Virus record (IMG/VR): IMGVR_UViG_3300028384_000991
Location: 92,564-156,563 of that record
DNA length: 64,000 bases
From: a virus
Direction: 5' to 3' (one strand)
Shown here: one piece after another, positions 1-64,000 of the stretch
How the letters are laid out: the number at the start of each line of letters is the position of its first letter
Position numbering within the stretch: position 1 is the stretch's first letter
Made by a program: the position numbers and the translations under genes
The notes under the pieces: generated by a model
Told to the model about the DNA's origin: nothing
The model's database searches: none
What the model saw: the letters and a program-made list of their open reading frames with translations, nothing else

Positions 1-17
1 CTTTGTAATTGTTATCA

Positions 18-1064
18 TCACCCATTACTAATTGCCTTATATAATGCTTTACCTGAAAAGAACTCTGATTGTAATTTCTGTACTTGTTGTTGTACCGGAA
101 TAATATAATCTTTGTAATTTTCCATATAATTTGTAATTTTAGCCATTAACTGACCCCTATTCAATTTATATGACTCAAAGTCTTTAGTCCATTCACTTGG
201 ATATTTGAATTCTTTTAGTGCCATTTCTGAATAACTTAATCTATCTGGAACCATAGGAATAGTACCTACAAGTGCGCCTTCGTACCAACTAATGCCGAGT
301 GTTTCTTGTAGGTTAGCACTGAACACAAGTTTTGCACGACCTAATAAATTATGATATTCATTTTTACTAAGTTCACGTTCTTGACACACAATAAATTCAT
401 ATTGTGGTAATTGTTCTTTTAAATCTCTAAAAATTTCAACTTGCTTTTCTGGAGCAATACGATGCGGAAATAGTATTAAGTTTTCCTTAGGCATATTTTG
501 ATACATACTAAAACTATTTTTTAAGTACTCCATAGGCCAACCAACACGTTTAGTTTTACTTGGGTCCATCTTAAAACTTTTTGCAAACAAATCTATATGA
601 AAGTCTGTAGCATAAAAGTTGTCATCAAACACTTCATACATACTTTGTTCTGCATGACGAACCCAAGGTTTATCACCTATAAGCCTGCCAAGGAAATCAT
701 GAGGATCATAACTACCAGCGTGCCAAAGGCCACCGATTCTAATGTTACACCCCAGTAACTCAGCCATGTATTTAAGTTGGATAACAGTCGGGTTCCAAGC
801 GTCCGTATATAGGAAATAATCTCCGTCATTTATTTCTCCTTTACAAAACATCTCTCCAATAGTTTCAAGTTGTTTTGATTTGTAAACATTTGTTCCACCG
901 AAGTTAAGAAACGCCCCAGGTGTTGTAGCCTGAGGCGTCTCTCCTCCACTAATGACTTTGACGTCCATATTTGTAGCACGTTGAAGTTGCTTTGGAAGAT
1001 GCTCTTTCCACTGCTTGGTGTAGCGTGTATCTACTGCTTCAATATCTACAATATAAACTGTCAT
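18..1064 (-). CDS. GT-B type glycosyltransferase (GT4-like)
   Basis: This 348-residue protein probably transfers a sugar from a nucleotide donor. The C-terminal half carries HRIAPEKQ at about residue 200 and, near residue 258, ETLGISWYEGALVG followed by PMVPD. This is the donor-site Glu and loop pattern of GT4-like GT-B enzymes. The N-terminal half resembles no family I can name. The ATG has an AGGAG site nearby and shares a TAATG overlap with the upstream 75-residue gene, so the two are probably translationally coupled. It lies at the end of the block holding DpdA. A role in glycosylating modified phage DNA is possible but inferred; surface or protein glycosylation is equally open. Confidence 0.65.
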   Translation of the reverse strand: MTVYIVDIEAVDTRYTKQWKEHLPKQLQRATNMDVKVISGGETPQATTPGAFLNFGGTNVYKSKQLETIGEMFCKGEINDGDYFLYTDAWNPTVIQLKYMAELLGCNIRIGGLWHAGSYDPHDFLGRLIGDKPWVRHAEQSMYEVFDDNFYATDFHIDLFAKSFKMDPSKTKRVGWPMEYLKNSFSMYQNMPKENLILFPHRIAPEKQVEIFRDLKEQLPQYEFIVCQERELSKNEYHNLLGRAKLVFSANLQETLGISWYEGALVGTIPMVPDRLSYSEMALKEFKYPSEWTKDFESYKLNRGQLMAKITNYMENYKDYIIPVQQQVQKLQSEFFSGKALYKAISNG

Positions 1065-1291
1065 TAATGTCTCCTGTTGAACTTCTTTTTAAAGTTAGGA
1101 CGTGGACGCTTGCCTTTCTTAAAATTGCAAAAGTTACGCCACGCTTCACTTTTATTATTATACAAGTCGCGTTCGTCGAACTTGTATGCACGATGGTATC
1201 CTAACACCCAAGAACTCGCACAAAACTCTTTGAATGCTTCAAGATCGTTAAAGATCTTGTTATACGTTTCACGATCATACTTAATCGCCAT
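1064..1291 (-). CDS. Conserved small basic protein, unknown function
   Basis: This is a 75-residue protein starting MAIKYDRE. It has an acidic/aromatic N-terminal half and a strongly basic C-terminus (KKGKRPRPNFKKKFNRRH). I placed the start at 1291 because AGGAG lies nine bases upstream, and a longer reading frame would run deep into the preceding gene. The basic tail suggests nucleic-acid binding, which is inference only. Its stop overlaps the start of the glycosyltransferase gene. Confidence 0.6.
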   Translation of the reverse strand: MAIKYDRETYNKIFNDLEAFKEFCASSWVLGYHRAYKFDERDLYNNKSEAWRNFCNFKKGKRPRPNFKKKFNRRH

Positions 1292-1304
1292 TTCATAATA
1301 CTCC

Positions 1305-1748
1305 TCAGTATTTTGCGTACTCGATATGGGCACCATTCTCGCCATCTTCACTGATGTCGATATGTACTTCTCTGCCCGGGAATTTTTCAGCGATCTTTTC
1401 ATAAAGATCATCTGACATCATTTCACATGATTTGTAATCTAAATTTAATGTACCTTCGCTATACAGTTTCTCCATCCATCGTTTAAATTGAATAAACTCA
1501 ATATCTCTGTCGTTGTGTGTAACAGTGATACCTACTTTGAAATGAAAAATGTGTCTGTGTGGATAACCTAAAAATGACACATCATCCCATTCACCTGTTG
1601 CTAACTTAGGATCATCTAAGGCCGCAGGATACTTATGGATACCTTCCTTGCGGAATGTTACCCAAATCATTCTCTTTGCTGTTCGCATGATCTTTTCGTG
1701 TGTTTCTTGTTTCATTGCTTCTTTCATCATTGTATCAGTTATACTCAT
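1305..1748 (-). CDS. Possible divergent T-fold (PTPS/QueD-like) protein
   Basis: This is a 147-residue protein. Its order of features recalls 6-pyruvoyl-tetrahydropterin synthase folds: YPHRHIFHFKVGITV near residue 65 resembles the HGHxY-plus-strand element, then comes EFIQFKRWMEKLY (like the DFxxLK helix), a middle helix, and finally a HIDISEDGENGAHIEY strand (like the V-x-E-T end). The classical zinc histidines and the LDH motif are not all present, so activity in a deazapurine pathway is not shown. The gene sits two genes downstream of DpdA, which supports a pathway link. An AAAGG site precedes the ATG. The T-fold assignment is my inference from pattern only. Confidence 0.4.
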   Translation of the reverse strand: MSITDTMMKEAMKQETHEKIMRTAKRMIWVTFRKEGIHKYPAALDDPKLATGEWDDVSFLGYPHRHIFHFKVGITVTHNDRDIEFIQFKRWMEKLYSEGTLNLDYKSCEMMSDDLYEKIAEKFPGREVHIDISEDGENGAHIEYAKY

Positions 1749-1777
1749 ACTATACTACCTTTCGTCCTGTTTGTCAA
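1749..1777 (-). promoter_or_regulatory. Possible early sigma70-type promoter
   Basis: On the minus strand TTGACA (1777-1772) is followed after 17 bases by TATAGT (1754-1749), directly abutting the ATG at 1748. The match is good, but the expected start of transcription would fall inside the gene. It may therefore be fortuitous, or serve a start further in, such as the Met at about residue 21. Confidence 0.4.
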
Positions 1778-2303
1778 CCGGATTATCGTTTTCGTATTTG
1801 GACCAATCTGTAAACTTTGAACGATCCTGAAGTTCATGGACCTGATGAATCCATACACCTAAATTGGTTGCTTTAAAGTCTTTGTCGTCAATCTTAATAC
1901 AAGCATTATAATTAAGTTGATCAATATAAGGAAGTTTTACACTGATTTGACTAATGAAACGTGTCTTTTCGTTATATCCAGATTCAAGTACCCATTCGTG
2001 ATACTTTACGTCATAGTCAAGTGTGACATGATATCCTTCTTCAAGCAAACCATAAATTAGTGTATCCCATGCTTTGTTTGTTTCATCATCACCGTGTGGT
2101 AATTTAACTTCGAAACTTTGATTAGCACCTAAGTAAATATGATCTACATGAGTTTCTTTTGCTTTAGCAAGTACTTCATCCAACGGACGACAACCTACTA
2201 TAAACAGTGTATCCATATCGTATGCTGGTGTTTTCTCTACTTCATAACCAGTAAAGTAAACAACATCATCTTTTACAACGCCTTCTGAATAATCACGTTT
2301 CAC
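1755..2303 (-). CDS. Conserved hypothetical protein next to DpdA
   Basis: This 182-residue soluble protein has no membrane segment and no cysteine cluster. It has alternating strand-like segments (DTLFIVGCRP, HIYLGANQSFEVKLP, YHVTLDYDVKYHEWVLE) and an acidic C-terminus. I do not recognise the family. It overlaps the upstream DUF465-like gene by four bases and lies between DpdA and the possible T-fold gene. This suggests it is co-expressed with the base-modification genes. Confidence 0.6.
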   Translation of the reverse strand: MKRDYSEGVVKDDVVYFTGYEVEKTPAYDMDTLFIVGCRPLDEVLAKAKETHVDHIYLGANQSFEVKLPHGDDETNKAWDTLIYGLLEEGYHVTLDYDVKYHEWVLESGYNEKTRFISQISVKLPYIDQLNYNACIKIDDKDFKATNLGVWIHQVHELQDRSKFTDWSKYENDNPVDKQDER

Positions 2304-2494
2304 TTTTGAAATTCCTTCATTAAGTTTTCAATTTGATCTTTAATTGCCAGTTTAGTTTTTTTTAACTTTAGTAAAAGACTTTTGTGTACAAAAGATCTAT
2401 CATAGTTTCTTTCGTCCTCAAGTTCTTTTACTTTTGCATCATACCATGCATGATGTTCTTTTAGTTTTTCGATTTTCTTACTTGCTTTTGCCAT
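2300..2494 (-). CDS. Small coiled-coil protein, DUF465/YdcH-like
   Basis: This 64-residue basic helical protein starts MAKASKKIEKLKEHH. The pattern of an H-x-x-Y helix, an E-rich turn and LKKTKLAIKDQIENLMKEF near the C-terminus matches the short DUF465 (YdcH-type) family, whose function is poorly defined. The ATG at 2494 has AGGAG seven bases upstream and lies against the stop of DpdA. I chose it over a longer frame that would overlap DpdA extensively. Confidence 0.6.
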   Translation of the reverse strand: MAKASKKIEKLKEHHAWYDAKVKELEDERNYDRSFVHKSLLLKLKKTKLAIKDQIENLMKEFQK

Positions 2495-2495
2495 T

Positions 2496-3953
2496 TTATA
2501 ACTCCTCAAAGAGGTTACCAAATTGCGTTTGGGCATTAACCGTCTTCTTTCCTGTAGCGCCTCGGGTGCCAATGATTGACATCCAAAACTTGTTAAATTC
2601 CTCAATTACAGCATTAGCCTCATCTCTGTTGTCAGTTGCAAAAATTGCTTCAACAACATCTCGGAAGAACAATCTGTCAAAACGTTCTTCTACAAGCATC
2701 GCTGGAATTGTACCTTGATCATACTGTCTGTTTGCTTCTTGTACTGCATTAATGTGACTCCAAACATTATGACCCATTTGAATAGCATAACTAAAACTAT
2801 CCCAACTTGTTTTGCCTTCTTTGCCTATTTTGTTTAAATCGCCTGGTGCGTAAATACAAACATCTTTTGCTTGTAAATTCTGTGTGATAGGACTGTTTAA
2901 GAAACTTCCGTGTTTTCCTTCTCTAACAAACGCATCTCCGAATGGTGTTGTATCTGTTGCAAGTGATTTGTCATCGATACTTGGAACCATTCTATAAACC
3001 CATTTCTTTCTGTCCTGAGTTTCAAGTTCACAGTAGATCTGTCCATTAGCGGTTGCGAGGAAAGGCGAAGCACAATCAAATGTGATAGTAAAGTTTTCAT
3101 TATGATATTTTCTTACTGCTCTTTGTATATCTGTAAGTAGTGTTGCCCACTCTAATTTACTTGTACCTAAGAAGTGCATAAAGTCGTGTTTGCCTTTTTC
3201 AAGCAAACCATCAAAACGTAGTGCAACCATTCTTTTAAGTACAAGGTGAACATCACACATATTCTGACCACCCATTGACCAACCATTAAAATGTGTGTCA
3301 GGATATTTTTTAGGATCACAGTAATCTTTCATTTGCTGATACCAATCTTCTGCATCAGCATGATTTTCTCCTTGCAATACATTTAAGAACTTGCAATTAC
3401 CATTACGATTAGCCATAAAGTAATCGTTATTGATACGTGTAGCATTTACGGCATCTTGATAGTTATCAATACCTGTTGCTTTAGCACCAGCAGGTGAACG
3501 TGATACCCAAGCCGGGATATCAAGTATCATACCATAGTCCATATATGCGTCCATCCAAGTTAACACTTGTTCACGTTTCTTTTTTGCTTTAGGACAATTA
3601 GGATCCTTCCAATCACCTTCCCATACACCTTTACCAATCTGGAAACCACCTGAGTCACCAAGTAACCACGAGTTATTTCTATCTCTGTTTCGAATCATAT
3701 CTTCTTTAGGTGCGTCCTTGTTTACATCAAGTTCTGCGTGTCCTGCGGAATATAAACTCCAGTGATAATTGAACAATCCGTGTTGCGTGTTGAACCAGTT
3801 AAGGCCTTCCATTTCGTTGTTAGGAAAAGGAATACGACTTTTGTCTACGTATTCTTCTTTGCGTTGCTTACCAATAAATGTAGCATAAAAGCCACTAATG
3901 GCAGGCAAAAAGATTGCGTAGTCTTTCTGTTCTTTTGTTAAGTTAGTATTCAA
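2496..3953 (-). CDS. dpdA: DpdA-like DNA guanine transglycosylase
   Basis: This 485-residue protein belongs to the tRNA-guanine transglycosylase superfamily. It contains the hallmark GDSGGFQIG (about residues 96-104), with the aspartate that binds the base, and a later FNGWSMGGQNM element at the position of the family's glycine-rich substrate loop. The C-terminal CxCxxC zinc site of tRNA enzymes is not seen. Phage members of this type (DpdA) exchange guanine in DNA for 7-deazaguanine bases, protecting against restriction. The start appears to be TTG at 3953: GGAG lies six bases upstream, directly after the TAG stop of the preceding gene. A queD homologue at 51.5-52 kb fits the same pathway. 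Activity on DNA rather than tRNA is inferred from phage context. Confidence 0.8.
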   Translation of the reverse strand: MNTNLTKEQKDYAIFLPAISGFYATFIGKQRKEEYVDKSRIPFPNNEMEGLNWFNTQHGLFNYHWSLYSAGHAELDVNKDAPKEDMIRNRDRNNSWLLGDSGGFQIGKGVWEGDWKDPNCPKAKKKREQVLTWMDAYMDYGMILDIPAWVSRSPAGAKATGIDNYQDAVNATRINNDYFMANRNGNCKFLNVLQGENHADAEDWYQQMKDYCDPKKYPDTHFNGWSMGGQNMCDVHLVLKRMVALRFDGLLEKGKHDFMHFLGTSKLEWATLLTDIQRAVRKYHNENFTITFDCASPFLATANGQIYCELETQDRKKWVYRMVPSIDDKSLATDTTPFGDAFVREGKHGSFLNSPITQNLQAKDVCIYAPGDLNKIGKEGKTSWDSFSYAIQMGHNVWSHINAVQEANRQYDQGTIPAMLVEERFDRLFFRDVVEAIFATDNRDEANAVIEEFNKFWMSIIGTRGATGKKTVNAQTQFGNLFEEL

Positions 3954-3954
3954 A

Positions 3955-4146
3955 CTATTCTCCAAATGCCTTTATTGCTAACAATGGTACAAGCCATGGG
4001 TAAACTAAATGTTCTACTATTTCGTATAAAACTAAAATAGTTAACACTACTGCCCATACTTTGCTTGTTTTTGCTTTCATGCTTACATACGTAAAGATTT
4101 TTCTGTGCCATTGTCCTATCTTTTCTATTATGCCTGGTTTCTGCAT
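3955..4146 (-). CDS. Small single-pass membrane protein
   Basis: This 63-residue protein starts MQKPGIIEKIGQWHRKIF. It has one strong hydrophobic helix (VWAVVLTILVLYEIVEHLV) followed by an amphipathic, proline-containing tail. The start at 4146 has AAGGAG immediately upstream. The gene lies between the sliding clamp and DpdA, only a few bases from each. No family is recognised. Confidence 0.6.
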   Translation of the reverse strand: MQKPGIIEKIGQWHRKIFTYVSMKAKTSKVWAVVLTILVLYEIVEHLVYPWLVPLLAIKAFGE

Positions 4147-4153
4147 AAACTCC

Positions 4154-4882
4154 TTACTTGGTTTGAGCAGGTAGAATATAATTGTATTCTGCCAAACCAC
4201 TGTCGACTGTAAGTTGCATAGCACCTTGATCTGAAATGCTCATTGTAACTTTACCGTCGAGGTTTAAGATTGCCTGCACTTGGGCAACAGGCCACGCCCA
4301 TGCGTGTTTCAAACTACCTTGCACATCTGGATGGAATACAAATGAACCTGCGTGTTGTGATGCATCACCAAAACTAAACACAAGGTTGTTGTTTTCTGTT
4401 TTAACTGTAAACACAGTTTCCTCAGAGTGTGCTAAACTTTGAAACTTCATACGTTGAATAGCCGCCACACTTGGCTCAACTACTACGTCCCAACTTGCAC
4501 CTTTAAACTTAACAGTTTTAAGTTTCTCTTCAATGATTTGCTTGTTCATAAAGCGATAATCATTTTCAAAGTCACCTGCTTCGTTTTCAAAGTGAATGTG
4601 TGTTGGAACAGTTTCGCCATTTCGATCTGCTTGTTCAACAGTAATTTTTGCATTCTTTTGATACTCAGGACATTTTAAGTGTAATGCTAACTTGTCTAAG
4701 TTAGGCATACCAAATGTACCTGCAAATTCGTTTACTGCATTCTTAGTCTTAGAACTAAGAATAACTGATCTATCTTCTGCCATTGATTCAATGGTAGTAT
4801 CAGTTTCATTTGTTACCTTTACAATGTTAAGAAATCCTAACGAATGTGTATGGGCAACGATGTCTTGTAAAATGTCTTTCAT
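4154..4882 (-). CDS. 45: T4-like sliding clamp (gp45)
   Basis: This 242-residue protein is close in length to T4 gp45 (about 228). It ends in an AEYNYILPAQ segment like other T4-type clamps. It should form a trimeric ring that tethers DNA polymerase gp43 and activates late transcription, loaded by gp44/gp62. Assignment rests on overall resemblance, the C-terminal segment, and proximity to gp43 with the epimerase, glycosylase, cupin and exonuclease genes between. A strong early promoter and an AGGAG site lie upstream. I see no defect. Confidence 0.85.
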   Translation of the reverse strand: MKDILQDIVAHTHSLGFLNIVKVTNETDTTIESMAEDRSVILSSKTKNAVNEFAGTFGMPNLDKLALHLKCPEYQKNAKITVEQADRNGETVPTHIHFENEAGDFENDYRFMNKQIIEEKLKTVKFKGASWDVVVEPSVAAIQRMKFQSLAHSEETVFTVKTENNNLVFSFGDASQHAGSFVFHPDVQGSLKHAWAWPVAQVQAILNLDGKVTMSISDQGAMQLTVDSGLAEYNYILPAQTK

Positions 4883-5643
4883 GGTTGGTCTCCTATTGTT
4901 ACATTATATTTAGAAAATGCTTCTTTGTCAAGTGTTTTTTCTTGGCTAACGAAGTCAATTACATCAATTCTCGCTTTGAATCCAATACTGTTTAATTGAG
5001 TTGTATCAGCAGTATTGTCCTTGCGTTCTTGTTTTCCTCCTTCACGCATTGGAACTTTAATCCCTTTTGCTTGAATAAGTTTTGATAAATGATAAGACTT
5101 GCCTGTGCCTATATCAATTATACCTTTTAGATTACTATGCATTATCATAGTAACTGCTCTACACACATCAGCAATGTGTATAAAATCTCTTGAATGATTG
5201 TTAATATATTCAACATCATTTCTCATAAGTTTTGGAATAAACATATTAGGTCTTGCATCTGATCCATAAATGGTTGTGAATCTTAAACCAACTGCATTGT
5301 CGGGTGCTTCTTTTTCCATAATATGTTTTGTATATGCATATGGATTTCTTTCAGGTTCTTTAGCAGTGCTTGAACTTGCATAGTAGATAGGAACACTGTA
5401 AAAGTCAAATAATCTTTTAGTTGCTTCTACATTGTTTTTCCAATACTCCATAGGTGAATCAAAACTTTCTCTTACTCCGCTCTTACCAGCCAAATGCACA
5501 ACAGCATCTACTTCTGGTAAGTCACAGGTATTTAGGTCTGTACCTAATTTAAGATCAATAAATGTCATATCGTAAATACCACGCCAAAACATTTTTAATG
5601 TTGATCCAAGCATTCCTTCGCTACCTGTGAGTAAAATTTTCAT
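4879..5643 (-). CDS. NAD-dependent sugar epimerase/dehydratase (extended SDR)
   Basis: This 254-residue Rossmann-fold enzyme begins MKILLTGSEGMLGS, giving the GxxGxxG nucleotide-binding loop. It has VVHLAGKSG near residue 50 and the catalytic Y-x-x-x-K in YAYTKHIMEK near residue 105. The family interconverts nucleotide sugars such as UDP-glucose and UDP-galactose. The length is somewhat short for the family but all core motifs are present. It overlaps the gp45 start by four bases. It may supply a sugar for the phage glycosyltransferases, which is an inference from neighbourhood. Confidence 0.8.
   Translation of the reverse strand: MKILLTGSEGMLGSTLKMFWRGIYDMTFIDLKLGTDLNTCDLPEVDAVVHLAGKSGVRESFDSPMEYWKNNVEATKRLFDFYSVPIYYASSSTAKEPERNPYAYTKHIMEKEAPDNAVGLRFTTIYGSDARPNMFIPKLMRNDVEYINNHSRDFIHIADVCRAVTMIMHSNLKGIIDIGTGKSYHLSKLIQAKGIKVPMREGGKQERKDNTADTTQLNSIGFKARIDVIDFVSQEKTLDKEAFSKYNVTIGDQP
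4903..4931 (-). promoter_or_regulatory. Early sigma70-type promoter for gp45
   Basis: TTGACA (4931-4926), a 17-base spacer and TATAAT (4908-4903) form a consensus sigma70 promoter on the minus strand. It lies about 20 bases upstream of the gp45 ATG, inside the 3' end of the epimerase gene, with AGGAG between. Confidence 0.8.
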
Positions 5644-6032
5644 GCGGCTAATTCTTCCTGAATATATCTTTTTAATTCTTTGTCTTGTACGTCTGTAGGT
5701 ATTTCATTTTTATAAAAAATTCTATAACTGTCAGAACCGTACTTACCAATGCCATATAGTTGTGTAGCATCTTCACCATCCCAATCACCAAACTGTTCAC
5801 TCATTCGATATAATCTTTCTGCTCGAACACGTTGCATACCTAATGGTTGTAGTACATCTTCAATTTCTTTTTTAGTAGCATATAGCAAACTACTATGTGT
5901 AGGCCAACGTCTAAAAAACTCTGTAAGCACAGGTTTAGTTTGACGTCTGTTTACTTGATTAAGACAAATAACACCAACCATATGTTGCCATACATTGTCT
6001 ACTTGTTGTTGAACCATTAGATCATCACGCAT
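5640..6032 (-). CDS. HhH-GPD DNA glycosylase, MBD4-like
   Basis: This 130-residue enzyme resembles the catalytic domain of the thymine/uracil mismatch glycosylase MBD4. Shared features are an ICLNQVNRRQ helix, the LQPLGMQRVRA segment, the helix-hairpin-helix LYGIGKYGSDSYRIFY (near residues 92-107), and a DKELKRY stretch whose first Asp corresponds to the MBD4 catalytic aspartate. Such enzymes remove mispaired T or damaged bases. The start at 6032 is preferred because a GGAAAGAG site precedes it and the ATG overlaps the cupin stop by eight bases. In a phage with altered guanines it could be repair or base-editing related. Confidence 0.75.
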   Translation of the reverse strand: MRDDLMVQQQVDNVWQHMVGVICLNQVNRRQTKPVLTEFFRRWPTHSSLLYATKKEIEDVLQPLGMQRVRAERLYRMSEQFGDWDGEDATQLYGIGKYGSDSYRIFYKNEIPTDVQDKELKRYIQEELAA

Positions 6033-6357
6033 CGTATCTCTTTCCATCAAACACACAAACAAATTCTAACCAATAGTCGCCGGTGTTATGAACTTTGTGA
6101 AATACATTATCTTCAATTAAAACAATGTCACCTTCTTTAACGTCAAATATTTTATGATCAAGTTCCATTTTACCTGTACCTTTTGTAAACATATAAACTT
6201 CTTCTTGACCTGCGTGTCTATGTCCATTTGTACTTTGACCCGCTCGTAACTTTGTTTTACTGAGCATCAAGTTCTTTAATGTCTTATTATCAAACAATTG
6301 ATACTGTGCATTATCTTTAATTAACTCACCGCCTACATCAAAGTTTTCATATTTCAT
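6025..6357 (-). CDS. Cupin-domain protein
   Basis: This 110-residue single-domain cupin has the first metal motif GHRHAGQEEVYMF (about residues 45-57) and the second EGDIVLIEDNVFHKVHN (about 75-91). Together these give the usual three His and one Glu ligands. Cupins bind a metal and act as small isomerases, dioxygenases or sugar-modifying enzymes, so the substrate is unknown. It overlaps both neighbours by a few bases, consistent with one operon. Confidence 0.75.
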   Translation of the reverse strand: MKYENFDVGGELIKDNAQYQLFDNKTLKNLMLSKTKLRAGQSTNGHRHAGQEEVYMFTKGTGKMELDHKIFDVKEGDIVLIEDNVFHKVHNTGDYWLEFVCVFDGKRYDA

Positions 6358-6896
6358 TTCTTTACTCCAAAATGTTTATAGGATTGCTGTACACACTTTG
6401 CTTGATAGTAACAGTCTGCAAGTGCATTGTGTAAACTTTCTTGTATTGCTTTACGTGGATCACTTGGCATCATAGCAAACAATGTTCTACTATCTCTAAT
6501 TTGCCAATAGTTCCAAGGCACAGGTTTTTGTGCTTCTTTATATAAACTTTGTAATATAACAAAATCAAAAGTAGGACCTTGACACCAAATGTAATCTAAG
6601 CCAACTGCCCATTTGTTAAGTTGTTTAAGCATTTCTTGTACACCTACTCTATCTGTGTGTTCACCAAATGCTTCATCTTGTATTGCTTGATCTTGTTTAC
6701 TCCACCAAGCAAGAGTATTATCATCAATTGAACGATTAAACTTTTCTGTTTGTTCTTCTACATCACCACGCAGGTATAATCCACTATGTGGCTCCGTATC
6801 TGAGAACGGATCAAACTTAATTGCACCAAGTGTCATAACAACACTGTCAGGCTCAACGCCAAGTGTCTCTAAGTCTATCATACCGTGAGTAGCCAT
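6354..6896 (-). CDS. DEDDh 3'-5' exonuclease (DexA-like)
   Basis: This 180-residue exonuclease has the motif I pair in MIDLETLG (Asp and Glu near residues 8-10), TFDFVIL near residue 109 carrying the second acidic residue, and HNALADC near residue 157 giving the final His and Asp. This is the RNase T/DEDDh arrangement, as in T4 DexA. It could degrade host DNA or trim RNA. It ends four bases before the cupin start and directly follows DNA polymerase, suggesting co-expression with replication genes. Confidence 0.75.
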   Translation of the reverse strand: MATHGMIDLETLGVEPDSVVMTLGAIKFDPFSDTEPHSGLYLRGDVEEQTEKFNRSIDDNTLAWWSKQDQAIQDEAFGEHTDRVGVQEMLKQLNKWAVGLDYIWCQGPTFDFVILQSLYKEAQKPVPWNYWQIRDSRTLFAMMPSDPRKAIQESLHNALADCYYQAKCVQQSYKHFGVKK

Positions 6897-9566
6897 TTAT
6901 TCTCCAAAGTCAAATAAGTTGTTAAATGTATTCTTGGTCTTTGTGCTTTCTAAATCATACTTCAGCACTCCGATCAAGTTGTCAAGTTTGTTATCAATGA
7001 TTGTGCCTTCCATAGCATCACCATCAAAAGGAAGTTCCTTAAACCAGTCTGGCAAATGCATTTCGTCTACTGGATATGCAACACTTGTATACCCCATTGG
7101 ATTTTGTTTTAGTTTACAAACAATAACTTTCATACCATCTACAATCTCTTGCGAATATTTGTCACTGTTCATTTTCTTAAGAGTATTCCAATTGATACTT
7201 GCTCTTACGTGTCCAGGCATATTTGCCTTGCCTTGTTTTTCTTCAAGACGCTGATAGTGTCCAATTTTGTTTGCACGTTTAGGTGAACCTTTTTCATGTC
7301 CAGGTCGTGATTTAAATTCAGTTCTAAATTCAGTAATACGATCTAAAATACTATCTTCACTTTCAAACTGCAACACTTTAAGTAATAGTTCACTCAAGAA
7401 GTCCTGCATAAACACCGGAGTATCTGAACGTTTAAGATCAAGACCCATTGCTTTTACTTTGCCTGGCTTGCCATCAACATCTACACGTTCACCTTCGTTA
7501 TCATAAATCAATGCCGCATATCTTTTCTTTGTAATATACAGTCCGCTTTCTGCAACAATCTCTCTACCTGCCGCAATTACTTCTGAACGTGTCTTAGGAC
7601 AATGGAACGCATCAAGCATAAACTTAGGAAATGATTTGTTTGCTTCTGTACAAACTTGATCATAAAGTTTAATTACATTGTCTTTACCCCAAGGAATATT
7701 ACCTGCATCAATATCTTGTTTAAGCACAGGATATGCACTAAAATAACAAGAGTCAGTATCACCATAGATAATTGCTTTACCTACGTGATTGTATTCGCCT
7801 GTAATCACCTTGTTTACTTCTGCGGACATATGTTTTACAATTTGTCTGCCTGTGAGTGTAGTAGATTGACCAATACGTCCGTCAAAGAATCTACAACCAG
7901 GATTAAGAATAGCACCATACAAACTGTTTAGATTAATTTTCTTAACAAGTTGTCGTTTGTCCCAAAACTCTATTTCTGCTTTGTTACCTGCGTCAATGGC
8001 TTTCTTTTTCATTGCCTGCATTTCTTTACGTTCTGCATACCAACGTTTTAGCAGTCCTGGAATAACACCTTCGAACTCATATGTAAAGATTGTACCATTA
8101 GCACTCAGCATCCACGGATTGTTACTATCATATATGACTTTATAAATCTGTGCACCACTCATTACATCTGATTGGCCATTTTCCCAATCAACAGTAATAC
8201 TAACATCTCTACGTTGTTCCATTACTGCATCGTATTCCATAGTGCCGAAACGTCCTTCCCAAGCCGCCGCAAATGATTTCTTTTTCAAGTTCATTTGCTC
8301 ACCAACATATTTGTTAGTAAGTTCTGGACGTAGTTGTCCTACAACAGTTTCGGGAGCCATATTCAATGCACGAATCACTGAAGGATACAGTGAATTCAAG
8401 TCCATTGATCCAATCCATTTGTGAACCCCTACTTTCGGAAATGCAACATAAGCACCAGCCGCCGGATCACTACCAGGCTCACGTTTTACTCTATTAGGTA
8501 CTTGCATACCTCTGTGATGTGCTTCGTTGATAATTGCTTGTTCTGTAACAGCAACAGCACCCATAGTTGTTTGTAGTAGCACAGTGTTTGCATGAGCAAG
8601 TTCGTTACTAAGATCAATAAATCTTAGTTTTTTATCTAACTTATCCAACAGTGCAACGTCTTGTCTGTTATATTCAATAAACGTTCTAAAATCGTTGTTG
8701 TATAGTTGATCAAGTGTGCCTTCGTAAACAGTCTTACGTTCACCGACTTCCATCTCACCAATGGCATCTAATCGATATGTATGACGTTCTTCATATGTAT
8801 ACTTCCGATATAATTCTAAACTATCTAAATGTACACGACCTACAAGATCATAAGTTTCTTGTTGTCTGCCAAACTTTTCATATTCACGCTTTTTAGGAAA
8901 CTGATCAAACAAACAAAAACGTCTTGTATCATCTTTACTCAATACTTTTGCAACACGATTAACAGTGTACGGAATATCATAACCTTCACTGTTCCAACCA
9001 GTAATGATATCACTATCTTGAATCAAATCAAGAAATGTTTTTAACATATCTGCTTCGTCTGCAAATAAATGTGTGTTAGGAAATTCTTTTACTTGTTCTT
9101 CTGCTTGTTCCATTGTAAGTGTCTTAGGCGGAACAGCAAGTGTTACAAGTGTATCAAGCCATTGCAAGTGAACAGTAATAGCAGTAATTGGCATAAACGG
9201 ATCACTTGGATCAGCAAAGCCTCTGTCAGGATCAAAGTCTGTCTCAATATCAAAAAATGCAACATTTAGTTTAGGGGCATCGTGATTGAGATAGTTTTCA
9301 CTTAGACATTGAAAGATAGGATTTACATCACTTTCATACAGATCTTTGTTTTTATTAATTGCTAATTCTTTGCGGAAATCTTTTGTGTTTTTACAAACAA
9401 TTCTGTTTAGTGGTTCACCGTGAATACTTTTATACTTTCCACGTTGGTCACCATAATAAAAAGTGTACTTGACAGGATATTCAGTAAACGATCGTTTACC
9501 TTCTTTACGTTCTACAACACGAATAATATCTGCGTTGCGATCAAAAAATGCATCTACATAACTCAT
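6897..9566 (-). CDS. 43: T4-like family B DNA polymerase (gp43)
   Basis: This 889-residue replicative polymerase is about the size of T4 gp43 (898). The proofreading domain has Exo I FFDIETD near residue 105, an Exo II NSEGYDIPY segment and Exo III YNRQDVALL. The polymerase domain has motif A SMDLNSLYPSVI near residue 386, motif B KKINLNSLYGA near 541 and motif C YGDTDS near 598. All catalytic acids are present, so both activities should be intact. The sliding clamp lies four genes downstream and the clamp loader gp44 about 20 kb away. The gene starts after a 47-base gap with an AGGAG site. Confidence 0.95.
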   Translation of the reverse strand: MSYVDAFFDRNADIIRVVERKEGKRSFTEYPVKYTFYYGDQRGKYKSIHGEPLNRIVCKNTKDFRKELAINKNKDLYESDVNPIFQCLSENYLNHDAPKLNVAFFDIETDFDPDRGFADPSDPFMPITAITVHLQWLDTLVTLAVPPKTLTMEQAEEQVKEFPNTHLFADEADMLKTFLDLIQDSDIITGWNSEGYDIPYTVNRVAKVLSKDDTRRFCLFDQFPKKREYEKFGRQQETYDLVGRVHLDSLELYRKYTYEERHTYRLDAIGEMEVGERKTVYEGTLDQLYNNDFRTFIEYNRQDVALLDKLDKKLRFIDLSNELAHANTVLLQTTMGAVAVTEQAIINEAHHRGMQVPNRVKREPGSDPAAGAYVAFPKVGVHKWIGSMDLNSLYPSVIRALNMAPETVVGQLRPELTNKYVGEQMNLKKKSFAAAWEGRFGTMEYDAVMEQRRDVSITVDWENGQSDVMSGAQIYKVIYDSNNPWMLSANGTIFTYEFEGVIPGLLKRWYAERKEMQAMKKKAIDAGNKAEIEFWDKRQLVKKINLNSLYGAILNPGCRFFDGRIGQSTTLTGRQIVKHMSAEVNKVITGEYNHVGKAIIYGDTDSCYFSAYPVLKQDIDAGNIPWGKDNVIKLYDQVCTEANKSFPKFMLDAFHCPKTRSEVIAAGREIVAESGLYITKKRYAALIYDNEGERVDVDGKPGKVKAMGLDLKRSDTPVFMQDFLSELLLKVLQFESEDSILDRITEFRTEFKSRPGHEKGSPKRANKIGHYQRLEEKQGKANMPGHVRASINWNTLKKMNSDKYSQEIVDGMKVIVCKLKQNPMGYTSVAYPVDEMHLPDWFKELPFDGDAMEGTIIDNKLDNLIGVLKYDLESTKTKNTFNNLFDFGE

Positions 9567-9613
9567 TGTCTCTCCTATGCCACTTTAGGCTGGCAAATAC
9601 CAAGTGTCGATTT

Positions 9614-9886
9614 TTAGCCGACGAAACTATATAAGTGCTTAACAATGCCATAAGCATATATTATTGTAAGCGTTCCGTTTAAAACAATCAATGACTTTTC
9701 TTTCCAAAGTACTCCTACGGCTGTCCAAAGTGTAGAAGCAATACCAAATCCGTATGTTGCATACATTTGATCTGGAAATGCCGAAAGTAAACCTGCTGAT
9801 GTCAATAACACCGCAGTTGATAACCATGCTAATGGTTGATACGGCTTAGCCTGTGTTTTTAATTGTCTTAAAGTATTCTTTGTCAT
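9614..9886 (-). CDS. Small membrane protein (two to three helices)
   Basis: This 90-residue protein has hydrophobic stretches at about residues 18-36, 43-60 and 64-83, suggesting two or three membrane helices. The N-terminus is basic (MTKNTLRQLKTQAK) and would stay in the cytoplasm. It overlaps the HAD phosphatase gene by 41 bases. No function is assigned. Confidence 0.55.
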   Translation of the reverse strand: MTKNTLRQLKTQAKPYQPLAWLSTAVLLTSAGLLSAFPDQMYATYGFGIASTLWTAVGVLWKEKSLIVLNGTLTIIYAYGIVKHLYSFVG

Positions 9887-10157
9887 TTTGTGCCTTGTCG
9901 TCTATCCAAATATCGTAGTGTGGTTTGCCAAAGCGTACACTTGTGTATTTGACTCCCCATACTTGTAATTGCCTAATTGTAAATTCTTCCCAGTCTCTGC
10001 CAGAGTTTGCGCCTCTTGCTGTCCAGTAATGAATTTCATTGCCTTCATCAAAAAGTTTGTTAAAGTGTTCGATACGTTCATTATTTGGTTCACTGTTTTC
10101 ATATTTACTATCAATAGTATAACAGATTGTACCATCAATGTCAACCATATATTTCAC
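9846..10157 (-). CDS. HAD-family phosphatase
   Basis: This 103-residue minimal HAD hydrolase has motif I DIDGTIC (nucleophile Asp at about residue 6), motif II WTARG near residue 45 and the last motif YDIWIDDKA near residue 84. It has no cap domain. The start is GTG at 10157 with AGAGGA upstream; an in-frame ATG lies three codons in. Similar short phage enzymes are thought to act on nucleotides or polynucleotide ends, but the substrate is unknown. Confidence 0.7.
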   Translation of the reverse strand: MKYMVDIDGTICYTIDSKYENSEPNNERIEHFNKLFDEGNEIHYWTARGANSGRDWEEFTIRQLQVWGVKYTSVRFGKPHYDIWIDDKAQNDKEYFKTIKNTG

Positions 10158-10587
10158 TTTTTTGTCCTCTAATCTTCCTAAATTGTTTGTTTTCGGGATA
10201 CTGCTTATAGTATCCTTTTTCTAACAATTTGTCACTTGCTTCTTTTGTTTCATCTAATTTTTGGATTACAAATAATCTAATTGTGGGATCGTTTAGATCA
10301 TTTTCATAATCCATATATTTGTACTCAATAAAAAGTAAATTTCTATCCAAAAAGTATTGTGTTCGACATAATCCGAATAGTTCTTTTCCTTCATCTGGAA
10401 ATTCTACATCATGTAGAACAACTAATACTGCGTGTTTGTCTTTTGGAAACTCAAACATTGTTTTCATTATGTCTAAGTATTGATCGGTGTGTATCCTTGG
10501 AACATCGCTATTGGCCCAAGGACAGCGTCCTTTTGCTAATTCTTCTAAATGCTTATCTAACCATTTATCTATTTTAGCAATGTTCAT
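10141..10587 (-). CDS. Conserved hypothetical protein
   Basis: This 148-residue soluble, charged protein contains alternating strands (HAVLVVLHDVEF, NLLFIEYKYMDY, IRLFVIQKL) and a basic C-terminal tail. I do not recognise it. It overlaps the HAD gene by 17 bases and abuts the membrane protein gene upstream. Confidence 0.55.
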   Translation of the reverse strand: MNIAKIDKWLDKHLEELAKGRCPWANSDVPRIHTDQYLDIMKTMFEFPKDKHAVLVVLHDVEFPDEGKELFGLCRTQYFLDRNLLFIEYKYMDYENDLNDPTIRLFVIQKLDETKEASDKLLEKGYYKQYPENKQFRKIRGQKSEIYG

Positions 10588-10588
10588 A

Positions 10589-10870
10589 TTACCACCAACC
10601 TATTGCTACTCCATATCCAAATACATTAACAAAACTAAAATAGATTGTTAATAGCATTACCCAAGCCGCTCCACGTCTATATGCGGCATATGCTTGTGTT
10701 GTACTTCCAATAAAAAATCCTGGATATACATATAGCATATTTGGATCTCTGGCTGTTATTGCTAAAGTAAGACTTGCACCCACAGTAAAAATAAAACTGA
10801 TAAGTTCAAAATAAAATGCTATCCTATCAGAATGATAACTGTTAAGCCAAAAGTCTTTTACTTTTTGCAA
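10589..10870 (-). CDS. Small membrane protein with TTG start
   Basis: This 93-residue protein has about three hydrophobic segments (residues 17-39, 45-60 and 69-90). The start is a TTG codon at 10870. An AAGGA site eight bases upstream, at the end of the DsbA-like gene, supports it. No family is recognised. Confidence 0.55.
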   Translation of the reverse strand: MQKVKDFWLNSYHSDRIAFYFELISFIFTVGASLTLAITARDPNMLYVYPGFFIGSTTQAYAAYRRGAAWVMLLTIYFSFVNVFGYGVAIGWW

Positions 10871-10871
10871 A

Positions 10872-11132
10872 CTATTTGTCCTTACCGACTGTAACTACAA
10901 GTGTTTCAAGATCGTCAAACTCATCTGCAACTTTATGCCAGTCGCCTTTGTGTGCAATCTTAATTGCCTTATTGATAAGACTTGCTTTGATATCAAGTTC
11001 TTGCGATACTGCTTTTACAGTTTCTTTTAAACCTTCTTGCAAATCTTCTACTTCTCTCATTACGTTAGCGCCTTCGTTAACCAATCTTTCAAGTTTGGCT
11101 TTTTCGTCAGCACCGTATGTTCTGCTTGACAT
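10872..11132 (-). CDS. DsbA-like double-stranded DNA-binding protein
   Basis: This 86-residue all-helical protein (MSSRTYGADEKAKLERLVNE) matches in size and helical pattern the small DsbA-type protein of T4-like phages, which binds DNA near late promoters. The central DIKASLINKAIKIAHKGD resembles the part of T4 DsbA that follows GVDGKMFNRLL. Primary similarity is modest, so the name is tentative. It has its own consensus early promoter and AGGAG site. Confidence 0.5.
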   Translation of the reverse strand: MSSRTYGADEKAKLERLVNEGANVMREVEDLQEGLKETVKAVSQELDIKASLINKAIKIAHKGDWHKVADEFDDLETLVVTVGKDK

Positions 11133-11160
11133 TAATATACTCCTATTGTTAATGTTTATA

Positions 11161-11189
11161 ATTATATATTCGTTGTTTTAAGATGTCAA
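11161..11189 (-). promoter_or_regulatory. Early sigma70-type promoter for the DsbA-like gene
   Basis: TTGACA (11189-11184), 17 bases, then TATAAT (11166-11161) on the minus strand. The -35 box overlaps the end of the preceding gene. The predicted leader of about 20 bases carries AGGAG before the ATG at 11132. Confidence 0.8.
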
Positions 11190-11732
11190 TCTTTTTGTGA
11201 CATCGCTTACAAGATTTTCTAATGACTGGTTTGACCAAATGTTATGATCTTTTGGTTCGTAAGCATAAATTGGTTGTATGTTTAATAACTCTGGAATGAA
11301 TTCTTTTGTAATCAAATTACCAATATATAAACTTGAGCCAATCTCTGTTCCTTGTTTTACTGTAATATCGAACAAGGTAGGACCGTTAAACATCAACTGT
11401 TCAAACTCAACTGTATCTTCTGCTTCTATTTTGATTGGAAAAGGTCTTTGGATAAGTTCTTGTCCATTCCAAGTATACATCGGATGATCAATGGGTTGGT
11501 CAAATGTTACTTTACCTTTCTTACCATTGATAATTGCTGGATAGTCTACCAAACATTTTTCTAATGTAACTGTACCTTCAATAACTTCGATACGTACATT
11601 GTAACTATCATGTAGGGTAGTGTCTGTTTCAAATTCGTAAATTAAATTTGCAGTGCAGGATTCTTCTAATTTGTTGTTTATAAAAACTCTGTATACAGCA
11701 TCATCAGTGCCGTAAACTTTTAACTTTCGCAT
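11178..11732 (-). CDS. Conserved hypothetical protein, beta-rich
   Basis: This 184-residue protein is rich in short strands and has few helices except at the C-terminus (NQSLENLVSDVTKRL). I recognise no catalytic motif. The beta content and position beside other virion-like genes would suit a structural accessory, which is speculation. Confidence 0.5.
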   Translation of the reverse strand: MRKLKVYGTDDAVYRVFINNKLEESCTANLIYEFETDTTLHDSYNVRIEVIEGTVTLEKCLVDYPAIINGKKGKVTFDQPIDHPMYTWNGQELIQRPFPIKIEAEDTVEFEQLMFNGPTLFDITVKQGTEIGSSLYIGNLITKEFIPELLNIQPIYAYEPKDHNIWSNQSLENLVSDVTKRLTS

Positions 11733-11767
11733 AGCGTACCTTTCAGTGTGTAAAAATACTTATGCGT

Positions 11768-12418
11768 TTACGTATCGAGGGTCTCGTCTTTTGACTTGTA
11801 TGCCCATTCGTCTGTGTGGCCTACACTCCACTTAGGTGTGTTTTCAACTGTGTAGTTTTGTGTGCATACTTTAAAATCAGGAGTAAGTTTATCCGGAGTA
11901 ACAAGACTTTGATCTGTAAATATTACTCGGTTGTTTGGTTGTGCGGCAAATTGTCCATTATCTAATTTAATAAAATTAAATGATTTGTGTTCCGGATCGT
12001 GTTCAGAGAAGTTTGTGTCTAATACACTGTTATCTCTATGACAAGTATCAAGTGTAAACATATATTCGCCTTTGTGCATTTTACGATCTTTGCCAAAGAA
12101 TTCGCAATCACACAGCATAGGCTTTTTAATTAGTGTAATATCGTAATCAAAACAATCCCATATCTGTAAATGATCTAACGGAAGTTGGTTTTCCTTGTCG
12201 TAATCTTCTTTCCACACAAATGCTGAAATAGGTAGTTTATCATATAATGCACCATATTCTGTTAGCAGTGTTTCTATGTATAGTGCTTTAGATTGTATGC
12301 TTCTAATTGAAATCCAAATTCCAGGAGTCAGTTCACCATGTCCTTTTTGATGATCGTATAGGTATTCTTTTTTTACATATACTTCTTGTGGTGGTAGATT
12401 GTGAACTAAGAAGGACAT
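11768..12418 (-). CDS. Conserved hypothetical protein
   Basis: This 216-residue soluble protein contains KPMLCDCEFFGKDRK and GEYMFTLDTCHRD, with several cysteines and histidines that could bind a metal, though no canonical motif is complete. A late-type box ACTAAATA lies 19 bases upstream and the ATG has an AAGG/AAAGGG region. It is probably expressed late. Family unknown. Confidence 0.55.
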   Translation of the reverse strand: MSFLVHNLPPQEVYVKKEYLYDHQKGHGELTPGIWISIRSIQSKALYIETLLTEYGALYDKLPISAFVWKEDYDKENQLPLDHLQIWDCFDYDITLIKKPMLCDCEFFGKDRKMHKGEYMFTLDTCHRDNSVLDTNFSEHDPEHKSFNFIKLDNGQFAAQPNNRVIFTDQSLVTPDKLTPDFKVCTQNYTVENTPKWSVGHTDEWAYKSKDETLDT

Positions 12419-12437
12419 ATTTCCCTTTCCTTTAAGG

Positions 12438-12445
12438 TATTTAGT
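12438..12445 (-). promoter_or_regulatory. Possible late promoter box (ACTAAATA)
   Basis: ACTAAATA on the minus strand is one mismatch from the GATAAATA/TATAAATA late box and stands 19 bases before the ATG at 12418. Confidence 0.45.
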
Positions 12446-12581
12446 TCTTTTTCTTTTTACGTCCGGCGCAATGTGCCTTCTGTGAGAACCCTTTAGGATT
12501 TGAACAGTTTATAGAGCGTTTGTACTTGGTGCTCCATTTTTCGTAGATTTTAGATTTATCGAGAAGTTCGATGCGTTTCAT
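12441..12581 (-). CDS. 46-residue basic Cys/His peptide
   Basis: This short frame begins MKRIELLDKSKIYEKWS and contains NCSNPKGFSQKAHCAGRKKKKN at its end, written here as two parts: NCSNPKGFSQ then KAHCAGRKKKKN. The paired cysteines, histidine and basic tail look like a small nucleic-acid or zinc-binding element. The start forms a TAATG overlap with the stop of the 198-residue gene upstream, supporting real translation. A similar basic Cys tail ends the 594-residue protein nearby. It was found by reading the gap after 12418. Confidence 0.6.
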   Translation of the reverse strand: MKRIELLDKSKIYEKWSTKYKRSINCSNPKGFSQKAHCAGRKKKKN

Positions 12582-13177
12582 TACATCTTAACGCAGTTGT
12601 CTACAGTCTTTCCACCTTTTTTCTTAGTGCCCATACGCTTGTAGCCTTTCCAGCATACTTTGCCGTCAACGCCTTTTTGCTTTTCTTCTGGGAGTGTAGT
12701 GTAACTTGGGTTACCGCAATCAGGGCAAAGACCTAATGCGTCTTCTAACATAGATGCTAAAGAAGATTTATAAGATTCGTTTTTCTTTTTCTTGCTTCTT
12801 TCATGCACATATTTTTCATCTGTTTGCTTAGACTTTTTATCTTTAACAGCCTTTTTCATTGGCTCTTTTTTGTCGCCATCGCCGTCAATATCAATGTAGT
12901 CTGGTTTTGCTTTTTTTGCTTCTTGTACTTCGTCAAATTTTTGTTCGTAGTCCATATGGTGATATACTGAACCCATATAGTCAGCGGCTTTGGTAATTTT
13001 GCTTTGAACCCAACCTTCAAGACCTTCACGTTCTTCAACACCTTTTAGCATTTCGTGCATCTTAATTGCATACTTGGCAATCTTGTACAGTTCTGCACGT
13101 GCCATTTGTACTTCGTGATCTGATTCAGCCTTGTATGCTAAATCTGCTAAACCTTCTTTCAAGTGTTTCTCTCTCAT
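12581..13177 (-). CDS. Virion-associated protein with acidic/basic repeats
   Basis: This 198-residue protein has a helical N-terminus (MREKHLKEGLADLAYKAES), a middle DIDGDGDKKEPMKK segment reminiscent of a calcium-binding loop, a KKKK linker, a CPDCG pair and a C-terminal KVCWKGYKRMG block. No enzyme motif is seen. It is one of several neighbouring proteins that look like head-internal components. The start has GAGGA seven to eight bases upstream. Confidence 0.55.
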   Translation of the reverse strand: MREKHLKEGLADLAYKAESDHEVQMARAELYKIAKYAIKMHEMLKGVEEREGLEGWVQSKITKAADYMGSVYHHMDYEQKFDEVQEAKKAKPDYIDIDGDGDKKEPMKKAVKDKKSKQTDEKYVHERSKKKKNESYKSSLASMLEDALGLCPDCGNPSYTTLPEEKQKGVDGKVCWKGYKRMGTKKKGGKTVDNCVKM

Positions 13178-13178
13178 G

Positions 13179-14003
13179 TTAGTTCCTCTTTACGGTTTTA
13201 CCGCCCATTAAATTATTTCCCATATCTAAAGCATTTACTGCTGTACCATCTGCTTTTTTCTTTTGTGGTGCTTTAGGTAAACCTTTTTCATCTTTTGGTC
13301 TGTGTCCATATGCTTGTAGTGGATTTGCCACTGAAGCAATGTTACCCGCTGATGTTGCACCCGCTGTTGCTACTTCTTTGATACCTGCAAGTGCTTTCAT
13401 TTCGTTAGCAAAGTCTGATGTTTGTTCTTGCTGTGTGCTTGATGCATCTGATACTAATTTTGCTAACTGCATAATATGATCTGCTTCGTCTACCGGCTTG
13501 TCTTTGTCAAGTGCCGCTTTACGTTTTGTTAATTCTTTTTTAAGTTCTGGATCCTTTGCTGTGTTTGGATCCGCTTGTAAATCTTGAATTGCTTTTTTCT
13601 TAGCATCGTAATCATCTTTGTCTTTGGTAGGTGTATAGTTAGATGATTCCGGAGCCGCCGCTTGTTTTGCCGCACCCTTTTCTGCTTGTTTAACCAGCAT
13701 CATAAACTTCTGACGCATTGCTTGATCACCAAGAATAGTTGTTAACTGCTTTGCAAATGGAGCAATCTGTTTAGCAAGGTTACCTTGTAATGCACCGCCT
13801 GATGCAAGTTTATCTAAACCCTTTGCCATCATAGCACCTGAGCCACCTTTAGCACCCATAGCCGCTCCTGCCATCTTTGCACCTTGTGCTGTTTTTTGTT
13901 GTTGCTGTGGATTAGCATCTTTTACAGCATTAGCCGCTTGTGTTGCAGGTTGTTCACCGCCTGGTACTGGCGCTTCTTTTAATGTTAGTTCTCTCAGTTT
14001 CAT
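13179..14003 (-). CDS. Low-complexity protein with capsid-targeting-like N-terminus
   Basis: This 274-residue protein is rich in Ala, Gly, Lys and Gln, with a central Gly/Ala stretch and a charged C-terminal half. The first residues MKLRELTLKEAP fit a short signature shared with neighbouring proteins, followed by an L-x-E site like that cut by T4 prohead protease. The composition is like internal head or scaffold proteins. A GGTAAATA box ends five bases before the ATG, and the only Shine-Dalgarno candidate (AAAGG) is rather distant. Confidence 0.55.
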   Translation of the reverse strand: MKLRELTLKEAPVPGGEQPATQAANAVKDANPQQQQKTAQGAKMAGAAMGAKGGSGAMMAKGLDKLASGGALQGNLAKQIAPFAKQLTTILGDQAMRQKFMMLVKQAEKGAAKQAAAPESSNYTPTKDKDDYDAKKKAIQDLQADPNTAKDPELKKELTKRKAALDKDKPVDEADHIMQLAKLVSDASSTQQEQTSDFANEMKALAGIKEVATAGATSAGNIASVANPLQAYGHRPKDEKGLPKAPQKKKADGTAVNALDMGNNLMGGKTVKRN

Positions 14004-14007
14004 AATA

Positions 14008-15792
14008 CTATTTACCTTTTTTGCCGCCCTTCATGTTAGCACACCAATGGTACATTTTACCCTTTTCTCCACCATATTTACGAGCCTTAGCACGTAAACT
14101 ACTTACACTGCCTTTGCAACTTGCACCTGCTTTTTTGACTCTGCCTGGGCGTGATTTACCCTTTTTCTTACCGTCTGCAAAGTTTTCTGTTATGTTTTGT
14201 ACATAATCATCTAACATAACCACACGAGCCATTTCAGCACCTTGTGTTGCAAGTGCATCGTATCTGTGATGACCGTTTACAATTCTACCTCTACGATCAA
14301 CTACAATAGGTTCATATGTATCTTCACGTACTTTTTTGTATTGTTTTATAAGTTTTTTGAAATCTCTATCTTTTTGCACAGGCTTAATATTAGCAAGTTT
14401 CATAACACCTTGCTTGCCATCTACATCTGAACCTTTAATTTGCGGAGGTGCTTCACCACCTGTAGGTTCAGGATCGTAATTATGATCTTGGTATCCACTT
14501 ACATCACCAACTTTATAACCTAAACGTTTTAGGTTTTTAATCATATGCTTTGCTTCTTTTTCTCCGCCAAAGAAGTTAAGATAAATGTCTTGGTCACCCA
14601 TGTTAGCATCACTTGGATCTGTTTTTGCTATGTTTGCCATGTTACGACCTATTCTCATAAAGTCGTAATCAGTTGCATCTGAGTCTACTGCATAACTATT
14701 CTTTGGAAATGGTATTTCTGTACCTTCGTCTTTTTTATTAAACTTGTGTGTGAATGCATCTTTATCTCCACGTGCCGCCGCGGCTCTTCTTGCTTTTAAT
14801 TTATCTGCTACACTTGGCTCTTCTGGAGCACGTTTTTTCTTAATAGTTGCACGTTTTGGACTACGAGCAATTTGAAAACCCATAATCTCGTTTGTATCTT
14901 CTTCTGCTGGTTTGTTAAAATAATCTTTTAAACTTGAAGCAGTTCTTTCAAACTTGTGATCTTTGTGTTTAAATCCTACACCGCCTGATGCTTCCCACTT
15001 GCTTACATTTTGACCAAAGTCGTCAATTAATATGTTAGGTGTGCCGTCTGGATTTTTTGCATATGCTTGTTTGTCTGTGGTAATAATAACTTTCTTAGGT
15101 GGAAATGCTGTAAGATTTTTCTTAACCCATTCACGCTTATGAGGTTCTGCTCTATCATCATTTGCTAACGGAGCAGATAGAATATTGTATTCACCTTTAA
15201 TATCTTTTATAATACTTAAAAGTTTATCTGCATTTGCAGTAGGTTTTAGTTTTAACCAAAAGTCGTCTGTATCTCTAATCTTTTGCAGTGCTTGGTCAAT
15301 ATTTTTAATCTGTTTCCAATCACTAACACCCATCATTTTGGTCCATTCGCCAAAGAAATCTACAAGCACACCGTCCATATCTACATAAATTTCTGAATCA
15401 CTTGATAGTTCCTTACCTTTGAGTTCGTCAAGTTTAGATTCTTTTGCCATCTTAGTTGCTGTTGCATACATAACTGCTTCAGCATCTTTACCGTAACGAT
15501 CTTTAAAGTCGCTTTTGTTCTTTTTCATGCCCTTGACGTATTTTTCTTTTTTCTTTTCTTCGCCTTTGGTTAATGAACGTTCTTCAACGCTTTCAGCCAT
15601 TCCTAAGTTAAACAGTACGTTTGTGCTTGAACCTTTTACTTTTTTGCTTAGTGTAGGCGGACGTCCATCTTTATCTACTTTGTTACCGAACTTGGCCGCT
15701 TGTTTTTTAATAGCGTCAACACCAACGTCGGGTGTAGTGTTAACACCTTTTACAACTCTACCACCATTTTCTGTTAGATCTTTGAATCTCAT
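14008..15792 (-). CDS. Multidomain protein: HAD phosphatase plus ParB-like domain
   Basis: This 594-residue protein fuses several units. Residues 1-12 (MRFKDLTENGG) resemble the N-terminal signature of nearby genes. Residues around 75-120 are a Lys/Glu helix seen again in many virion-type proteins. Residues about 135-280 are a HAD/5'-nucleotidase domain: YVDMDGVLVDFF (nucleophile Asp), ILSAP and ILIDDFGQN. Residues about 480-535 resemble a ParB/sulfiredoxin-type nuclease domain with IVVDRRGRIVNGHHRYDAL. The C-terminus is a basic Cys-containing tail. Such fusions suggest a packaged protein that acts on nucleic acids after infection. The reactions are not shown. Confidence 0.65.
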   Translation of the reverse strand: MRFKDLTENGGRVVKGVNTTPDVGVDAIKKQAAKFGNKVDKDGRPPTLSKKVKGSSTNVLFNLGMAESVEERSLTKGEEKKKEKYVKGMKKNKSDFKDRYGKDAEAVMYATATKMAKESKLDELKGKELSSDSEIYVDMDGVLVDFFGEWTKMMGVSDWKQIKNIDQALQKIRDTDDFWLKLKPTANADKLLSIIKDIKGEYNILSAPLANDDRAEPHKREWVKKNLTAFPPKKVIITTDKQAYAKNPDGTPNILIDDFGQNVSKWEASGGVGFKHKDHKFERTASSLKDYFNKPAEEDTNEIMGFQIARSPKRATIKKKRAPEEPSVADKLKARRAAAARGDKDAFTHKFNKKDEGTEIPFPKNSYAVDSDATDYDFMRIGRNMANIAKTDPSDANMGDQDIYLNFFGGEKEAKHMIKNLKRLGYKVGDVSGYQDHNYDPEPTGGEAPPQIKGSDVDGKQGVMKLANIKPVQKDRDFKKLIKQYKKVREDTYEPIVVDRRGRIVNGHHRYDALATQGAEMARVVMLDDYVQNITENFADGKKKGKSRPGRVKKAGASCKGSVSSLRAKARKYGGEKGKMYHWCANMKGGKKGK

Positions 15793-16007
15793 TTTTTACG
15801 TCCTCTAAATTGAGGCATACCGCCAGTCATGTGTGGTAAACTAAACCATAGTTTGAACCAGTCTGGATCACCAGGTTTAATTCCTTTTTCTCTTTCAATG
15901 CGTCTTTTTTCAGTGCCTGTAATAGATAAGTTTTCGTCAACGGCAGTTAAACCTTTAAAACTATACTTGCCTACACCTGCTAATTGTTTAAGAGTTTCTA
16001 AATCCAT
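15789..16007 (-). CDS. Short conserved protein near the head-internal cluster
   Basis: This is a 72-residue protein with a helical N-terminus (MDLETLKQLAGVG) and a C-terminal GIKPGDPDWFKLWFSLPH region rich in aromatic residues. It overlaps the genes on both sides by one to four bases. The function is unknown. The C-terminal block looks like a modular tag found in other marine phage proteins, which I cannot confirm here. Confidence 0.55.
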   Translation of the reverse strand: MDLETLKQLAGVGKYSFKGLTAVDENLSITGTEKRRIEREKGIKPGDPDWFKLWFSLPHMTGGMPQFRGRKK

Positions 16008-16576
16008 TATGCCTCACCAAGTATTGTTGCTAAGTTATCAAACATCTTTTTAGCATAAGGTTGTGCAGACTTAGTAACGCCTTTACTAAATGCTTCAAAG
16101 TTATTATCCATAACTGCTTGACGCATTTTACTTGCACTCATTCCCGTTGCATCATCTGCATCTGGATTACGTGATAATCTTTCAAACTTAATTTCTTCAA
16201 AGTTAAAAAATCCGTGTGCAGACTTTTGACCGTTGTATTTTTCTAATAGTTTACCTAACTTATCTTCACCTTCAAAGAAAGTTACTTTGGAATAACCTCT
16301 TGCATACAAATCACTTGCGGCAAACATAATATTTTTTGCAAGTTCGATCTTTACATCTGGGAAACTTTTTCTTGCCCAATCTAATTTTTCATTTGGATTT
16401 AGTGGATCTGTTGGAAGTTTTGCGGCTCTGTCTGTTAAGAAAAGAATTGCGTCACCTGGACCTTGTTTAAGTGCTTCAACAAGTAAGCCGTGTCCTGTTG
16501 TAGCCGGATTAAGTCTTCCTAAAGCAAAACTAACTTCTTTGCCCGACTGTTCAACAAACAATTCTCTTAACTGCAT
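16007..16576 (-). CDS. Nucleotidyltransferase (cytidylyltransferase-like)
   Basis: This 189-residue enzyme has the HxGH-type signature altered to ALGRLNPATTGHGLLV (about residues 18-33) and SASKMRQAV near residue 147, the position of the ISSTxxR element. Both are features of the NMNAT/CTP-transferase superfamily. It begins MQLRELFVEQ, matching the N-terminal signature of neighbours, so it may be packaged in the capsid. The substrate (NMN, phosphopantetheine or other) cannot be told. Confidence 0.7.
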   Translation of the reverse strand: MQLRELFVEQSGKEVSFALGRLNPATTGHGLLVEALKQGPGDAILFLTDRAAKLPTDPLNPNEKLDWARKSFPDVKIELAKNIMFAASDLYARGYSKVTFFEGEDKLGKLLEKYNGQKSAHGFFNFEEIKFERLSRNPDADDATGMSASKMRQAVMDNNFEAFSKGVTKSAQPYAKKMFDNLATILGEA

Positions 16577-16905
16577 TAGTACTCGCCTTCTTTAAATGCT
16601 TCTACTTCCTCTTCGTAAATCATTTCTGCAAGTGATTTACGTTCATCCATTGTGATTAATTTGTTTGGATCTTGTGCGATATCATATTTTTTTACATAAT
16701 GATCAACACCTTTGTTAATCATAGGTAAAATAAATTCAATTGGCTTATCAGAGTCACCTTTGTTGTAACACTCTTGACATTTAGCCATTGTTGGATAATA
16801 TAATTGTCTATAAAATGTAGCATCATCTCTCATATGACAAAGCAAATCACTTGGAACATCATATGAAGGATTATCTTCTCTATCTAAAATATCATCAAAT
16901 TTCAT
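16576..16905 (-). CDS. Conserved hypothetical protein
   Basis: This 109-residue helical protein starts MKFDDILDRED. It has a CQEC pair in the middle and a long acidic helix at the end. It shares the short N-terminal signature of the cluster loosely. No function is recognised. Confidence 0.55.
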   Translation of the reverse strand: MKFDDILDREDNPSYDVPSDLLCHMRDDATFYRQLYYPTMAKCQECYNKGDSDKPIEFILPMINKGVDHYVKKYDIAQDPNKLITMDERKSLAEMIYEEEVEAFKEGEY

Positions 16906-16906
16906 A

Positions 16907-17551
16907 TTACCACTTCCTGCAAGACCAATATCTTGCCTTATGTCTCGGACCTGGATTGTCGCAGTTGTGTCTTGCTCTAAATGAGCGTCTACGTGCAGGA
17001 TTAGACTTTTTAATCTTCATATTAGGATCACCAAAATTAACCTTAACTACGTTGCCTTTTGGATTCTTAACATATACTTTAAACTTCTTAACATCGCCTT
17101 GCATAGGCTTACCAAGTTTGACTTTACGTCCTTGATATTCTGCTTCGTCTACTATATCGTCCTCGTTAAACCATAGTTCGCCGTATGCATTATAAAAGTC
17201 GTCACCGTCATATGTTTCTTCATCAATGTCAGCAAGTTCTTTGATTCTTGCTAATTCATCTGATTCGCCATATGGATCTTCTGCTACAGTGCCACAATTC
17301 ACGCACTTATCACCATAATGCATTCCACTTTCTTCACCTTGGTCCAACAACAAATTATCTAATGCGCCTTCGCCTGTTTCACCATCTGCTACTAAATCTT
17401 GATTGTCTGCTTCCCAGTCGTCAATGTATTCTTGTTTTTCTTGGGGAGTCATTTTAAATTCATTTTCACCGCCACACTTTTTGCAGTTCCAAGTGTATCC
17501 ATAATCGTCATCTGTATCTTCAGCGAGATAATCTCTAAATTTTTTAGTCAT
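16907..17551 (-). CDS. Zinc-ribbon protein with basic C-terminal domain
   Basis: This 214-residue protein has two CxxC pairs (CKKCG near residue 23 and CVNCG near 84) forming a likely zinc ribbon, an acidic middle, and a C-terminal basic block (KVKLGKPMQGDVKKF then NPARRRSFRARHNC) ending in CRKW. The N-terminus MTKKFRDYLAED resembles the signature of neighbouring virion proteins. A late box lies 33 bases upstream. A nucleic-acid-binding structural role is plausible. Confidence 0.6.
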   Translation of the reverse strand: MTKKFRDYLAEDTDDDYGYTWNCKKCGGENEFKMTPQEKQEYIDDWEADNQDLVADGETGEGALDNLLLDQGEESGMHYGDKCVNCGTVAEDPYGESDELARIKELADIDEETYDGDDFYNAYGELWFNEDDIVDEAEYQGRKVKLGKPMQGDVKKFKVYVKNPKGNVVKVNFGDPNMKIKKSNPARRRSFRARHNCDNPGPRHKARYWSCRKW

Positions 17552-17562
17552 ATGATCGCACC

Positions 17563-17584
17563 CTTTATAATACGTATTATAAAG
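17563..17584. repeat. 22-bp perfect palindrome in an intergenic leader
   Basis: The arm CTTTATAATAC is followed immediately by its reverse complement, giving a perfect palindrome. It sits between the late box (17585-17592) and the ATG at 17551, that is, in the predicted mRNA leader. It may be an operator for a dimeric regulator or form an RNA hairpin. It is not a GC-rich terminator. Confidence 0.7.
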
Positions 17585-17592
17585 TATTTATC
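17585..17592 (-). promoter_or_regulatory. Late promoter box GATAAATA
   Basis: A T4-type late box lies 33 bases upstream of the zinc-ribbon gene start, adjacent to the palindrome. Confidence 0.65.
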
Positions 17593-17601
17593 ACAGTTTG
17601 T

Positions 17602-17871
17602 CTATACAGAGATTTCGATATCGAACTTAGAAAACCCTAAATCAAACAGTCTATTTGCTATTCTTTCAGCAACAGCATTAGATTCTGCTTCATCTAACTG
17701 CTTGTGGGTATCAATAGTAAGCACTGTTTCGCCTTTATCGGACTCATATACTTCATATAGTGCTTCTGATTCTGTTAGTGCTTCGTCTGTGCAGTTTAAC
17801 ACTTGTTCAGCAACAATAGCATCAACATCTTCTTGTTTGCCTTGCCATACAATATTAATAAAATTACTCAT
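17602..17871 (-). CDS. Conserved hypothetical protein
   Basis: This 89-residue acidic alpha/beta protein has an AGGAG site before its ATG. No motif is recognised. It lies between a beta-rich putative virion protein and the late box for the zinc-ribbon gene. Confidence 0.55.
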   Translation of the reverse strand: MSNFINIVWQGKQEDVDAIVAEQVLNCTDEALTESEALYEVYESDKGETVLTIDTHKQLDEAESNAVAERIANRLFDLGFSKFDIEISV

Positions 17872-17879
17872 AATAACTC

Positions 17880-18221
17880 CTAATGGTTTAACAAGATGCT
17901 GTTAATAGTACCATCTGTGTAAACTACTTTTGCTCTAACCCATACAAAGTTACCAGTGAAATTAGCATATTTGCTGTCAGTTTCTTGTGCGGCTGTGTAT
18001 GAATGCACTTCAAACCAGTCATCAGCATTAGGTGTAGTAGCAAGTGACGCTTCTATACTAATTGTTCCTGTTAATCCGGAATAACTGTATTGTACAGTAT
18101 GAACACCGTCTGCTCTGCTGTAATATCCGTCACCCTTGTACTTGTCTCCGGTAATAGTTTCAACTGAACTATCGCCTGGATGAGTATTTGCTGATAAAAT
18201 TATTTCACTGTTACTTGGCAT
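17880..18221 (-). CDS. Putative beta-sandwich virion protein
   Basis: This 113-residue protein consists mostly of predicted beta strands (TVQYSYSGLTGTISIEASL, NFVWVRAKVVYTDGTINSI) and looks like a small virion decoration or baseplate component. No enzyme motif is seen. A late box GATAAATA ends exactly five bases before the ATG and no Shine-Dalgarno is present, so its mRNA may be leaderless. Confidence 0.55.
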   Translation of the reverse strand: MPSNSEIILSANTHPGDSSVETITGDKYKGDGYYSRADGVHTVQYSYSGLTGTISIEASLATTPNADDWFEVHSYTAAQETDSKYANFTGNFVWVRAKVVYTDGTINSILLNH

Positions 18222-18226
18222 ACAAC

Positions 18227-18234
18227 TATTTATC
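18227..18234 (-). promoter_or_regulatory. Late promoter box abutting a start codon
   Basis: GATAAATA, then five bases, then ATG. By the T4 spacing this places the transcription start on or next to the A of the start codon. No ribosome-binding site is visible between the upstream stop and the ATG. Confidence 0.65.
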
Positions 18235-18239
18235 TAAAT

Positions 18240-20492
18240 CTACGCTGTAACAGTTTCTGCTTGTTTGGTTGCAATAAGTTTGATCTTATTATCTTCAGTA
18301 GCAATATGTAAATGACCGCCGTTTTTAAGTTCACCAAACAACAATATCTTACTTAGATCACGTTTGATTTCTTTGTCAATTGTACGCTGTAAAGGTCTTG
18401 CACCCATCTTTTTGTCAAAGCCAACATCTACAAGATAGTCAATAGTTTCATCTGTAATATCAACTGTAACATTCTTTTCCGTAAGCATATCACGTAACTC
18501 TACAAGGAACTTACCAACAATCTTAATCATTGTGTTCTTTTCAAGTTTGCCAAATGCAATTACACCGTCAAGTCTATTACGGAATTCTGGTGCAAAGAAT
18601 TTTTTAAGTTCAGTATCTTCATACTCTACTTCAAGATCTTCATTGAAGCCGATGGCGTTTTTCTCTGCTTGTTCTGCACCTAAGTTTGTTGTTAGGATTA
18701 GTACAGCATTCTTCGCATCGGCTTCTTTCCCGTTGCTTCCGGTAACTTTTCCGTTATCCATTAATTGTAAAAGGATCTGCGATACGTCTGGATGTGCTTT
18801 TTCAACCTCATCAAGTAGTAATACACAGTTCGGATGCTCTTGCAATTTTGTAATCAATAAGCCTGCATTGTCCTCAAAGCCTACATAGCCTGGAGGTGAA
18901 CCGATAAGTTTAGCAACTGAATGCTTCTCTTGATATTCACTCATATCAAAACGCACAAGTTCTACACTTAGTTCATTTGCTAACTGTTTTGCTGTTTCTG
19001 TTTTACCAACGCCTGTTGGACCCATAAACACAAAACTACCTACAGGTTTGTTATCAGGCTTTAATCCTGCTTGTGCAACAAGAATTTTCTCTACAATTTC
19101 GTCAATTGCTTTATCTTGTCCATACACTTGCTTCTTAAGGTTGTCTTCAAGGTGTGCAAGGTTACTTGATTCTTTTTGTGATACCTGTTCTGGTGGAAGT
19201 TTAATTGCTTTTGCAAGTTCAAATTCAATTTCTTCTTTGCCTACAACTTTGTCACCTTCAACTGTTTTTAGATTAAATCTTGAACAAGCAAGATCAATTA
19301 AGTCGATCGCTTTATCAGGTAGTTTTTTATCAGCCATATACTTAACACTGAGTTTAATAGCAGTATCAATACCTTCTTCTGTAATCGTTGTAGTATGATA
19401 ATCTTCGTAGTATTTTTTAATACCTTGTAGAATAGACTTTGTCGTTGCTTTATCTGGTTCGCTTACACTAATACGTTGGAAACGTCTCATTAACGCACGA
19501 TCTTTTTCAAAGTACTTGCGATATTCTTCCCAAGTAGTTGAAGCAACAACTTTGATATCACCTTTACCAAGAGCAGGCTTTAGCATATTAGCAAGATCAT
19601 TTGCTCCACCACTGCCTCCTGCGGCACCTGCACCGTTCATCATATGTGCTTCGTCGATGAATACAATAGTTTTGCCTTGCTTTTTAATAGCATTCATTAC
19701 AAGTTTAAAACGTTCTTCAAAGTCACCTCTGTACTTTGATCCTGCCAACATTGCACTAATGTCAAGATTGTAAACTTTATATTCCTGTAAGAATTCAGGG
19801 ACTGCTTTATTAACAATATTATATGCAAGTCCTTCTGCAATAGCAGTTTTACCTACACCAGGATCGCCAACAAGCAATACATTGTTCTTTGCTCTACGTC
19901 CTAAAGAAAGTGCAATACTTTCAAGTTCTTCTGTGCGACCAATTACTGGATCAATTTTACTTTTTTCTACTTCTTTGTTTAGATCTTTTGAAAATTCACG
20001 TAGTGCTTTCTGTTCTACAGTACGCATTTCTTCATCTTCGTAAACTGCTTCTAACTCGTTGTTTAGATAATCAGCAAACTGTTCTTTTGTTAATCCGGAC
20101 TTTTGAATATGATAATATGACCAAGACTTTTTCTCATTCATAATACTTAAAAACACATCTGTGATTTCAATATGGTGTCTACCACTAAACAGTACTTGTG
20201 TAAATGCTCTATTTAAAACACGTTCAACTGTTGCAGTCTTTTTAGGTTTAAATTTCTTAGTGTTCTCTGCAGGAAGTGTAATATCTTCTAAATCTTTTTT
20301 AAGATAGTTTTCGATATTCTTTTTGATAAACTCTGGATCAGCACCAGCACCTTCAACAATTTTAGAAAACTTTTCACTGCACAGCATAGCAAATAGTAAA
20401 TGCTCAAGGGTCACGTACTCGTGATTCAGTTTCTTTGCATCACTTACTGACTTGTCAAATACTGCTTGTAAATCGTCGCTTGGTTCAACCAT
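18240..20492 (-). CDS. clpA: ClpA-like AAA+ unfoldase
   Basis: This 750-residue protein is the length of bacterial ClpA. It has an N-terminal Clp repeat domain (MVEPSDDLQAVF, HEYVTLEHLLFAML). Module one has LLVGDPGVGKTA near residue 203 and IVFIDEAHM. Module two has FMGPTGVGKTETAK near residue 490 and VLLLDEVEKAH. A NAIGFNE segment at about residues 611-617 lies where ClpA carries its IGL ClpP-binding loop, so it probably docks on a ClpP peptidase. No ClpP gene is in the window, implying use of host ClpP. It overlaps the deformylase gene by eight bases and forms an operon with it and DnaJ. Confidence 0.9.
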   Translation of the reverse strand: MVEPSDDLQAVFDKSVSDAKKLNHEYVTLEHLLFAMLCSEKFSKIVEGAGADPEFIKKNIENYLKKDLEDITLPAENTKKFKPKKTATVERVLNRAFTQVLFSGRHHIEITDVFLSIMNEKKSWSYYHIQKSGLTKEQFADYLNNELEAVYEDEEMRTVEQKALREFSKDLNKEVEKSKIDPVIGRTEELESIALSLGRRAKNNVLLVGDPGVGKTAIAEGLAYNIVNKAVPEFLQEYKVYNLDISAMLAGSKYRGDFEERFKLVMNAIKKQGKTIVFIDEAHMMNGAGAAGGSGGANDLANMLKPALGKGDIKVVASTTWEEYRKYFEKDRALMRRFQRISVSEPDKATTKSILQGIKKYYEDYHTTTITEEGIDTAIKLSVKYMADKKLPDKAIDLIDLACSRFNLKTVEGDKVVGKEEIEFELAKAIKLPPEQVSQKESSNLAHLEDNLKKQVYGQDKAIDEIVEKILVAQAGLKPDNKPVGSFVFMGPTGVGKTETAKQLANELSVELVRFDMSEYQEKHSVAKLIGSPPGYVGFEDNAGLLITKLQEHPNCVLLLDEVEKAHPDVSQILLQLMDNGKVTGSNGKEADAKNAVLILTTNLGAEQAEKNAIGFNEDLEVEYEDTELKKFFAPEFRNRLDGVIAFGKLEKNTMIKIVGKFLVELRDMLTEKNVTVDITDETIDYLVDVGFDKKMGARPLQRTIDKEIKRDLSKILLFGELKNGGHLHIATEDNKIKLIATKQAETVTA

Positions 20493-21012
20493 ATGTAATC
20501 ATTCCTTTAATTTTTTTAAAATACTTTTGTTGTTTTTTCTTAGCCATATCTAATTTCATTTTACTTACACGATCAATATAATTGATTCCGTACAAGTGAT
20601 CAAATTCGTGTTGGAATATTCTTGCATTCCATCCTTTAAACTCTATTTTACACTCTTTTCCGCTACTGTCAAGAAACTTTGCTACCAAAGCCTCTGCACG
20701 TTTTACCTTAAAGAACAATCCTGGAAAACTTAAACAACCTTCTTCGCCTAAGACTGTTTGTTCTGATACTGCTTCTATTCTTGGATTGATAACAGCAAAT
20801 GATTGTCCGTCTTTATAACCTTCCAAATCCTTTGGTTCCATTACAAAGATTTGTGCATCTAAGTCAACCTGATTGGCACTAAGACCTACACCATGTTCTT
20901 TGTTCATGATTTCGATCATTTGTTTTTCAATGTCTTTTGCGTCTAACTTATTAAAGTCAAATTCTTGCACTTGCTTTAATAAAGATGGATGCGGATGATA
21001 AACTAATTTCAT
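20485..21012 (-). CDS. def: Peptide deformylase
   Basis: This 175-residue enzyme removes the N-formyl group from new proteins. All three metal-site motifs are present: GVGLSANQV near residue 41, EGCLSFP near 90, and QHEFDHLYG near 132. They supply the Cys, two His and catalytic Glu. Phage deformylases often lack the bacterial C-terminal extension; this one has a basic helix (KMKLDMAKKKQQ). It lies between the DnaJ and ClpA genes and overlaps both. Confidence 0.9.
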   Translation of the reverse strand: MKLVYHPHPSLLKQVQEFDFNKLDAKDIEKQMIEIMNKEHGVGLSANQVDLDAQIFVMEPKDLEGYKDGQSFAVINPRIEAVSEQTVLGEEGCLSFPGLFFKVKRAEALVAKFLDSSGKECKIEFKGWNARIFQHEFDHLYGINYIDRVSKMKLDMAKKKQQKYFKKIKGMITYG

Positions 21013-21854
21013 TCCTTAATCTTTCTTATTAAATCGTATTGTTCTTCGGTTAAATTTTTTGGAATAACGCCGTTTACTTTTAGGTAAACATTTCCGGAAG
21101 CGCCTGAGTTGTAGTCTGGTAAGCCTTGACCGTGTATGCTTAGAACTGTGCCTGGTTGTGTGCCTCTTGGTACATTAATACTTATAGTCTTACCTGACGG
21201 TAAAGTAAGATTTGTGGTAGTACCAAGTATCATTTCAAAAATATCTATTTTGGTAACAGCGTGTAAATTAACTCCGTCTACATCAAAGTCTGGATGCCTT
21301 AGTATTCTTACTTTTACATTTAGGTTTCCTCTTGGAACTCCTGGTATACTATCGTCACCTAAGCCGCCATAACGTATTGTATCTCCGTGTTTTGCTCCTT
21401 TTGGTATATCAATATTAACAGTTTGTTCTTGACCACTGTTTGTTCTAAAAGTAGCAATAACACCTTTGCCTGTATACACTTCACCTACTGTAATATCACA
21501 AGCAATAGTAATGTCTCTGTTCTGTTGTGGACGTCTTTGCTGTTGAAAGCCTCGACCAAAAAATGTACCAAACAAATCATTCATGTCACCGTTGAATTCA
21601 AATCCTCCAGGACCAAAACCGCCAAAGCCTTGTTGCTGATAGCCTGCTTGTTGTGGATCAGCAGTGCCATATTGATCGTACATTGCTTTCTTTTGTGGAT
21701 CTGTTAGTGTTTGATATGCTTCATTAAGTTGGGTAAACTTCTTATGGTCACCACCCTTGTCAGGATGATGCTTTGCCGCCAATTTGCGGAATGCAGTCTT
21801 AATATCTTTTTCGGAAGCGTTACGAGAAACGCCTAACAAATCGTAATAATCCAT
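21009..21854 (-). CDS. dnaJ: DnaJ/CbpA-type co-chaperone
   Basis: This 281-residue J-protein starts with a complete J domain (DYYDLLGVSRNASEKDIK, HPD at about residues 31-33), then a Gly/Phe region and two C-terminal beta domains. The four CxxCxGxG zinc repeats are missing, so it is type II (CbpA-like). It should stimulate host DnaK. It begins an operon with deformylase and ClpA. Its ATG is six bases after the -10 box, without a Shine-Dalgarno. Confidence 0.9.
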   Translation of the reverse strand: MDYYDLLGVSRNASEKDIKTAFRKLAAKHHPDKGGDHKKFTQLNEAYQTLTDPQKKAMYDQYGTADPQQAGYQQQGFGGFGPGGFEFNGDMNDLFGTFFGRGFQQQRRPQQNRDITIACDITVGEVYTGKGVIATFRTNSGQEQTVNIDIPKGAKHGDTIRYGGLGDDSIPGVPRGNLNVKVRILRHPDFDVDGVNLHAVTKIDIFEMILGTTTNLTLPSGKTISINVPRGTQPGTVLSIHGQGLPDYNSGASGNVYLKVNGVIPKNLTEEQYDLIRKIKE

Positions 21855-21860
21855 AGCAGT

Positions 21861-21889
21861 ATTATATACTTATGTTAGGCGTTTGTCAA
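21861..21889 (-). promoter_or_regulatory. Consensus early promoter giving a leaderless dnaJ mRNA
   Basis: TTGACA (21889-21884), a 17-base spacer and TATAAT (21866-21861), then six bases to the ATG at 21854. This is a perfect sigma70 consensus whose expected +1 is the A of the start codon. Confidence 0.8.
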
Positions 21890-21892
21890 TGA

Positions 21893-22189
21893 TTATTTGT
21901 CTGACTTCTTAGATGTACCTGTGTACAAACCAAACCATGCCGCACCAGCACCAACTACAATACTAACCAAACCTGATTGTTCCATTGTAGGATTTGGAAG
22001 AGCCATATACCAAATTACTACTTTATAAAGTAAAAAGATATATGTTGAAATAAAAATTCTTGGAAAAATTCTCCAACTGTCTACTGCTTTAGCCAAATGG
22101 ATTAACCACTGATATTTGTTTTGTGAACTGTCAGTAGTTGAAGTATCAACTTCTAAATCAATTTGAACTGTCTTCTTTACGTCTGCCAT
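21893..22189 (-). CDS. Membrane protein, holin candidate
   Basis: This 98-residue protein has two hydrophobic helices (residues about 43-62 and 72-92), a charged N-terminus and a KKSDK tail. It overlaps the preceding membrane gene by one base at the end of the lysis cassette. Size and topology suit a class II holin, but there is no diagnostic motif. Confidence 0.5.
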   Translation of the reverse strand: MADVKKTVQIDLEVDTSTTDSSQNKYQWLIHLAKAVDSWRIFPRIFISTYIFLLYKVVIWYMALPNPTMEQSGLVSIVVGAGAAWFGLYTGTSKKSDK

Positions 22190-22470
22190 TATTTTTTACC
22201 CTCTAATTTCTTAATTCGAGATTCTAACTCGTCTATCTTTTGGGTTACATGAGGATATTTTGTACGCCAAGCATTTGGATCATTTTGAAACCAAGTCCAG
22301 CCCCAACGTATTGCAAGATATTCAAGAAAAGCATCAAACTTTCTTACTGCCCACATTGCTATTTTTGTATCTTTAAACCAAAACAAAAATGCGGCACCAA
22401 ATAAAGCACCGGCAATACCTGTGTAAATCCACAGTCTATCAGTTGCCATTCTTTCAATCATTTCCCACAT
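22189..22470 (-). CDS. Membrane protein with C-terminal coiled coil
   Basis: This 93-residue protein has one N-terminal membrane helix (LWIYTGIAGALFGAAFLFWF), a middle aromatic segment and a short coiled coil (KIDELESRIKKLEGKK). It is adjacent to spanin and holin-like genes, so a lysis role (holin partner or anchor) is possible. A late box AATAAATA and a GAGAGGGAAG site lie upstream. Confidence 0.5.
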   Translation of the reverse strand: MWEMIERMATDRLWIYTGIAGALFGAAFLFWFKDTKIAMWAVRKFDAFLEYLAIRWGWTWFQNDPNAWRTKYPHVTQKIDELESRIKKLEGKK

Positions 22471-22495
22471 ATAAACTTCCCTCTCTTTATATGTG

Positions 22496-22503
22496 TATTT
22501 ATT
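22496..22503 (-). promoter_or_regulatory. Late promoter box AATAAATA
   Basis: One mismatch from TATAAATA, 25 bases upstream of the ATG at 22470, partly over the stop region of the lipoprotein gene. Confidence 0.45.
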
Positions 22504-22684
22504 AAAAAGAACAGGCTACTTCGCCTTTGGTAACTACATTATCGCGTTCTATTTTAAGGTCTTTGGGGAGATTTTTGACTTCTACTGAAGGTTTAACAGA
22601 ACAATTTTTAGTTGCAGGTGTACAACTACTTATTGTCAGTGTTAGTAGTATCAGTATCGCCTTCGTAGTATTCTTTATAAGCAT
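22502..22684 (-). CDS. Small lipoprotein, possible outer-membrane spanin
   Basis: This 60-residue protein has a basic N-terminus, a hydrophobic signal and a lipobox ISSC near residue 20, then a short secreted part. It overlaps the preceding lipoprotein gene by 59 bases in another frame, the way Rz1-type outer spanins often overlap their partner. The ATG at 22684 is preceded by AAAGGTG. An o-spanin role is inferred from size, lipobox and place in the cassette. Confidence 0.6.
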   Translation of the reverse strand: MLIKNTTKAILILLTLTISSCTPATKNCSVKPSVEVKNLPKDLKIERDNVVTKGEVACSF

Positions 22685-23006
22685 CAATCACCTTTTGTTG
22701 CTTGATCATATAAGCACGTATTTGGGCGAAATTCTTTGATAGTAGTTCGTAGTCTTCGTCGCTTAAACCAAACAACACAGGATCTTTGCCTTGCTCTTTC
22801 ATTTTAGCAAAAACTTCTTCTGCATTTTCACTGTTAATAATTACCCATTTAATTTTTTCCATCTTAGCCGCTTCAGTCTGTGGTAAATTTAAGGGTGCTC
22901 TTTCTACTTCTGTTTTAAAGATATCAAGTTTGCTCACAGTTGAACAACCTGATAAAACTACTGCTAACAGTGATACTAAAAAAATATTTTTAATTGTATG
23001 GTACAT
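22626..23006 (-). CDS. Lipoprotein in the lysis cassette
   Basis: This 126-residue protein has a signal peptide and lipobox LSGC near residue 21, followed by an alpha-helical acidic domain ending in an Asp/Thr-rich tail. It overlaps the coiled-coil membrane gene by 17 bases and the next lipoprotein by 59. It may be the outer-membrane spanin, or an envelope lipoprotein of other function. Confidence 0.6.
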   Translation of the reverse strand: MYHTIKNIFLVSLLAVVLSGCSTVSKLDIFKTEVERAPLNLPQTEAAKMEKIKWVIINSENAEEVFAKMKEQGKDPVLFGLSDEDYELLSKNFAQIRAYMIKQQKVIDAYKEYYEGDTDTTNTDNK

Positions 23007-23478
23007 AATTCGGATTCGCTATACTTGGACATTCAGAATTGATTTCTGATTTCTTAGTAGCGTTCTTTTCCTTTTCTGTTAATGGCGCACCCATAGCAAT
23101 TTCTGCACAACGCATTGCTTTATTAGATGCATTATTAATAACACGTTCTACTGCACGATCTTTTTCAATAGCAAGTTTGCCGATATCTCTAACTTCGCCT
23201 TTGCCATTGATTTTGTTAAAACGTTCGTCAAGTGCCGCAAATTCTTTACGTAGTGTTTTGTTTGTTTCTTCGAGTTCTTTGTTTAGTTCAAGAATAGCAG
23301 TAAAGTCTTTTCGCTGTTGTTCAATAACTGCTTGTTGCTCTGATACGCTGTCTAACAGTTTTGCATTGTTTGCTTCACTAACAGCAAGGTCGCTTTTAAG
23401 TGTTTTCACATACATGAAACCACCGCCGGCACCTGCCATCATAATTAACACCATTGCTATTTTGATTGATCCAAACAT
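22990..23478 (-). CDS. Inner-membrane coiled-coil protein, i-spanin (Rz-like) candidate
   Basis: This 162-residue protein has an N-terminal membrane helix (IAMVLIMMAGAGGGFMYV) and a long periplasmic coiled coil (about residues 28-85), then a loop with two cysteines. This is the architecture of Rz-type inner spanins. It lies just after the lysozyme gene region and before two lipoproteins, giving a complete two-component spanin set in principle. Confidence 0.65.
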   Translation of the reverse strand: MFGSIKIAMVLIMMAGAGGGFMYVKTLKSDLAVSEANNAKLLDSVSEQQAVIEQQRKDFTAILELNKELEETNKTLRKEFAALDERFNKINGKGEVRDIGKLAIEKDRAVERVINNASNKAMRCAEIAMGAPLTEKEKNATKKSEINSECPSIANPNYVPYN

Positions 23479-23640
23479 TTATCTTCCTTGTTTGCAGACT
23501 TCAATGGTTACAGTCTTGCCATCTCCGTCTTGCATATCTTTGAAAAGAGGTCCTTCGTGATATTCGTGTCCGCAGTTTTTACAACTTACTCTGCCATTGC
23601 TATGGCGCTGTCTTTCACTGCATTTACTCTGTTTGTCCAT
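23479..23640 (-). CDS. 53-residue Cys-rich protein overlapping lysozyme
   Basis: This frame begins MDKQSKCSERQRHSNG inside the lysozyme 3' end and continues through the gap to a stop directly before the coiled-coil gene ATG. It contains CKNCGHEY and a later Cys, suggesting a one-site zinc binder. It fills an otherwise empty 107-base gap. The Shine-Dalgarno is weak (GGAACAGG), so expression is uncertain. Confidence 0.5.
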   Translation of the reverse strand: MDKQSKCSERQRHSNGRVSCKNCGHEYHEGPLFKDMQDGDGKTVTIEVCKQGR

Positions 23641-24113
23641 CCTGTTCCAAACGTTTTAAATGTTTTAAGTGACTCATAAAACTCTTGACGTTTTGCACTG
23701 TAGTCGTTAATTGCTTGATTAATTCCTACTGCTTCTACATAACCATTTACTTTTGCAATAGTGTTTGGTCCAATCCAACCGTCAATTTTTGTACCAACCA
23801 TAATCTGTAAGATCTTTGTTGCTCTATGACGTCCGCTATTTACGCACATATCAAATACTGCTAAATCTAAACCTGCTGGCAAGTCATCTCCTAAGATGCC
23901 ATTCCAATAATTTTTCTTATAGATTGGAGTTACATCTTTTTCTGTAAGACTTTGAATTACTTCTTTAGTTACTACTTTACCCATCCAATCTTCGTATGTT
24001 TGTCTTGTGATGCCCATGTTAGTAGCACCACCTGGATCGCTTGGATGATCAACGTATCCACCTTCGTGCTCAAGCACAATCGCTAAACAATTTCTAAAAT
24101 TATCTGTTGCCAT
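23586..24113 (-). CDS. Endolysin, glycoside hydrolase family 108
   Basis: This 175-residue muramidase has the family motif EHEGGYVDHPSDPGGATNMG near residue 15, where the Glu is catalytic, and a C-terminal peptidoglycan-binding-like half with IDGWIGPNT. No signal peptide is seen, so a holin is needed for release. It is followed by spanin-like genes. Length is typical for phage GH108 lysozymes. Confidence 0.9.
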   Translation of the reverse strand: MATDNFRNCLAIVLEHEGGYVDHPSDPGGATNMGITRQTYEDWMGKVVTKEVIQSLTEKDVTPIYKKNYWNGILGDDLPAGLDLAVFDMCVNSGRHRATKILQIMVGTKIDGWIGPNTIAKVNGYVEAVGINQAINDYSAKRQEFYESLKTFKTFGTGWTNRVNAVKDSAIAMAE

Positions 24114-24115
24114 TT

Positions 24116-24826
24116 TTAACCTCTTTTCAATATTAAACTGTAACCATTATTTTCAAGCACAAGTTTCTTACCATATTTTGTAATATTGTAATCACCTAAA
24201 TATTTGCTCAAATAAATGACCTCAGCGAAACCATTAATATCTAATGCTTCGTTGATATTTACCTCATCTGTTCGAACAAAATCAACAACTTTGAATGTAA
24301 TTGGATCCATGAACGTGTTCTTTATTCTTAAAGTGTGTTCATTTAGCATATCTACTTCTTCAGCATAACTCTTGTTAAAGAAGTTTTTATAGTTATCCAT
24401 GTTATTTTCATTTACTCGAATGTCGTATGCTTCCTTATCAGTAGGAACTATTTCTGCCAAATTTGTTTCATTGCAATCATGACTTCTAAAACTCTTGTAG
24501 TATCTAAACTTCATACCGTCTAAGCCTGCAATTTTAGTAATGCCATCAACCATTTCATGTATTTGTGCAGGTGCATCTTTTGATCTTTCGATTTCAACAA
24601 ACACTTTGTACATACCATCGCTTTGTTCGCCCGATGTTGCATCAGCATCTAACACAAATGGATAACCTTTTTCTAAAAAGTTTTCAAGGTCTTTTGCACT
24701 TCCTTCGTTTTTAGTTGAAAAACTAAGCACGACTATGTCGCTATCACTACCCATCTTAGATTTAAAAGAATCAATTTCGTAAATATGATCAACTAAGTCT
24801 TTAAGGTCGTCTTTTCTTAAACCCAT
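24116..24826 (-). CDS. Conserved hypothetical protein
   Basis: This 236-residue soluble alpha/beta protein (MGLRKDDLKDLVDHIYEID) has a long middle acidic region and no recognised motif. It overlaps its upstream neighbour by one base, and both probably derive from the late promoter at 25395. Confidence 0.55.
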   Translation of the reverse strand: MGLRKDDLKDLVDHIYEIDSFKSKMGSDSDIVVLSFSTKNEGSAKDLENFLEKGYPFVLDADATSGEQSDGMYKVFVEIERSKDAPAQIHEMVDGITKIAGLDGMKFRYYKSFRSHDCNETNLAEIVPTDKEAYDIRVNENNMDNYKNFFNKSYAEEVDMLNEHTLRIKNTFMDPITFKVVDFVRTDEVNINEALDINGFAEVIYLSKYLGDYNITKYGKKLVLENNGYSLILKRG

Positions 24827-25371
24827 TATACTGCTCCTTCTGGTGCTGGTGCTTCTGCTCCTGCTCCTACTCCTGCTTCAACACCTGCTTCTGCTGGTTG
24901 TGCTTCTGGAGTAGCATTTGGTTCAACACCTGCTTCAGTAGTAAGGTCTAACATTTCATTATAGCCACTGTAAATATCGACAATTAATTTTTTTGGCATC
25001 ATAATTTCAACCACCCAAATTTCTTTACGATCTAATTTACCTTTTTTAGTACCTGGTCTAATATCGTCGGGTGATTTAATTTTTCTTGGAACTAAGATAT
25101 GGTCTTTTTTGTATGTAACTTTACAGTCATAATCAAGTAGTCTTTTACCGCCCATTGGATCAGGCATTTTGTCTCTTGGCCACATAAATGAACAAATTAC
25201 CCAGTGCCTTTTAATATTAGGTCCTGAAACAATTTCGCCATCTTCCCAATTATCGTACACATATAAATCCAGTTCATCAAGCACTCTTTCAAAGTCTTTT
25301 AGAACCGTAAATGCGGTATCGCTTTCGTATATACCTTGTACGTTTTTAATTACTTCTGCTACGTCTTTCAT
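24826..25371 (-). CDS. Putative virion protein with Ala/Pro/Glu tail
   Basis: This 181-residue protein has an ordered N-terminal region (IKRHWVICSFMWPRD, WVVEIMMPKKLIVD) and a C-terminal low-complexity tail of Ala, Gly, Pro and Glu from about residue 148. The ATG at 25371 is chosen over an upstream TTG because GGA lies seven bases before it. A late box precedes it. The function is unknown. Confidence 0.5.
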   Translation of the reverse strand: MKDVAEVIKNVQGIYESDTAFTVLKDFERVLDELDLYVYDNWEDGEIVSGPNIKRHWVICSFMWPRDKMPDPMGGKRLLDYDCKVTYKKDHILVPRKIKSPDDIRPGTKKGKLDRKEIWVVEIMMPKKLIVDIYSGYNEMLDLTTEAGVEPNATPEAQPAEAGVEAGVGAGAEAPAPEGAV

Positions 25372-25394
25372 ATGAATATCCAATCTTATACACT

Positions 25395-25402
25395 TATTTA
25401 TC
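25395..25402 (-). promoter_or_regulatory. Late promoter box GATAAATA
   Basis: It lies 23 bases upstream of the ATG at 25371, in the divergent region shared with phoH. Confidence 0.6.
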
Positions 25403-25446
25403 CGGTTAGCATTTATAACAGTGTAGTTTTATCACGAGCAAACTTC

Positions 25447-25454
25447 ACTAAATA
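25447..25454 (+). promoter_or_regulatory. Possible plus-strand late box ACTAAATA
   Basis: This box, one mismatch from the late consensus, precedes a GGAGG site, a short GTG frame and phoH on the plus strand. Confidence 0.4.
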
Positions 25455-25470
25455 TTTGTGTAGGAGGCAC

Positions 25471-25490
25471 GTATAGTGTCAAAACTATAC
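25471..25490. repeat. Inverted repeat upstream of phoH
   Basis: GTATAG (25471-25476) and CTATAC (25485-25490) are separated by eight bases. It could be an operator or an RNA hairpin controlling phoH. Confidence 0.5.
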
Positions 25491-25511
25491 GATGCAGACT
25501 ACTTGTTATAA
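25476..25511 (+). CDS. Possible 11-codon leader peptide before phoH
   Basis: A GTG codon eight bases after GGAGG opens a frame encoding MSKLYDADYLL before TAA. It overlaps the inverted repeat and ends 18 bases before the phoH ATG. It may be a regulatory upstream frame or a degenerate gene remnant. Confidence 0.3.
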   Translation: MSKLYDADYLL

Positions 25512-25529
25512 TCCATAAAGGAGGACTGC

Positions 25530-26258
25530 ATGGGTGCAAAAAGAAGTGCTCGTAAGAGCAAAAACTACAATAGCAATATTGTAGAATTCAACAACTTTCT
25601 TCCTCAGAAGAAAAAAGAAGTCAAAATTATTCCACGAAACATTAATCAAGAAACTTATATGCTTCAACTGTTAGACTCAAAGAAAGACATAGTCTTTGGC
25701 ATTGGGCCGGCAGGAACAGGTAAAACTCTGTTGGCAGTACAAGTTGCGATTAAGCAGTTTAAGGAGGGAAAAGTCGACAAAATAATTGTTACAAGACCTG
25801 CTGTAAGTGCAGACGAAGATTTAGGTTTTTTACCTGGTACATTAGAACAAAAAATGGCACCATGGACGAGACCTATTTTTGATGTGCTTCAGGAGTACTT
25901 TTCAGCAAATGAAATCGAAGGCATGATTGCAGAGGGTGTAGTAGAGATTGCACCACTTGCATATATGCGTGGACGAACGTTTAAGCGTTCATATATCATT
26001 GCTGATGAAATGCAAAACGCAACTCAGAATCAAATGAAGATGTTATTAACAAGATTAGGTGAAGGATCAAAGATGGCTGTTACAGGCGATCTTGCTCAAG
26101 CGGATAGACTTAGAGATAACGGACTTATTGACTTCTGTAGACACTTAGATCAAAAAGGATCAGCAGAAAAGATTGACGTCGTTGAATTTGCAAAGGGAGA
26201 TATTGAACGACACGATGCAGTCAAAGAAGTATTAGAAATTTATGGAGATGTTGTTTAA
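25530..26258 (+). CDS. phoH: PhoH-family ATPase
   Basis: This 242-residue P-loop ATPase of the PhoH family has Walker A GPAGTGKT near residue 60, VTRPAV, and a Walker B-like YIIADEMQNA near 162, with SKMAVTGDLAQAD downstream. It is common in marine phages; its exact role is unsettled (RNA-related in bacteria). It is one of three plus-strand genes here and overlaps the end of the next minus-strand gene. An AAAGGAGG site precedes the ATG and a TATAAT box sits at 25507-25512. Confidence 0.9.
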   Translation: MGAKRSARKSKNYNSNIVEFNNFLPQKKKEVKIIPRNINQETYMLQLLDSKKDIVFGIGPAGTGKTLLAVQVAIKQFKEGKVDKIIVTRPAVSADEDLGFLPGTLEQKMAPWTRPIFDVLQEYFSANEIEGMIAEGVVEIAPLAYMRGRTFKRSYIIADEMQNATQNQMKMLLTRLGEGSKMAVTGDLAQADRLRDNGLIDFCRHLDQKGSAEKIDVVEFAKGDIERHDAVKEVLEIYGDVV

Positions 26259-27019
26259 CCAGGTAGATCAGTATCCTGGGCATCAACTACATATAATTTT
26301 TTAGTCTTTACCCATTTAATCCAGCCTGCATAAGTCATTTTGTGTAGGCTGGATATTGCCCACTGACGTTTCATTGCAGTTTCGTTCAGTTCCATAGTTC
26401 TTGCTACCTGTTTTTCACGTTTGAAAGGAATAACTTGAACTAAAGGTTCGCCCATCTTAATTGTTGTAGGCTTAATTTCTTTTAACATAATATTGATAGG
26501 ACTTTGTGGAGCACCTAAATCGTGATCCATTACACCAGGAACTGCTTCCCAGTTCTTTCCTTCATGATAGTACATAGGTAGATACAGTGTACTCCAACCC
26601 TTTTTGTTCCATGTAAACCAAGGATTGTCTAATTTTACTGCACCACGAACACTAAACTTTTGTTCCATAAATTTGCCTAACTGTTCTTCAGGGTGGTAAG
26701 CATCATTATACATTTCGTCACTGTATCTTGTAATAATATGTTTGCCATCTGGAGTAGGTTCTATGGTAATGTCGCACCAAGCAGGAATAACATAACCCAT
26801 ACTCATATAATCTGTAATACCAGGGCAGGCTCTTACAGTTTTGTGACTGTCAATGTTATGTTGTTCTTTTTTATAGTATGGTGACATTTCTTTAAACTTA
26901 TCTGGAAAGAATTTGCCAGCAGGTTCAATCGGTGCATATTTACGTACACCCCAACTTTGACAAGCAAAGTTAATTACTGGTTCTTGTTTTTTGAATAAGT
27001 TTTTTATAAAATTAATCAT
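26255..27019 (-). CDS. Conserved phage protein of unknown function
   Basis: This 254-residue protein is rich in Trp, Tyr and Pro, with FACQSWGVRKYAPIEPAG near the start and WSTLYLPMYYHEGKNW in the middle. The beta-rich pattern, with a conserved-looking cysteine or two, does not match a family I can name. It is convergent with phoH, sharing stop codons, and overlaps the dCMP deaminase gene by four bases. Confidence 0.55.
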   Translation of the reverse strand: MINFIKNLFKKQEPVINFACQSWGVRKYAPIEPAGKFFPDKFKEMSPYYKKEQHNIDSHKTVRACPGITDYMSMGYVIPAWCDITIEPTPDGKHIITRYSDEMYNDAYHPEEQLGKFMEQKFSVRGAVKLDNPWFTWNKKGWSTLYLPMYYHEGKNWEAVPGVMDHDLGAPQSPINIMLKEIKPTTIKMGEPLVQVIPFKREKQVARTMELNETAMKRQWAISSLHKMTYAGWIKWVKTKKLYVVDAQDTDLPG

Positions 27020-27420
27020 ACTTTAGTTACTGTAACATTTGACTTCTTTAAAAAATCAATTCCGTCGTTGCTACGATAGTTATCTTTGTAATACACTGTG
27101 CTAATGCCACTTTGATATATTAGTTTCGCACAATCAATACAAGGACTGTGTGTGCAAAATAGTGTAGCATTATCTCCGCTTTCGTTTGATTTGGCTAATT
27201 TTGCAATAGCATTTGATTCAGCGTGTAGTACTTCTGGCTTTGATTTATTATTTTCATCTTCACAGTCATTATCCCAACCCGAAGGCATACCATTATAGCC
27301 AATAGAGATAATGCGATCATCCTTTACAACAATCGCACCTACGTTCAAACGTTTTGCATAACTTAACTGTGCAAAACGTTCTGCAACATCCATATATGCA
27401 TTAATGAACTTAGACTTCAC
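27016..27420 (-). CDS. dCMP deaminase
   Basis: This 134-residue zinc deaminase converts dCMP to dUMP, feeding thymidylate synthesis. It has HAESNAIAK near residue 66 (zinc His and catalytic Glu) and SPCIDCAK near 92 (zinc Cys pair). It overlaps the ThyX gene by 11 bases, consistent with consecutive steps in dTMP formation. Confidence 0.85.
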   Translation of the reverse strand: MKSKFINAYMDVAERFAQLSYAKRLNVGAIVVKDDRIISIGYNGMPSGWDNDCEDENNKSKPEVLHAESNAIAKLAKSNESGDNATLFCTHSPCIDCAKLIYQSGISTVYYKDNYRSNDGIDFLKKSNVTVTKV

Positions 27421-28075
27421 TAACCAGTTCCTCTGCTAACGGAAAGATTTCTGCGATTACTTTCGCACAGGCGTGAGCAATTTCCATATGCTCTTTTTGT
27501 GTACCATTAGCACCACGAAGTTCAATATAGTGTACCCAACTACGTAGTGTACCGTTCATGTACAATCGTGTTTTAGTAAGTCCTTCTGGCAATACCTTAC
27601 GTGCTTGTTCTTTAGCAATGCCTTTATCTAACGCCCACTTGTACACTTCTTCAGCCATCCATAAAACTCTACGTTGATGTCTGTCCCACTCGCGTGTTAA
27701 TTCTATATCATCTGTTTCGATTGAATTTTGTCTGTTTTTTGTATCTTGTAATCGTGCTTCACTTAGTTCAAACATATCACCCATTTCTTCTGGGTTAGCA
27801 TAACGCTGACTAAACTCTTGAAAACTAAAACTACGGTGGCGCACAATTTGATGTGCAATATCACGTGTAGTATTAATTTCTAAACAAGCACTAACCATTT
27901 CAAGTGGAGACCAATGAGCGTGTTTGATCAAATACTTGATTAGTTTTTCACTTGTTTCTGAATTCATTTGATTACTTGGATTACTAACTCTTGCACAATA
28001 GGCAATAAGTTCTTGACAGTTTTCAAGGTCTGTGCCCTCTGGTGCTGTTGAATATGAAATTAATTTAACGCTCAT
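27410..28075 (-). CDS. thyX: Flavin-dependent thymidylate synthase (ThyX)
   Basis: This 221-residue enzyme methylates dUMP using FAD. The signature RHRSFSFQEFSQRY (about residues 78-91) matches the family RHR-x7-8-S pattern. It sits in one operon with dCMP deaminase and an oxygenase gene. Confidence 0.9.
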   Translation of the reverse strand: MSVKLISYSTAPEGTDLENCQELIAYCARVSNPSNQMNSETSEKLIKYLIKHAHWSPLEMVSACLEINTTRDIAHQIVRHRSFSFQEFSQRYANPEEMGDMFELSEARLQDTKNRQNSIETDDIELTREWDRHQRRVLWMAEEVYKWALDKGIAKEQARKVLPEGLTKTRLYMNGTLRSWVHYIELRGANGTQKEHMEIAHACAKVIAEIFPLAEELVSEV

Positions 28076-28641
28076 TCTGTTTCTCCTGGTTTTCTAACTG
28101 TAACACTGATGTTACCTGATATTGCAACTCTGTCGTGATTGCAATTTTGTATTCCTACTTTATGACTTACATTTCCTGGAAAGATAACCATCAATCCACT
28201 AAAAGGTTTTACACTATAATCTGCTGAAGGAAATTCTAATGGTGCACAATCTTCGCAGGCATTTACATAATATACAAAACTAAATGTAGCGGGCCAATGT
28301 GCGTGTTCAATAGTATGATGTCCTTCGTTGTTTTTATAAACCATTCCCCAACAATCAACTATATTAAAACGCATCATTTGTGCACCTCGTTGACTTAATC
28401 CTTCTACACTGCTTATACATTGCATAATAGCAAAATCGCAAATACGTTTAAAGTCGTTGTCTTGGTACATTGTAAAGTCGGTCATGTCTGCTTTGACATT
28501 ACTCATGTGTTTAATTACATCACCGTAACTTCTAATCTTTTTTTCAAGAATAGGATTAAGCGTTTCACTGTTTGTATATTTCACCATAGTAATATCGCAA
28601 GGTTCTTTAGATGTTGCTTGATGTACCTTAAAATAATCCAT
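28072..28641 (-). CDS. 2OG-Fe(II) oxygenase family protein
   Basis: This 189-residue protein resembles the short phage 2OG oxygenases. HAHWPATFSFVYYVN (about residue 113) would supply the first iron ligands, and SGLMVIFPGNVSHKVG (near 148) the second His. The arginine for 2-oxoglutarate is in a later HDRVAISGNIS segment. The substrate is unknown; amino-acid side chains or DNA bases are possible. It overlaps thyX by four bases. Confidence 0.7.
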   Translation of the reverse strand: MDYFKVHQATSKEPCDITMVKYTNSETLNPILEKKIRSYGDVIKHMSNVKADMTDFTMYQDNDFKRICDFAIMQCISSVEGLSQRGAQMMRFNIVDCWGMVYKNNEGHHTIEHAHWPATFSFVYYVNACEDCAPLEFPSADYSVKPFSGLMVIFPGNVSHKVGIQNCNHDRVAISGNISVTVRKPGETE

Positions 28642-28976
28642 TACCCTGTCCTTAGTAAAACGTGATATCCGTATTCTGTTTTAATTGGAAATGTTAACAT
28701 TTCATCTTTGTTTATTTGACTTATAGGCTTCGCAATCTCATATTCCATATCGCCTGGATAATCAAACCATCCTAAGTCCCCGCCGTTCTTTGCACTTATT
28801 CTACAAGCACTGTGTTCTTTTGCGGCCTGTTCAAATGTAAGTAGTCCTTCTATAATATCTTGAATAATAAATCCTGCTTCTTGTTCTGCCGCAGGTTCTG
28901 GACGATTACTTGTTTGTGCTGTTGCGCCTTGATGGCTAATTAAAATATGACTTGCTCTAAGTCTTTGAGGTTTCAT
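28641..28976 (-). CDS. Parvulin-type peptidyl-prolyl isomerase
   Basis: This is a 111-residue single-domain rotamase with [11 protein letters not shown] near residue 6, [19 protein letters not shown] in the middle, DLGWF and YGYHVLL at the end. These follow the parvulin (PpiC) pattern. The start is placed at 28976 because GGGAG lies just upstream and the longer frame runs through the ferredoxin gene. It may help fold phage proteins and lies a few kb from the GroES-like gene. Confidence 0.75.
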
Positions 28977-29319
28977 TTTTGCTCCCACCTGGTTTTTCAG
29001 AAAAGAATCTTTCAAACTTGTTAGGTTCAAGTGCGTATTCTTCTGCATCGGAAGGAACATCTTCTGGACGTTTCTCAGTAATGTTTGGCCACTTCGCTGA
29101 GTATTCTTCGTTGATATACAACCATTTATCTGCACCTTCTACATTGTCTGGAATAATAGCATCTACAGGACATTCAGGTTCACAAACACCGCAGTCAATA
29201 CATTCATTAGGATTGATTACAAGCATATTTTCACCTTCGTAGAAACAGTCTACTGGGCATACATCTACACAATCCATGTGCTTACATTTAATACAGTTGT
29301 CGTTTACAAGATATGTCAT
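28957..29319 (-). CDS. fdxA: FdxA-type 7Fe ferredoxin
   Basis: This 120-residue protein binds two iron-sulfur clusters. The cysteine pattern [20 protein letters not shown] and later [15 protein letters not shown] matches the Azotobacter-type 7Fe (3Fe-4S plus 4Fe-4S) ferredoxins of alphaproteobacteria. It could supply electrons to host or phage oxidoreductases. The C-terminal part is acidic. It overlaps the parvulin gene by 20 bases. Confidence 0.85.
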
Positions 29320-29327
29320 ACAAATAA

Positions 29328-30245
29328 TTATCCGTCTGTTAGACGTGCTAAACGAATCATGGTTGCGGCTAAATTAATCTCTGGATCTGCAACAAGTGTG
29401 TGATCTACAAGACCTTGTTTAATAATAAGAATAGCATCATCTTCTTTGTCACCAAACAATGTAATATTGTCATACAACCATTTGAAAATATCTTCTACTT
29501 CATCTGGACGTACTTGACTACATACAAGTTTTCTTGCTTGATTAATTTTGCCTGCTTTGAATAGTTCGACCATTTCAAGTTTGTAGTCTGCTTCGCCTGT
29601 GTCACCTTCTTGTGGCTTTTGCAGTGTGCCATCTACACTATTCATTTGTACCATATTGATACACTTACGCAAGTCTGGATATGTTGCTTTTACATAAGTG
29701 TCAAGTGTATCTAAGTCAGGTTGTACACCTTCTGTAATAAGGATCTCTGCAACACGGGCAGTAAACTCTGTTTGATCAATACGTTCAATATGAAACCCTT
29801 GACAACGTGAATGTAGTGCAGGAATAATTCTGTTTGGATAGTTACAGGTTAAAATAAATCTACTTGTAGTATGATATTCTTCCATTACACCACGCAGTGC
29901 CGCCTGTGCGTTCGGCGATAGATAATCTGCCTCATCAAGCAATACAACTTTAAACTCTCCAAATGGAATCATTTGTACAAAGTTAATAATTTTATCTCTA
30001 ACATCATCAACTGAGTTTGTACGACTTGCGTTAATTTCTAAAATATCTAAATCATTAATTTCAAGTTCATTAAATAAAATTTTAGCAAGTGTTGTTTTAC
30101 CAATACCTGCGTTACCTGAAAATAACAAATGTGGAATAGTGCCTTCTTTGATCCATTGTTGCACTTGTTTTCTTTGATGTTCATCTCTGAACACATAACC
30201 GTCTACTGTTTTAGGACGATACTTTTCTACCCATAGTTCCTTCAT
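29328..30245 (-). CDS. 44: T4-like clamp loader large subunit (gp44)
   Basis: This 305-residue AAA+ ATPase has Walker [11 protein letters not shown] near residue 43, Walker [11 protein letters not shown] near 100 and the SRCQ motif near 147. It loads gp45 on DNA. T4 gp44 is 319 residues. The small subunit gp62 is not seen beside it, and the clamp gene lies 25 kb away, so the replication genes are dispersed. Confidence 0.9.
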
Positions 30246-30655
30246 TTACCTGCCTCTACTATTCGTTGTCTCAAATTAGTACTACTAAATGAGTGTTGCC
30301 TTTTATTATAATATATTTCTATGCCTTTGTCAACACAAATCTGCTTACCTGTAAAGTCTTTTGATTTGTATTCTTCGCCAATAAAGCGTTTGTGGATAGT
30401 ATATGTTAGTAATATATCTTCCAAATCTTTTTCAGTTGAATATGGAATGATTTCGTCAATATACTTACAACCTGCTAATTGAACATAACGTTCAAATACA
30501 CTTTGTATAGGTTTGTTCTTATCTGGTCTATCTATCGTAGGATCAGTTTGTAGTCCTACAATTAAATGGTTGCACTGATCAGATGCTTCTTTGAGCATCG
30601 CAACGTGACCTGTATGAAATAGATCAAATGTACTGAATGTAATACCGACTGTCAT
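30242..30655 (-). CDS. Cytidylyltransferase-like nucleotidyltransferase
   Basis: This 137-residue protein has GITFSTFDLFHTGHV (HxGH motif, about residues 4-18), GLQTDPT and SFSSTNLR near the C-terminus, the ISSTxLR element. This is the glycerol-3-phosphate or FAD-synthetase-like nucleotidyltransferase fold. The ATG at 30655 is six bases after a TATAAT box, implying a leaderless mRNA, and no Shine-Dalgarno is seen. The substrate is unknown. Confidence 0.75.
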   Translation of the reverse strand: MTVGITFSTFDLFHTGHVAMLKEASDQCNHLIVGLQTDPTIDRPDKNKPIQSVFERYVQLAGCKYIDEIIPYSTEKDLEDILLTYTIHKRFIGEEYKSKDFTGKQICVDKGIEIYYNKRQHSFSSTNLRQRIVEAGK

Positions 30656-30661
30656 AGTGTT

Positions 30662-30689
30662 ATTATACACTAAATTGTAATAAAGTCAA
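30662..30689 (-). promoter_or_regulatory. Early promoter placed for leaderless start
   Basis: TTGACT (30689-30684), 16 bases, TATAAT (30667-30662), then six bases to the ATG at 30655. Confidence 0.75.
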
Positions 30690-30694
30690 GTATT

Positions 30695-31015
30695 TTATAG
30701 GTCGCCTTCTTTTCTATTTTCCGAAAAGTGTACGTCAAATTCGCCACCTGGATATCTTGCTTTAAGTTTATTAACGTTTTCTTCTACGACTTCATTAGGG
30801 TCAATGCCCAATGCTCGGCAACTATTAATCCAATACCACATAATATCGCCAAGTTCTCGTTTAGCATGAAACTTAGTTAGTAGTAGTGCAATGTTAACAC
30901 CACTTTCTTTTTCTAATTCAATCATAGTGTTGTTTAACACCATAGTTGAGTTTGATTCTAAACTTGTTACTTCTTGTACAAAATCTTTGTACTTATTAAG
31001 ATCTACGTTTGACAA
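30695..31015 (-). CDS. MazG-like nucleotide pyrophosphohydrolase
   Basis: This 106-residue helical protein carries AKRELGDIMWYWINSCRALG near residue 50 and NKLKARYPGG near 82, typical of phage MazG-type all-alpha NTP pyrophosphohydrolases. These hydrolyse dNTPs or lower ppGpp. Only part of the EExxE metal site is evident, so catalysis needs checking. Confidence 0.65.
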   Translation of the reverse strand: MSNVDLNKYKDFVQEVTSLESNSTMVLNNTMIELEKESGVNIALLLTKFHAKRELGDIMWYWINSCRALGIDPNEVVEENVNKLKARYPGGEFDVHFSENRKEGDL

Positions 31016-31027
31016 TTTTACCTCTTC

Positions 31028-31432
31028 TTAGTTTACAAAATCTTCTGGACGATGGCTTTCACCGCTTAGGTCAATAGCATCACCATAGTATGCAAGATCG
31101 CTTGGTGGTTCGTCTGCTACGCCTATTACACCTGAAGCGTCTACTGTTCGAAGAACCTTTTGCTCTCCATTTTCATCTTCAACTGTAAATCCTCTTGACC
31201 AACGACCGTGTTCAATTAGAATCCAATCTCCGACTTCATAATCATCTGTGTTCTCATGTCCAATGGACACAATCTTTGCCCAACGAGGCTTAATGCCGTG
31301 CTGTTGTCCGTCATCACTTGGAAGAATAATTCCTCCCTTTGACATAACTTCACCGAACTCCATGTCCGACACCATTAATCTATCGTGTAAAGGTTTTACT
31401 GTACCTTTAATAGCATTTAGATTGATTGCCAT
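31028..31432 (-). CDS. GroES-like co-chaperonin (gp31 analogue)
   Basis: This 134-residue protein begins with a GroES barrel strand (VKPLHDRLMVSDME) and has SKGGIILPSDD with the mobile loop between, then a C-terminal acidic tail. In T4, gp31 replaces GroES so GroEL can fold the capsid protein; a similar role is inferred. The start follows AAAAGGTGAGTAA at the stop of the preceding gene. Confidence 0.75.
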   Translation of the reverse strand: MAINLNAIKGTVKPLHDRLMVSDMEFGEVMSKGGIILPSDDGQQHGIKPRWAKIVSIGHENTDDYEVGDWILIEHGRWSRGFTVEDENGEQKVLRTVDASGVIGVADEPPSDLAYYGDAIDLSGESHRPEDFVN

Positions 31433-31819
31433 TTACTCACCTTTTTGTACAAAATTGCCGTCTTCGTCTTCAACCCAATCGTCTTCCGATACTTCTTTGA
31501 TTTCTGCTTCTTGAACTTTTTGTTTTGCAGTTTTCTTCGGAGCCGGAGTTTCTTCAACTACTGCTGTTTCTGGTGCAGATTTTTTTGATGTAGGAAGTTC
31601 ATCTTCAACTCTTTCAGGATTATCCCTGTAATAGTCTGCAAGAACATCTTCACGTTTACGAATAATTTTACCACCTGGGCCTAATTCATCGCCACGTGCA
31701 TTTACACGAGCATTTCCAACCGCAGGAGTAAGTTCGTTCTTTTGGCGTAAAAGATCCATATCAACTGCTTTACCTTGCATTGTTTTATAAACTTTACGAC
31801 CTGTTTGTTTTACTGCCAT
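31433..31819 (-). CDS. Conserved T4-like virion or core protein
   Basis: This 128-residue protein starts MAVKQTGRKVYKTMQG, with ARVNARGDELGPGG in the middle and a long acidic, Lys-rich C-terminal tail with alternating EE and KK. The start at 31819 is 22 bases after a late box, with AGGAGA before it, and excludes a longer frame. The function is not known to me; scaffold or head core is a guess. Confidence 0.55.
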   Translation of the reverse strand: MAVKQTGRKVYKTMQGKAVDMDLLRQKNELTPAVGNARVNARGDELGPGGKIIRKREDVLADYYRDNPERVEDELPTSKKSAPETAVVEETPAPKKTAKQKVQEAEIKEVSEDDWVEDEDGNFVQKGE

Positions 31820-31841
31820 AGTTATTCTCCTATTATGTGAG

Positions 31842-31849
31842 TATTTATC
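31842..31849 (-). promoter_or_regulatory. Late promoter box GATAAATA
   Basis: It lies 22 bases upstream of the ATG at 31819, overlapping the end of the DnaE-like fragment. Confidence 0.65.
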
Positions 31850-32366
31850 TAAGGAACTCACGCCAATCCAGGTCAAACTGAATTGGATTAATTCTGTGTA
31901 CCCCAATCAAAAATAATACAAAACTTGATACACTTGATCCTCTACCTACTCCCCAAAGTATGTTATTTTCACGCATATAGTCAACCAAGTAAACCATATA
32001 GCGTAACAAGTTCAACATATCTCTTTTTTCAAATTCAATGTATTCTTCGTCTAATCTTTTTACTTGTTCTTCGTTAGTACATTTTGATTCTAAAAAACTA
32101 TACACATCTAAGTTTTTATATGCTTCTGGCATAAACCATTCGCTTTGACAAACATTATCAAATTGTGTTTTATCAACATCAATGGGGATATATTGTTTTA
32201 ATGCTTGTGTACCAAATTCTTCTGCGTGTTTGTTGAACTGTTTAATTTCATCATTCGGATCGCACAGAACTACATGACACTTATCAATATGTCCTGTATA
32301 GATCATATCAATCAGGTTCTTATTAGAAAAGATGGGTATACCGTTAGAATCTGTTTTTAAAAGCAT
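31845..32366 (-). CDS. DnaE (Pol III alpha) palm-domain fragment
   Basis: This 173-residue protein ends with LWGVGRGSSVSSFVLFLIG and NPIQFDLDWREFLR, which resemble the VGxGRGSAAGSLVAY-to-ERFLN region of bacterial DNA polymerase III alpha. It has no catalytic-Asp palm motif beyond this, and it ends just after the segment, so it is not a polymerase by itself. It might be a remnant or a decoy binding host replication proteins. Its ATG is six bases after a TAAAAT box. Confidence 0.6.
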   Translation of the reverse strand: MLLKTDSNGIPIFSNKNLIDMIYTGHIDKCHVVLCDPNDEIKQFNKHAEEFGTQALKQYIPIDVDKTQFDNVCQSEWFMPEAYKNLDVYSFLESKCTNEEQVKRLDEEYIEFEKRDMLNLLRYMVYLVDYMRENNILWGVGRGSSVSSFVLFLIGVHRINPIQFDLDWREFLR

Positions 32367-32372
32367 AAGTGT

Positions 32373-32401
32373 ATTTTAACTTACGTTAATTAAATTGTCA
32401 A
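32373..32401 (-). promoter_or_regulatory. Early promoter placed for leaderless start
   Basis: TTGACA (32401-32396), 17 bases, TAAAAT (32378-32373), then six bases to the ATG at 32366. No Shine-Dalgarno lies between. Confidence 0.65.
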
Positions 32402-32600
32402 GATCTTTATCTTGATTCTTTGCCATTTCTTTGGCATATCGGCTACGAAGTTCCAATCTGTACATTTCGATTAGTGTAGCCATTTGATGTTTGACTTCTG
32501 GATTGCGAGTCATATAAAACTTTTTGGAAAGATCGTTTAACTTCTCTTCAATCTGTGGTGTTGTATATTGTTCTAAATTATCTTCAAGTGGATGTAACAT
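32376..32600 (-). CDS. Small helical protein, unknown function
   Basis: This 74-residue helical, charged protein starts MLHPLEDNLEQYT. It overlaps the 200-residue structural gene by one base. No motif is recognised. Confidence 0.55.
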   Translation of the reverse strand: MLHPLEDNLEQYTTPQIEEKLNDLSKKFYMTRNPEVKHQMATLIEMYRLELRSRYAKEMAKNQDKDLDNLINVS

Positions 32601-33202
32601 TAGTAAAACTTGCCAATATAATCTACAAAGATGGACGAACCCTGATTGTAGGTCATAAAGTCAATAACTACTGGATTTGAATCACTGTCAATTGTTACGT
32701 TGTTTGTGAACACATAAGGATCACCTTCTGTACCTGCGCCAGTTTTGTTTGGCCAACGTGCATTGAACTTTAATGAACTACCTGCTTCTGTTCCGATAGT
32801 TAAAATTCTATCTTCACCATCGTTGATTAGAATTAATCTAACTTTACCAACCTTACCTGATTCTGGCCAATCTGTAGTAGTTAGAGTAATATCACCTCCT
32901 ACTGTGAATGTTTGTACAGGGCCAAGTGTAAAGTTAACGTCTTGAGAAGAACTTAAAGTACCACCAGCATTTAATTCTTCAGAAACATTTACAATATTTG
33001 CATTTGTAATATTGTTTCCTAAGAAGTTATTTGCTTCATTTTTCTTAGCAGTATTATCCTGTAAATCCTCAATTTCGCTCTTTGTTGCTACAAAGTTGTT
33101 TTTAATAATACCAAAATTATCTCTAAATCCTTGAGAATCGTTATCCTGTCCTGCGATAGGATATTCCGAATTAATACTTACGTCATCAATGTTACTTGCC
33201 AT
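32600..33202 (-). CDS. Structural protein with fibre-type N-terminus
   Basis: This 200-residue protein has an N-terminus (NSEYPIAGQDNDSQGFRDNF) reminiscent of the NDGTGDxxRxAFxKxNxNF motif of adjacent fibre proteins, then beta-rich repeats. It is probably a small tail or baseplate attachment protein. A late box lies 18 bases before the ATG with GAGAGGA between. Confidence 0.55.
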   Translation of the reverse strand: MASNIDDVSINSEYPIAGQDNDSQGFRDNFGIIKNNFVATKSEIEDLQDNTAKKNEANNFLGNNITNANIVNVSEELNAGGTLSSSQDVNFTLGPVQTFTVGGDITLTTTDWPESGKVGKVRLILINDGEDRILTIGTEAGSSLKFNARWPNKTGAGTEGDPYVFTNNVTIDSDSNPVVIDFMTYNQGSSIFVDYIGKFY

Positions 33203-33220
33203 TTTATGTCCTCTCTACTT

Positions 33221-33228
33221 TATTTATC
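33221..33228 (-). promoter_or_regulatory. Late promoter box GATAAATA
   Basis: It lies 18 bases upstream of the ATG at 33202. Confidence 0.65.
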
Positions 33229-33232
33229 TGCT

Positions 33233-35779
33233 TTATATGTTGTACTCATAGTTTCCGAATAGAATATACTGTTCTTCACTTTTTCCGGTTGTACTATCAA
33301 TTATGTATCTATCAATGTCAAAATCAATGGTGTTAAAATCAAAATCTTGATTTTTAATGTTCAACAATATTTGATCAGCATTTCCTTCTTTGCAATACGC
33401 AATAGGTATTGCAGTAATATAGCCTAATTCTTGTATGCTATTTTCCTGTGCAGTACGCATCCAGAGAGGTAAAAAGTCTCTTTCTGTAACGCCTGTTTCA
33501 CTTATGCGATCACGCATATTTTTAATATTAGAAATGTATTTCTTGTTATGTGTATTTTGGCTAATCTGTACAGCATCGCTGTCTACTTTTAGTGTATTAC
33601 TAATAGGTCTAAATCTAAAAGGTTCTGCTTTGCTGATTTCAAAGTTTTGTACAGATACTACATTCTGTCCATTTCTAAGAATAATCCTAATATTTCCTAC
33701 TGTAGGAAATACAACTCGACCACCTCTGGTTATAATTTCTAAATCGTTACCAATACTTGTAACATCAACTGTTGGTGTTCCTACACCTCTAACACCTAAT
33801 TCAAAAGTACTTTGACCACTTCCTAATGCTGTGTTATCATCTAATGATTCAAATTGTATACTGTCAACTGTTATCTTTTTACCTTTTGTAGAAGTGTTTA
33901 CTGTTTTAGCAACTTTACCATTTGTCGGCATATAAGGATCGATAACTTCTACATAAATTACTTCATATACTACATCTTTAGATCCAGGATTTTTCGCAAC
34001 TGCTTTTTTAATTTCGCCAATTCTATATTTTCTTCTTTTATGATTCTTAGCCGCGGCCGCTACATAGTTTCTAATATTTTGTGTAAGTATACCTGCATAT
34101 GCTAACATCTTAATATCTTTTTGTACACCAAACTCTGGATCACCACTTCTATAAATTAGATCAGGTGGAAAAATATTAGGGTCTGAAATAAATGCTGTAT
34201 ATTCATTTCGTTTTGTTTGGTTCATAAAAGGTTTCATAAACAAGTTACTATACAAGTTATCATCTGGATCTAAAACATCAATAGTAAATTCTTGTTCAAC
34301 AGCACTAAATCCAAAGCGGTCTTCTGCTTTAACTGTAAATTTAAACTCTCTGTCAATAATAGTTTTAGCACCATCAAAAGTCATTGCACCGTTATCAAAC
34401 ACTGTTAAGCCTTTGGCATTTGCTGTACCAAACTGATTAACCTTGCCTATAATTTCACCACTGATATCTAATTGTAACCCTGGTGGCAGTGTTCCACTTA
34501 CTACACTATAAATTAATCTTGAATCAGGTACACTTGTTTCTGCTTTAACAGCAAGTGTTGAAATAAAGTTTGCACTGATATTACCTAAATTACTTGGTGT
34601 TAAGAATTTAATAGTTGAATCTACTTCACCAAGAATCTTAACTCTAAATGTCTTAGTTTTACTTGCTAATATTGTTTCTGGTACACCGCCAAATCTTGTT
34701 GCTTTTACTGTGAACTTATATTCTTTTGTAACAGCAGGCTGGTAAGGAACACGACCTGCTATTTCTCCTGTTGTGCTGTCAAGCACCATACCAGGTGGTA
34801 ATTCACTTGGAGTGTTGTCGTCATTGTTTTGTTCTAATGTGTATACAAGTCTACCTGCAATAGTTTCTGTATCTAATACATCAAGGAAAAATGTTAGATA
34901 ATTGTTGGCTCTTCTAAAACCAAGATTTTCTGGTGTTAGCCATAATGGTGTTCTTAGATATGTATTATCAGCAGTAAACAATCCATTTGCAATTTGCATT
35001 TTTGTATTGTCTGCTCTTAAGAAATCATCACCTACAAGATAAATTTGAAATTTACGTTTTGCAATAGTATCACCGTCTGTAACACTTACAATAAATTCAT
35101 AGTAACGATTTAGTTTACGTGGTTGCTTTGTAGGAATTCTGTCGTCATATATTCTTGTATCGTAAAAGAAACTATCAAAGCCGTTTGCACTTCTTTCTCC
35201 AAAGTCAAAAGGAAATGTGCCATATATGTTTGCATCGTATGCACCACTGCCTGCTCTTGTATCTAAAGCAAGTACAGGTTCAACAACACCTACTATTCTA
35301 CCATCTGTTGTTAAGCGTGTTCCTGGCGGAAGTTCTCCGTCATCGTCTGCAATGAAATACTCTAATGCATCACCAGCAGGTAGGTCAGGATCAATTGCTT
35401 GTAGTTGAAAATCTAATAGTGTATTATCAAGTACAAAGAATTTACTGTTTGGGTCAACTTTTAACAAGCCTTCTTTTGTTGTCCAAACAGGCTCATCTGC
35501 TCCGTCAATTAAAATAGATAAAGTTCTATCTTCAATAGCACCAGTGCTGTCAGTTGCTCTTAGAACAAATTTAGATTCAGTTGGACGCTGTACTTCGAAA
35601 GGCGTACCTACAATATATAATCCATCTAAACGTAAACCACCTGGTAAACTACCTGTGATTATTTTAACATCAGTAATAGTATTACTTGTAGTATTTAGAG
35701 GTAACGCAAATCTCACTGTAGCATTTTCTGCAAATACACCGAGATTTTTTCCTGTTTTTACTGTCCAGATTTGAGCCAT
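33233..35779 (-). CDS. Virion protein with Ig-like (He_PIG) repeats
   Basis: This 848-residue protein shows at least four repeats of the putative-Ig pattern LPxGLxLxxxGxIxGxP, such as GSLPGGLRLDG near the start, DGELPPGTRL and PSELPPGMVLD. Such domains bind cell-surface glycans or extend fibres. A C-terminal helical region of about 250 residues follows. It is probably a tail or baseplate component. A late box stands 20 bases upstream with AAGGAA before the ATG. Confidence 0.65.
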   Translation of the reverse strand: MAQIWTVKTGKNLGVFAENATVRFALPLNTTSNTITDVKIITGSLPGGLRLDGLYIVGTPFEVQRPTESKFVLRATDSTGAIEDRTLSILIDGADEPVWTTKEGLLKVDPNSKFFVLDNTLLDFQLQAIDPDLPAGDALEYFIADDDGELPPGTRLTTDGRIVGVVEPVLALDTRAGSGAYDANIYGTFPFDFGERSANGFDSFFYDTRIYDDRIPTKQPRKLNRYYEFIVSVTDGDTIAKRKFQIYLVGDDFLRADNTKMQIANGLFTADNTYLRTPLWLTPENLGFRRANNYLTFFLDVLDTETIAGRLVYTLEQNNDDNTPSELPPGMVLDSTTGEIAGRVPYQPAVTKEYKFTVKATRFGGVPETILASKTKTFRVKILGEVDSTIKFLTPSNLGNISANFISTLAVKAETSVPDSRLIYSVVSGTLPPGLQLDISGEIIGKVNQFGTANAKGLTVFDNGAMTFDGAKTIIDREFKFTVKAEDRFGFSAVEQEFTIDVLDPDDNLYSNLFMKPFMNQTKRNEYTAFISDPNIFPPDLIYRSGDPEFGVQKDIKMLAYAGILTQNIRNYVAAAAKNHKRRKYRIGEIKKAVAKNPGSKDVVYEVIYVEVIDPYMPTNGKVAKTVNTSTKGKKITVDSIQFESLDDNTALGSGQSTFELGVRGVGTPTVDVTSIGNDLEIITRGGRVVFPTVGNIRIILRNGQNVVSVQNFEISKAEPFRFRPISNTLKVDSDAVQISQNTHNKKYISNIKNMRDRISETGVTERDFLPLWMRTAQENSIQELGYITAIPIAYCKEGNADQILLNIKNQDFDFNTIDFDIDRYIIDSTTGKSEEQYILFGNYEYNI

Positions 35780-35799
35780 TTTAATTCCTTATTCAGTAG

Positions 35800-35807
35800 T
35801 ATTTATC
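35800..35807 (-). promoter_or_regulatory. Late promoter box GATAAATA
   Basis: It lies 20 bases upstream of the ATG at 35779. Confidence 0.65.
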
Positions 35808-35824
35808 GGAATATGTGACTATGC

Positions 35825-36514
35825 TTAAAGAGGATTTGTAATGGTACCAACGTCGATGTTTACTTCTGCAATGCTACTATCGTCCTGTAAGCCAGGCTGT
35901 GAAATAGTGCCTAAATTAACATCAGTTGCGCCTGCTAAGAATTCAATAATACTTGAAGTATCACCTGTGATTGTTGAAAAGTTGAAACCGTAAATATCAC
36001 GAACATCTATATTGTGTACTAAACTTTCAATGTTTCTTACATTTCTTATAGTATTGCCTTGTCCGTCTAATGTTCCACCTAATTGTGGTGTAGCGTCTGT
36101 AGAAAGTTCTGTAACAGAATTAATTGTAATACCACTTGCACCGTTGGTTTGTGTACTTGCATTAGTACCGCCGGAAATAGTAAATGTATCACCTTCTGCA
36201 AGTGTAATGTTTCCAGCGTCAGTTGCTACTGTTAATTGCTGTAATCCGCCTACACTTGAAATAATTACACCGTCGGCATTTGAAGATACTGTAACATTGC
36301 CGCCAGCAACAATTTTTTTGAAACGTAAATCAAAACCTACTTTTTCTTTGAATACACCTTCCCCTGTGGTTCCAAGGTTTGATGCTGTAGTTTGCTCTGG
36401 GTTACGATTATCAAGTTCTGTAAAGTTATTATTAACTTTAACAAATGCTTCTCTTAGATCGTCACCCGTCCCGTCATTTGCTACACCACCGATATTTACT
36501 AAACTTATTGCCAT
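35825..36514 (-). CDS. Fibre/baseplate protein with NDGTGD N-terminal motif
   Basis: This 229-residue protein starts MAISLVNIGGVANDGTGDDL, followed by REAFVKVNNNFTELD. The same motif opens two other large structural genes nearby. The rest is beta-rich repeats. The ATG at 36514 lies five bases after GATAAATA. An AAGGA at the stop of the upstream gene could also serve as a distant ribosome site. Confidence 0.6.
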   Translation of the reverse strand: MAISLVNIGGVANDGTGDDLREAFVKVNNNFTELDNRNPEQTTASNLGTTGEGVFKEKVGFDLRFKKIVAGGNVTVSSNADGVIISSVGGLQQLTVATDAGNITLAEGDTFTISGGTNASTQTNGASGITINSVTELSTDATPQLGGTLDGQGNTIRNVRNIESLVHNIDVRDIYGFNFSTITGDTSSIIEFLAGATDVNLGTISQPGLQDDSSIAEVNIDVGTITNPL

Positions 36515-36519
36515 ACTAA

Positions 36520-36527
36520 TATTTATC
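36520..36527 (-). promoter_or_regulatory. Late box five bases from a start codon
   Basis: GATAAATA then TTAGT then ATG. It partly overlaps an AAGGA that may be a ribosome-binding site, so leaderless initiation is less certain here. Confidence 0.5.
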
Positions 36528-36528
36528 C

Positions 36529-38514
36529 TTATGTAACTGTTATGGTATTCCACATACTTAAATGATTAGCACATTGATACCCATATGATCCTGCACCATC
36601 TATTGCTGTTTCCCAAACAGTTGCGCCACCCTGTGTTGTTATTCCTGTAACCTGATTTGCATCTCCTGTCCCTTGTGTTGTTTTGATACGCAATGGATGA
36701 AGTGCAGAAGTTATGGAATGAACGTAAAATCTTACTATATCTCCGTTATTGAATGCTAAAGTAGGCTGTGCAATATTTTCACCAATTTCACCATTTCTAT
36801 CACTGCCAGTTAAGCGATATTCATTACCGTTATTAAAAAAGTAGATATCAAAAGTTTTACTACCCTCTACTCTTTCTCTGTGTTCGAATACTGTGTCGCC
36901 ATGTAAGGGAAAATATGCTCGTCTATTAGTACCACCCATTACACTGTCTGTATCAGTATAATCATTAGTCAAACTCGTGGTATGTAGATCTTCTTTGGCA
37001 TTTCCAATAACCCAATTTTTAACTTGTGCAGGAGTCCAGTCTGGATGTGCTTGTAACAAACAAGCCATCATACCACACATCTGTGGAGCCGCCATTGAAG
37101 TGCCAGAATATTTTGCTTGACGCCAAGCACTATCTGCAAAATACGTTGATCCTTGATTGTTAGGCTGGGCACTAATTACCTGTCTACCTACAGTGTATAT
37201 TTCTACTGCTGGTCCTGTATCACTGAAGTTGGCTTTCCTACTCCAACTAACCAGACTGCCTTGCGATGTATCAGCCGAGTCAATTGCACCTACTTCAAAT
37301 CCTTCATTTATATCGCCCGTGCTAACGCCTGTGTTTGTTGTATTAAATGTATCGCCCCCTTCAAATGTTGATGGAGATTTTCCTCTGTGATAGTATTGAT
37401 AGTATGTTGTTCCACCTAAATTAAAAGTCAAATAATTGTTGTAATCTGTACCGCCAGGATGATCTATCTTCATATAGTTGTTACCAGCCGCAGTACACAC
37501 ATGAATTCCATTGTTGATTAACTGTTCTACGTCAGCATCAATTGATGCATACTTTCTACCAAACAAATAATATCCTGCACCTATATCTGGTCTGGACGAT
37601 CCAACAACACCATACTGTGTGAGATTTGATCTCACGGTTTCTGTATGAGCAACTCCTCTATGGTTACCACCAGTTACATCATAACCTGTAGAACTTAATA
37701 CAACTTGGTTTGGTGTAACATTTGTTCTTAGAAACCAACTGTATTGGAAACTCATGTTAACCACTGTTGGACGACCAGCATTTGCTCCAGATTTATTGTT
37801 GTGCCATCCAATTAAACAATCAATCATATTGTTCCAAGTGATGTTGTTTCCTGAATTAGAATAAAGAGTGATGTTGTAAATTCTTGCATTCTTGGCCCAG
37901 CCAAAGTTTTTGCCTGCCATTGTGCCTATACAGTGTGTGCCGTGACCATTCACATCTGTGTAGAAGTTTGTGGGTTGTGTGCCTGATACACCTGATTCTG
38001 TAAACCAGTTAATTTGTTGCAGTCTTGAGTTTCCGTCTGCATCTTCCCATTCTGGATGACCCACTTGTATTCCTGTATCAACAATTACCATGTCAACACC
38101 TGTCCCATCAAGTGCATATTTGTAATCTCCCATGCCTGGATCTGATGTAAGACTTTGATATGGGTTATATTCAGATGTGTGTAGTTTTAGTCCCCAGTTA
38201 GCCTGGGCACCACTTGAAGTGCTTGTTCTATTAAAGTCACCAACAAAAGTTGCAGTAGGTGTAGGTTCAGGAATTGTAGTTGGATCTGTTACAGCCATTA
38301 CTCTTGGATCATTTCTAAGAGCAGTTGCTTCTTCGTCTGATAGATGATAGTGTGTGTTTCTATTATTGATAGCACGTTCGTTACAACATTCACATTCTCT
38401 ATCAGGAATGATAGAACTGTCTACAGTTGCGTCTGCTGTTGTGTCATTGATTAGATCGTTGTGTACTTCACGCCAATCAACACCTTTATTTACGGTTACA
38501 ATATATTCTTTCAT
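36529..38514 (-). CDS. Subtilisin-like (S8) protease with cupredoxin-like C-terminus
   Basis: This 661-residue protease has an N-terminal propeptide-like segment, then the catalytic triad: VIVDTGIQ (Asp near residue 144), NGHGTHCIG (His near 194) and YSGTSMAAP (Ser near 474), with the oxyanion Asn in TAAGNNY. The last 100 residues resemble amicyanin/plastocyanin. H606 in LHPLRI and C648, H651 and M654 in YQCANHLSMW reproduce the four type-1 copper ligands. It lies within the fibre region and may process virion or host surface proteins. Copper binding is inferred from motif only. Confidence 0.8.
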   Translation of the reverse strand: MKEYIVTVNKGVDWREVHNDLINDTTADATVDSSIIPDRECECCNERAINNRNTHYHLSDEEATALRNDPRVMAVTDPTTIPEPTPTATFVGDFNRTSTSSGAQANWGLKLHTSEYNPYQSLTSDPGMGDYKYALDGTGVDMVIVDTGIQVGHPEWEDADGNSRLQQINWFTESGVSGTQPTNFYTDVNGHGTHCIGTMAGKNFGWAKNARIYNITLYSNSGNNITWNNMIDCLIGWHNNKSGANAGRPTVVNMSFQYSWFLRTNVTPNQVVLSSTGYDVTGGNHRGVAHTETVRSNLTQYGVVGSSRPDIGAGYYLFGRKYASIDADVEQLINNGIHVCTAAGNNYMKIDHPGGTDYNNYLTFNLGGTTYYQYYHRGKSPSTFEGGDTFNTTNTGVSTGDINEGFEVGAIDSADTSQGSLVSWSRKANFSDTGPAVEIYTVGRQVISAQPNNQGSTYFADSAWRQAKYSGTSMAAPQMCGMMACLLQAHPDWTPAQVKNWVIGNAKEDLHTTSLTNDYTDTDSVMGGTNRRAYFPLHGDTVFEHRERVEGSKTFDIYFFNNGNEYRLTGSDRNGEIGENIAQPTLAFNNGDIVRFYVHSITSALHPLRIKTTQGTGDANQVTGITTQGGATVWETAIDGAGSYGYQCANHLSMWNTITVT

Positions 38515-38520
38515 CGTACA

Positions 38521-40392
38521 TTACGAGACAATGGCTCTATCACTGACTCTTCTCCAATTTGTTCCATCATAGAAAGCCGGTATAGCACCACCTGTTTCGT
38601 CTGTACAAAATACCATAGCACCTACAGATGACACCAAACTACCTAATTCAGTTACTGTTTTATTAACAAGTTTCATAGGAGCATCGTTAATAATTTCACT
38701 TGTAGGATCAAGTGTAATAGTTGTTGGTGATGAAATAGTATATGTTCCTGTTAGAGTAGAAGGTGCTTGAATTGTTTCTACTTCAATGTTAGTTACTGTT
38801 AGTGTATCCGTTGTGCTGTTGAATGTAAAGTTAGCATCACCAGCAAATGCACCAGAACTGTTAAACTGTACCTGCGTATCAGCACCACCAGGTGTACCAC
38901 TTCCACCACCGCCAGATGCTGTAAATGTAATTGTTTTGTTAGTAGCCGATGTTGTAATCGTCATACCAGTACCAGCAATAAGTTCTACACTGTCTAATGC
39001 ACTCTCAGCACCAATTGTACTTTGTCCTGCGACAGTAAACTGTGCAAAAATATTTTGATCTTCGTTTGGTGAAGTGTTTGTAATTGTAAGTGTATCAGCA
39101 ACAATCTGTGTGCTAATACCACCACTACCGATAATGTTTAATGTATCAGTTGCTGTGTCAGCAGTTGTATTTCCTGTTTCACCTGAGAATGTTGTAAACA
39201 CGTTTTGCGGAGCAGTTGCAGTATCTACATATGCTTTGATAGCACTCTGTGTTACAAGTCTTGTTCCGCTGTTTGCAGTAAATGCACTGTCGTTATCAAT
39301 ACGGTTGACAGTAACAGCATCACCAGCAAAGTTTAAACTTGTTGTAGAAGTTAGTGTTCCTCCACTTAGTGTACTTGTAAAAGTAAAGTCACCAGCACCA
39401 TCTGTCTTTAAAAACTGATTAGCATCACCGTCTGTGATACCAATGTCTGTCAATGTTGTTGGAGAATCTGTAATGCCATATCCTGCCAATGTGGTTGGTG
39501 TATTTTGTACATCTGAAAAGTTTGGTTCGTTAGTTTGATTAACCCAAGTAATTCCATCGTATCCTAAAATTTGTCCGCCTGTTGGATTTGAAACAGAAAG
39601 ATCTGATAAGTCGTTTAATGCATAACTTGGTTTGTTAGTGACGTTATTCCAATCCAAATAGTGTGTACCGTCAAATCCGTCAAGTGTGTCTGCGTTTAGT
39701 CCACTACCACCTGATGCAATATCATCTCCAGGTACCCATCTCAAACCATTCCATTTTAAAACTTGTCCTGTTGATGGTGGAGTAGTTTGTGTATCAACAT
39801 CGATCATATCACTGATGTCATTTGGAATAATTGGTTTGTTGCTTAGATCGTTATAACTTCCGGAAGTTGCTACAGTTGCTAAACTTGGTCTACCAGTTAT
39901 TTCTGAGTATGCTATTGCAGAGTTTACCCAAGCAGTTCCGTTGTATTTTAAATATTGAGAATTTGATGGAGCAGTAAGAGTAACATCAGTTAAACCGTCA
40001 AGTGCAGTAGCACCGCCACCCCCGCCACCTGAGCCAACACCAGTTGCTTCAATAGTTAGTGTGTTTGCTTGATCATTGTATGTAAGATTAATACCAACAC
40101 CAGCAACAAGTAAATTTGCTACACGATCGTCAACACGCTCGTTTGAAAAATAAAGTTTTGTACCTTCAACAATATCGTCTGTATCTTCTGGAATAGTTGG
40201 GGTACCAATTAGGTCAGCATATTGACCACTGAAAGGATTATACGGTACTCCCGCGATTGTTAAACTTGTTGCGGCAATATTACCTGCGCCTACAATACCT
40301 GAGCCAGTTAAGTTAAGGTTATCACCGATGGGTAACTCTTTTAACTTATTACCGTCATCTGTATCTACAATTAGTGGTATTCTATCTGCCAT
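38521..40392 (-). CDS. Tail fibre protein
   Basis: This 623-residue beta-rich fibre has Gly-rich linkers (GVGSGGGGGGATAL) and repeated elements such as YLKYNGTAWVN, VLKWNGLRWVPG and GYDGITWVN. It probably binds host receptors. A canonical late box TATAAATA lies 18 bases before the ATG with AGGA. Confidence 0.65.
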   Translation of the reverse strand: MADRIPLIVDTDDGNKLKELPIGDNLNLTGSGIVGAGNIAATSLTIAGVPYNPFSGQYADLIGTPTIPEDTDDIVEGTKLYFSNERVDDRVANLLVAGVGINLTYNDQANTLTIEATGVGSGGGGGGATALDGLTDVTLTAPSNSQYLKYNGTAWVNSAIAYSEITGRPSLATVATSGSYNDLSNKPIIPNDISDMIDVDTQTTPPSTGQVLKWNGLRWVPGDDIASGGSGLNADTLDGFDGTHYLDWNNVTNKPSYALNDLSDLSVSNPTGGQILGYDGITWVNQTNEPNFSDVQNTPTTLAGYGITDSPTTLTDIGITDGDANQFLKTDGAGDFTFTSTLSGGTLTSTTSLNFAGDAVTVNRIDNDSAFTANSGTRLVTQSAIKAYVDTATAPQNVFTTFSGETGNTTADTATDTLNIIGSGGISTQIVADTLTITNTSPNEDQNIFAQFTVAGQSTIGAESALDSVELIAGTGMTITTSATNKTITFTASGGGGSGTPGGADTQVQFNSSGAFAGDANFTFNSTTDTLTVTNIEVETIQAPSTLTGTYTISSPTTITLDPTSEIINDAPMKLVNKTVTELGSLVSSVGAMVFCTDETGGAIPAFYDGTNWRRVSDRAIVS

Positions 40393-40410
40393 TATGTTTT
40401 CCTATACTCA

Positions 40411-40418
40411 TATTTATA
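40411..40418 (-). promoter_or_regulatory. Canonical late promoter TATAAATA
   Basis: An exact T4 late consensus, 18 bases upstream of the ATG at 40392 and overlapping the stop of the 150-residue gene. Confidence 0.7.
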
Positions 40419-40866
40419 ACGCCGCTATCCTTGCTTGGAAGTCAGCAAAATCTGCACTTGAGGCTACGACTGTTTTTAAAACGCTTAGTTTGACGTATCC
40501 TGGTATTGTTGCATTTACACCATCTACTAACAATGTGCTATCGTCTGCAAATACACTACCTACAATATCGCCAGTAACAGGTCCAACTACACTTCCTGTG
40601 TGTGTTCCTACAGTGTCATTGTTAAGGGTTCCACTTATTACTGAAGCAGGAATGATTCCATTGACTGCATCAACAAGTAAAGTACTGTCATCTGCAAAAA
40701 TACTTCCTTTGGTATCTTGTACTTGTGCAACAGTTCCATCTTCGAGTACAGCAACTTTTCCGTATAGTTCTGTAAAGTTATCGTTAACTTTTCCAAATGC
40801 TGTGCGGATTGGATCACCATCTCCTTTGTTAGCACTCGATCCAATGTTTATAATTCTCTGTGCCAT
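40414..40866 (-). CDS. Small fibre protein with shared repeat motif
   Basis: This 150-residue protein begins MAQRIINIGSSANKGDGDPI (NDGTGD-type N-terminus) and contains two copies of a GSxFADDSTLLVD motif near residues 51 and 99. The same motif recurs in the plus-strand fibre at 54.7 kb. It overlaps the end of the 2221-residue gene by one base. Confidence 0.65.
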   Translation of the reverse strand: MAQRIINIGSSANKGDGDPIRTAFGKVNDNFTELYGKVAVLEDGTVAQVQDTKGSIFADDSTLLVDAVNGIIPASVISGTLNNDTVGTHTGSVVGPVTGDIVGSVFADDSTLLVDGVNATIPGYVKLSVLKTVVASSADFADFQARIAAL

Positions 40867-43800
40867 TATACTCTCCCTACTACCGCTTCAATTGTGCCAT
40901 AGCCGGGATCCTCCTTGGCTTGCAATGCTTTACCTATTACAGTTCCTACTTTAGGATCTTGGCTTGCAATAGCATAACCTGGTACACTTGCTGTTACAAG
41001 CATATCACCTTTGCGTACTACGCCAACTACATTTACAGGAACTCTACCCTGTAATGCAATCGCTGTAACATGATCGCCCTCTGCACCTGCGTTCATTAAA
41101 TAACCTGGTTTCTCTGAAACAACACCTGCTACCCTTGTGTCATCTTTCATAGAAGTAACAGTTACTTCTTGTTCACCACCAAATATTAATACACTACCAA
41201 TTTCATAATCTGCATCTGCAAGATAGTTCTCTGCCAAGTCAGCGTATAATGCTGTGTTTGCTTGAGCACTTGTTGAAATTGCATAAACATTTTGGAAACG
41301 TTTTAGTGTACTACCTAAATCATAAACATCAGTTTCACCTGGTAACATTGTTGTATCAGTTACAACAAGTCTTGCTGTGCCACCTGTAACAAAACCAATT
41401 TGGTCTGCGGATGTAAATCCAGTGTTTGCACCAATACCAATACCAGTTGAACTATTATCACCTTCGCCTGGTGCTTCAACAAATGAAGTATAAGTCCAGT
41501 CAGCGGCTATATAGTTTTCACCAGCCAATGCACTGTTATTTTGGAATGTGCTTTCTGCGGACTTGGCATTACCTATGTTTAGGTTACCAATCATATTATT
41601 GTTAGTAGTGCCACCGCCTGTTGTTTGTGAACTTAAGAATAGTGTTGTACTTGGGTTTGTAAAGTTAACAGTTGTACCCGAAGTATCAATAATTCTTGCA
41701 CTGTCAACTTCTAATGCTTGAACATTAATTGAACCATCTGTATGTGTTTTAACAATAGCACTTGGAGCACCAATTGTAGTAAATGTACCGCCACTTTCAA
41801 CAATAGTTGAGAATGGAATTGCACTTACATCACCTGTTGCACTATCGCCTTGTGCTCTACCAATTACACTGTCATCTGGAATGTTTGCTAATTTTTCAAT
41901 TGGTAGTTGACCATCGTCAATGCTAATAAAGCCGTTGTTGCTACTAAACACAACACTATCAAATACTGCAAGACCTAAGTTACCTTGTGTAATTCCTGCC
42001 GCTGTTGCTCTTACACCAGCCGCCTGCATATTAAGTTTGCTTTGTGCAATTTGTGCACCAGCGTTAACATCTGCGTTTACAATACTGCCGTCGGCAATAC
42101 CTGTTGCTACAGTTTTATCTGCGGCGTTATATGTAAACTCAAAGTAACCTGTTGGTGTAGCAGTGTCCCAATTAGAACCTGTCCAAATAATAATATCATT
42201 ATTATCTCTGGTACCATTTGCACCAGTACCATACATTAGAGAATCACCAAATGGTGTTCTACCATCTACATAACGTTTGTTAGTAGCATCAAATGGATCA
42301 CCTGGATCTCCTAATGCTGTTAGATTATTGTTACTGAAACTAATGTTTGCAGTTGGTGAAGTTGAACCGTCTCTTGCAATAAATCCAGCACCAATTGGAT
42401 TTGTTACTGCTTGTGAAGTTTCATCAATTCCTAAACGTCTATTGATATAACCACGTACTGCTGATTCAGTTGGTACACTGTCAACAGCATTATCCGTCAT
42501 ACCATCATCACTTGAGAATTCAGTAATAACAACACCACGTTTAAATCCAATACCGTCCAAGTTACTCAATGCAATACTTGCCGCAAATGTAACTCGTCCT
42601 GTACCTTGGTCAACTGTAAAGAATCTACCTACACGGAAGAAACCATCTTGGTCGGTTGATACATAGAACACTCTACCTTTGTCACGCTCTTGTACTTCAT
42701 TTGCCTGTTGTGGTTCTTGTGGTGCACCAAAAATCTTACTTGGATAGTTAGAAGTATTAAATCCTCCTGATCCAATATCATTGAAGTCGTGTCCAGTTGC
42801 TCTTGCTACAGAAATATTAACAGTAAGTCCTGCATTTTCTCCGTTGGCTAATCCAACACGTAAAGTAATTGCATCTGTTGATGATACCGGTGTGTTCAAT
42901 CCTGCCGCAACGATTGTATCGCCTAATGCCGCATCGTTAATATCACTAACATCTTCAATGGTAATTAAACCATAATCTGCTTTTTGTGAATAACTTAAAA
43001 TTCTATGTGTCTTACCATCCCAAGCAAACAACATATCACCATTGTTAAGTCTATTGATTTCTGATTGTTCAGTAAGTGTTGTAATAGCAATTACAGTATC
43101 GCCTGCTGTAGCACCCTGTGTGCCGCTTGGTGCATATGTAGTATCTGAAACATAATCTTGGTTAACAATCATTCTAATGTAATCGTAATTAGAATCAAAT
43201 GTTACCAACTGTTGATTAGCACCTGGTAGTGCTTGACCCACTGCATCGGTTCCATTAAATGCAATAGTTCTATATGTAAAGTCATCTTGCTCGTCAAACA
43301 CAATAGCAGTTGATGGTCTAATAACTGCTGTTTCTTCAAGGTTATCAAACACAAAGTTTTGTAATTGTCTAATAATAACTTTTTGGTTATTTGAAAGTGC
43401 TAATGCTAAACCATCATTACCTGAAATGTTTAGTTTGTAAATGTTACCATTTCGTGAAGCACCTGCTACAGGAGTTTCACTTGTAGTCTGAATACTTGCT
43501 ACTTCGTATCTTACAATACCTGTTGAGCCACCGTGGTCAATTTCAATTTCTGAAATGTTTGTTGGAATATAATCAACATCGTATACATAAACAATATTCT
43601 TGCCTGCTTCGTTGATAATACCTGCGCCATCATCATATACACGAGCAGTCTGTACCATCTTCTCAACAAGAGTGATTTGGTCAATAACTTCGTTTGGATC
43701 TGAACCTGCCGCAACCAAACCATAGTTACCATTTGAGTTAGAACCGTTTAGTGATCTAATCTGCGAACCATTGTTTGCCATGTATGCCGCATGACAGTAA

Positions 43801-46800
43801 TACGTGAACGTTGATACTTGTTCTGTAAGTGCGCCGTTGTTAACAACAATACCGTAACCTAAATCGTTAACCTGTGTATAGTCGTTTGCCAACATTGAAG
43901 TGTTACCAGCACTTTGTAGTACAATATCTGTAAAGTCTGCAAATTGGAAACCTGCTCCATCACCCGATGTTGGATTTAGAAATAGTGTTGCAGTACCTGC
44001 CGCTTGGTCATAGTTTGTAACAGCATCAACTTGATAACGCACACCTTGAATATAAAACGGACATGGTGTTTCTGGACGACGTTGTCTTAGTCCACTACCA
44101 ACACCACTTGATACGTTTAGTGTAAATGCATCATCTTTGCTAACAACAGTCATTGTTAGGTTAGATGTAAAGTTATCAATGTACATACCACCTGCGAATA
44201 CTTGTTTGTTTTGTGATTTACTAAACGATCCACAAACCTGTACGTAAGGCGATTTAATTAGAATCTGTCCATCTGGGTCAAGTACTTGAGCAAAACCACC
44301 GTGACCTTGCATTGTAACGTTCATGATTCTGTTTGAATCGTTCATCATGAACACATCAATTTCGTCGTTGTTCTTAGGTGGATTGTAATTAGTATCAAAT
44401 GCAAATTTAACACAGTCAATCAAGTTGTTGTGGTTAGTTAATGCATTAGATTCTGCTACTGCTTGTGCTGTAGTATTCTGTGTTACAGTTGATTGTCTAC
44501 TATCTGCAAATGCTGTTTTTGCTAATACTGCCGCACCAATTGTTTTAATGTAGTTGATTGCATCAGCAGTTTCTGTTTCTTGTCCACTAACCGCGCCTTT
44601 GTAATATGCCGCTTGGTTTGCAAGTGAACTTACTCTGCCACCATCGGTTAAGTCGCTTACTAATCCATCAACAATTAGTCCTGTATCTCTACGACACTTG
44701 CTTTCGTTGTATGTAAGTACAGGATAAGTTGCATTGATATATGCAATAGTTTCTTCAACAATAAATTCTTTGTTTAATTGAATCAACTCAGCGGCATTTG
44801 GAAATTCTCCAGGATTATCAGAACCACTTGATCCTTGGTTAACTGCTTTGGTAGGATCAACAGTATAATGATAACCGTAACGTGGATCTACCAAGTCAGG
44901 TAAGTTTCCTAAGCCGTTATTGATAACATCAATAATGTTGTTCATTAGTGTTGTTGCACGAGTATCTGTACCAGTTTCAAATGCACTTAAACCTGTTGTT
45001 TGGCTTGTTACAGTTTGTAATGGTGTGTATGCGGCCTGTGGTAAAATTGTGTTTACTACGAGGTCTCTTGTAAATGCATTCGCGGCCGCTGTTTGTGCTT
45101 CTTGTCCGTTAATTAGACTTTGTGTACCTACATAATACTTCGCCGCATTTTCATAAGTTTTAGCATTACCATTGTATTTGATATCGTGTGCAATACCATC
45201 GAGAATAATTCCTACATCTCGTTCACACTTTGCTTCGTTGTATGTGAAACCATCCCAAATGCTACCAGGTGTTGCACCTGCAATTTCGTTTGTAATAAAT
45301 TGAATTGTTTCGTCTTTGATGAATTCTTTGTTTTGCTGAATCAATGCTACAGCATTAGGATTATTAGTAGGTAATAATTCTAACCCATCAAAGTTTGCAT
45401 CTCTGTAGAAGTATGTGTTAATCCATTTTGATTGTGATGCTCTACGTGCCGGACGAATCTGACAACGTCTAAAGTCCGTGCCTTTGATAGAACAGTTTGC
45501 TGGTAACTTGATTGGGAAGTCTTCGTAGTAGATACCCGATTCTACGTGAATACAAATTTGTGTTGTATTTGTAAAGTTACCGTATTCAAATCTTTCTTCA
45601 TTTACAAATGTCTTTGGCTCAATTAATTGAACACGAATTGTATCTTCGTTTGCACCACGTGTGTATTTTACAATTCTACCCAATGCTCCTGATGTTTTAC
45701 CTCTTAAAATTTTACCTGGTAAAATATCAACATTGTTTGGAGCGCCTTGGTCAACATATCCTGCACCGCCGTTTTCAACAACCAATGTTACAGTTGAACC
45801 TTCAATCAATGTAGTTGTATCAAGTGTACCTAATCCGTTTTCAATAATGTTTGTTGAAATGTCAATTTTAGAAAGCACTGCATTTCTTACAGTAGATGTA
45901 ACTGTTTGATTAGTGTCAATAACTTGTGTAATACCATCTGTATTTCTTACAGGAGCAACAGTACCGTTCTGTAAAATAATATTAATAATTGTTTTACCGT
46001 AGTTGATACCAGCAAGTGTTTCGCTTAACTGTGTAGTTCTTGCAATTTGTCCCGATACTGAACTGTAATATCTTTTACCTACTTGGATTGCATGGAAGTT
46101 TGCATTAAGACCGTTTTCGATATCAATTGCAAGACCGTCAACAATGTATCCCATATCTCTTTCACAAATAGATTCATTGTATTGAAAATCTGGATATGTT
46201 TGATTAATATACGCAACAATTTCTTTTTGAATAAATGCTTTGTTTGCTCTTAGCAGTGTTGCCGCAGGTACACCATCTGTGTGTTCAGATGTAATGCTTT
46301 GTGAATTAATTACTGAGTCGGCAGAGCCATCACCATACGTAACTGTTTGTACATATGCACCTGGTTCAAGTGGAGCAGTTAAAATAAGTTCTTCTGCTTT
46401 TTCACAAGCCTTAGCAACAGTTTTATAAGCAAATTGTAACGAACGTCCTTCTTTACCTACTGGTGAAAATTCCTGTGAGTCGTCTCCATTTGTTCTAACA
46501 TATAAATCAACAATGGAAGTAAAACTTGAATTGTCTACATAAAATTTAGAAGCCGCCTGTAAATCATCTACATCATTTGGTGTCCCACTGCCTGCAAGGT
46601 TACCTGGATGGTCATGCAAGTAAAGTGGACCTGTCATGTCATCACCCTGTCTACGTACAGTAGCACTTCTTGGTAATGCTTCTGTGCTTAGGTATGAACC
46701 GTATAACGCACTGTTGTAATCATTGTCAACTAAAGTATGATCGCCTCCAGGATTACCTGAAGCGCCTTGGTTTGCACTAATTTTATTTGTGTTTGCAATA

Positions 46801-47531
46801 GCATCGCCTGCTGTTGGGTGCAAACTCAATTGGTTAGCATTTACAAATCTTACATAATAAACTGTGTTGTCTGTAAGTTCTGGAGCCGCACTACCTCCAC
46901 TTACTTCGTACTTGAAAGGTGTTCCGTTAATATTATGATCAAAACCATGTCCTGCAACAATTAAATTATTGTTGATGAAACTACCAATTGTAAGAGTGTA
47001 CTCAGAACCATCAGCAGGTTCTGATCTCATTCTGTTTGCAGTAAAACGTTTCTGATAACTTACATCATTGTATTTTTTATCAGCAACAAGATCGCCTACT
47101 TGAATATTTGTGCTGTGAGTTGTGTTAAATGCTGTTGCTGAAGCATCAGTAATAGGACCAATGTTACCTAATGTATATTGTCCAGAGCCATCAAGGAAAC
47201 CGCCAATCTGTGGTTGTAAGTCTGAATTAATTCTACCACCACTGTTTGTAATAACAAGTTGATCTGGATCAGTGTTGTCTACAAGAATACCAGGACCACC
47301 TACAACGTTTTTCATTAACAGTGAAGAACCACTGTCGTTTGAAACTGGAATCTTGTTTGCACCTAATTCATCTGGTGTGTCTGAAAGTGCTGTAAAACGA
47401 ATTGTTCCACCTTGTCCAAATACTGCATAAAGTTCTGAAAAGTTTTCGTTAGTTTTACTAAACGCATCACGGATACTATCACCCGTTGCGTCATTTCCTT
47501 CAACACCGATATTAATCACTCGTTTTGGCAT
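40866..47531 (-). CDS. Giant structural protein (tail spike or fibre, 2221 residues)
   Basis: This is the largest gene in the window. It opens with the motif INIGVEGNDATGDSIRDAF. Three internal repeats of the type YNExxCxRDxGxIxDG occur near residues 449, 760 and 937. A beta-helix-like region (SGIYYEDFPIKLPANCS) and a C-terminal domain with AENYLADADYEIG and VVRKGDMLVTAS follow. It looks like a large receptor-binding or tail structure of marine T4-like phages. It follows IscA and probably shares its late promoter. Confidence 0.7.
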   Translation of the reverse strand: MPKRVINIGVEGNDATGDSIRDAFSKTNENFSELYAVFGQGGTIRFTALSDTPDELGANKIPVSNDSGSSLLMKNVVGGPGILVDNTDPDQLVITNSGGRINSDLQPQIGGFLDGSGQYTLGNIGPITDASATAFNTTHSTNIQVGDLVADKKYNDVSYQKRFTANRMRSEPADGSEYTLTIGSFINNNLIVAGHGFDHNINGTPFKYEVSGGSAAPELTDNTVYYVRFVNANQLSLHPTAGDAIANTNKISANQGASGNPGGDHTLVDNDYNSALYGSYLSTEALPRSATVRRQGDDMTGPLYLHDHPGNLAGSGTPNDVDDLQAASKFYVDNSSFTSIVDLYVRTNGDDSQEFSPVGKEGRSLQFAYKTVAKACEKAEELILTAPLEPGAYVQTVTYGDGSADSVINSQSITSEHTDGVPAATLLRANKAFIQKEIVAYINQTYPDFQYNESICERDMGYIVDGLAIDIENGLNANFHAIQVGKRYYSSVSGQIARTTQLSETLAGINYGKTIINIILQNGTVAPVRNTDGITQVIDTNQTVTSTVRNAVLSKIDISTNIIENGLGTLDTTTLIEGSTVTLVVENGGAGYVDQGAPNNVDILPGKILRGKTSGALGRIVKYTRGANEDTIRVQLIEPKTFVNEERFEYGNFTNTTQICIHVESGIYYEDFPIKLPANCSIKGTDFRRCQIRPARRASQSKWINTYFYRDANFDGLELLPTNNPNAVALIQQNKEFIKDETIQFITNEIAGATPGSIWDGFTYNEAKCERDVGIILDGIAHDIKYNGNAKTYENAAKYYVGTQSLINGQEAQTAAANAFTRDLVVNTILPQAAYTPLQTVTSQTTGLSAFETGTDTRATTLMNNIIDVINNGLGNLPDLVDPRYGYHYTVDPTKAVNQGSSGSDNPGEFPNAAELIQLNKEFIVEETIAYINATYPVLTYNESKCRRDTGLIVDGLVSDLTDGGRVSSLANQAAYYKGAVSGQETETADAINYIKTIGAAVLAKTAFADSRQSTVTQNTTAQAVAESNALTNHNNLIDCVKFAFDTNYNPPKNNDEIDVFMMNDSNRIMNVTMQGHGGFAQVLDPDGQILIKSPYVQVCGSFSKSQNKQVFAGGMYIDNFTSNLTMTVVSKDDAFTLNVSSGVGSGLRQRRPETPCPFYIQGVRYQVDAVTNYDQAAGTATLFLNPTSGDGAGFQFADFTDIVLQSAGNTSMLANDYTQVNDLGYGIVVNNGALTEQVSTFTYYCHAAYMANNGSQIRSLNGSNSNGNYGLVAAGSDPNEVIDQITLVEKMVQTARVYDDGAGIINEAGKNIVYVYDVDYIPTNISEIEIDHGGSTGIVRYEVASIQTTSETPVAGASRNGNIYKLNISGNDGLALALSNNQKVIIRQLQNFVFDNLEETAVIRPSTAIVFDEQDDFTYRTIAFNGTDAVGQALPGANQQLVTFDSNYDYIRMIVNQDYVSDTTYAPSGTQGATAGDTVIAITTLTEQSEINRLNNGDMLFAWDGKTHRILSYSQKADYGLITIEDVSDINDAALGDTIVAAGLNTPVSSTDAITLRVGLANGENAGLTVNISVARATGHDFNDIGSGGFNTSNYPSKIFGAPQEPQQANEVQERDKGRVFYVSTDQDGFFRVGRFFTVDQGTGRVTFAASIALSNLDGIGFKRGVVITEFSSDDGMTDNAVDSVPTESAVRGYINRRLGIDETSQAVTNPIGAGFIARDGSTSPTANISFSNNNLTALGDPGDPFDATNKRYVDGRTPFGDSLMYGTGANGTRDNNDIIIWTGSNWDTATPTGYFEFTYNAADKTVATGIADGSIVNADVNAGAQIAQSKLNMQAAGVRATAAGITQGNLGLAVFDSVVFSSNNGFISIDDGQLPIEKLANIPDDSVIGRAQGDSATGDVSAIPFSTIVESGGTFTTIGAPSAIVKTHTDGSINVQALEVDSARIIDTSGTTVNFTNPSTTLFLSSQTTGGGTTNNNMIGNLNIGNAKSAESTFQNNSALAGENYIAADWTYTSFVEAPGEGDNSSTGIGIGANTGFTSADQIGFVTGGTARLVVTDTTMLPGETDVYDLGSTLKRFQNVYAISTSAQANTALYADLAENYLADADYEIGSVLIFGGEQEVTVTSMKDDTRVAGVVSEKPGYLMNAGAEGDHVTAIALQGRVPVNVVGVVRKGDMLVTASVPGYAIASQDPKVGTVIGKALQAKEDPGYGTIEAVVGRV

Positions 47532-47540
47532 ATGTTACCC

Positions 47541-47867
47541 CTAAAATCCTATTGACTCACCACAACCGCAACTTGATGTTGAAGCAGGGTTTTCTATTGT
47601 AAAGTATGATCCGAATACTTCTTTTTTATAGTCTATTGTGCTACCTATCAAATACATTATGCTGGCACTGTCCATAGCAAACTCTCCGTTGTCAAGTTTA
47701 ATAACTTCATCATCAAACTCTTTGCTATCGTCTAAAGTCCAGTCATATTTGAATCCAGCACAACCTCCGCCTTTTAAACTTAAACGCACTATTGGTTTAT
47801 TGTGTTCTTTAAGCATACTGTTCATATGCTCTACAGCGTTTGGCGTTAGTTTTACTATATCCGTCAT
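47541..47867 (-). CDS. IscA/HesB-family iron-sulfur assembly protein
   Basis: This 108-residue A-type carrier has the three conserved cysteines: one in GGGCAGFKYDW near residue 36 and two in SCGCGESIGF at the end. It could transfer Fe-S clusters to phage or host proteins, including the ferredoxin above. A late box AATAAATA precedes it with AGGAGAAGGA, so it is likely transcribed with the giant structural gene. Confidence 0.85.
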   Translation of the reverse strand: MTDIVKLTPNAVEHMNSMLKEHNKPIVRLSLKGGGCAGFKYDWTLDDSKEFDDEVIKLDNGEFAMDSASIMYLIGSTIDYKKEVFGSYFTIENPASTSSCGCGESIGF

Positions 47868-47883
47868 ACTTCCTTCTCCTATG

Positions 47884-47891
47884 TATTTATT
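47884..47891 (-). promoter_or_regulatory. Late promoter box AATAAATA
   Basis: It lies 16 bases before the iscA-like ATG at 47867, one mismatch from TATAAATA. Confidence 0.45.
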
Positions 47892-47931
47892 ATATTTTCT
47901 GTAATCCGAATGTAATTAGGTAAATAAATGT

Positions 47932-48219
47932 ATGTTTGTTAGAACAGAACAAGAAGTCAAATGGTACGTTAGAAAATCTAAAAAAGGAAAAACACACCCT
48001 TACAAGCGTGTAAAGACTGTGGTTATATTTGAGTGTGACAGTTGCCACGAAGAATTTAAGCGTGACAAGGGCAAAGTTGATTCTAAAAGATTAGATAATT
48101 CATACAACCATGTGTGTCCAAGTTGCGATCCTAAACGCTTCGCTCAAAAGAAAGGCGTCGAACAAAGACGCAAGTTGAACACAACGGTTGATGTTTTAAT
48201 GACTATTGATCAATTATAA
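47932..48219 (+). CDS. Zinc-ribbon protein on the plus strand
   Basis: This 95-residue basic protein has CDSCHEEFKRDKGK near residue 35 and HVCPSCDPKRF near 60, two CxxC pairs forming a zinc ribbon. A nucleic-acid role is likely. A GGTAAATA box ends five bases before the ATG. It is convergent with a small membrane gene, with stops adjoining. Confidence 0.65.
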   Translation: MFVRTEQEVKWYVRKSKKGKTHPYKRVKTVVIFECDSCHEEFKRDKGKVDSKRLDNSYNHVCPSCDPKRFAQKKGVEQRRKLNTTVDVLMTIDQL

Positions 48220-48393
48220 TTACTCAGACTTCCAAATAGTCCAAGCACCATATGCGATTGCCGCATATGCAAGTAGTCCTGCTAAGGGTTTAGCAATCAG
48301 CACAACGATACCTAATGCAATAAGCATTGCACCGTCCCAAGATGTTCTCTCTGTGAAACGCTTTGCTACCCAGCCTTTAAATTTGTCTAACAT
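48220..48393 (-). CDS. 57-residue membrane protein
   Basis: The frame starts MLDKFKGWVAKRFTERTS, then has two hydrophobic helices (MLIALGIVVLIAKPLAGLL, YAAIAYGAW) and ends in TIWKSE. AAAGGAGAAGAAT precedes the ATG. It lies convergently next to the plus-strand zinc-ribbon gene. Confidence 0.65.
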   Translation of the reverse strand: MLDKFKGWVAKRFTERTSWDGAMLIALGIVVLIAKPLAGLLAYAAIAYGAWTIWKSE

Positions 48394-48404
48394 ATTCTTC
48401 TCCT

Positions 48405-48644
48405 TTACTTATTAAGTGACTTCATATGTTTGTGTAACTCGTTCACTAACTTATCTTTAGTAAGTCTGCGATCAAGTTCGATACCATGTTTTCTGCCCAT
48501 TTGCTCTAACTTAACTTTAGTTTCTTTTTTAAGTTCTGCTTTTGAAGGTACAAGAATTAATGGTTTCTTTTTCGCTACGTGATCAGAAAGTTTTTGAGTT
48601 TTTTCTTCACCCGCGCCGAAAATCTTTTTAATCCAATTTAACAC
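48405..48644 (-). CDS. Small basic protein, SAP-like
   Basis: This 79-residue protein has an N-terminal MLNWIKKIFG and a helical basic C-terminal region (KVKLEQMGRKHGIELDRRLT) that looks like a small SAP or Rho-N-type DNA-binding helix pair. The function is unknown. It lies between the SOD gene and the 57-residue membrane protein. Confidence 0.5.
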   Translation of the reverse strand: MLNWIKKIFGAGEEKTQKLSDHVAKKKPLILVPSKAELKKETKVKLEQMGRKHGIELDRRLTKDKLVNELHKHMKSLNK

Positions 48645-48645
48645 G

Positions 48646-49194
48646 TTATTCTCCTTTTGTAAGTGTAATTACTCCACAGGCAAGTCTATCGCCTGCATTT
48701 CCGGTTTCTAATGATTCTGCATCTCCGCCTTTTCCGAGGTCGTCTTCGTTTTCATGTATGACTATTGCTCTGCCTACGATGCTTCTTTCGCCTATCAAAT
48801 CAATTCTTTTTGCTTGAATTGTGAACTCAGCGATCCCGTCTGAGTTTGCTTGAACATTGCCCAAATCACCGACATGGCCGTTTTCGAGATCGCCATGCTC
48901 CACACTATCGGGGTTGTAATGGCTTCCAGCACTTTCACAACCGTTGGATAGGTCTCCGTATTCATGGACATGAAAACCATGAAGTCCTTCTTTCAAACCA
49001 GTTATTCTACCCTTTATAAGTGTAGCAGTGCCTGGCTTTTGCATGAATAAAATAGTGCCTTTAACAGTATCTGAATGGACTAAGTCACATACAGCCGTAA
49101 CTGCTTCTTCTGCTTCTACTATTTGTTTCAGGCTTTCACACTGACAAGTTCTTGAGCGTGTTCTTTTACAATCTGTGAGTTGTCTAAATCGCAT
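48646..49194 (-). CDS. sodC: Cu/Zn superoxide dismutase
   Basis: This 182-residue protein has a complete SodC core: GFHVHEYGD (copper His pair), GSHYNP, HVGDLGN (zinc and bridging residues), GRAIVIHE and NAGDRLACGVI with the catalytic Arg. No clear signal peptide is seen, so it would stay in the cytoplasm or virion unless the start is wrong. The start at 49194 lies inside the UV endonuclease remnant; no good internal start exists before the core. The first residues MRFRQLTD resemble the head-cluster signature. Confidence 0.85.
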   Translation of the reverse strand: MRFRQLTDCKRTRSRTCQCESLKQIVEAEEAVTAVCDLVHSDTVKGTILFMQKPGTATLIKGRITGLKEGLHGFHVHEYGDLSNGCESAGSHYNPDSVEHGDLENGHVGDLGNVQANSDGIAEFTIQAKRIDLIGERSIVGRAIVIHENEDDLGKGGDAESLETGNAGDRLACGVITLTKGE

Positions 49195-50121
49195 ACAGTA
49201 TTTAGCCCATAATCGTGTAGTCTAATGCTGGCAAGGTTCTTAGCCTTAGACTCGACCATAATATCTGCACGATCGTTAAATGATAGAGCCCAGTCATTAA
49301 CTGCTGAATTCCACATAAAATCACTGTGAGCACGAAGTTTTGCTTTCTTGTAACCCTGCATTAGCAGATATTCCATGTCTGGTAATTCGTTGTTAGGCCA
49401 TTCTGTAAGTAGATCTTCACGTGATACTGAGTAATGAATAACAGGACGCACACCACGCCATGATTCAATCACGCGGTCAAATCTACGGTCGGTTGGTAGA
49501 ATGTATTCTCCTGTACGCACCCAGTGATGGTGTATGTCAAGAACGAGTGCGACGTGCTTTTCAAGTTCGAGACTTGCGTCGAGTCCCCAGGACATTTCGT
49601 CAATTGCATTTAAAGTCTTGAAATGAGTTGCCGTATCCCATCCACCTGATGACATCCACATGATATTCAAACTCCTCTATACTTCTATTTACAATATCAG
49701 GATTATCTGACGCAAGTACAGTAAACTGACCAGGGTGCATAGACAACCTAACATCAAGTTCACGAGCCGTTGCGCCGACGTGAGCGAAGTGCTTCTCACA
49801 ATATTGTCGTACATCAGGCTTGCGCCAGAAGTAAGACCAAGTAGGCTCAGTATAAACAGGTAGTACGTCACTTCCCAACCTAACCATTCTAAGTTCATTT
49901 GGTAAACTCCCTACGTATCTAATCAAGTTCTCATATGACTTGATATTGTGGACCATGATATCCCAAAGTCTTTGTTCAGCAACTTCACGTGTTTGTCTAT
50001 TAAGCCAAGCAACAGTTGTTGAACGTGTGTTAAGCGGACGCTGAATCTCCTCAAGAAGTTTCTTCTTCTGAGTTTGATCAGGGTGCATATACTTACAAGC
50101 AAAACCAATACGTTTAATCAT
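49128..50121 (-). pseudogene. Broken UV damage endonuclease (UvsE/UVDE)
   Basis: The N-terminal half (starting MIKRIGFACKYMHPD, through RLSMHPGQFTVLASDNPD) and the C-terminal half (NAIDEMSWGLDASLELEK, VLDIHHHW) are UVDE-family but in different frames. The first frame stops near 49600 after FQDFKCN; the second continues to 49128. The family's middle segment, including the Glu metal ligand before NDEMSWG, appears missing, so a deletion with frameshift is likely. It could also be an assembly error. A consensus early promoter precedes it. Confidence 0.65.
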
Positions 50122-50818
50122 AGTCTTTTAATATATTCCAAGTTTCTTTATAGTCTTGTATATTATAACAAAAACCTCTACCTTTGTCAAGTATAACTTT
50201 CTTTAAAGGATAGTCGTTACCTTCTGTGTGCATAGCATCACCAAAAAAGTGTAGTTCTTCATTGTCATCAAAATATTTCAAAATCTGTGATTTATCGCTA
50301 TGCTTTCTTGAAATATCAATTCCTGTTTCACCGCCAACCTTTGCATCAACATATTCGAATCTATCTTTGAGCATCTTAGCAATAGTATTACGTTCATTTG
50401 TTTGCTTATCAAATTTAGCATATAGCATACGTTCGCCTAATGTTGCATTACGTCCTACAATACTAAAATTACACATACCTGGACGATGTTCAAAATGTAG
50501 ACCAGTGCGTAGTACAAACTTGCTTTCTGTTAAAAAGCCTGTTAACCATTCGTGTACATCTTCTGGCAATGTCCAATCGTCTGTGTAAATATTCTTTTTA
50601 CTTTGCCATACATCACTACCATTACAATTAAAAACAGTATGACACATATTATAAGTGTCTTCTCCTAATTGTTCTATGGTTTTTGGTTTGTCACTTCCTG
50701 TGACTAAAGATACTTTGTTCTTACGACAAAAGTTATTAAAAAATGTTTTAAACTCTGAATTTATATTTTGTCTACTTGGTGTAAGTGTTCCGTCTACATC
50801 AAATATAAAGTGTTTCAT
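50114..50818 (-). CDS. HAD phosphatase of the phosphomannomutase (PMM) type
   Basis: This 234-residue protein has HFIFDVDGTLTPSRQ (nucleophile Asp), LVTGSDKPKTIEQLG, RPGMCNFSIVGRNAT, and GGETGIDISRKHSDK with FFGDAMHTEGNDYP near the end. The arrangement resembles eukaryotic-type phosphomannomutase/HAD IIB enzymes, which convert mannose-6-P to mannose-1-P for sugar donors. The start at 50818 (ATGA overlap with the glycosyltransferase stop) is chosen over a longer frame. It may support the sugar genes around it. Confidence 0.7.
   Translation of the reverse strand: MKHFIFDVDGTLTPSRQNINSEFKTFFNNFCRKNKVSLVTGSDKPKTIEQLGEDTYNMCHTVFNCNGSDVWQSKKNIYTDDWTLPEDVHEWLTGFLTESKFVLRTGLHFEHRPGMCNFSIVGRNATLGERMLYAKFDKQTNERNTIAKMLKDRFEYVDAKVGGETGIDISRKHSDKSQILKYFDDNEELHFFGDAMHTEGNDYPLKKVILDKGRGFCYNIQDYKETWNILKDYD
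50162..50190 (-). promoter_or_regulatory. Consensus early promoter before uvsE
   Basis: TTGACA (50190-50185), 17 bases, TATAAT (50167-50162), about 40 bases upstream of the uvsE ATG and inside the end of the HAD gene. Confidence 0.75.
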
Positions 50819-51513
50819 TTCCAGTTGTCCTTGCACCATTGATCGACGCAGTTGTGTGGATGAGGTTCTCCGTGAAACACTGCGACACAGGTTTCAGGTT
50901 TAATTTTAGGTTCTCCTGGAATAACAAAATTTCTAACACCGTTGATTCGTGTCATTTCAGGTTTGCCTCGCATTTCCCATTTGTAACTTTGAATCCATTC
51001 ATCAGGCCAAAAACAAAAATCATTTCTTACTTGACTATAGATCCAATCTTGGTCTCCATGCATACGTTTTGTTGCAACAAACTGTTGCTCAACAAAATTT
51101 TTCCATACGTGATCTTGTGTACCTGACTTTAGTCTAAACACACTCGAGTTCATCTTTTTCCAGTCTGGTCTTAGGTGCCTATTAAAATCTTTACAGATAC
51201 AAAACTTATCTTCATTGTATGTAAACAAATGATCAATATTATTGAAAATAATTACATCAAGGTCGAAGTAAAGAATATTACCATTAATAGAAAGATTAGG
51301 ATCAAAGAACATAGGTTTGTACCACCATCCAGTAATCGGAAGACTTGGCAGTGGTAAAACCCTAATGCCTGCTTGTATACCTGCAGAGTTATCTGTGTAA
51401 CAAACAAATTCATATGGAACAGTGGTATTTCGTGCAACCATGTTGGCCAACACGTTTACATATTCTGCACTATATTTGTCGCCCCACTTAAGGCATACAA
51501 CATAGTTCTTCAT
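50815..51513 (-). CDS. GT-A-type glycosyltransferase (GT8-like)
   Basis: This 232-residue protein begins MKNYVVCLKWGDKYSAE, has a DLDVIIFNN metal-binding DxD-type motif near residue 85, then HGDQDWIYSQ and HGEPHPHNC near the end. These resemble GT8-like retaining transferases. It overlaps the HAD gene by four bases. The acceptor is unknown. Confidence 0.65.
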   Translation of the reverse strand: MKNYVVCLKWGDKYSAEYVNVLANMVARNTTVPYEFVCYTDNSAGIQAGIRVLPLPSLPITGWWYKPMFFDPNLSINGNILYFDLDVIIFNNIDHLFTYNEDKFCICKDFNRHLRPDWKKMNSSVFRLKSGTQDHVWKNFVEQQFVATKRMHGDQDWIYSQVRNDFCFWPDEWIQSYKWEMRGKPEMTRINGVRNFVIPGEPKIKPETCVAVFHGEPHPHNCVDQWCKDNWK

Positions 51514-51516
51514 TGT

Positions 51517-51966
51517 TTAACCTTCGTAGATTGCTGAATTTGCGCCGTGCTCTGCACATTCGACTTTTACACAATAACAACGATTGTTTGTCTGTTCTCT
51601 AATAAGTTTGTCAGCAAAATTAAATGCGTGTTCTGCAAACTTCTCTGCACCCACACCGTCAAAGATACGTAGTTCTGCTAAACCTTTTCTTTCAAGTTCA
51701 CGCATAGTTCTCATTTCTGGATCTGCTGAATCAACTACAACTTTGTGATCAAAACTATCTTCGAGCCATGCCTTCAAAGGTTTAAGTCCACCAAAGTCAA
51801 CTGCCCAGTTTTTGTTATCCAAATGATCACAACCAAATGTAAATGTAAATGCTAAACTGTAACCATGTAGCAAATGACAGTGTGAGTGATCTGCGTTTGG
51901 CTGTCTAAAGACTGCCGAAAGGCCAATGTTATGACCATAGTGTTTTGTGCTATAATGTTTTGCCAT
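51517..51966 (-). CDS. queD: QueD-like 6-carboxytetrahydropterin synthase homologue
   Basis: This 149-residue T-fold protein has CHLLHGYSLAF near residue 30, VDFGGLKPLK, FDHKVVV and ECAEHGANSAIY at the end. QueD makes the pterin precursor of 7-deazaguanine (preQ0). One usual zinc His is Tyr here (HGY rather than HGH) and the AAH element is AVF, a variant also found in some marine bacteria. It is the second candidate pathway gene besides DpdA. It has its own consensus promoter and a leader that could fold into a pseudoknot. Confidence 0.8.
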   Translation of the reverse strand: MAKHYSTKHYGHNIGLSAVFRQPNADHSHCHLLHGYSLAFTFTFGCDHLDNKNWAVDFGGLKPLKAWLEDSFDHKVVVDSADPEMRTMRELERKGLAELRIFDGVGAEKFAEHAFNFADKLIREQTNNRCYCVKVECAEHGANSAIYEG

Positions 51967-52026
51967 TTTTATCTCCTATATAATAATGGCGGCAGAATTA
52001 GAAGGGTTGACGCCAAGTCCTTTATT
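51967..52026 (-). promoter_or_regulatory. queD leader with possible H-type pseudoknot
   Basis: In the minus-strand RNA, AAGG (52022-52019) can pair with CCTT (52005-52002) and TGGCG (52015-52011) with CGCCA (51991-51987), interleaved as an H-type pseudoknot. It is followed by AGGAG before the ATG. It does not match known preQ1 riboswitch consensus as I recall it. This is a structural guess only. Confidence 0.35.
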
Positions 52027-52032
52027 CTATAT

Positions 52033-52061
52033 ATTATAGAATATTTTTTATTCTTTGTCAA
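52033..52061 (-). promoter_or_regulatory. Consensus early promoter for queD
   Basis: TTGACA (52061-52056), 17 bases, TATAAT (52038-52033). The start at 51966 leaves a leader of about 60 bases, unusually long for this genome. Confidence 0.8.
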
Positions 52062-52686
52062 CCGGTAAATGTCCATAATGATGCATTTTGGCGGCTACAA
52101 GAGGAATTAGTTTTTTACGCATTGTATTGAAACTTACAGTAATTCTTTTGTCTGTTGGATTTGGATCAGTTCTGTGTTCAAGCCAACTTGGAAAAATCAA
52201 CAGCAATCCTGTGCGTGGCATACAACTTGCAAAATAACTGCTGTATGGATTTTGATTTTCAAACACGTCATTCATTCTTAAAGGACGCAAAGGTGATTCA
52301 AAAATTAGTGGACAACTGCCTTCATCAACATATGGATAGAATGCGCCACTAACAACACTACCTTCGTGCCTGTGTTTATCAACGTGTCCGTCTTTGCCTA
52401 AAACATTAAACCAACTTGTGCCTAAGATACTTTCTTCAAGTCCTGCATCTTGGCAGTATAAATCAATACAATTTTGTATATCTGCTCTTAATTTTTTTAG
52501 TTCTGGATTGAACAGAAATTCTTCGTCACCGTTAATAAAACTGCTGGTGCCTCCAATGATTAATCCATGGTCACCAGTTTCGTAGTTTTCAATTATTTCT
52601 AAACACTTTTTAATTTCACTATGATCGCTTAGATCAAATGCACTTACAAGTGTAGGAAATAGTGATAGATTTTCTTGGTTATACAT
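52048..52686 (-). CDS. 2OG-Fe(II) oxygenase family protein
   Basis: This 212-residue protein is like short phage 2OG oxygenases: KHRHEGSVVSGAFYPYV near residue 115 gives the first ligands, TGLLLIFPSWLEHRT near 172 the second His, and KRITVSFNT the oxoglutarate Arg. The start is ATG at 52686, overlapping the upstream stop. Substrate unknown. Confidence 0.75.
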   Translation of the reverse strand: MYNQENLSLFPTLVSAFDLSDHSEIKKCLEIIENYETGDHGLIIGGTSSFINGDEEFLFNPELKKLRADIQNCIDLYCQDAGLEESILGTSWFNVLGKDGHVDKHRHEGSVVSGAFYPYVDEGSCPLIFESPLRPLRMNDVFENQNPYSSYFASCMPRTGLLLIFPSWLEHRTDPNPTDKRITVSFNTMRKKLIPLVAAKMHHYGHLPVDKE

Positions 52687-53293
52687 CACTATAGTTTAAC
52701 ATCTCTTTGAACTGTGTCAAGTTATAAAATGATACATTTTCCATTTTCCAACTGTCGGGCATTTTCCATCCTTCTTGATTAAAGATTCTAAATTGTTTGT
52801 CGGAATATCTTTCAAATAGTTTTGAAATTTGATGAATCCAGAAACTTGGGTCTACTGCACGAGAATCTGCACTTTCGTAATTTGGTGTACCTTTGTAGAT
52901 ATTGTTTACAGTATTAGTTTTGCTGTGTAAGTCGAATCCTAACAAATCTATAGTTTCGTCACCTTTTGATAAAAGACAACCTATAAAAACAGCATACGGT
53001 CCACTGCCCCAATGAAATGGCTGATCCTTTTTTTGATCAGTTGAATACCAAAGTGGTGGAACAGCATTTATATTGTGCTTACCTGCAAATTCATCCTGCC
53101 AATCAGTTCTTGTCCAAATTCCTGATTTAAGATTAACGTATTTCTTAACTACTTCACGTACCATGCGTCTGTCACAACATACAATATGTCGTACTTTCGC
53201 TTCTCTGAAAATAGCATTACAGCCTACTTTTACGCAGTCTATATTATCTAATTTAATGCCTTTACGGCTTTCTCCGTTACCAATTATGAGCAT
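52679..53293 (-). CDS. Possible DUF115/MptE-like sugar or pyrophosphate enzyme
   Basis: This 204-residue protein begins MLIIGNGESRKGIKLD, with a GCNAIFRE and DRRMV segment and later SGPYAVFIGCLL and DLLGFDL. This Rossmann-like order recalls DUF115/MptE or sialyltransferase (GT42)-like proteins. It is divergent from the plus-strand fibre gene, sharing a short AT-rich intergenic region. The reaction is unknown. Confidence 0.5.
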   Translation of the reverse strand: MLIIGNGESRKGIKLDNIDCVKVGCNAIFREAKVRHIVCCDRRMVREVVKKYVNLKSGIWTRTDWQDEFAGKHNINAVPPLWYSTDQKKDQPFHWGSGPYAVFIGCLLSKGDETIDLLGFDLHSKTNTVNNIYKGTPNYESADSRAVDPSFWIHQISKLFERYSDKQFRIFNQEGWKMPDSWKMENVSFYNLTQFKEMLNYSDV

Positions 53294-53302
53294 ACGGTAT
53301 TT

Positions 53303-53310
53303 AATAAATA
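53303..53310 (+). promoter_or_regulatory. Plus-strand late box AATAAATA
   Basis: It lies 27 bases upstream of the fibre ATG at 53338, within an AT-palindrome (TATTTAATAAATA at 53298-53310), with TAGGAAAAATA before the ATG. The palindrome could also serve the divergent gene. Confidence 0.5.
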
Positions 53311-53337
53311 CATATAACGATAGGAAAAATACTGGCT

Positions 53338-56300
53338 ATGCCTACAGCAATACACGACATATTTAGATTTATTAAACTTTATTCACCCGATGGAAGCACT
53401 CTTGAGCAGACTCTTGAGGCAGATGCTATCAATGATACCTTACAAATGCGTAGAGGTGATGGTGTAAGTTGGAGTGTACCAACAACATCACCAGGAGGCA
53501 CTATTGCTGTAACTGTAGGATTTCATACTGGTACAGGACAAGCAACAGGTGCATTTTATCTTGACGGAACAGAACGTAACACTATAACGCTGGTTAAAGG
53601 ACAAACATATATCTTTGATCAAAGCGATGCATCGAATGCAGGATATGGTGGCTACAACCACCCTATGACATTTAGTAATACCGATGACGGTGCAGTAAGT
53701 GGTGCAATCAGTGGCGAAGAATATGCAACAGGAGTAACATATCTTATTGATGATAATCCTGTATCAAAGACAATTTATAGACAAGATTTTACAACCACAA
53801 CTAATAGAAAAATTAAAATTGAGTTGAATGACTCTGCTCCGGGTACACTTTATTATTGTTCACATGATAACATTGATCAAGGTGGTCAAATACTAACAAC
53901 TGCCGGCAATGATCTTATGATGATCAATGTGGACTACAGTTTAGATGTTCCTCCGGGTACAACAAACATAGAATTAACAGATGTTAATGCAGGAACTACA
54001 CACGTAGAATTATCCTCAGCAGGTGGCATCCAATTAACAAGAAAGAATGCAAACGAAATAGAAATCAGTTCTTTTGCTGTAGCAGAAATTGATACACTGC
54101 ATACTGTAACAACAAGAAACGCAATCACAACCAATAAACTCTATATGGAAGATATTGAAGTTGGCGATGTTACAAGTGCAACACAAGACGGCTTTGTATC
54201 TCCGAGTTCAGAATTCTTAGGAACTGGTAGGGTTGATGATGCTCTAAGACTTGCTGTTGATCAAAGAGAAATCACAACAAACACAGTAACGCAAACATTT
54301 ACATTTAATAGCCAAGCGGCACCAGGTGTGCTGAACTATACAATTGGTTATCAATTAGATAGCGGAACATCAGCAACTTCTGTAACAGCAAGTATTCAAA
54401 GATACAACACTGTAACAACTATCTGGGAAACATTAGATACAGTAAGTGGTATAGGCGGGATTCCATATGAAGTTTCCAATATGTACAACGAAGCAAGTGC
54501 TTCAGGCGGACAGTATAGAGTTGTGTTTAACATTGCAGGTAACACAGGAACTATTACTCTTGAACTTCAAGCATATTACGAAATTTTAGAAATTACAAAT
54601 AATCCTGTGCTTAGAACTGAAAGTGCAGTAGGTACATTAAGAACACGTGACCTTGCACCATTAGGTGTAAACGATATCGGTAGAGGCAGTGAGCCATATG
54701 ACAATGTATATGCTAATACATTCCATGGACACTTGGTAGGAACATTCGACGGTGATCTAACAGGATCGTTATACACAGATGATTCAACGCTATTAGTTGA
54801 TGCTACCAGCGGTACAATATATGGTTCTACTCTTGCAGATACTACATCAGTTATTGGCAACGTTGAGTTTGCAGACAATATAAAACTGATGATCGGTAAT
54901 TCAGATGATTTACAAATTTGGCACGACGGTCTTAACAGTTATATTAGAGATAATGGCACTGGAAAACTACGTGTTCAAACAAATCATTATCAATTATTAA
55001 ATGCGGGTGATAACAGTCCATTTATAGAAGCCACAAGCCTTGGCACTATTATCTATCATAATGGTTCAGATATAATTACAACCCAAACTACTGGGGCAGA
55101 TCTAAGAGGTAACTTAACGTTAACTGTACCATCAGGCACTGTAACAGCACCTGGAGGATTTTTTGGTGACTTAACTGGTTCAGTATTCGGACCAGACTCA
55201 ACTACTGTAATTGATAACAATGGTGTTGTTACAGGTGAAGTAAACAACGCAAACGTCGGCACAGGTAATCTTGATGCAGGAAATATCACAGACGGTATAA
55301 TGACAATTACAAATGGTGTAGGTACAGCATTTACAGAAATTGAATCTACACTGTTTGACGGTGTGCTTGAAGGTGATGTCTACGGCAATGATGGAACAAG
55401 TCAACTTGTAGACGCAACAGCAAATCAAATTGTTGGCGAAGTTAATGCAGATACAAACAAAACAGGTGCATTAACTATTGCATCTGATACAAGTGTTACA
55501 GTAAACGGTACTGGTGTAATTGCATTTAACAGTGGTGTGGGTGTTGATGCAAATGGTAAACTTGTAAACAGTTCTAATGCGGCACAACCATTTACTATTG
55601 GCAGTCCCGTTACTATTGAAAAAGAATTTAGAGCATTTCCAGGTGCTCAAGAAAAGCAGTTATATACAAATGTAACAACTGGAACTTATGCAATTGACAC
55701 CAGCGACACACAAAACGTTTATTGGAACCAACCAAGTGGTGCTCTTGTTGCTAACTTTACTAATTTAAACACTGATACACAAAGACAAAGACGTGTAAGA
55801 ATACACATCAACCAAGGCGGCACACCATTTATTCCTGACATTGAAATTAACGGTGTAACTCAAAGTGCTACTAATTTAGGTAATGGTGAAATTACAGGTG
55901 TTGCAAATCAATTAACAATTTTAGAATATACATTCTACAGAACACATACTAATGTTTGGGAAATCTATGTTCAGCAGATAGATGGAAGTAATCAATTTGA
56001 AACAAATATTACAGATCGAAATGTAACTGTAAACTTACAAGACAATCAAGCAGATGCTTTAAGTTTTGATACAGTAGGTAAAGCAGATATTCTAAAAATT
56101 ATTACAACAGATAGTGCAGAAGGTATTGAAAGTAGCGGTAATATCAAAGGAAATACACTGCAAGTTAATGATACAACCAGTGCTGTGACACAGTTAGTTG
56201 ATAAGACTACAGGTGTTACTGCTGACTTTGCAATGGGTAATATTGTACTAAACAATTCAAATCTTGTTGCAGGTGCAACTGCTGTGTTTACACTTACGTC

Positions 56301-56475
56301 TTCGTTTATCAATGCTAATAGTATGGTTATGGTAAATCATACCAGTGGAGGAACTATAGGATCGTATATGTTTAATACAACTCCAGCGGCTGGTACTTGT
56401 CAAATCCACGTAACAAATATATCAGGCGGACCGTTAGGTGAAGCCATTACTATTAAGTTTCTTGTTATTGGTTAA
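53338..56475 (+). CDS. Large tail fibre protein on the plus strand
   Basis: This 1045-residue protein contains a cupredoxin-like region near the N-terminus, with H108 (NHPMTF) and C174/H176 (YYCSH), but lacking the Met ligand. Fibre repeats follow: DLTGSLYTDDSTLLVD near residue 473, NSDDLQIWHDGLNSYIRD near 520, and GDLTGSVFGPDS near 610. The same repeat unit is found on the other strand at 40.4 kb. It is probably a receptor-binding fibre. Its orientation opposite to its neighbours is notable. Confidence 0.7.
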   Translation: MPTAIHDIFRFIKLYSPDGSTLEQTLEADAINDTLQMRRGDGVSWSVPTTSPGGTIAVTVGFHTGTGQATGAFYLDGTERNTITLVKGQTYIFDQSDASNAGYGGYNHPMTFSNTDDGAVSGAISGEEYATGVTYLIDDNPVSKTIYRQDFTTTTNRKIKIELNDSAPGTLYYCSHDNIDQGGQILTTAGNDLMMINVDYSLDVPPGTTNIELTDVNAGTTHVELSSAGGIQLTRKNANEIEISSFAVAEIDTLHTVTTRNAITTNKLYMEDIEVGDVTSATQDGFVSPSSEFLGTGRVDDALRLAVDQREITTNTVTQTFTFNSQAAPGVLNYTIGYQLDSGTSATSVTASIQRYNTVTTIWETLDTVSGIGGIPYEVSNMYNEASASGGQYRVVFNIAGNTGTITLELQAYYEILEITNNPVLRTESAVGTLRTRDLAPLGVNDIGRGSEPYDNVYANTFHGHLVGTFDGDLTGSLYTDDSTLLVDATSGTIYGSTLADTTSVIGNVEFADNIKLMIGNSDDLQIWHDGLNSYIRDNGTGKLRVQTNHYQLLNAGDNSPFIEATSLGTIIYHNGSDIITTQTTGADLRGNLTLTVPSGTVTAPGGFFGDLTGSVFGPDSTTVIDNNGVVTGEVNNANVGTGNLDAGNITDGIMTITNGVGTAFTEIESTLFDGVLEGDVYGNDGTSQLVDATANQIVGEVNADTNKTGALTIASDTSVTVNGTGVIAFNSGVGVDANGKLVNSSNAAQPFTIGSPVTIEKEFRAFPGAQEKQLYTNVTTGTYAIDTSDTQNVYWNQPSGALVANFTNLNTDTQRQRRVRIHINQGGTPFIPDIEINGVTQSATNLGNGEITGVANQLTILEYTFYRTHTNVWEIYVQQIDGSNQFETNITDRNVTVNLQDNQADALSFDTVGKADILKIITTDSAEGIESSGNIKGNTLQVNDTTSAVTQLVDKTTGVTADFAMGNIVLNNSNLVAGATAVFTLTSSFINANSMVMVNHTSGGTIGSYMFNTTPAAGTCQIHVTNISGGPLGEAITIKFLVIG

Positions 56476-56777
56476 TTTTTAAGATCGTTTTTAAGTTTTT
56501 TAATTTCTTCTATAACGTATTCAAACTTTTCAGTTGTACGTTGAAGAAGTTTATTAAGATCTCTAACAGCATAGATTACCCACCACCACCAAGTAAATGC
56601 AACCACTGCAAAACTCAGTGCTACAAATCCAATAAAGTAATCTGTGTATGTTTCAAAGTCAAAGAATACGATAAGACACAATACTGTAAGAGCAGTCAAA
56701 GGTGCTACCTTACCTACCCAACTCCAAATAGTGACCTGTCGTGCGATTGAAATTTTTTCTTTTAGATTTTTAAACAA
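56472..56777 (-). CDS. Two-helix membrane protein with coiled coil
   Basis: This 101-residue protein has two hydrophobic helices (LTALTVLCLIVFF and FIGFVALSFAVVAFTWWWWV) and a C-terminal coiled coil (KLLQRTTEKFEYVIEEIKK). It is convergent with the fibre gene. Holin or anchor roles are possible, but there is no direct evidence. Confidence 0.55.
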   Translation of the reverse strand: MFKNLKEKISIARQVTIWSWVGKVAPLTALTVLCLIVFFDFETYTDYFIGFVALSFAVVAFTWWWWVIYAVRDLNKLLQRTTEKFEYVIEEIKKLKNDLKN

Positions 56778-56780
56778 TGT

Positions 56781-57908
56781 CTACCCCTCAATATGACCAA
56801 AGGGTTTCCATTCTCCTGGTGTACCTTCACGTACACATATAAAGCCTATCCACCCACCTGGTACTGGTTCGTTATTCCAAATAATATCACCTTTGCTCCA
56901 TAACCCTGTGTCTGGAGCGGCACTTCCTCTTCCAAACTTCTTTCCTTCAAATTTGATTGGTCCTGCAACTTCAAAATTTGTGCTCGGATTAGAAACACCA
57001 AATCCCACTTTACCAAACACAGAAACTTTTGTTTCACTGTTACCTGCTTGACCGATGGTAACGTGTCCGTATGGTGAAATTGTAATTCTTGGTGTATTAT
57101 CAGTTATAACTTTTAGTTCAGATGTAGAATATGTTCCAAGTTTAACTGACTCGTGTTCCGGATCAACAATAAATTCTGCACGTTCACTGCTAATGCTTAA
57201 CTGTCCGTTTGGTGCTTCTGTACCAATAGACATACGCATTGATGCGCCGTCCCAGAATATAAAGTCGTCAACGTTTAAGTCCCCGTCAACAATCAATCCT
57301 TGTAGTCTGCCTACTGTGCGTAGACTTGAATTAGTAACTGTTTCGCCTAATGTTGTTGATGTAATAACAGGAACATTATCAATTTGATAAGATGCTTCTC
57401 TATGCAAATCAATTGATTCACTGCTATAAAGCCTTGAAGGGTTTGTTTGTAAGATAAACGATTTAATTGTACCTTCTCCTTGCCACACAAGACCCTTACC
57501 AATTGGAGAGTCTCCGTTGCTGGAGTCGAACATTAATGAATCGCTTCTTTGTTGCCTAATGTCAGCAGTAAGTTCATTTACGTGTAAACTGTTACACTCA
57601 AGATGTCCTTCTACTGTTAATGCACCTTGTACTGTTGTATCACCTGCAATATTATCTGTGTTTACAGTGTCAACAGTAATGCCATTGTTATCCACAAGCA
57701 AGATAGTTCTATTTGCATTATCAGCAATACCTGTACTACGGAATTGCGTGATCTTTCCACCCTGGATATGATTACCAGTTAACTGTCTTTCTTGAATAGG
57801 TTGCTGAGGCACAACACGATTTGCTATGATTTCAATAGCCTCACCGAGTTCTTGTAAACCTGCTTTTACCTTTAGGATTTCATTATTGTCAATGTCATTG
57901 TACTGCAT
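56781..57908 (-). CDS. Virion structural protein, fibre-like
   Basis: This 375-residue protein begins MQYNDIDNNEILKVKAGLQE, then is beta-repetitive (IGTEAPNGQLSISSERAEF) and ends WKPFGHIEG. It probably forms a fibre or collar. A GATAAATA box ends exactly five bases before the ATG without a Shine-Dalgarno, suggesting a leaderless late mRNA. Confidence 0.6.
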   Translation of the reverse strand: MQYNDIDNNEILKVKAGLQELGEAIEIIANRVVPQQPIQERQLTGNHIQGGKITQFRSTGIADNANRTILLVDNNGITVDTVNTDNIAGDTTVQGALTVEGHLECNSLHVNELTADIRQQRSDSLMFDSSNGDSPIGKGLVWQGEGTIKSFILQTNPSRLYSSESIDLHREASYQIDNVPVITSTTLGETVTNSSLRTVGRLQGLIVDGDLNVDDFIFWDGASMRMSIGTEAPNGQLSISSERAEFIVDPEHESVKLGTYSTSELKVITDNTPRITISPYGHVTIGQAGNSETKVSVFGKVGFGVSNPSTNFEVAGPIKFEGKKFGRGSAAPDTGLWSKGDIIWNNEPVPGGWIGFICVREGTPGEWKPFGHIEG

Positions 57909-57913
57909 ATTAG

Positions 57914-57921
57914 TATTTATC
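57914..57921 (-). promoter_or_regulatory. Late promoter box abutting a start codon
   Basis: GATAAATA, then CTAAT, then the ATG at 57908. It overlaps the TAA of the 429-residue gene. Confidence 0.65.
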
Positions 57922-59206
57922 TAACTGCCTTTAGAAGTATAGTATCCGGATTAATCCTTCCATTCAGTTTGATATCTACTGCATTTATTTCATCGAGATA
58001 AGTGTTCAGTTTACGTTTACCTGCGTCTTTGAATTCCTTTAATTTTTCTTCTGGTTTACGCAGTGTTTTTTGTATGCTTTTTTCTTCATCAAATTGTGTT
58101 ATTGTAGTACCTTTGACACTGAGTCCCGTACCTTCTCTTTCTGCGCCGAGTGGGTCAATTACCTTAGCAACGTATTTGCCAATTTTACGTGTTTTAGTAT
58201 TGAATACCCAAAGTTCATTACAGCCTATAATTTCAATAGGATTAACACTGGCTAACTGGAACTTGTCGTCATTGATAGCATACTTGAGTTTTGCAATCAA
58301 CTTTTCTTTGCTTCTTGGTTGTTTCTTACGCGGTTTACGCATTGCTTTTGCTGTGTTAATAACAACATCTAAAGCACCCATATAAAGTTCTAATGCATTT
58401 ACTTTTTTCTTAATCTCTGTTTTGCTGAAAATAGCATATGCTTCTTTTAATTGCGATGCCCAATCTTTTTCTTGGTCAGTAGCATCTGCCTTTAGTTTTG
58501 GTGGATCAAGAACTTCTTTGAGTTCTTTAATCTCAGGAGCATAATAATCTTTGATCTTACGTGCATGAGCCTGTGTAAGTTTAACTTCATAAAAATGCTT
58601 TTTAAAATCAAAACCTTTTGGATTAAACTTTGTTGCATCTTCCAACCAACTGTCTAACCACTCCTGTGGTTTTTCATCCATAAGCCAAGCCTGAGAAGTA
58701 ATACGTTCTTGAATTGTAGGAACATGAACGTTTGATTTCTTTTCTTCTTGTTTCTTTTTTTCTTCTGCTTCTGCTTGTGCAAATGCGTCTGCTTTGTATT
58801 TTAAATCTTCAAGCCATTTATCAATTGTTACATCTGCAGGTTTAGGAGTACCTGATGTTCCTGGCAACGATTCCCAGTACTTGTTATATGCTTCGTTTAC
58901 ATTAGGTCGCCCTAATGTAATCATACGACACATACCACCTAAGGTGCTATGAAATCTACTGTCAGGTATTTTAGCAAATCTATTTGCTTCTTTGACCCAT
59001 TTGTCTTTGCCACGCATATACTCAACAGTCCATAGTTTAAAGTCGCTGGACTTGCAATCTAATCTATAGTAATCGAGTGCGGCATGAATTCTTGAGCCGA
59101 AATCTTTGGGTTCTAACTTTTCCCAATCGTCCCATTGAGGTTCTTGTTTAGATACCTTTGGGGCTCTTACTACTTTTCTTTTTTTGCGAGGGGCTGTCAA
59201 AGCCAT
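57917..59206 (-). CDS. Conserved hypothetical protein (429 residues)
   Basis: This protein is charged and mostly helical, with a Lys-rich N-terminus (APRKKRKVVRAPKVS), a Glu/Lys coiled stretch near residue 150 and a C-terminal alpha/beta part. No motif I recognise. It has a strong early promoter and AAGGAG site, so it is expressed early. Confidence 0.6.
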   Translation of the reverse strand: MALTAPRKKRKVVRAPKVSKQEPQWDDWEKLEPKDFGSRIHAALDYYRLDCKSSDFKLWTVEYMRGKDKWVKEANRFAKIPDSRFHSTLGGMCRMITLGRPNVNEAYNKYWESLPGTSGTPKPADVTIDKWLEDLKYKADAFAQAEAEEKKKQEEKKSNVHVPTIQERITSQAWLMDEKPQEWLDSWLEDATKFNPKGFDFKKHFYEVKLTQAHARKIKDYYAPEIKELKEVLDPPKLKADATDQEKDWASQLKEAYAIFSKTEIKKKVNALELYMGALDVVINTAKAMRKPRKKQPRSKEKLIAKLKYAINDDKFQLASVNPIEIIGCNELWVFNTKTRKIGKYVAKVIDPLGAEREGTGLSVKGTTITQFDEEKSIQKTLRKPEEKLKEFKDAGKRKLNTYLDEINAVDIKLNGRINPDTILLKAVR

Positions 59207-59230
59207 TCATAATCTCCTTAAGTTTTAGTT

Positions 59231-59258
59231 ATTATATATTAAAAAAAATAAAAGTCAA
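59231..59258 (-). promoter_or_regulatory. Early sigma70-type promoter
   Basis: TTGACT (59258-59253), a 16-base T-rich spacer, TATAAT (59236-59231), with a short leader and AAGGAG before the ATG at 59206. Confidence 0.75.
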
Positions 59259-59278
59259 CTAAAAATGGCTTCGAAGTT

Positions 59279-59527
59279 TTAATTTTTTGCAATTTTAGAA
59301 AACAAATTTAGAATTTGTTCCTTGTTTCTTGCTAACTGTTCTTTGCCTTCTTGCCAACTGTTGGCTTGATATTCTTTGATATCATTCCATTCATTAACAA
59401 CCCAACCTTTGATTTTCATTTCGATCGGTTTCTTTTCAGGTACTATTTCGTCTGCCATAGTTTTAGTCACTAATACTGCAAACACTATAGTAATAGCAAT
59501 AAACAAACTTACCATAAGTTTATTCAT
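59279..59527 (-). CDS. Small exported or anchored protein
   Basis: This 82-residue protein starts with a signal/anchor helix (MNKLMVSLFIAITIVFAVLV) followed by a charged region. Possible membrane anchor; no family known. Confidence 0.55.
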   Translation of the reverse strand: MNKLMVSLFIAITIVFAVLVTKTMADEIVPEKKPIEMKIKGWVVNEWNDIKEYQANSWQEGKEQLARNKEQILNLFSKIAKN

Positions 59528-59741
59528 GTAGTTTACCTCCTCTCAATTTAAATTCCCTTTTTAAAAACCACTTGTTTTTATGAAAGTATTCCTTCAATTC
59601 ATACTCTGTAACTGGCCTATGTGTCCACGATAGCACTTCGTCTTTGTGTTTAAACCACATCTCCGATACAAAGTCCCGCCACGGATTTGGTTTAAAATCA
59701 AAAGTATAGTTACATTCTGTATGATTTTGTTTCTCTTCCAC
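59520..59741 (-). CDS. Conserved hypothetical protein
   Basis: This 73-residue aromatic and charged protein (NPWRDFVSEMWFKHKDEVLSW) has a GTG start at 59741, and GGAGG lies ten bases upstream. It overlaps both neighbours. Unknown function. Confidence 0.5.
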   Translation of the reverse strand: MEEKQNHTECNYTFDFKPNPWRDFVSEMWFKHKDEVLSWTHRPVTEYELKEYFHKNKWFLKREFKLRGGKLHE

Positions 59742-59853
59742 TTTTTTTATGCCTCCGCATTACTTGAGTCTTACCATCAGCAATATAGTATCCTGTTATT
59801 TCCCATTCATCTTTTTTCTTTTTAACAGTCTTTGCCTTTTTCTTTTTATGCAT
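59710..59853 (-). CDS. Small Lys-rich protein
   Basis: This 47-residue protein starts MHKKKKAKTVKKKKDEWEI, then has YYIADGKTQVMRRHKKSG. The ATG at 59853 with AAAGAGGA upstream is favoured over a start within the oxygenase gene. The strong basic run suggests nucleic-acid binding. Confidence 0.5.
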   Translation of the reverse strand: MHKKKKAKTVKKKKDEWEITGYYIADGKTQVMRRHKKSGRETKSYRM

Positions 59854-60928
59854 AGTCCTCTTTCTTAGGTACAAGGAACTCTTTAATGCCAATAAGATTT
59901 ACATAGGCTGAAATTGTGTCAATGTACCTATCAATATATGGTTGTTGCCTATATGGCATCCAAGGTTTACCTTCTTGGAGTCCTGTATAATCATATTGGA
60001 ATCTATAACACAATCTACCGTCGGTACTTCCTTGCCTACGGTGCTGAGTAATACTGTTATCAAACAAGCACAAGTCACCGTCTTGCTGATACCAATGATC
60101 GTAAATGTATTCATCTACACAAAGATCATTTCTAATTTTTTCAAGTAACTTATCTGCTTCGCCCTGCGACATACCTTTAATACCTGTAACAGTATTAAAA
60201 CTATAGTGTAATCCTGTATGTCCGCCGGGTGATGTAATTACCATTGGAATTTCTTCGTTCTCATGTGGCGCCATATTCTTGTACATTACATTGTCTTGAA
60301 CATCACGTAACCCTGGATTAATTTTTCCCGGAGTAAAGTTATGAATAGCAATCATTTCATCTAACTCACTACGGAAACTCTCCGAAACGCTTTCGTAGTA
60401 ATCTACAGTAGTTAAAAAGCCTGTAGAACTTGCTGTTGTTCCTTTGAATCCTAACAGTGCAACTCCTGGAGCAAAAGCAATGTTACCGCTTTCATTTGAG
60501 TGCCATAGTAACTCACCTTCAGCAAACATACCTAATGGTTTACCATCAGGAGTTTTTTCTCCCGACACTTTAATAATGTCTGCTTGTTCGTCATTGTTCC
60601 ATTCTCTAACACGAATGAATTCTTCAAGACACATACGATCTTCTGGAGACCACGTAGGATCACTCAGTGCCGTTTGTGCTCTACCATCCCAATGCGGGTA
60701 ACGTTCTCTAAAAATAGCATAGGTGCTAAATCTATCTCTACCCCACTTTTTCATAAAGCGAGTATAATGCGATACATCTTTAAAGTTGGTATTTCTAATA
60801 ATAGTAACTAATTCTTTAAGATGGATCTTGCCAATCTCATACCATTCTTCATCTGTAATGTTATCGAAATCTACATCATCGATAAACACTCCAAATCTAC
60901 CACAGCCTGGAATTTTAGATATCTTCAA
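59846..60928 (-). CDS. TauD/TfdA-like 2OG-Fe(II) oxygenase
   Basis: This 360-residue protein has LLWHSNESGNIAF near residue 141, where TauD has WHxD, and FDNSITQHRRQGSTDGR near 300 with the second His and the oxoglutarate Arg. The usual Asp is Asn (HSN), so the iron site may be altered. The family hydroxylates small molecules such as taurine or amino acids. A short membrane peptide overlaps its start. Confidence 0.65.
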   Translation of the reverse strand: MKISKIPGCGRFGVFIDDVDFDNITDEEWYEIGKIHLKELVTIIRNTNFKDVSHYTRFMKKWGRDRFSTYAIFRERYPHWDGRAQTALSDPTWSPEDRMCLEEFIRVREWNNDEQADIIKVSGEKTPDGKPLGMFAEGELLWHSNESGNIAFAPGVALLGFKGTTASSTGFLTTVDYYESVSESFRSELDEMIAIHNFTPGKINPGLRDVQDNVMYKNMAPHENEEIPMVITSPGGHTGLHYSFNTVTGIKGMSQGEADKLLEKIRNDLCVDEYIYDHWYQQDGDLCLFDNSITQHRRQGSTDGRLCYRFQYDYTGLQEGKPWMPYRQQPYIDRYIDTISAYVNLIGIKEFLVPKKEDYA

Positions 60929-61040
60929 TTTTGTCTCCTTTTTGTTGTTCTTTTTCCATTACATGAAACCACACCATAAAGAATACAACAGTAACAACCA
61001 TGCCTATAAAAAATAAACCTATACCTGCACCTGCTGTCAT
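60915..61040 (-). CDS. 41-residue membrane peptide
   Basis: The frame MTAGAGIGLFFIGMVVTVV continues FFMVWFHVMEKEQQ and ends KGDKIEDI. It has one membrane helix. It forms a TAATG overlap with the 122-residue gene upstream and overlaps the oxygenase start by 14 bases. These couplings support it as a real gene. Confidence 0.6.
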   Translation of the reverse strand: MTAGAGIGLFFIGMVVTVVFFMVWFHVMEKEQQKGDKIEDI

Positions 61041-61408
61041 TAAGCGTGTTCACCTCCGGGATCTTTTTCGTCAAAATATATTTTATGTGGATTACCATAC
61101 TTGTCGTGATGGATTGTATAACCACGTTGTCTACCATACGAATGATAACTACCAAACAAATACGGTTTACGTTTTGCTGTTTCGAATGTTGCTACTGTGA
61201 TTGCAATAGCACCAAGTAGAATAATATGTCCTACTGCACTAACGCCAAACACTGTCCAACTACCTACAATCAAACTAAACGCAATACACCACATCCATGC
61301 AAGTACCTGCATGATCATATGGCGTGTGTTAAAGTCTGGAATCTTACTTAATGGATTTTTGTTATGATTCATAACACTATTCCAACTGTTGTAAATAAAT
61401 TCTCTCAT
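61040..61408 (-). CDS. Membrane protein with two helices
   Basis: This 122-residue protein has hydrophobic helices at about residues 31-52 and 60-78 and a Tyr/His-rich C-terminal region. It is coupled to the 41-residue gene. The function is unknown. Confidence 0.55.
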   Translation of the reverse strand: MREFIYNSWNSVMNHNKNPLSKIPDFNTRHMIMQVLAWMWCIAFSLIVGSWTVFGVSAVGHIILLGAIAITVATFETAKRKPYLFGSYHSYGRQRGYTIHHDKYGNPHKIYFDEKDPGGEHA

Positions 61409-61443
61409 TTTATCCTTCTCTTTCTAAGTCCCAACGGACTACG

Positions 61444-62769
61444 TTAGATTTTCTCCCCGACTTCAAATCCACGGAACGTTTTGAACCGCGGAAACCTAAG
61501 CGAATAAGTACCATCTTGATTTTGTGTAATAGCATCTGCTCTAACCTCTACAATATTGCCAATAAGTGTGCTACGATCATTCCAAAAATTATCACGATCG
61601 CTGTCGCTAAACCCACTACCAACATTAACTTTGATAGTTCTTCCGTCATCAAATCCTTCACAAACGAACGCACCAAGTTTACCAACATTCCTGCCTGTTC
61701 CTTCTTCGACATCCTTTACCTCCAATGAAACCTCAATAAATGGTTTCATCTTCAACCAACTATGAGATCGTTTACATTCATAAGGAGCATCCACGTCCTT
61801 AATCATAACACCTTCATATCCACCGTCTACAGCCGCTTTATTTAGGTCTACAAAGCGTTTTTCGCCTTCAGGAGTACTTAGGTCTACATCTTCCCAGTCC
61901 AACGCTTGTACGTGCTTTAAAACGTTACTGTGCTGGTCCACCCATGCCTTAACTGCTTGGCTTCTAAACGATTGTGGTTTGTCCCAGCCACCTTCCAAAA
62001 ACTTATCCAAAGGACACATATCAAATAAATGCAGAACTGCATCAGTGGCATCGCCACCATTCTTTCTGTGTACCTGTTTCATTAGGTCTTGGAAGTTAGC
62101 ACTCATTACTTCACCGTCTAATACCAAATCATATGGTGAAGGGTTATTCTTTAATACTGTTTCAATTTCTTCAATGATGTGTCCAAAGTTATGAAACTGT
62201 TTACCGTTACGACTAAACGTTTCTACTTTGCCATTCTTGCATACTGCAAGAACTCTTACACCATCAAGTTTAACTTCGATTTGTTTTTTACCTACCATTT
62301 TCTTTTCATGGTTAGCACTGTCATGTGCAAGTTGACAAGTAAACACAGGAATTGCATACTGTGGAAACTTCTTAGCAATTTTGTTTACTGTCTTTTCACT
62401 TACACCACAACGTAGATCTTTGATTAAAATTCTTCTATAAAAGCCATTCCACTGTTCTGCTGTTGCTGAACTCATAACAAGTTCAATAGCATCACGTGCC
62501 GCATGGCCTGTAAGTTCTCTTGCGTGTAGTTTTTCTGCAAGTTCTTTGAATACTGTCCAAGGACATCCTTGTGCTGAAAGTACTTCGTTTTCTGGTTTGC
62601 TTGGAACTTGCTTTACACCAAATGTGTATAATGGATCAAGGGCCATCTTAACTCCTTCAAAGAATTCGTCAAGACCCTCTTGCATTGCTTCTTGCAACAC
62701 GGATTCTTTTGCAAGCCTTGAGTTATCTGCTTCAAGTTTTGCAATTACTTCTTGTGGTTGTGTTCTCAT
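61444..62769 (-). CDS. ATP-dependent DNA ligase
   Basis: This 441-residue enzyme seals nicks during phage replication. The adenylation motif I is EVKLDGVR (Lys about residue 166), followed by RNGKQF and DLVLDGEVMS, then EGVMIKDVDAPY and SWLKMKPF in the C-terminal part. These are the standard ligase motifs, and T4 gp30 is about 487 residues. A consensus-like early promoter and AGAGG lie upstream. Confidence 0.85.
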   Translation of the reverse strand: MRTQPQEVIAKLEADNSRLAKESVLQEAMQEGLDEFFEGVKMALDPLYTFGVKQVPSKPENEVLSAQGCPWTVFKELAEKLHARELTGHAARDAIELVMSSATAEQWNGFYRRILIKDLRCGVSEKTVNKIAKKFPQYAIPVFTCQLAHDSANHEKKMVGKKQIEVKLDGVRVLAVCKNGKVETFSRNGKQFHNFGHIIEEIETVLKNNPSPYDLVLDGEVMSANFQDLMKQVHRKNGGDATDAVLHLFDMCPLDKFLEGGWDKPQSFRSQAVKAWVDQHSNVLKHVQALDWEDVDLSTPEGEKRFVDLNKAAVDGGYEGVMIKDVDAPYECKRSHSWLKMKPFIEVSLEVKDVEEGTGRNVGKLGAFVCEGFDDGRTIKVNVGSGFSDSDRDNFWNDRSTLIGNIVEVRADAITQNQDGTYSLRFPRFKTFRGFEVGEKI

Positions 62770-62801
62770 TTGTGCCTCTGTATTCCCTTATTAATAGTTA
62801 T

Positions 62802-62830
62802 AATATACTATCACAGCAATCAAAAGTCAA
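62802..62830 (-). promoter_or_regulatory. Early sigma70-type promoter for ligase
   Basis: TTGACT (62830-62825), 17 bases, TATATT (62807-62802), about 32 bases upstream of the ligase ATG at 62769. Confidence 0.7.
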
Positions 62831-62838
62831 GAGATTTT

Positions 62839-63012
62839 TTACCAAATTCCAATTAATCCCCAACCGTGATTTGCTATTGCGTTCAAAATAATAGCCAAAC
62901 AAGTAAAGATATGCAATACAACCCACACACTACGGATAATCGCCACAGTATCTGCTTTTCTGTCATCATCATATGCTTTGGTTCCTATAGCCTTACACCA
63001 ATATTTCCACAT
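62839..63012 (-). CDS. 57-residue membrane protein
   Basis: The frame starts MWKYWCKAIGTKAYDDD, followed by VAIIRSVWVVLHIFTC and LAIILNAIANHGWG. One or two membrane helices. It ends before the ligase promoter. Function unknown. Confidence 0.6.
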   Translation of the reverse strand: MWKYWCKAIGTKAYDDDRKADTVAIIRSVWVVLHIFTCLAIILNAIANHGWGLIGIW

Positions 63013-63015
63013 TTA

Positions 63016-63588
63016 TTAATCCCATAAACTTTCATAATATTTTCCAAACAGCCTAAAGCCGTTGCTAATGCGGTCCCAATTTTTTTGAATTTCTTCTTTA
63101 GATATTTCACCACCTTCCCAAGGATCCATATCATTGTATTTGCATTCAAAACTATATATCATTTGATCCAATACCCAATCCCAACGTTCAAAATGTTTGT
63201 CGTCTACCTCTCCGTTGGCTTTTTGTTTCTTGGTAAGTTTCTTACCCTGTAGTTCTGCAGGTACATCCTTTGGATCAACATAAGGAGCACCGTGTTTAGT
63301 TTCCTTCAACTGCTTGAGCATAGGTAAAATAATATAAGAAAGTGTAGTATCCATGCTCCAGGTATCCCATGGATCAATTCTTACTTTTACTTTGGTTGTT
63401 CTACGATCAAACCAAATCCAGTTGAATATATTATAAACAGTTTGAACACGATCTTCCAACCATTCGAGAGACTTTTCAAACCGTGTATATTCTAAAGGCC
63501 AATCTATGTAGCCATACTTCTTGTCCATATAGCGTGTGTGAATACGACACGTCAGCCTACTTGGATAATTTGAAATTTTAACCTTCAT
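63016..63588 (-). CDS. Conserved hypothetical protein
   Basis: This 190-residue protein is rich in Trp and charged residues (VDDKHFERWDWVLDQMIYSF). It abuts the small membrane gene downstream and overlaps the 63-residue gene upstream by one base. It is probably a conserved marine phage protein of unknown role. Confidence 0.55.
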   Translation of the reverse strand: MKVKISNYPSRLTCRIHTRYMDKKYGYIDWPLEYTRFEKSLEWLEDRVQTVYNIFNWIWFDRRTTKVKVRIDPWDTWSMDTTLSYIILPMLKQLKETKHGAPYVDPKDVPAELQGKKLTKKQKANGEVDDKHFERWDWVLDQMIYSFECKYNDMDPWEGGEISKEEIQKNWDRISNGFRLFGKYYESLWD

Positions 63589-63779
63589 TAGTAATCTACC
63601 TCTTCAAAACTGTCTTTAATATACGCCATATTGTATTTAGAAGGATAATGTTTTAACAGTCTACCTGCTTCTTCACGTACCGCCTTTGGCACCCGCGGAT
63701 ACTTCTTAGGATCTCGCAAGTCCATTAGGAATCGTTCAACATTTAATACTGCGTTTGTTCTTTCAATTGGTAATGTCAT
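63588..63779 (-). CDS. BPSL0761-like small protein
   Basis: This 63-residue protein starts MTLPIERTNAVLNVERFL and has YPRVPKAVREEAGRLLKHYP. It resembles the BPSL0761 family (MTLPxERxxAV-x-PRVPxxVR-x-LLRHYP). The ATG at 63779 follows GGTGGTAAA, excluding an upstream start. Function unknown. Confidence 0.6.
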   Translation of the reverse strand: MTLPIERTNAVLNVERFLMDLRDPKKYPRVPKAVREEAGRLLKHYPSKYNMAYIKDSFEEVDY

Positions 63780-63780
63780 T

Positions 63781-64000
63781 TTACCACCCTGGTGCTGTAT
63801 AATCTTTGTCTTTTTTATAGTAGGCGAAGCCATCGAGACCGTAAGTAGGGCAGACTAAAATTCTATCTGGTAATCCCATACCGTCTTTCTCTCCGGCTTC
63901 GCCGCATATAAAATATGCTCCACTTTTTTCAGGACTTGAATGTATCCAAATCTTTTTCAGTTTCTGGAATAGTTCATGTTCCTGTTCAGTTATTTCAATC
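63781..64000 (-). CDS. Partial hypothetical protein, truncated by window end
   Basis: The last 72 codons before the TAA at 63781 read IEITEQEHELFQKLKKIWIHSS in the first part (in order: IEITEQEHEL, FQKLKKIWIH, SS), then GAYFICGEAGEKDG, LVCPTYGLDG and end YTAPGW. The 5' end is outside the window. No family recognised. Confidence 0.5.
   Translation of the reverse strand, partial: IEITEQEHELFQKLKKIWIHSSPEKSGAYFICGEAGEKDGMGLPDRILVCPTYGLDGFAYYKKDKDYTAPGW

Follow-up and report, generated by a model that had tools for sequence, protein, structure and literature searches.

A subtilisin-like protease gene in a phage tail region encodes a C-terminal cupredoxin-like domain that recurs in marine T4-like phages

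The window analysed here is a stretch of 64,000 nucleotides from an IMG/VR virus record (IMGVR_UViG_3300028384_000991, positions 92,564 to 156,563); a megablast search against phages gave no match. The ORF under study lies on the minus strand at 36529-38514, begins with ATG and encodes a product of 661 residues, exactly as given in the preliminary description. The product consists of a prodomain-like segment, an S8 protease domain and a C-terminal cupredoxin domain. Its residues 2-660 match positions 6-695 of the 696 positions of PHROG 9158 (phrog_9158, E 3e-78), a family labelled 'unknown function' that spans both the protease and the C-terminal module. The gene had been assigned to a tail-fibre region, and its neighbours, which match PHROG 677 and tail-fibre families, bear this out. 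The upstream neighbour (38521-40392, minus strand) is a gp10-like baseplate wedge/tail-fibre connector (PHROG 677, E 5e-13), the downstream neighbour (35825-36553, minus strand) has a gp10/wedge-like N-terminus (PHROG 677, E 2e-7; Pfam T4_gp9_10_N at 0.002, below the cut-off), and a tail-fibre protein of 2221 residues is also encoded nearby. The GTG start listed for the downstream neighbour overlaps the protease gene; its true start is probably an ATG near 36514.

The source record is 156,563 bases long. A cyanophage origin is unsupported: the polymerase is closest to those of the large rhizobial phages Sinorhizobium phage Phosso and Agrobacterium phage Atu_ph07 (50.6 and 47%), and no Photo_RC (photosystem reaction-centre) gene was found in the record, which may be a fragment. 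On these two grounds the host is probably not a cyanobacterium. A Pfam search for Gp23 gave no match here, nor did it in the controls.

Several other genes of the window were noted. A family B polymerase (6897-9566) is accompanied by a minus-strand ORF of 173 residues (31845-32366) that matches part of bacterial DNA polymerase III alpha (PF07733, 8e-12) and, over nearly its full length, PHROG 11127 'DNA polymerase'. The minus strand also encodes a ClpA/ClpB-like AAA+ protein at 18240-20492 (PHROG 4871 'ATP-dependent protease', 3e-242; Clp_N, AAA_2 and ClpB_D2-small) and, at 14008-15792, a protein of 594 residues in which a deoxyribonucleotidase-like region (131-283) is joined to a ParB-like one (~490-530). 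At 53338-56475, an ORF of 1045 residues stands on the plus strand amid mostly minus-strand genes; it has no Pfam match, and its end matches PHROG 18251, labelled unknown function. The minus-strand ORF at 59846-60928 belongs to the taurine catabolism dioxygenase family (PHROG 24590, 4e-126), and a gene of this name appears among those of P-HM1 and P-HM2 as well (PMC3037559).

The S8 (subtilisin-like) protease domain occupies residues 105-531 (36922-38202, minus strand; Pfam PF00082, 4e-26). The preliminary description had proposed a complete S8 triad. The catalytic residues D146 (38077-38079), H191 (37942-37944) and S473 (37096-37098), as well as the oxyanion-hole residue N345 (37480-37482), all on the minus strand, are invariant in an alignment of 26 sequences. 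Of 116 long S8 matches, 113 have the complete D/H/N/S set, and the alignments of the remaining three are gapped at one of these columns. With its triad and oxyanion Asn, the domain is a predicted protease. Its closest solved relatives are proteinase K-like enzymes, and the catalytic domain, triad and oxyanion Asn are common to the window protein and the proteinase K/subtilisin family. The S8 region, however, extends over ~425 residues with long insertions, compared with ~280 in proteinase K, and unlike proteinase K and subtilisin the window protein has an added C-terminal cupredoxin.

The I9 propeptide of subtilisins has the order strand-helix-strand-strand-helix-strand. In the full-length model of the window protein, whose confidence is low near the linker and in parts of the cupredoxin, residues 2-76 (38287-38511, minus strand) form a beta-alpha-beta-beta-alpha-beta arrangement, and pro-subtilisin E (3whi) aligns with the model over 540 columns. 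We assign this segment only tentatively as an I9-like propeptide because I9 was not called in a Pfam search of the window protein.

The C-terminal domain comprises residues ~554-661 (36532-36855, minus strand). Pfam gave no match to these residues, either alone or within the window protein, and a scan with the window domain alone as query returned no matches. With a profile of seven homologues, amicyanin was the best PDB match (7e-5). A profile of 41 homologues matched 47 PDB sequences at E<=0.01 (best 1.3e-5), all of them cupredoxins or cupredoxin-domain proteins, including plastocyanin, amicyanin, pseudoazurin, rusticyanin, auracyanin, azurin and nitrite reductase. An AlphaFold2 model of the domain built from 41 sequences reached a pLDDT of 90.2 and a pTM of 0.81, and its Foldseek neighbours were rusticyanin, pseudoazurin, plastocyanin, nitrite reductase and laccases (E from 1e-4), with modest TM scores to solved cupredoxins of ~0.5 and an rmsd of ~6 A. 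Among predicted viral structures the best named neighbours were S8 proteins of Synechococcus phages ACG-2014h and ACG-2014e (TM 0.82-0.86), followed by cyanophage tail fibres and gp10-like connectors. Profile and model thus agree on a likeness in fold to amicyanin, pseudoazurin, plastocyanin and rusticyanin, weak as the similarity is, and support the cupredoxin fold that had been suggested from the sequence, a predicted Greek-key beta-sandwich related to plastocyanin and azurin.

In the type 1 copper sites of the cupredoxin fold, the classical copper set is Cys-His-His-Met. The candidate copper ligands of the window domain are H606 (36697-36699), C648 (36571-36573), H651 (36562-36564) and M654 (36553-36555), all encoded on the minus strand. 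These four residues had been named in the preliminary description, and in the translation they stand where it put them, with the same C-x2-H-x2-M spacing. C648, H651 and M654 are aligned with the Cys, His and Met of cupredoxins, and the loop that holds them has the spacing of amicyanin and pseudoazurin. H606 is followed by Pro (HP motif) and is shifted by ~2 residues relative to the plastocyanin His in the profile HMM alignment. The four residues are conserved in homologues as well: the full H/C/H/M set is present in 124 of 129 distinct phage domains, and in 41 domains less than 60% identical the four ligands rank within the eight most conserved columns. All four ligands are absent from three of the 129 domains, namely one copy in contig L050 and the separate protease-adjoining ORFs of L064 and L071. 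The other two domains that do not score H/C/H/M are L201 (51-142), in which the first His is missing and the alignment ends before the loop, and L049, which is aligned over its first part only. A motif arising by chance is ruled out by the column conservation together with the profile matches to cupredoxins only (PDB, E<=0.01). The joint retention and joint loss of the four ligands argue for a metal site, although the metal is evidently not needed in every copy, since a few ligand-less domains persist.

The domain might instead be a metal-free structural beta-sandwich whose ligand residues owe their conservation to something else, core packing for example. Such a role would agree with the existence of ligand-less copies, with the frequent use of the cupredoxin fold in tail proteins and with a C-terminal slot that is optional and can hold other sequence, as in L180 and L191, where an acidic beta-rich tail takes the place of the cupredoxin. 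It would not predict, however, that three copies lose all four ligands together, and the four ligands, which come from two parts of the domain, all rank within its eight most conserved columns. The conserved ligands therefore argue against a fold kept for its shape alone, and we consider a purely structural role unlikely.

The domain shares its fold and ligands with blue copper proteins, which could also point to a classical electron carrier. Amicyanin, plastocyanin and their like are free electron carriers, whereas the window domain belongs to a phage protease; Pfam recognised no further redox domain in the protein, and the tail setting offers no obvious partner. Electron transfer is thus very improbable as the function of the domain.

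The fusion is found in many contigs and in isolate genomes, so a single odd fusion or an assembly artefact is ruled out. A tblastn search of isolate phages found it in Synechococcus phages S-H9-1, S-CAM4 and ACG-2014e/i/j and in single-cell marine viruses. The S8 proteins of the named Synechococcus phages have the same order of N-terminal segment, S8 domain and C-terminal cupredoxin and are encoded near tail genes; the window protein is only ~26-28% identical to them. The closest relative found, in IMG/VR contig L012, is also fused (81% best-segment identity). A protease insertion of ~300 residues in this relative (L012:7246-8202, with EVIEHVFHTLHMHG) does not occur in the window protein and has no Pfam, PHROG or PDB match. 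Relative to the protease, the module can be N-terminal, inserted or C-terminal, in one or several copies. P-HM1 has one cupredoxin on either side of the protease, and the module is inserted within the protease in Marine virus AG-345-F15 (L007) and in contigs L086 and L093. The cupredoxin profile gave no match in the Atu_ph07 protease, in the S8 protein of S-SCSM1 or in the neighbours tested.

To avoid picking only fused proteins, the protease domains alone were used as queries. Fusions then accounted for 36 of 47 complete proteins in the S-CAM4 clade and for 3 of 35 in the L014 clade. At 12 loci of the L014 clade, with near-identical loci among them, the module is encoded by an ORF close by, in nine cases 9-32 nt downstream. 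A tree built from 81 proteases shows at least 14 changes in the presence of the module; L013 in this set is truncated by the end of its contig, and fused proteins are over-represented, the module having been part of some queries. The window module is most like those of three other protease fusions, L201, L081 and L082, and the L081 protease sits elsewhere in the protease tree than the window protease. Two such similar modules on distant proteases suggest that modules have probably been exchanged between proteases. Judged from the sequences, the fusion recurs across marine T4-like phages and has repeatedly been gained or lost, and proteases without it often have the domain encoded by an adjacent gene.

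The module also occurs without the protease, in gp10-like connectors, tail fibres and spikes of phages. A scan of bacterial genomes found it, with H/C/H/M, in secreted-looking, lipoprotein-like and RTX-like proteins (PS1/OCS116 clade, Acidobacteria and others), none of which had an S8 domain. Unlike the window protein, these bacterial proteins have one or two modules and no protease, and they stand in other contexts. In the marine alphaproteobacteria PS1, OCS116 and Rhodobiaceae, RTX-like proteins of ~430 residues carry two tandem cupredoxin modules (L103, L104, L107, L109 and others, ~4100-5450).

The distribution of the module bears on whether it gates the protease, which would be restrained in the copper-free state in the cytoplasm and switched on by copper loading or oxidation outside the cell. 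The two domains are coupled repeatedly, by fusion or by gene adjacency, the ligands are retained, and some check is required on a subtilisin that is produced in the cytoplasm, all of which would suit a gated protease. On the other hand, the module is missing from 11 of 47 and 32 of 35 complete S8 relatives in the two clades, its position relative to the protease varies, and it is present where there is no protease at all. Its occurrence in many tail proteins and its variable placement therefore argue against a dedicated protease switch, which we regard as unlikely, and an accessory module seems to us the better reading than a redox switch specific to the protease. The retention of the ligands across tail proteins of many phages might further mean that the domain binds or carries metal for uptake at the cell surface and so lures host receptors, or that the metal it binds is not copper. 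Since Cys-His-His-Met is the classical copper set of this fold, another metal is disfavoured, and we hold these two options together to be quite improbable.

The reading that we prefer, to which we give about an even chance, is that of a subtilisin-like protease associated with the tail or baseplate and bearing at its C-terminus an exchangeable cupredoxin module that binds metal; we infer the copper loading, surface role, substrate and presence in the virion of this protein. The protein would be made and assembled in the host cytoplasm, where its N-terminal segment probably aids folding of the protease and restrains it. Free copper is scarce in the bacterial cytoplasm; for this reason, we suppose that the cupredoxin domain folds copper-free there and acquires copper after the virion has left the cell. 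The copper-loaded domain would then act as a metal-stabilised beta-sandwich by which the protease is displayed or anchored at the baseplate. It would also touch the host surface, a contact suggested by the gene context, and the S8 domain may cut a surface protein during adsorption. A bolder version, in which marine T4-like phage tails carry copper-loaded blue-copper modules and copper or redox gating confines proteolysis to the outside of the producing cell, seems to us rather unlikely. With regard to the virion, the S-SCSM1 record annotates an S8 relative as 'baseplate wedge subunit (virion protein)'. Mass spectrometry identified 45 proteins in the S-SCSM1 virion, and the main text of that study does not allow the S8 relative to be confirmed among them (PMC9602691).

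A literature search on cupredoxin or plastocyanin-like domains in cyanophages, phage tails, tail fibres and virions found nothing relevant, with most subscription journals lying outside its reach. In the passages matched by a keyword search of a paper that covers P-HM1 and P-HM2, an S8 peptidase of these phages is mentioned and a copper-protein domain is not (PMC3037559). The family of the window protein is widespread among phages and has no named function; what is noteworthy here is a cupredoxin with conserved ligands in tail-region proteins. Many virion proteins that are now listed as hypothetical contain this module, for which cupredoxin can serve as a label. Even if it binds no copper, tail gene clusters have repeatedly joined this beta-sandwich to a protease or kept the two side by side. 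If the module binds copper, ocean phages would have metalloprotein tails unlike any described in the literature searched, and the effect of seawater copper or surface redox on adsorption would become testable.
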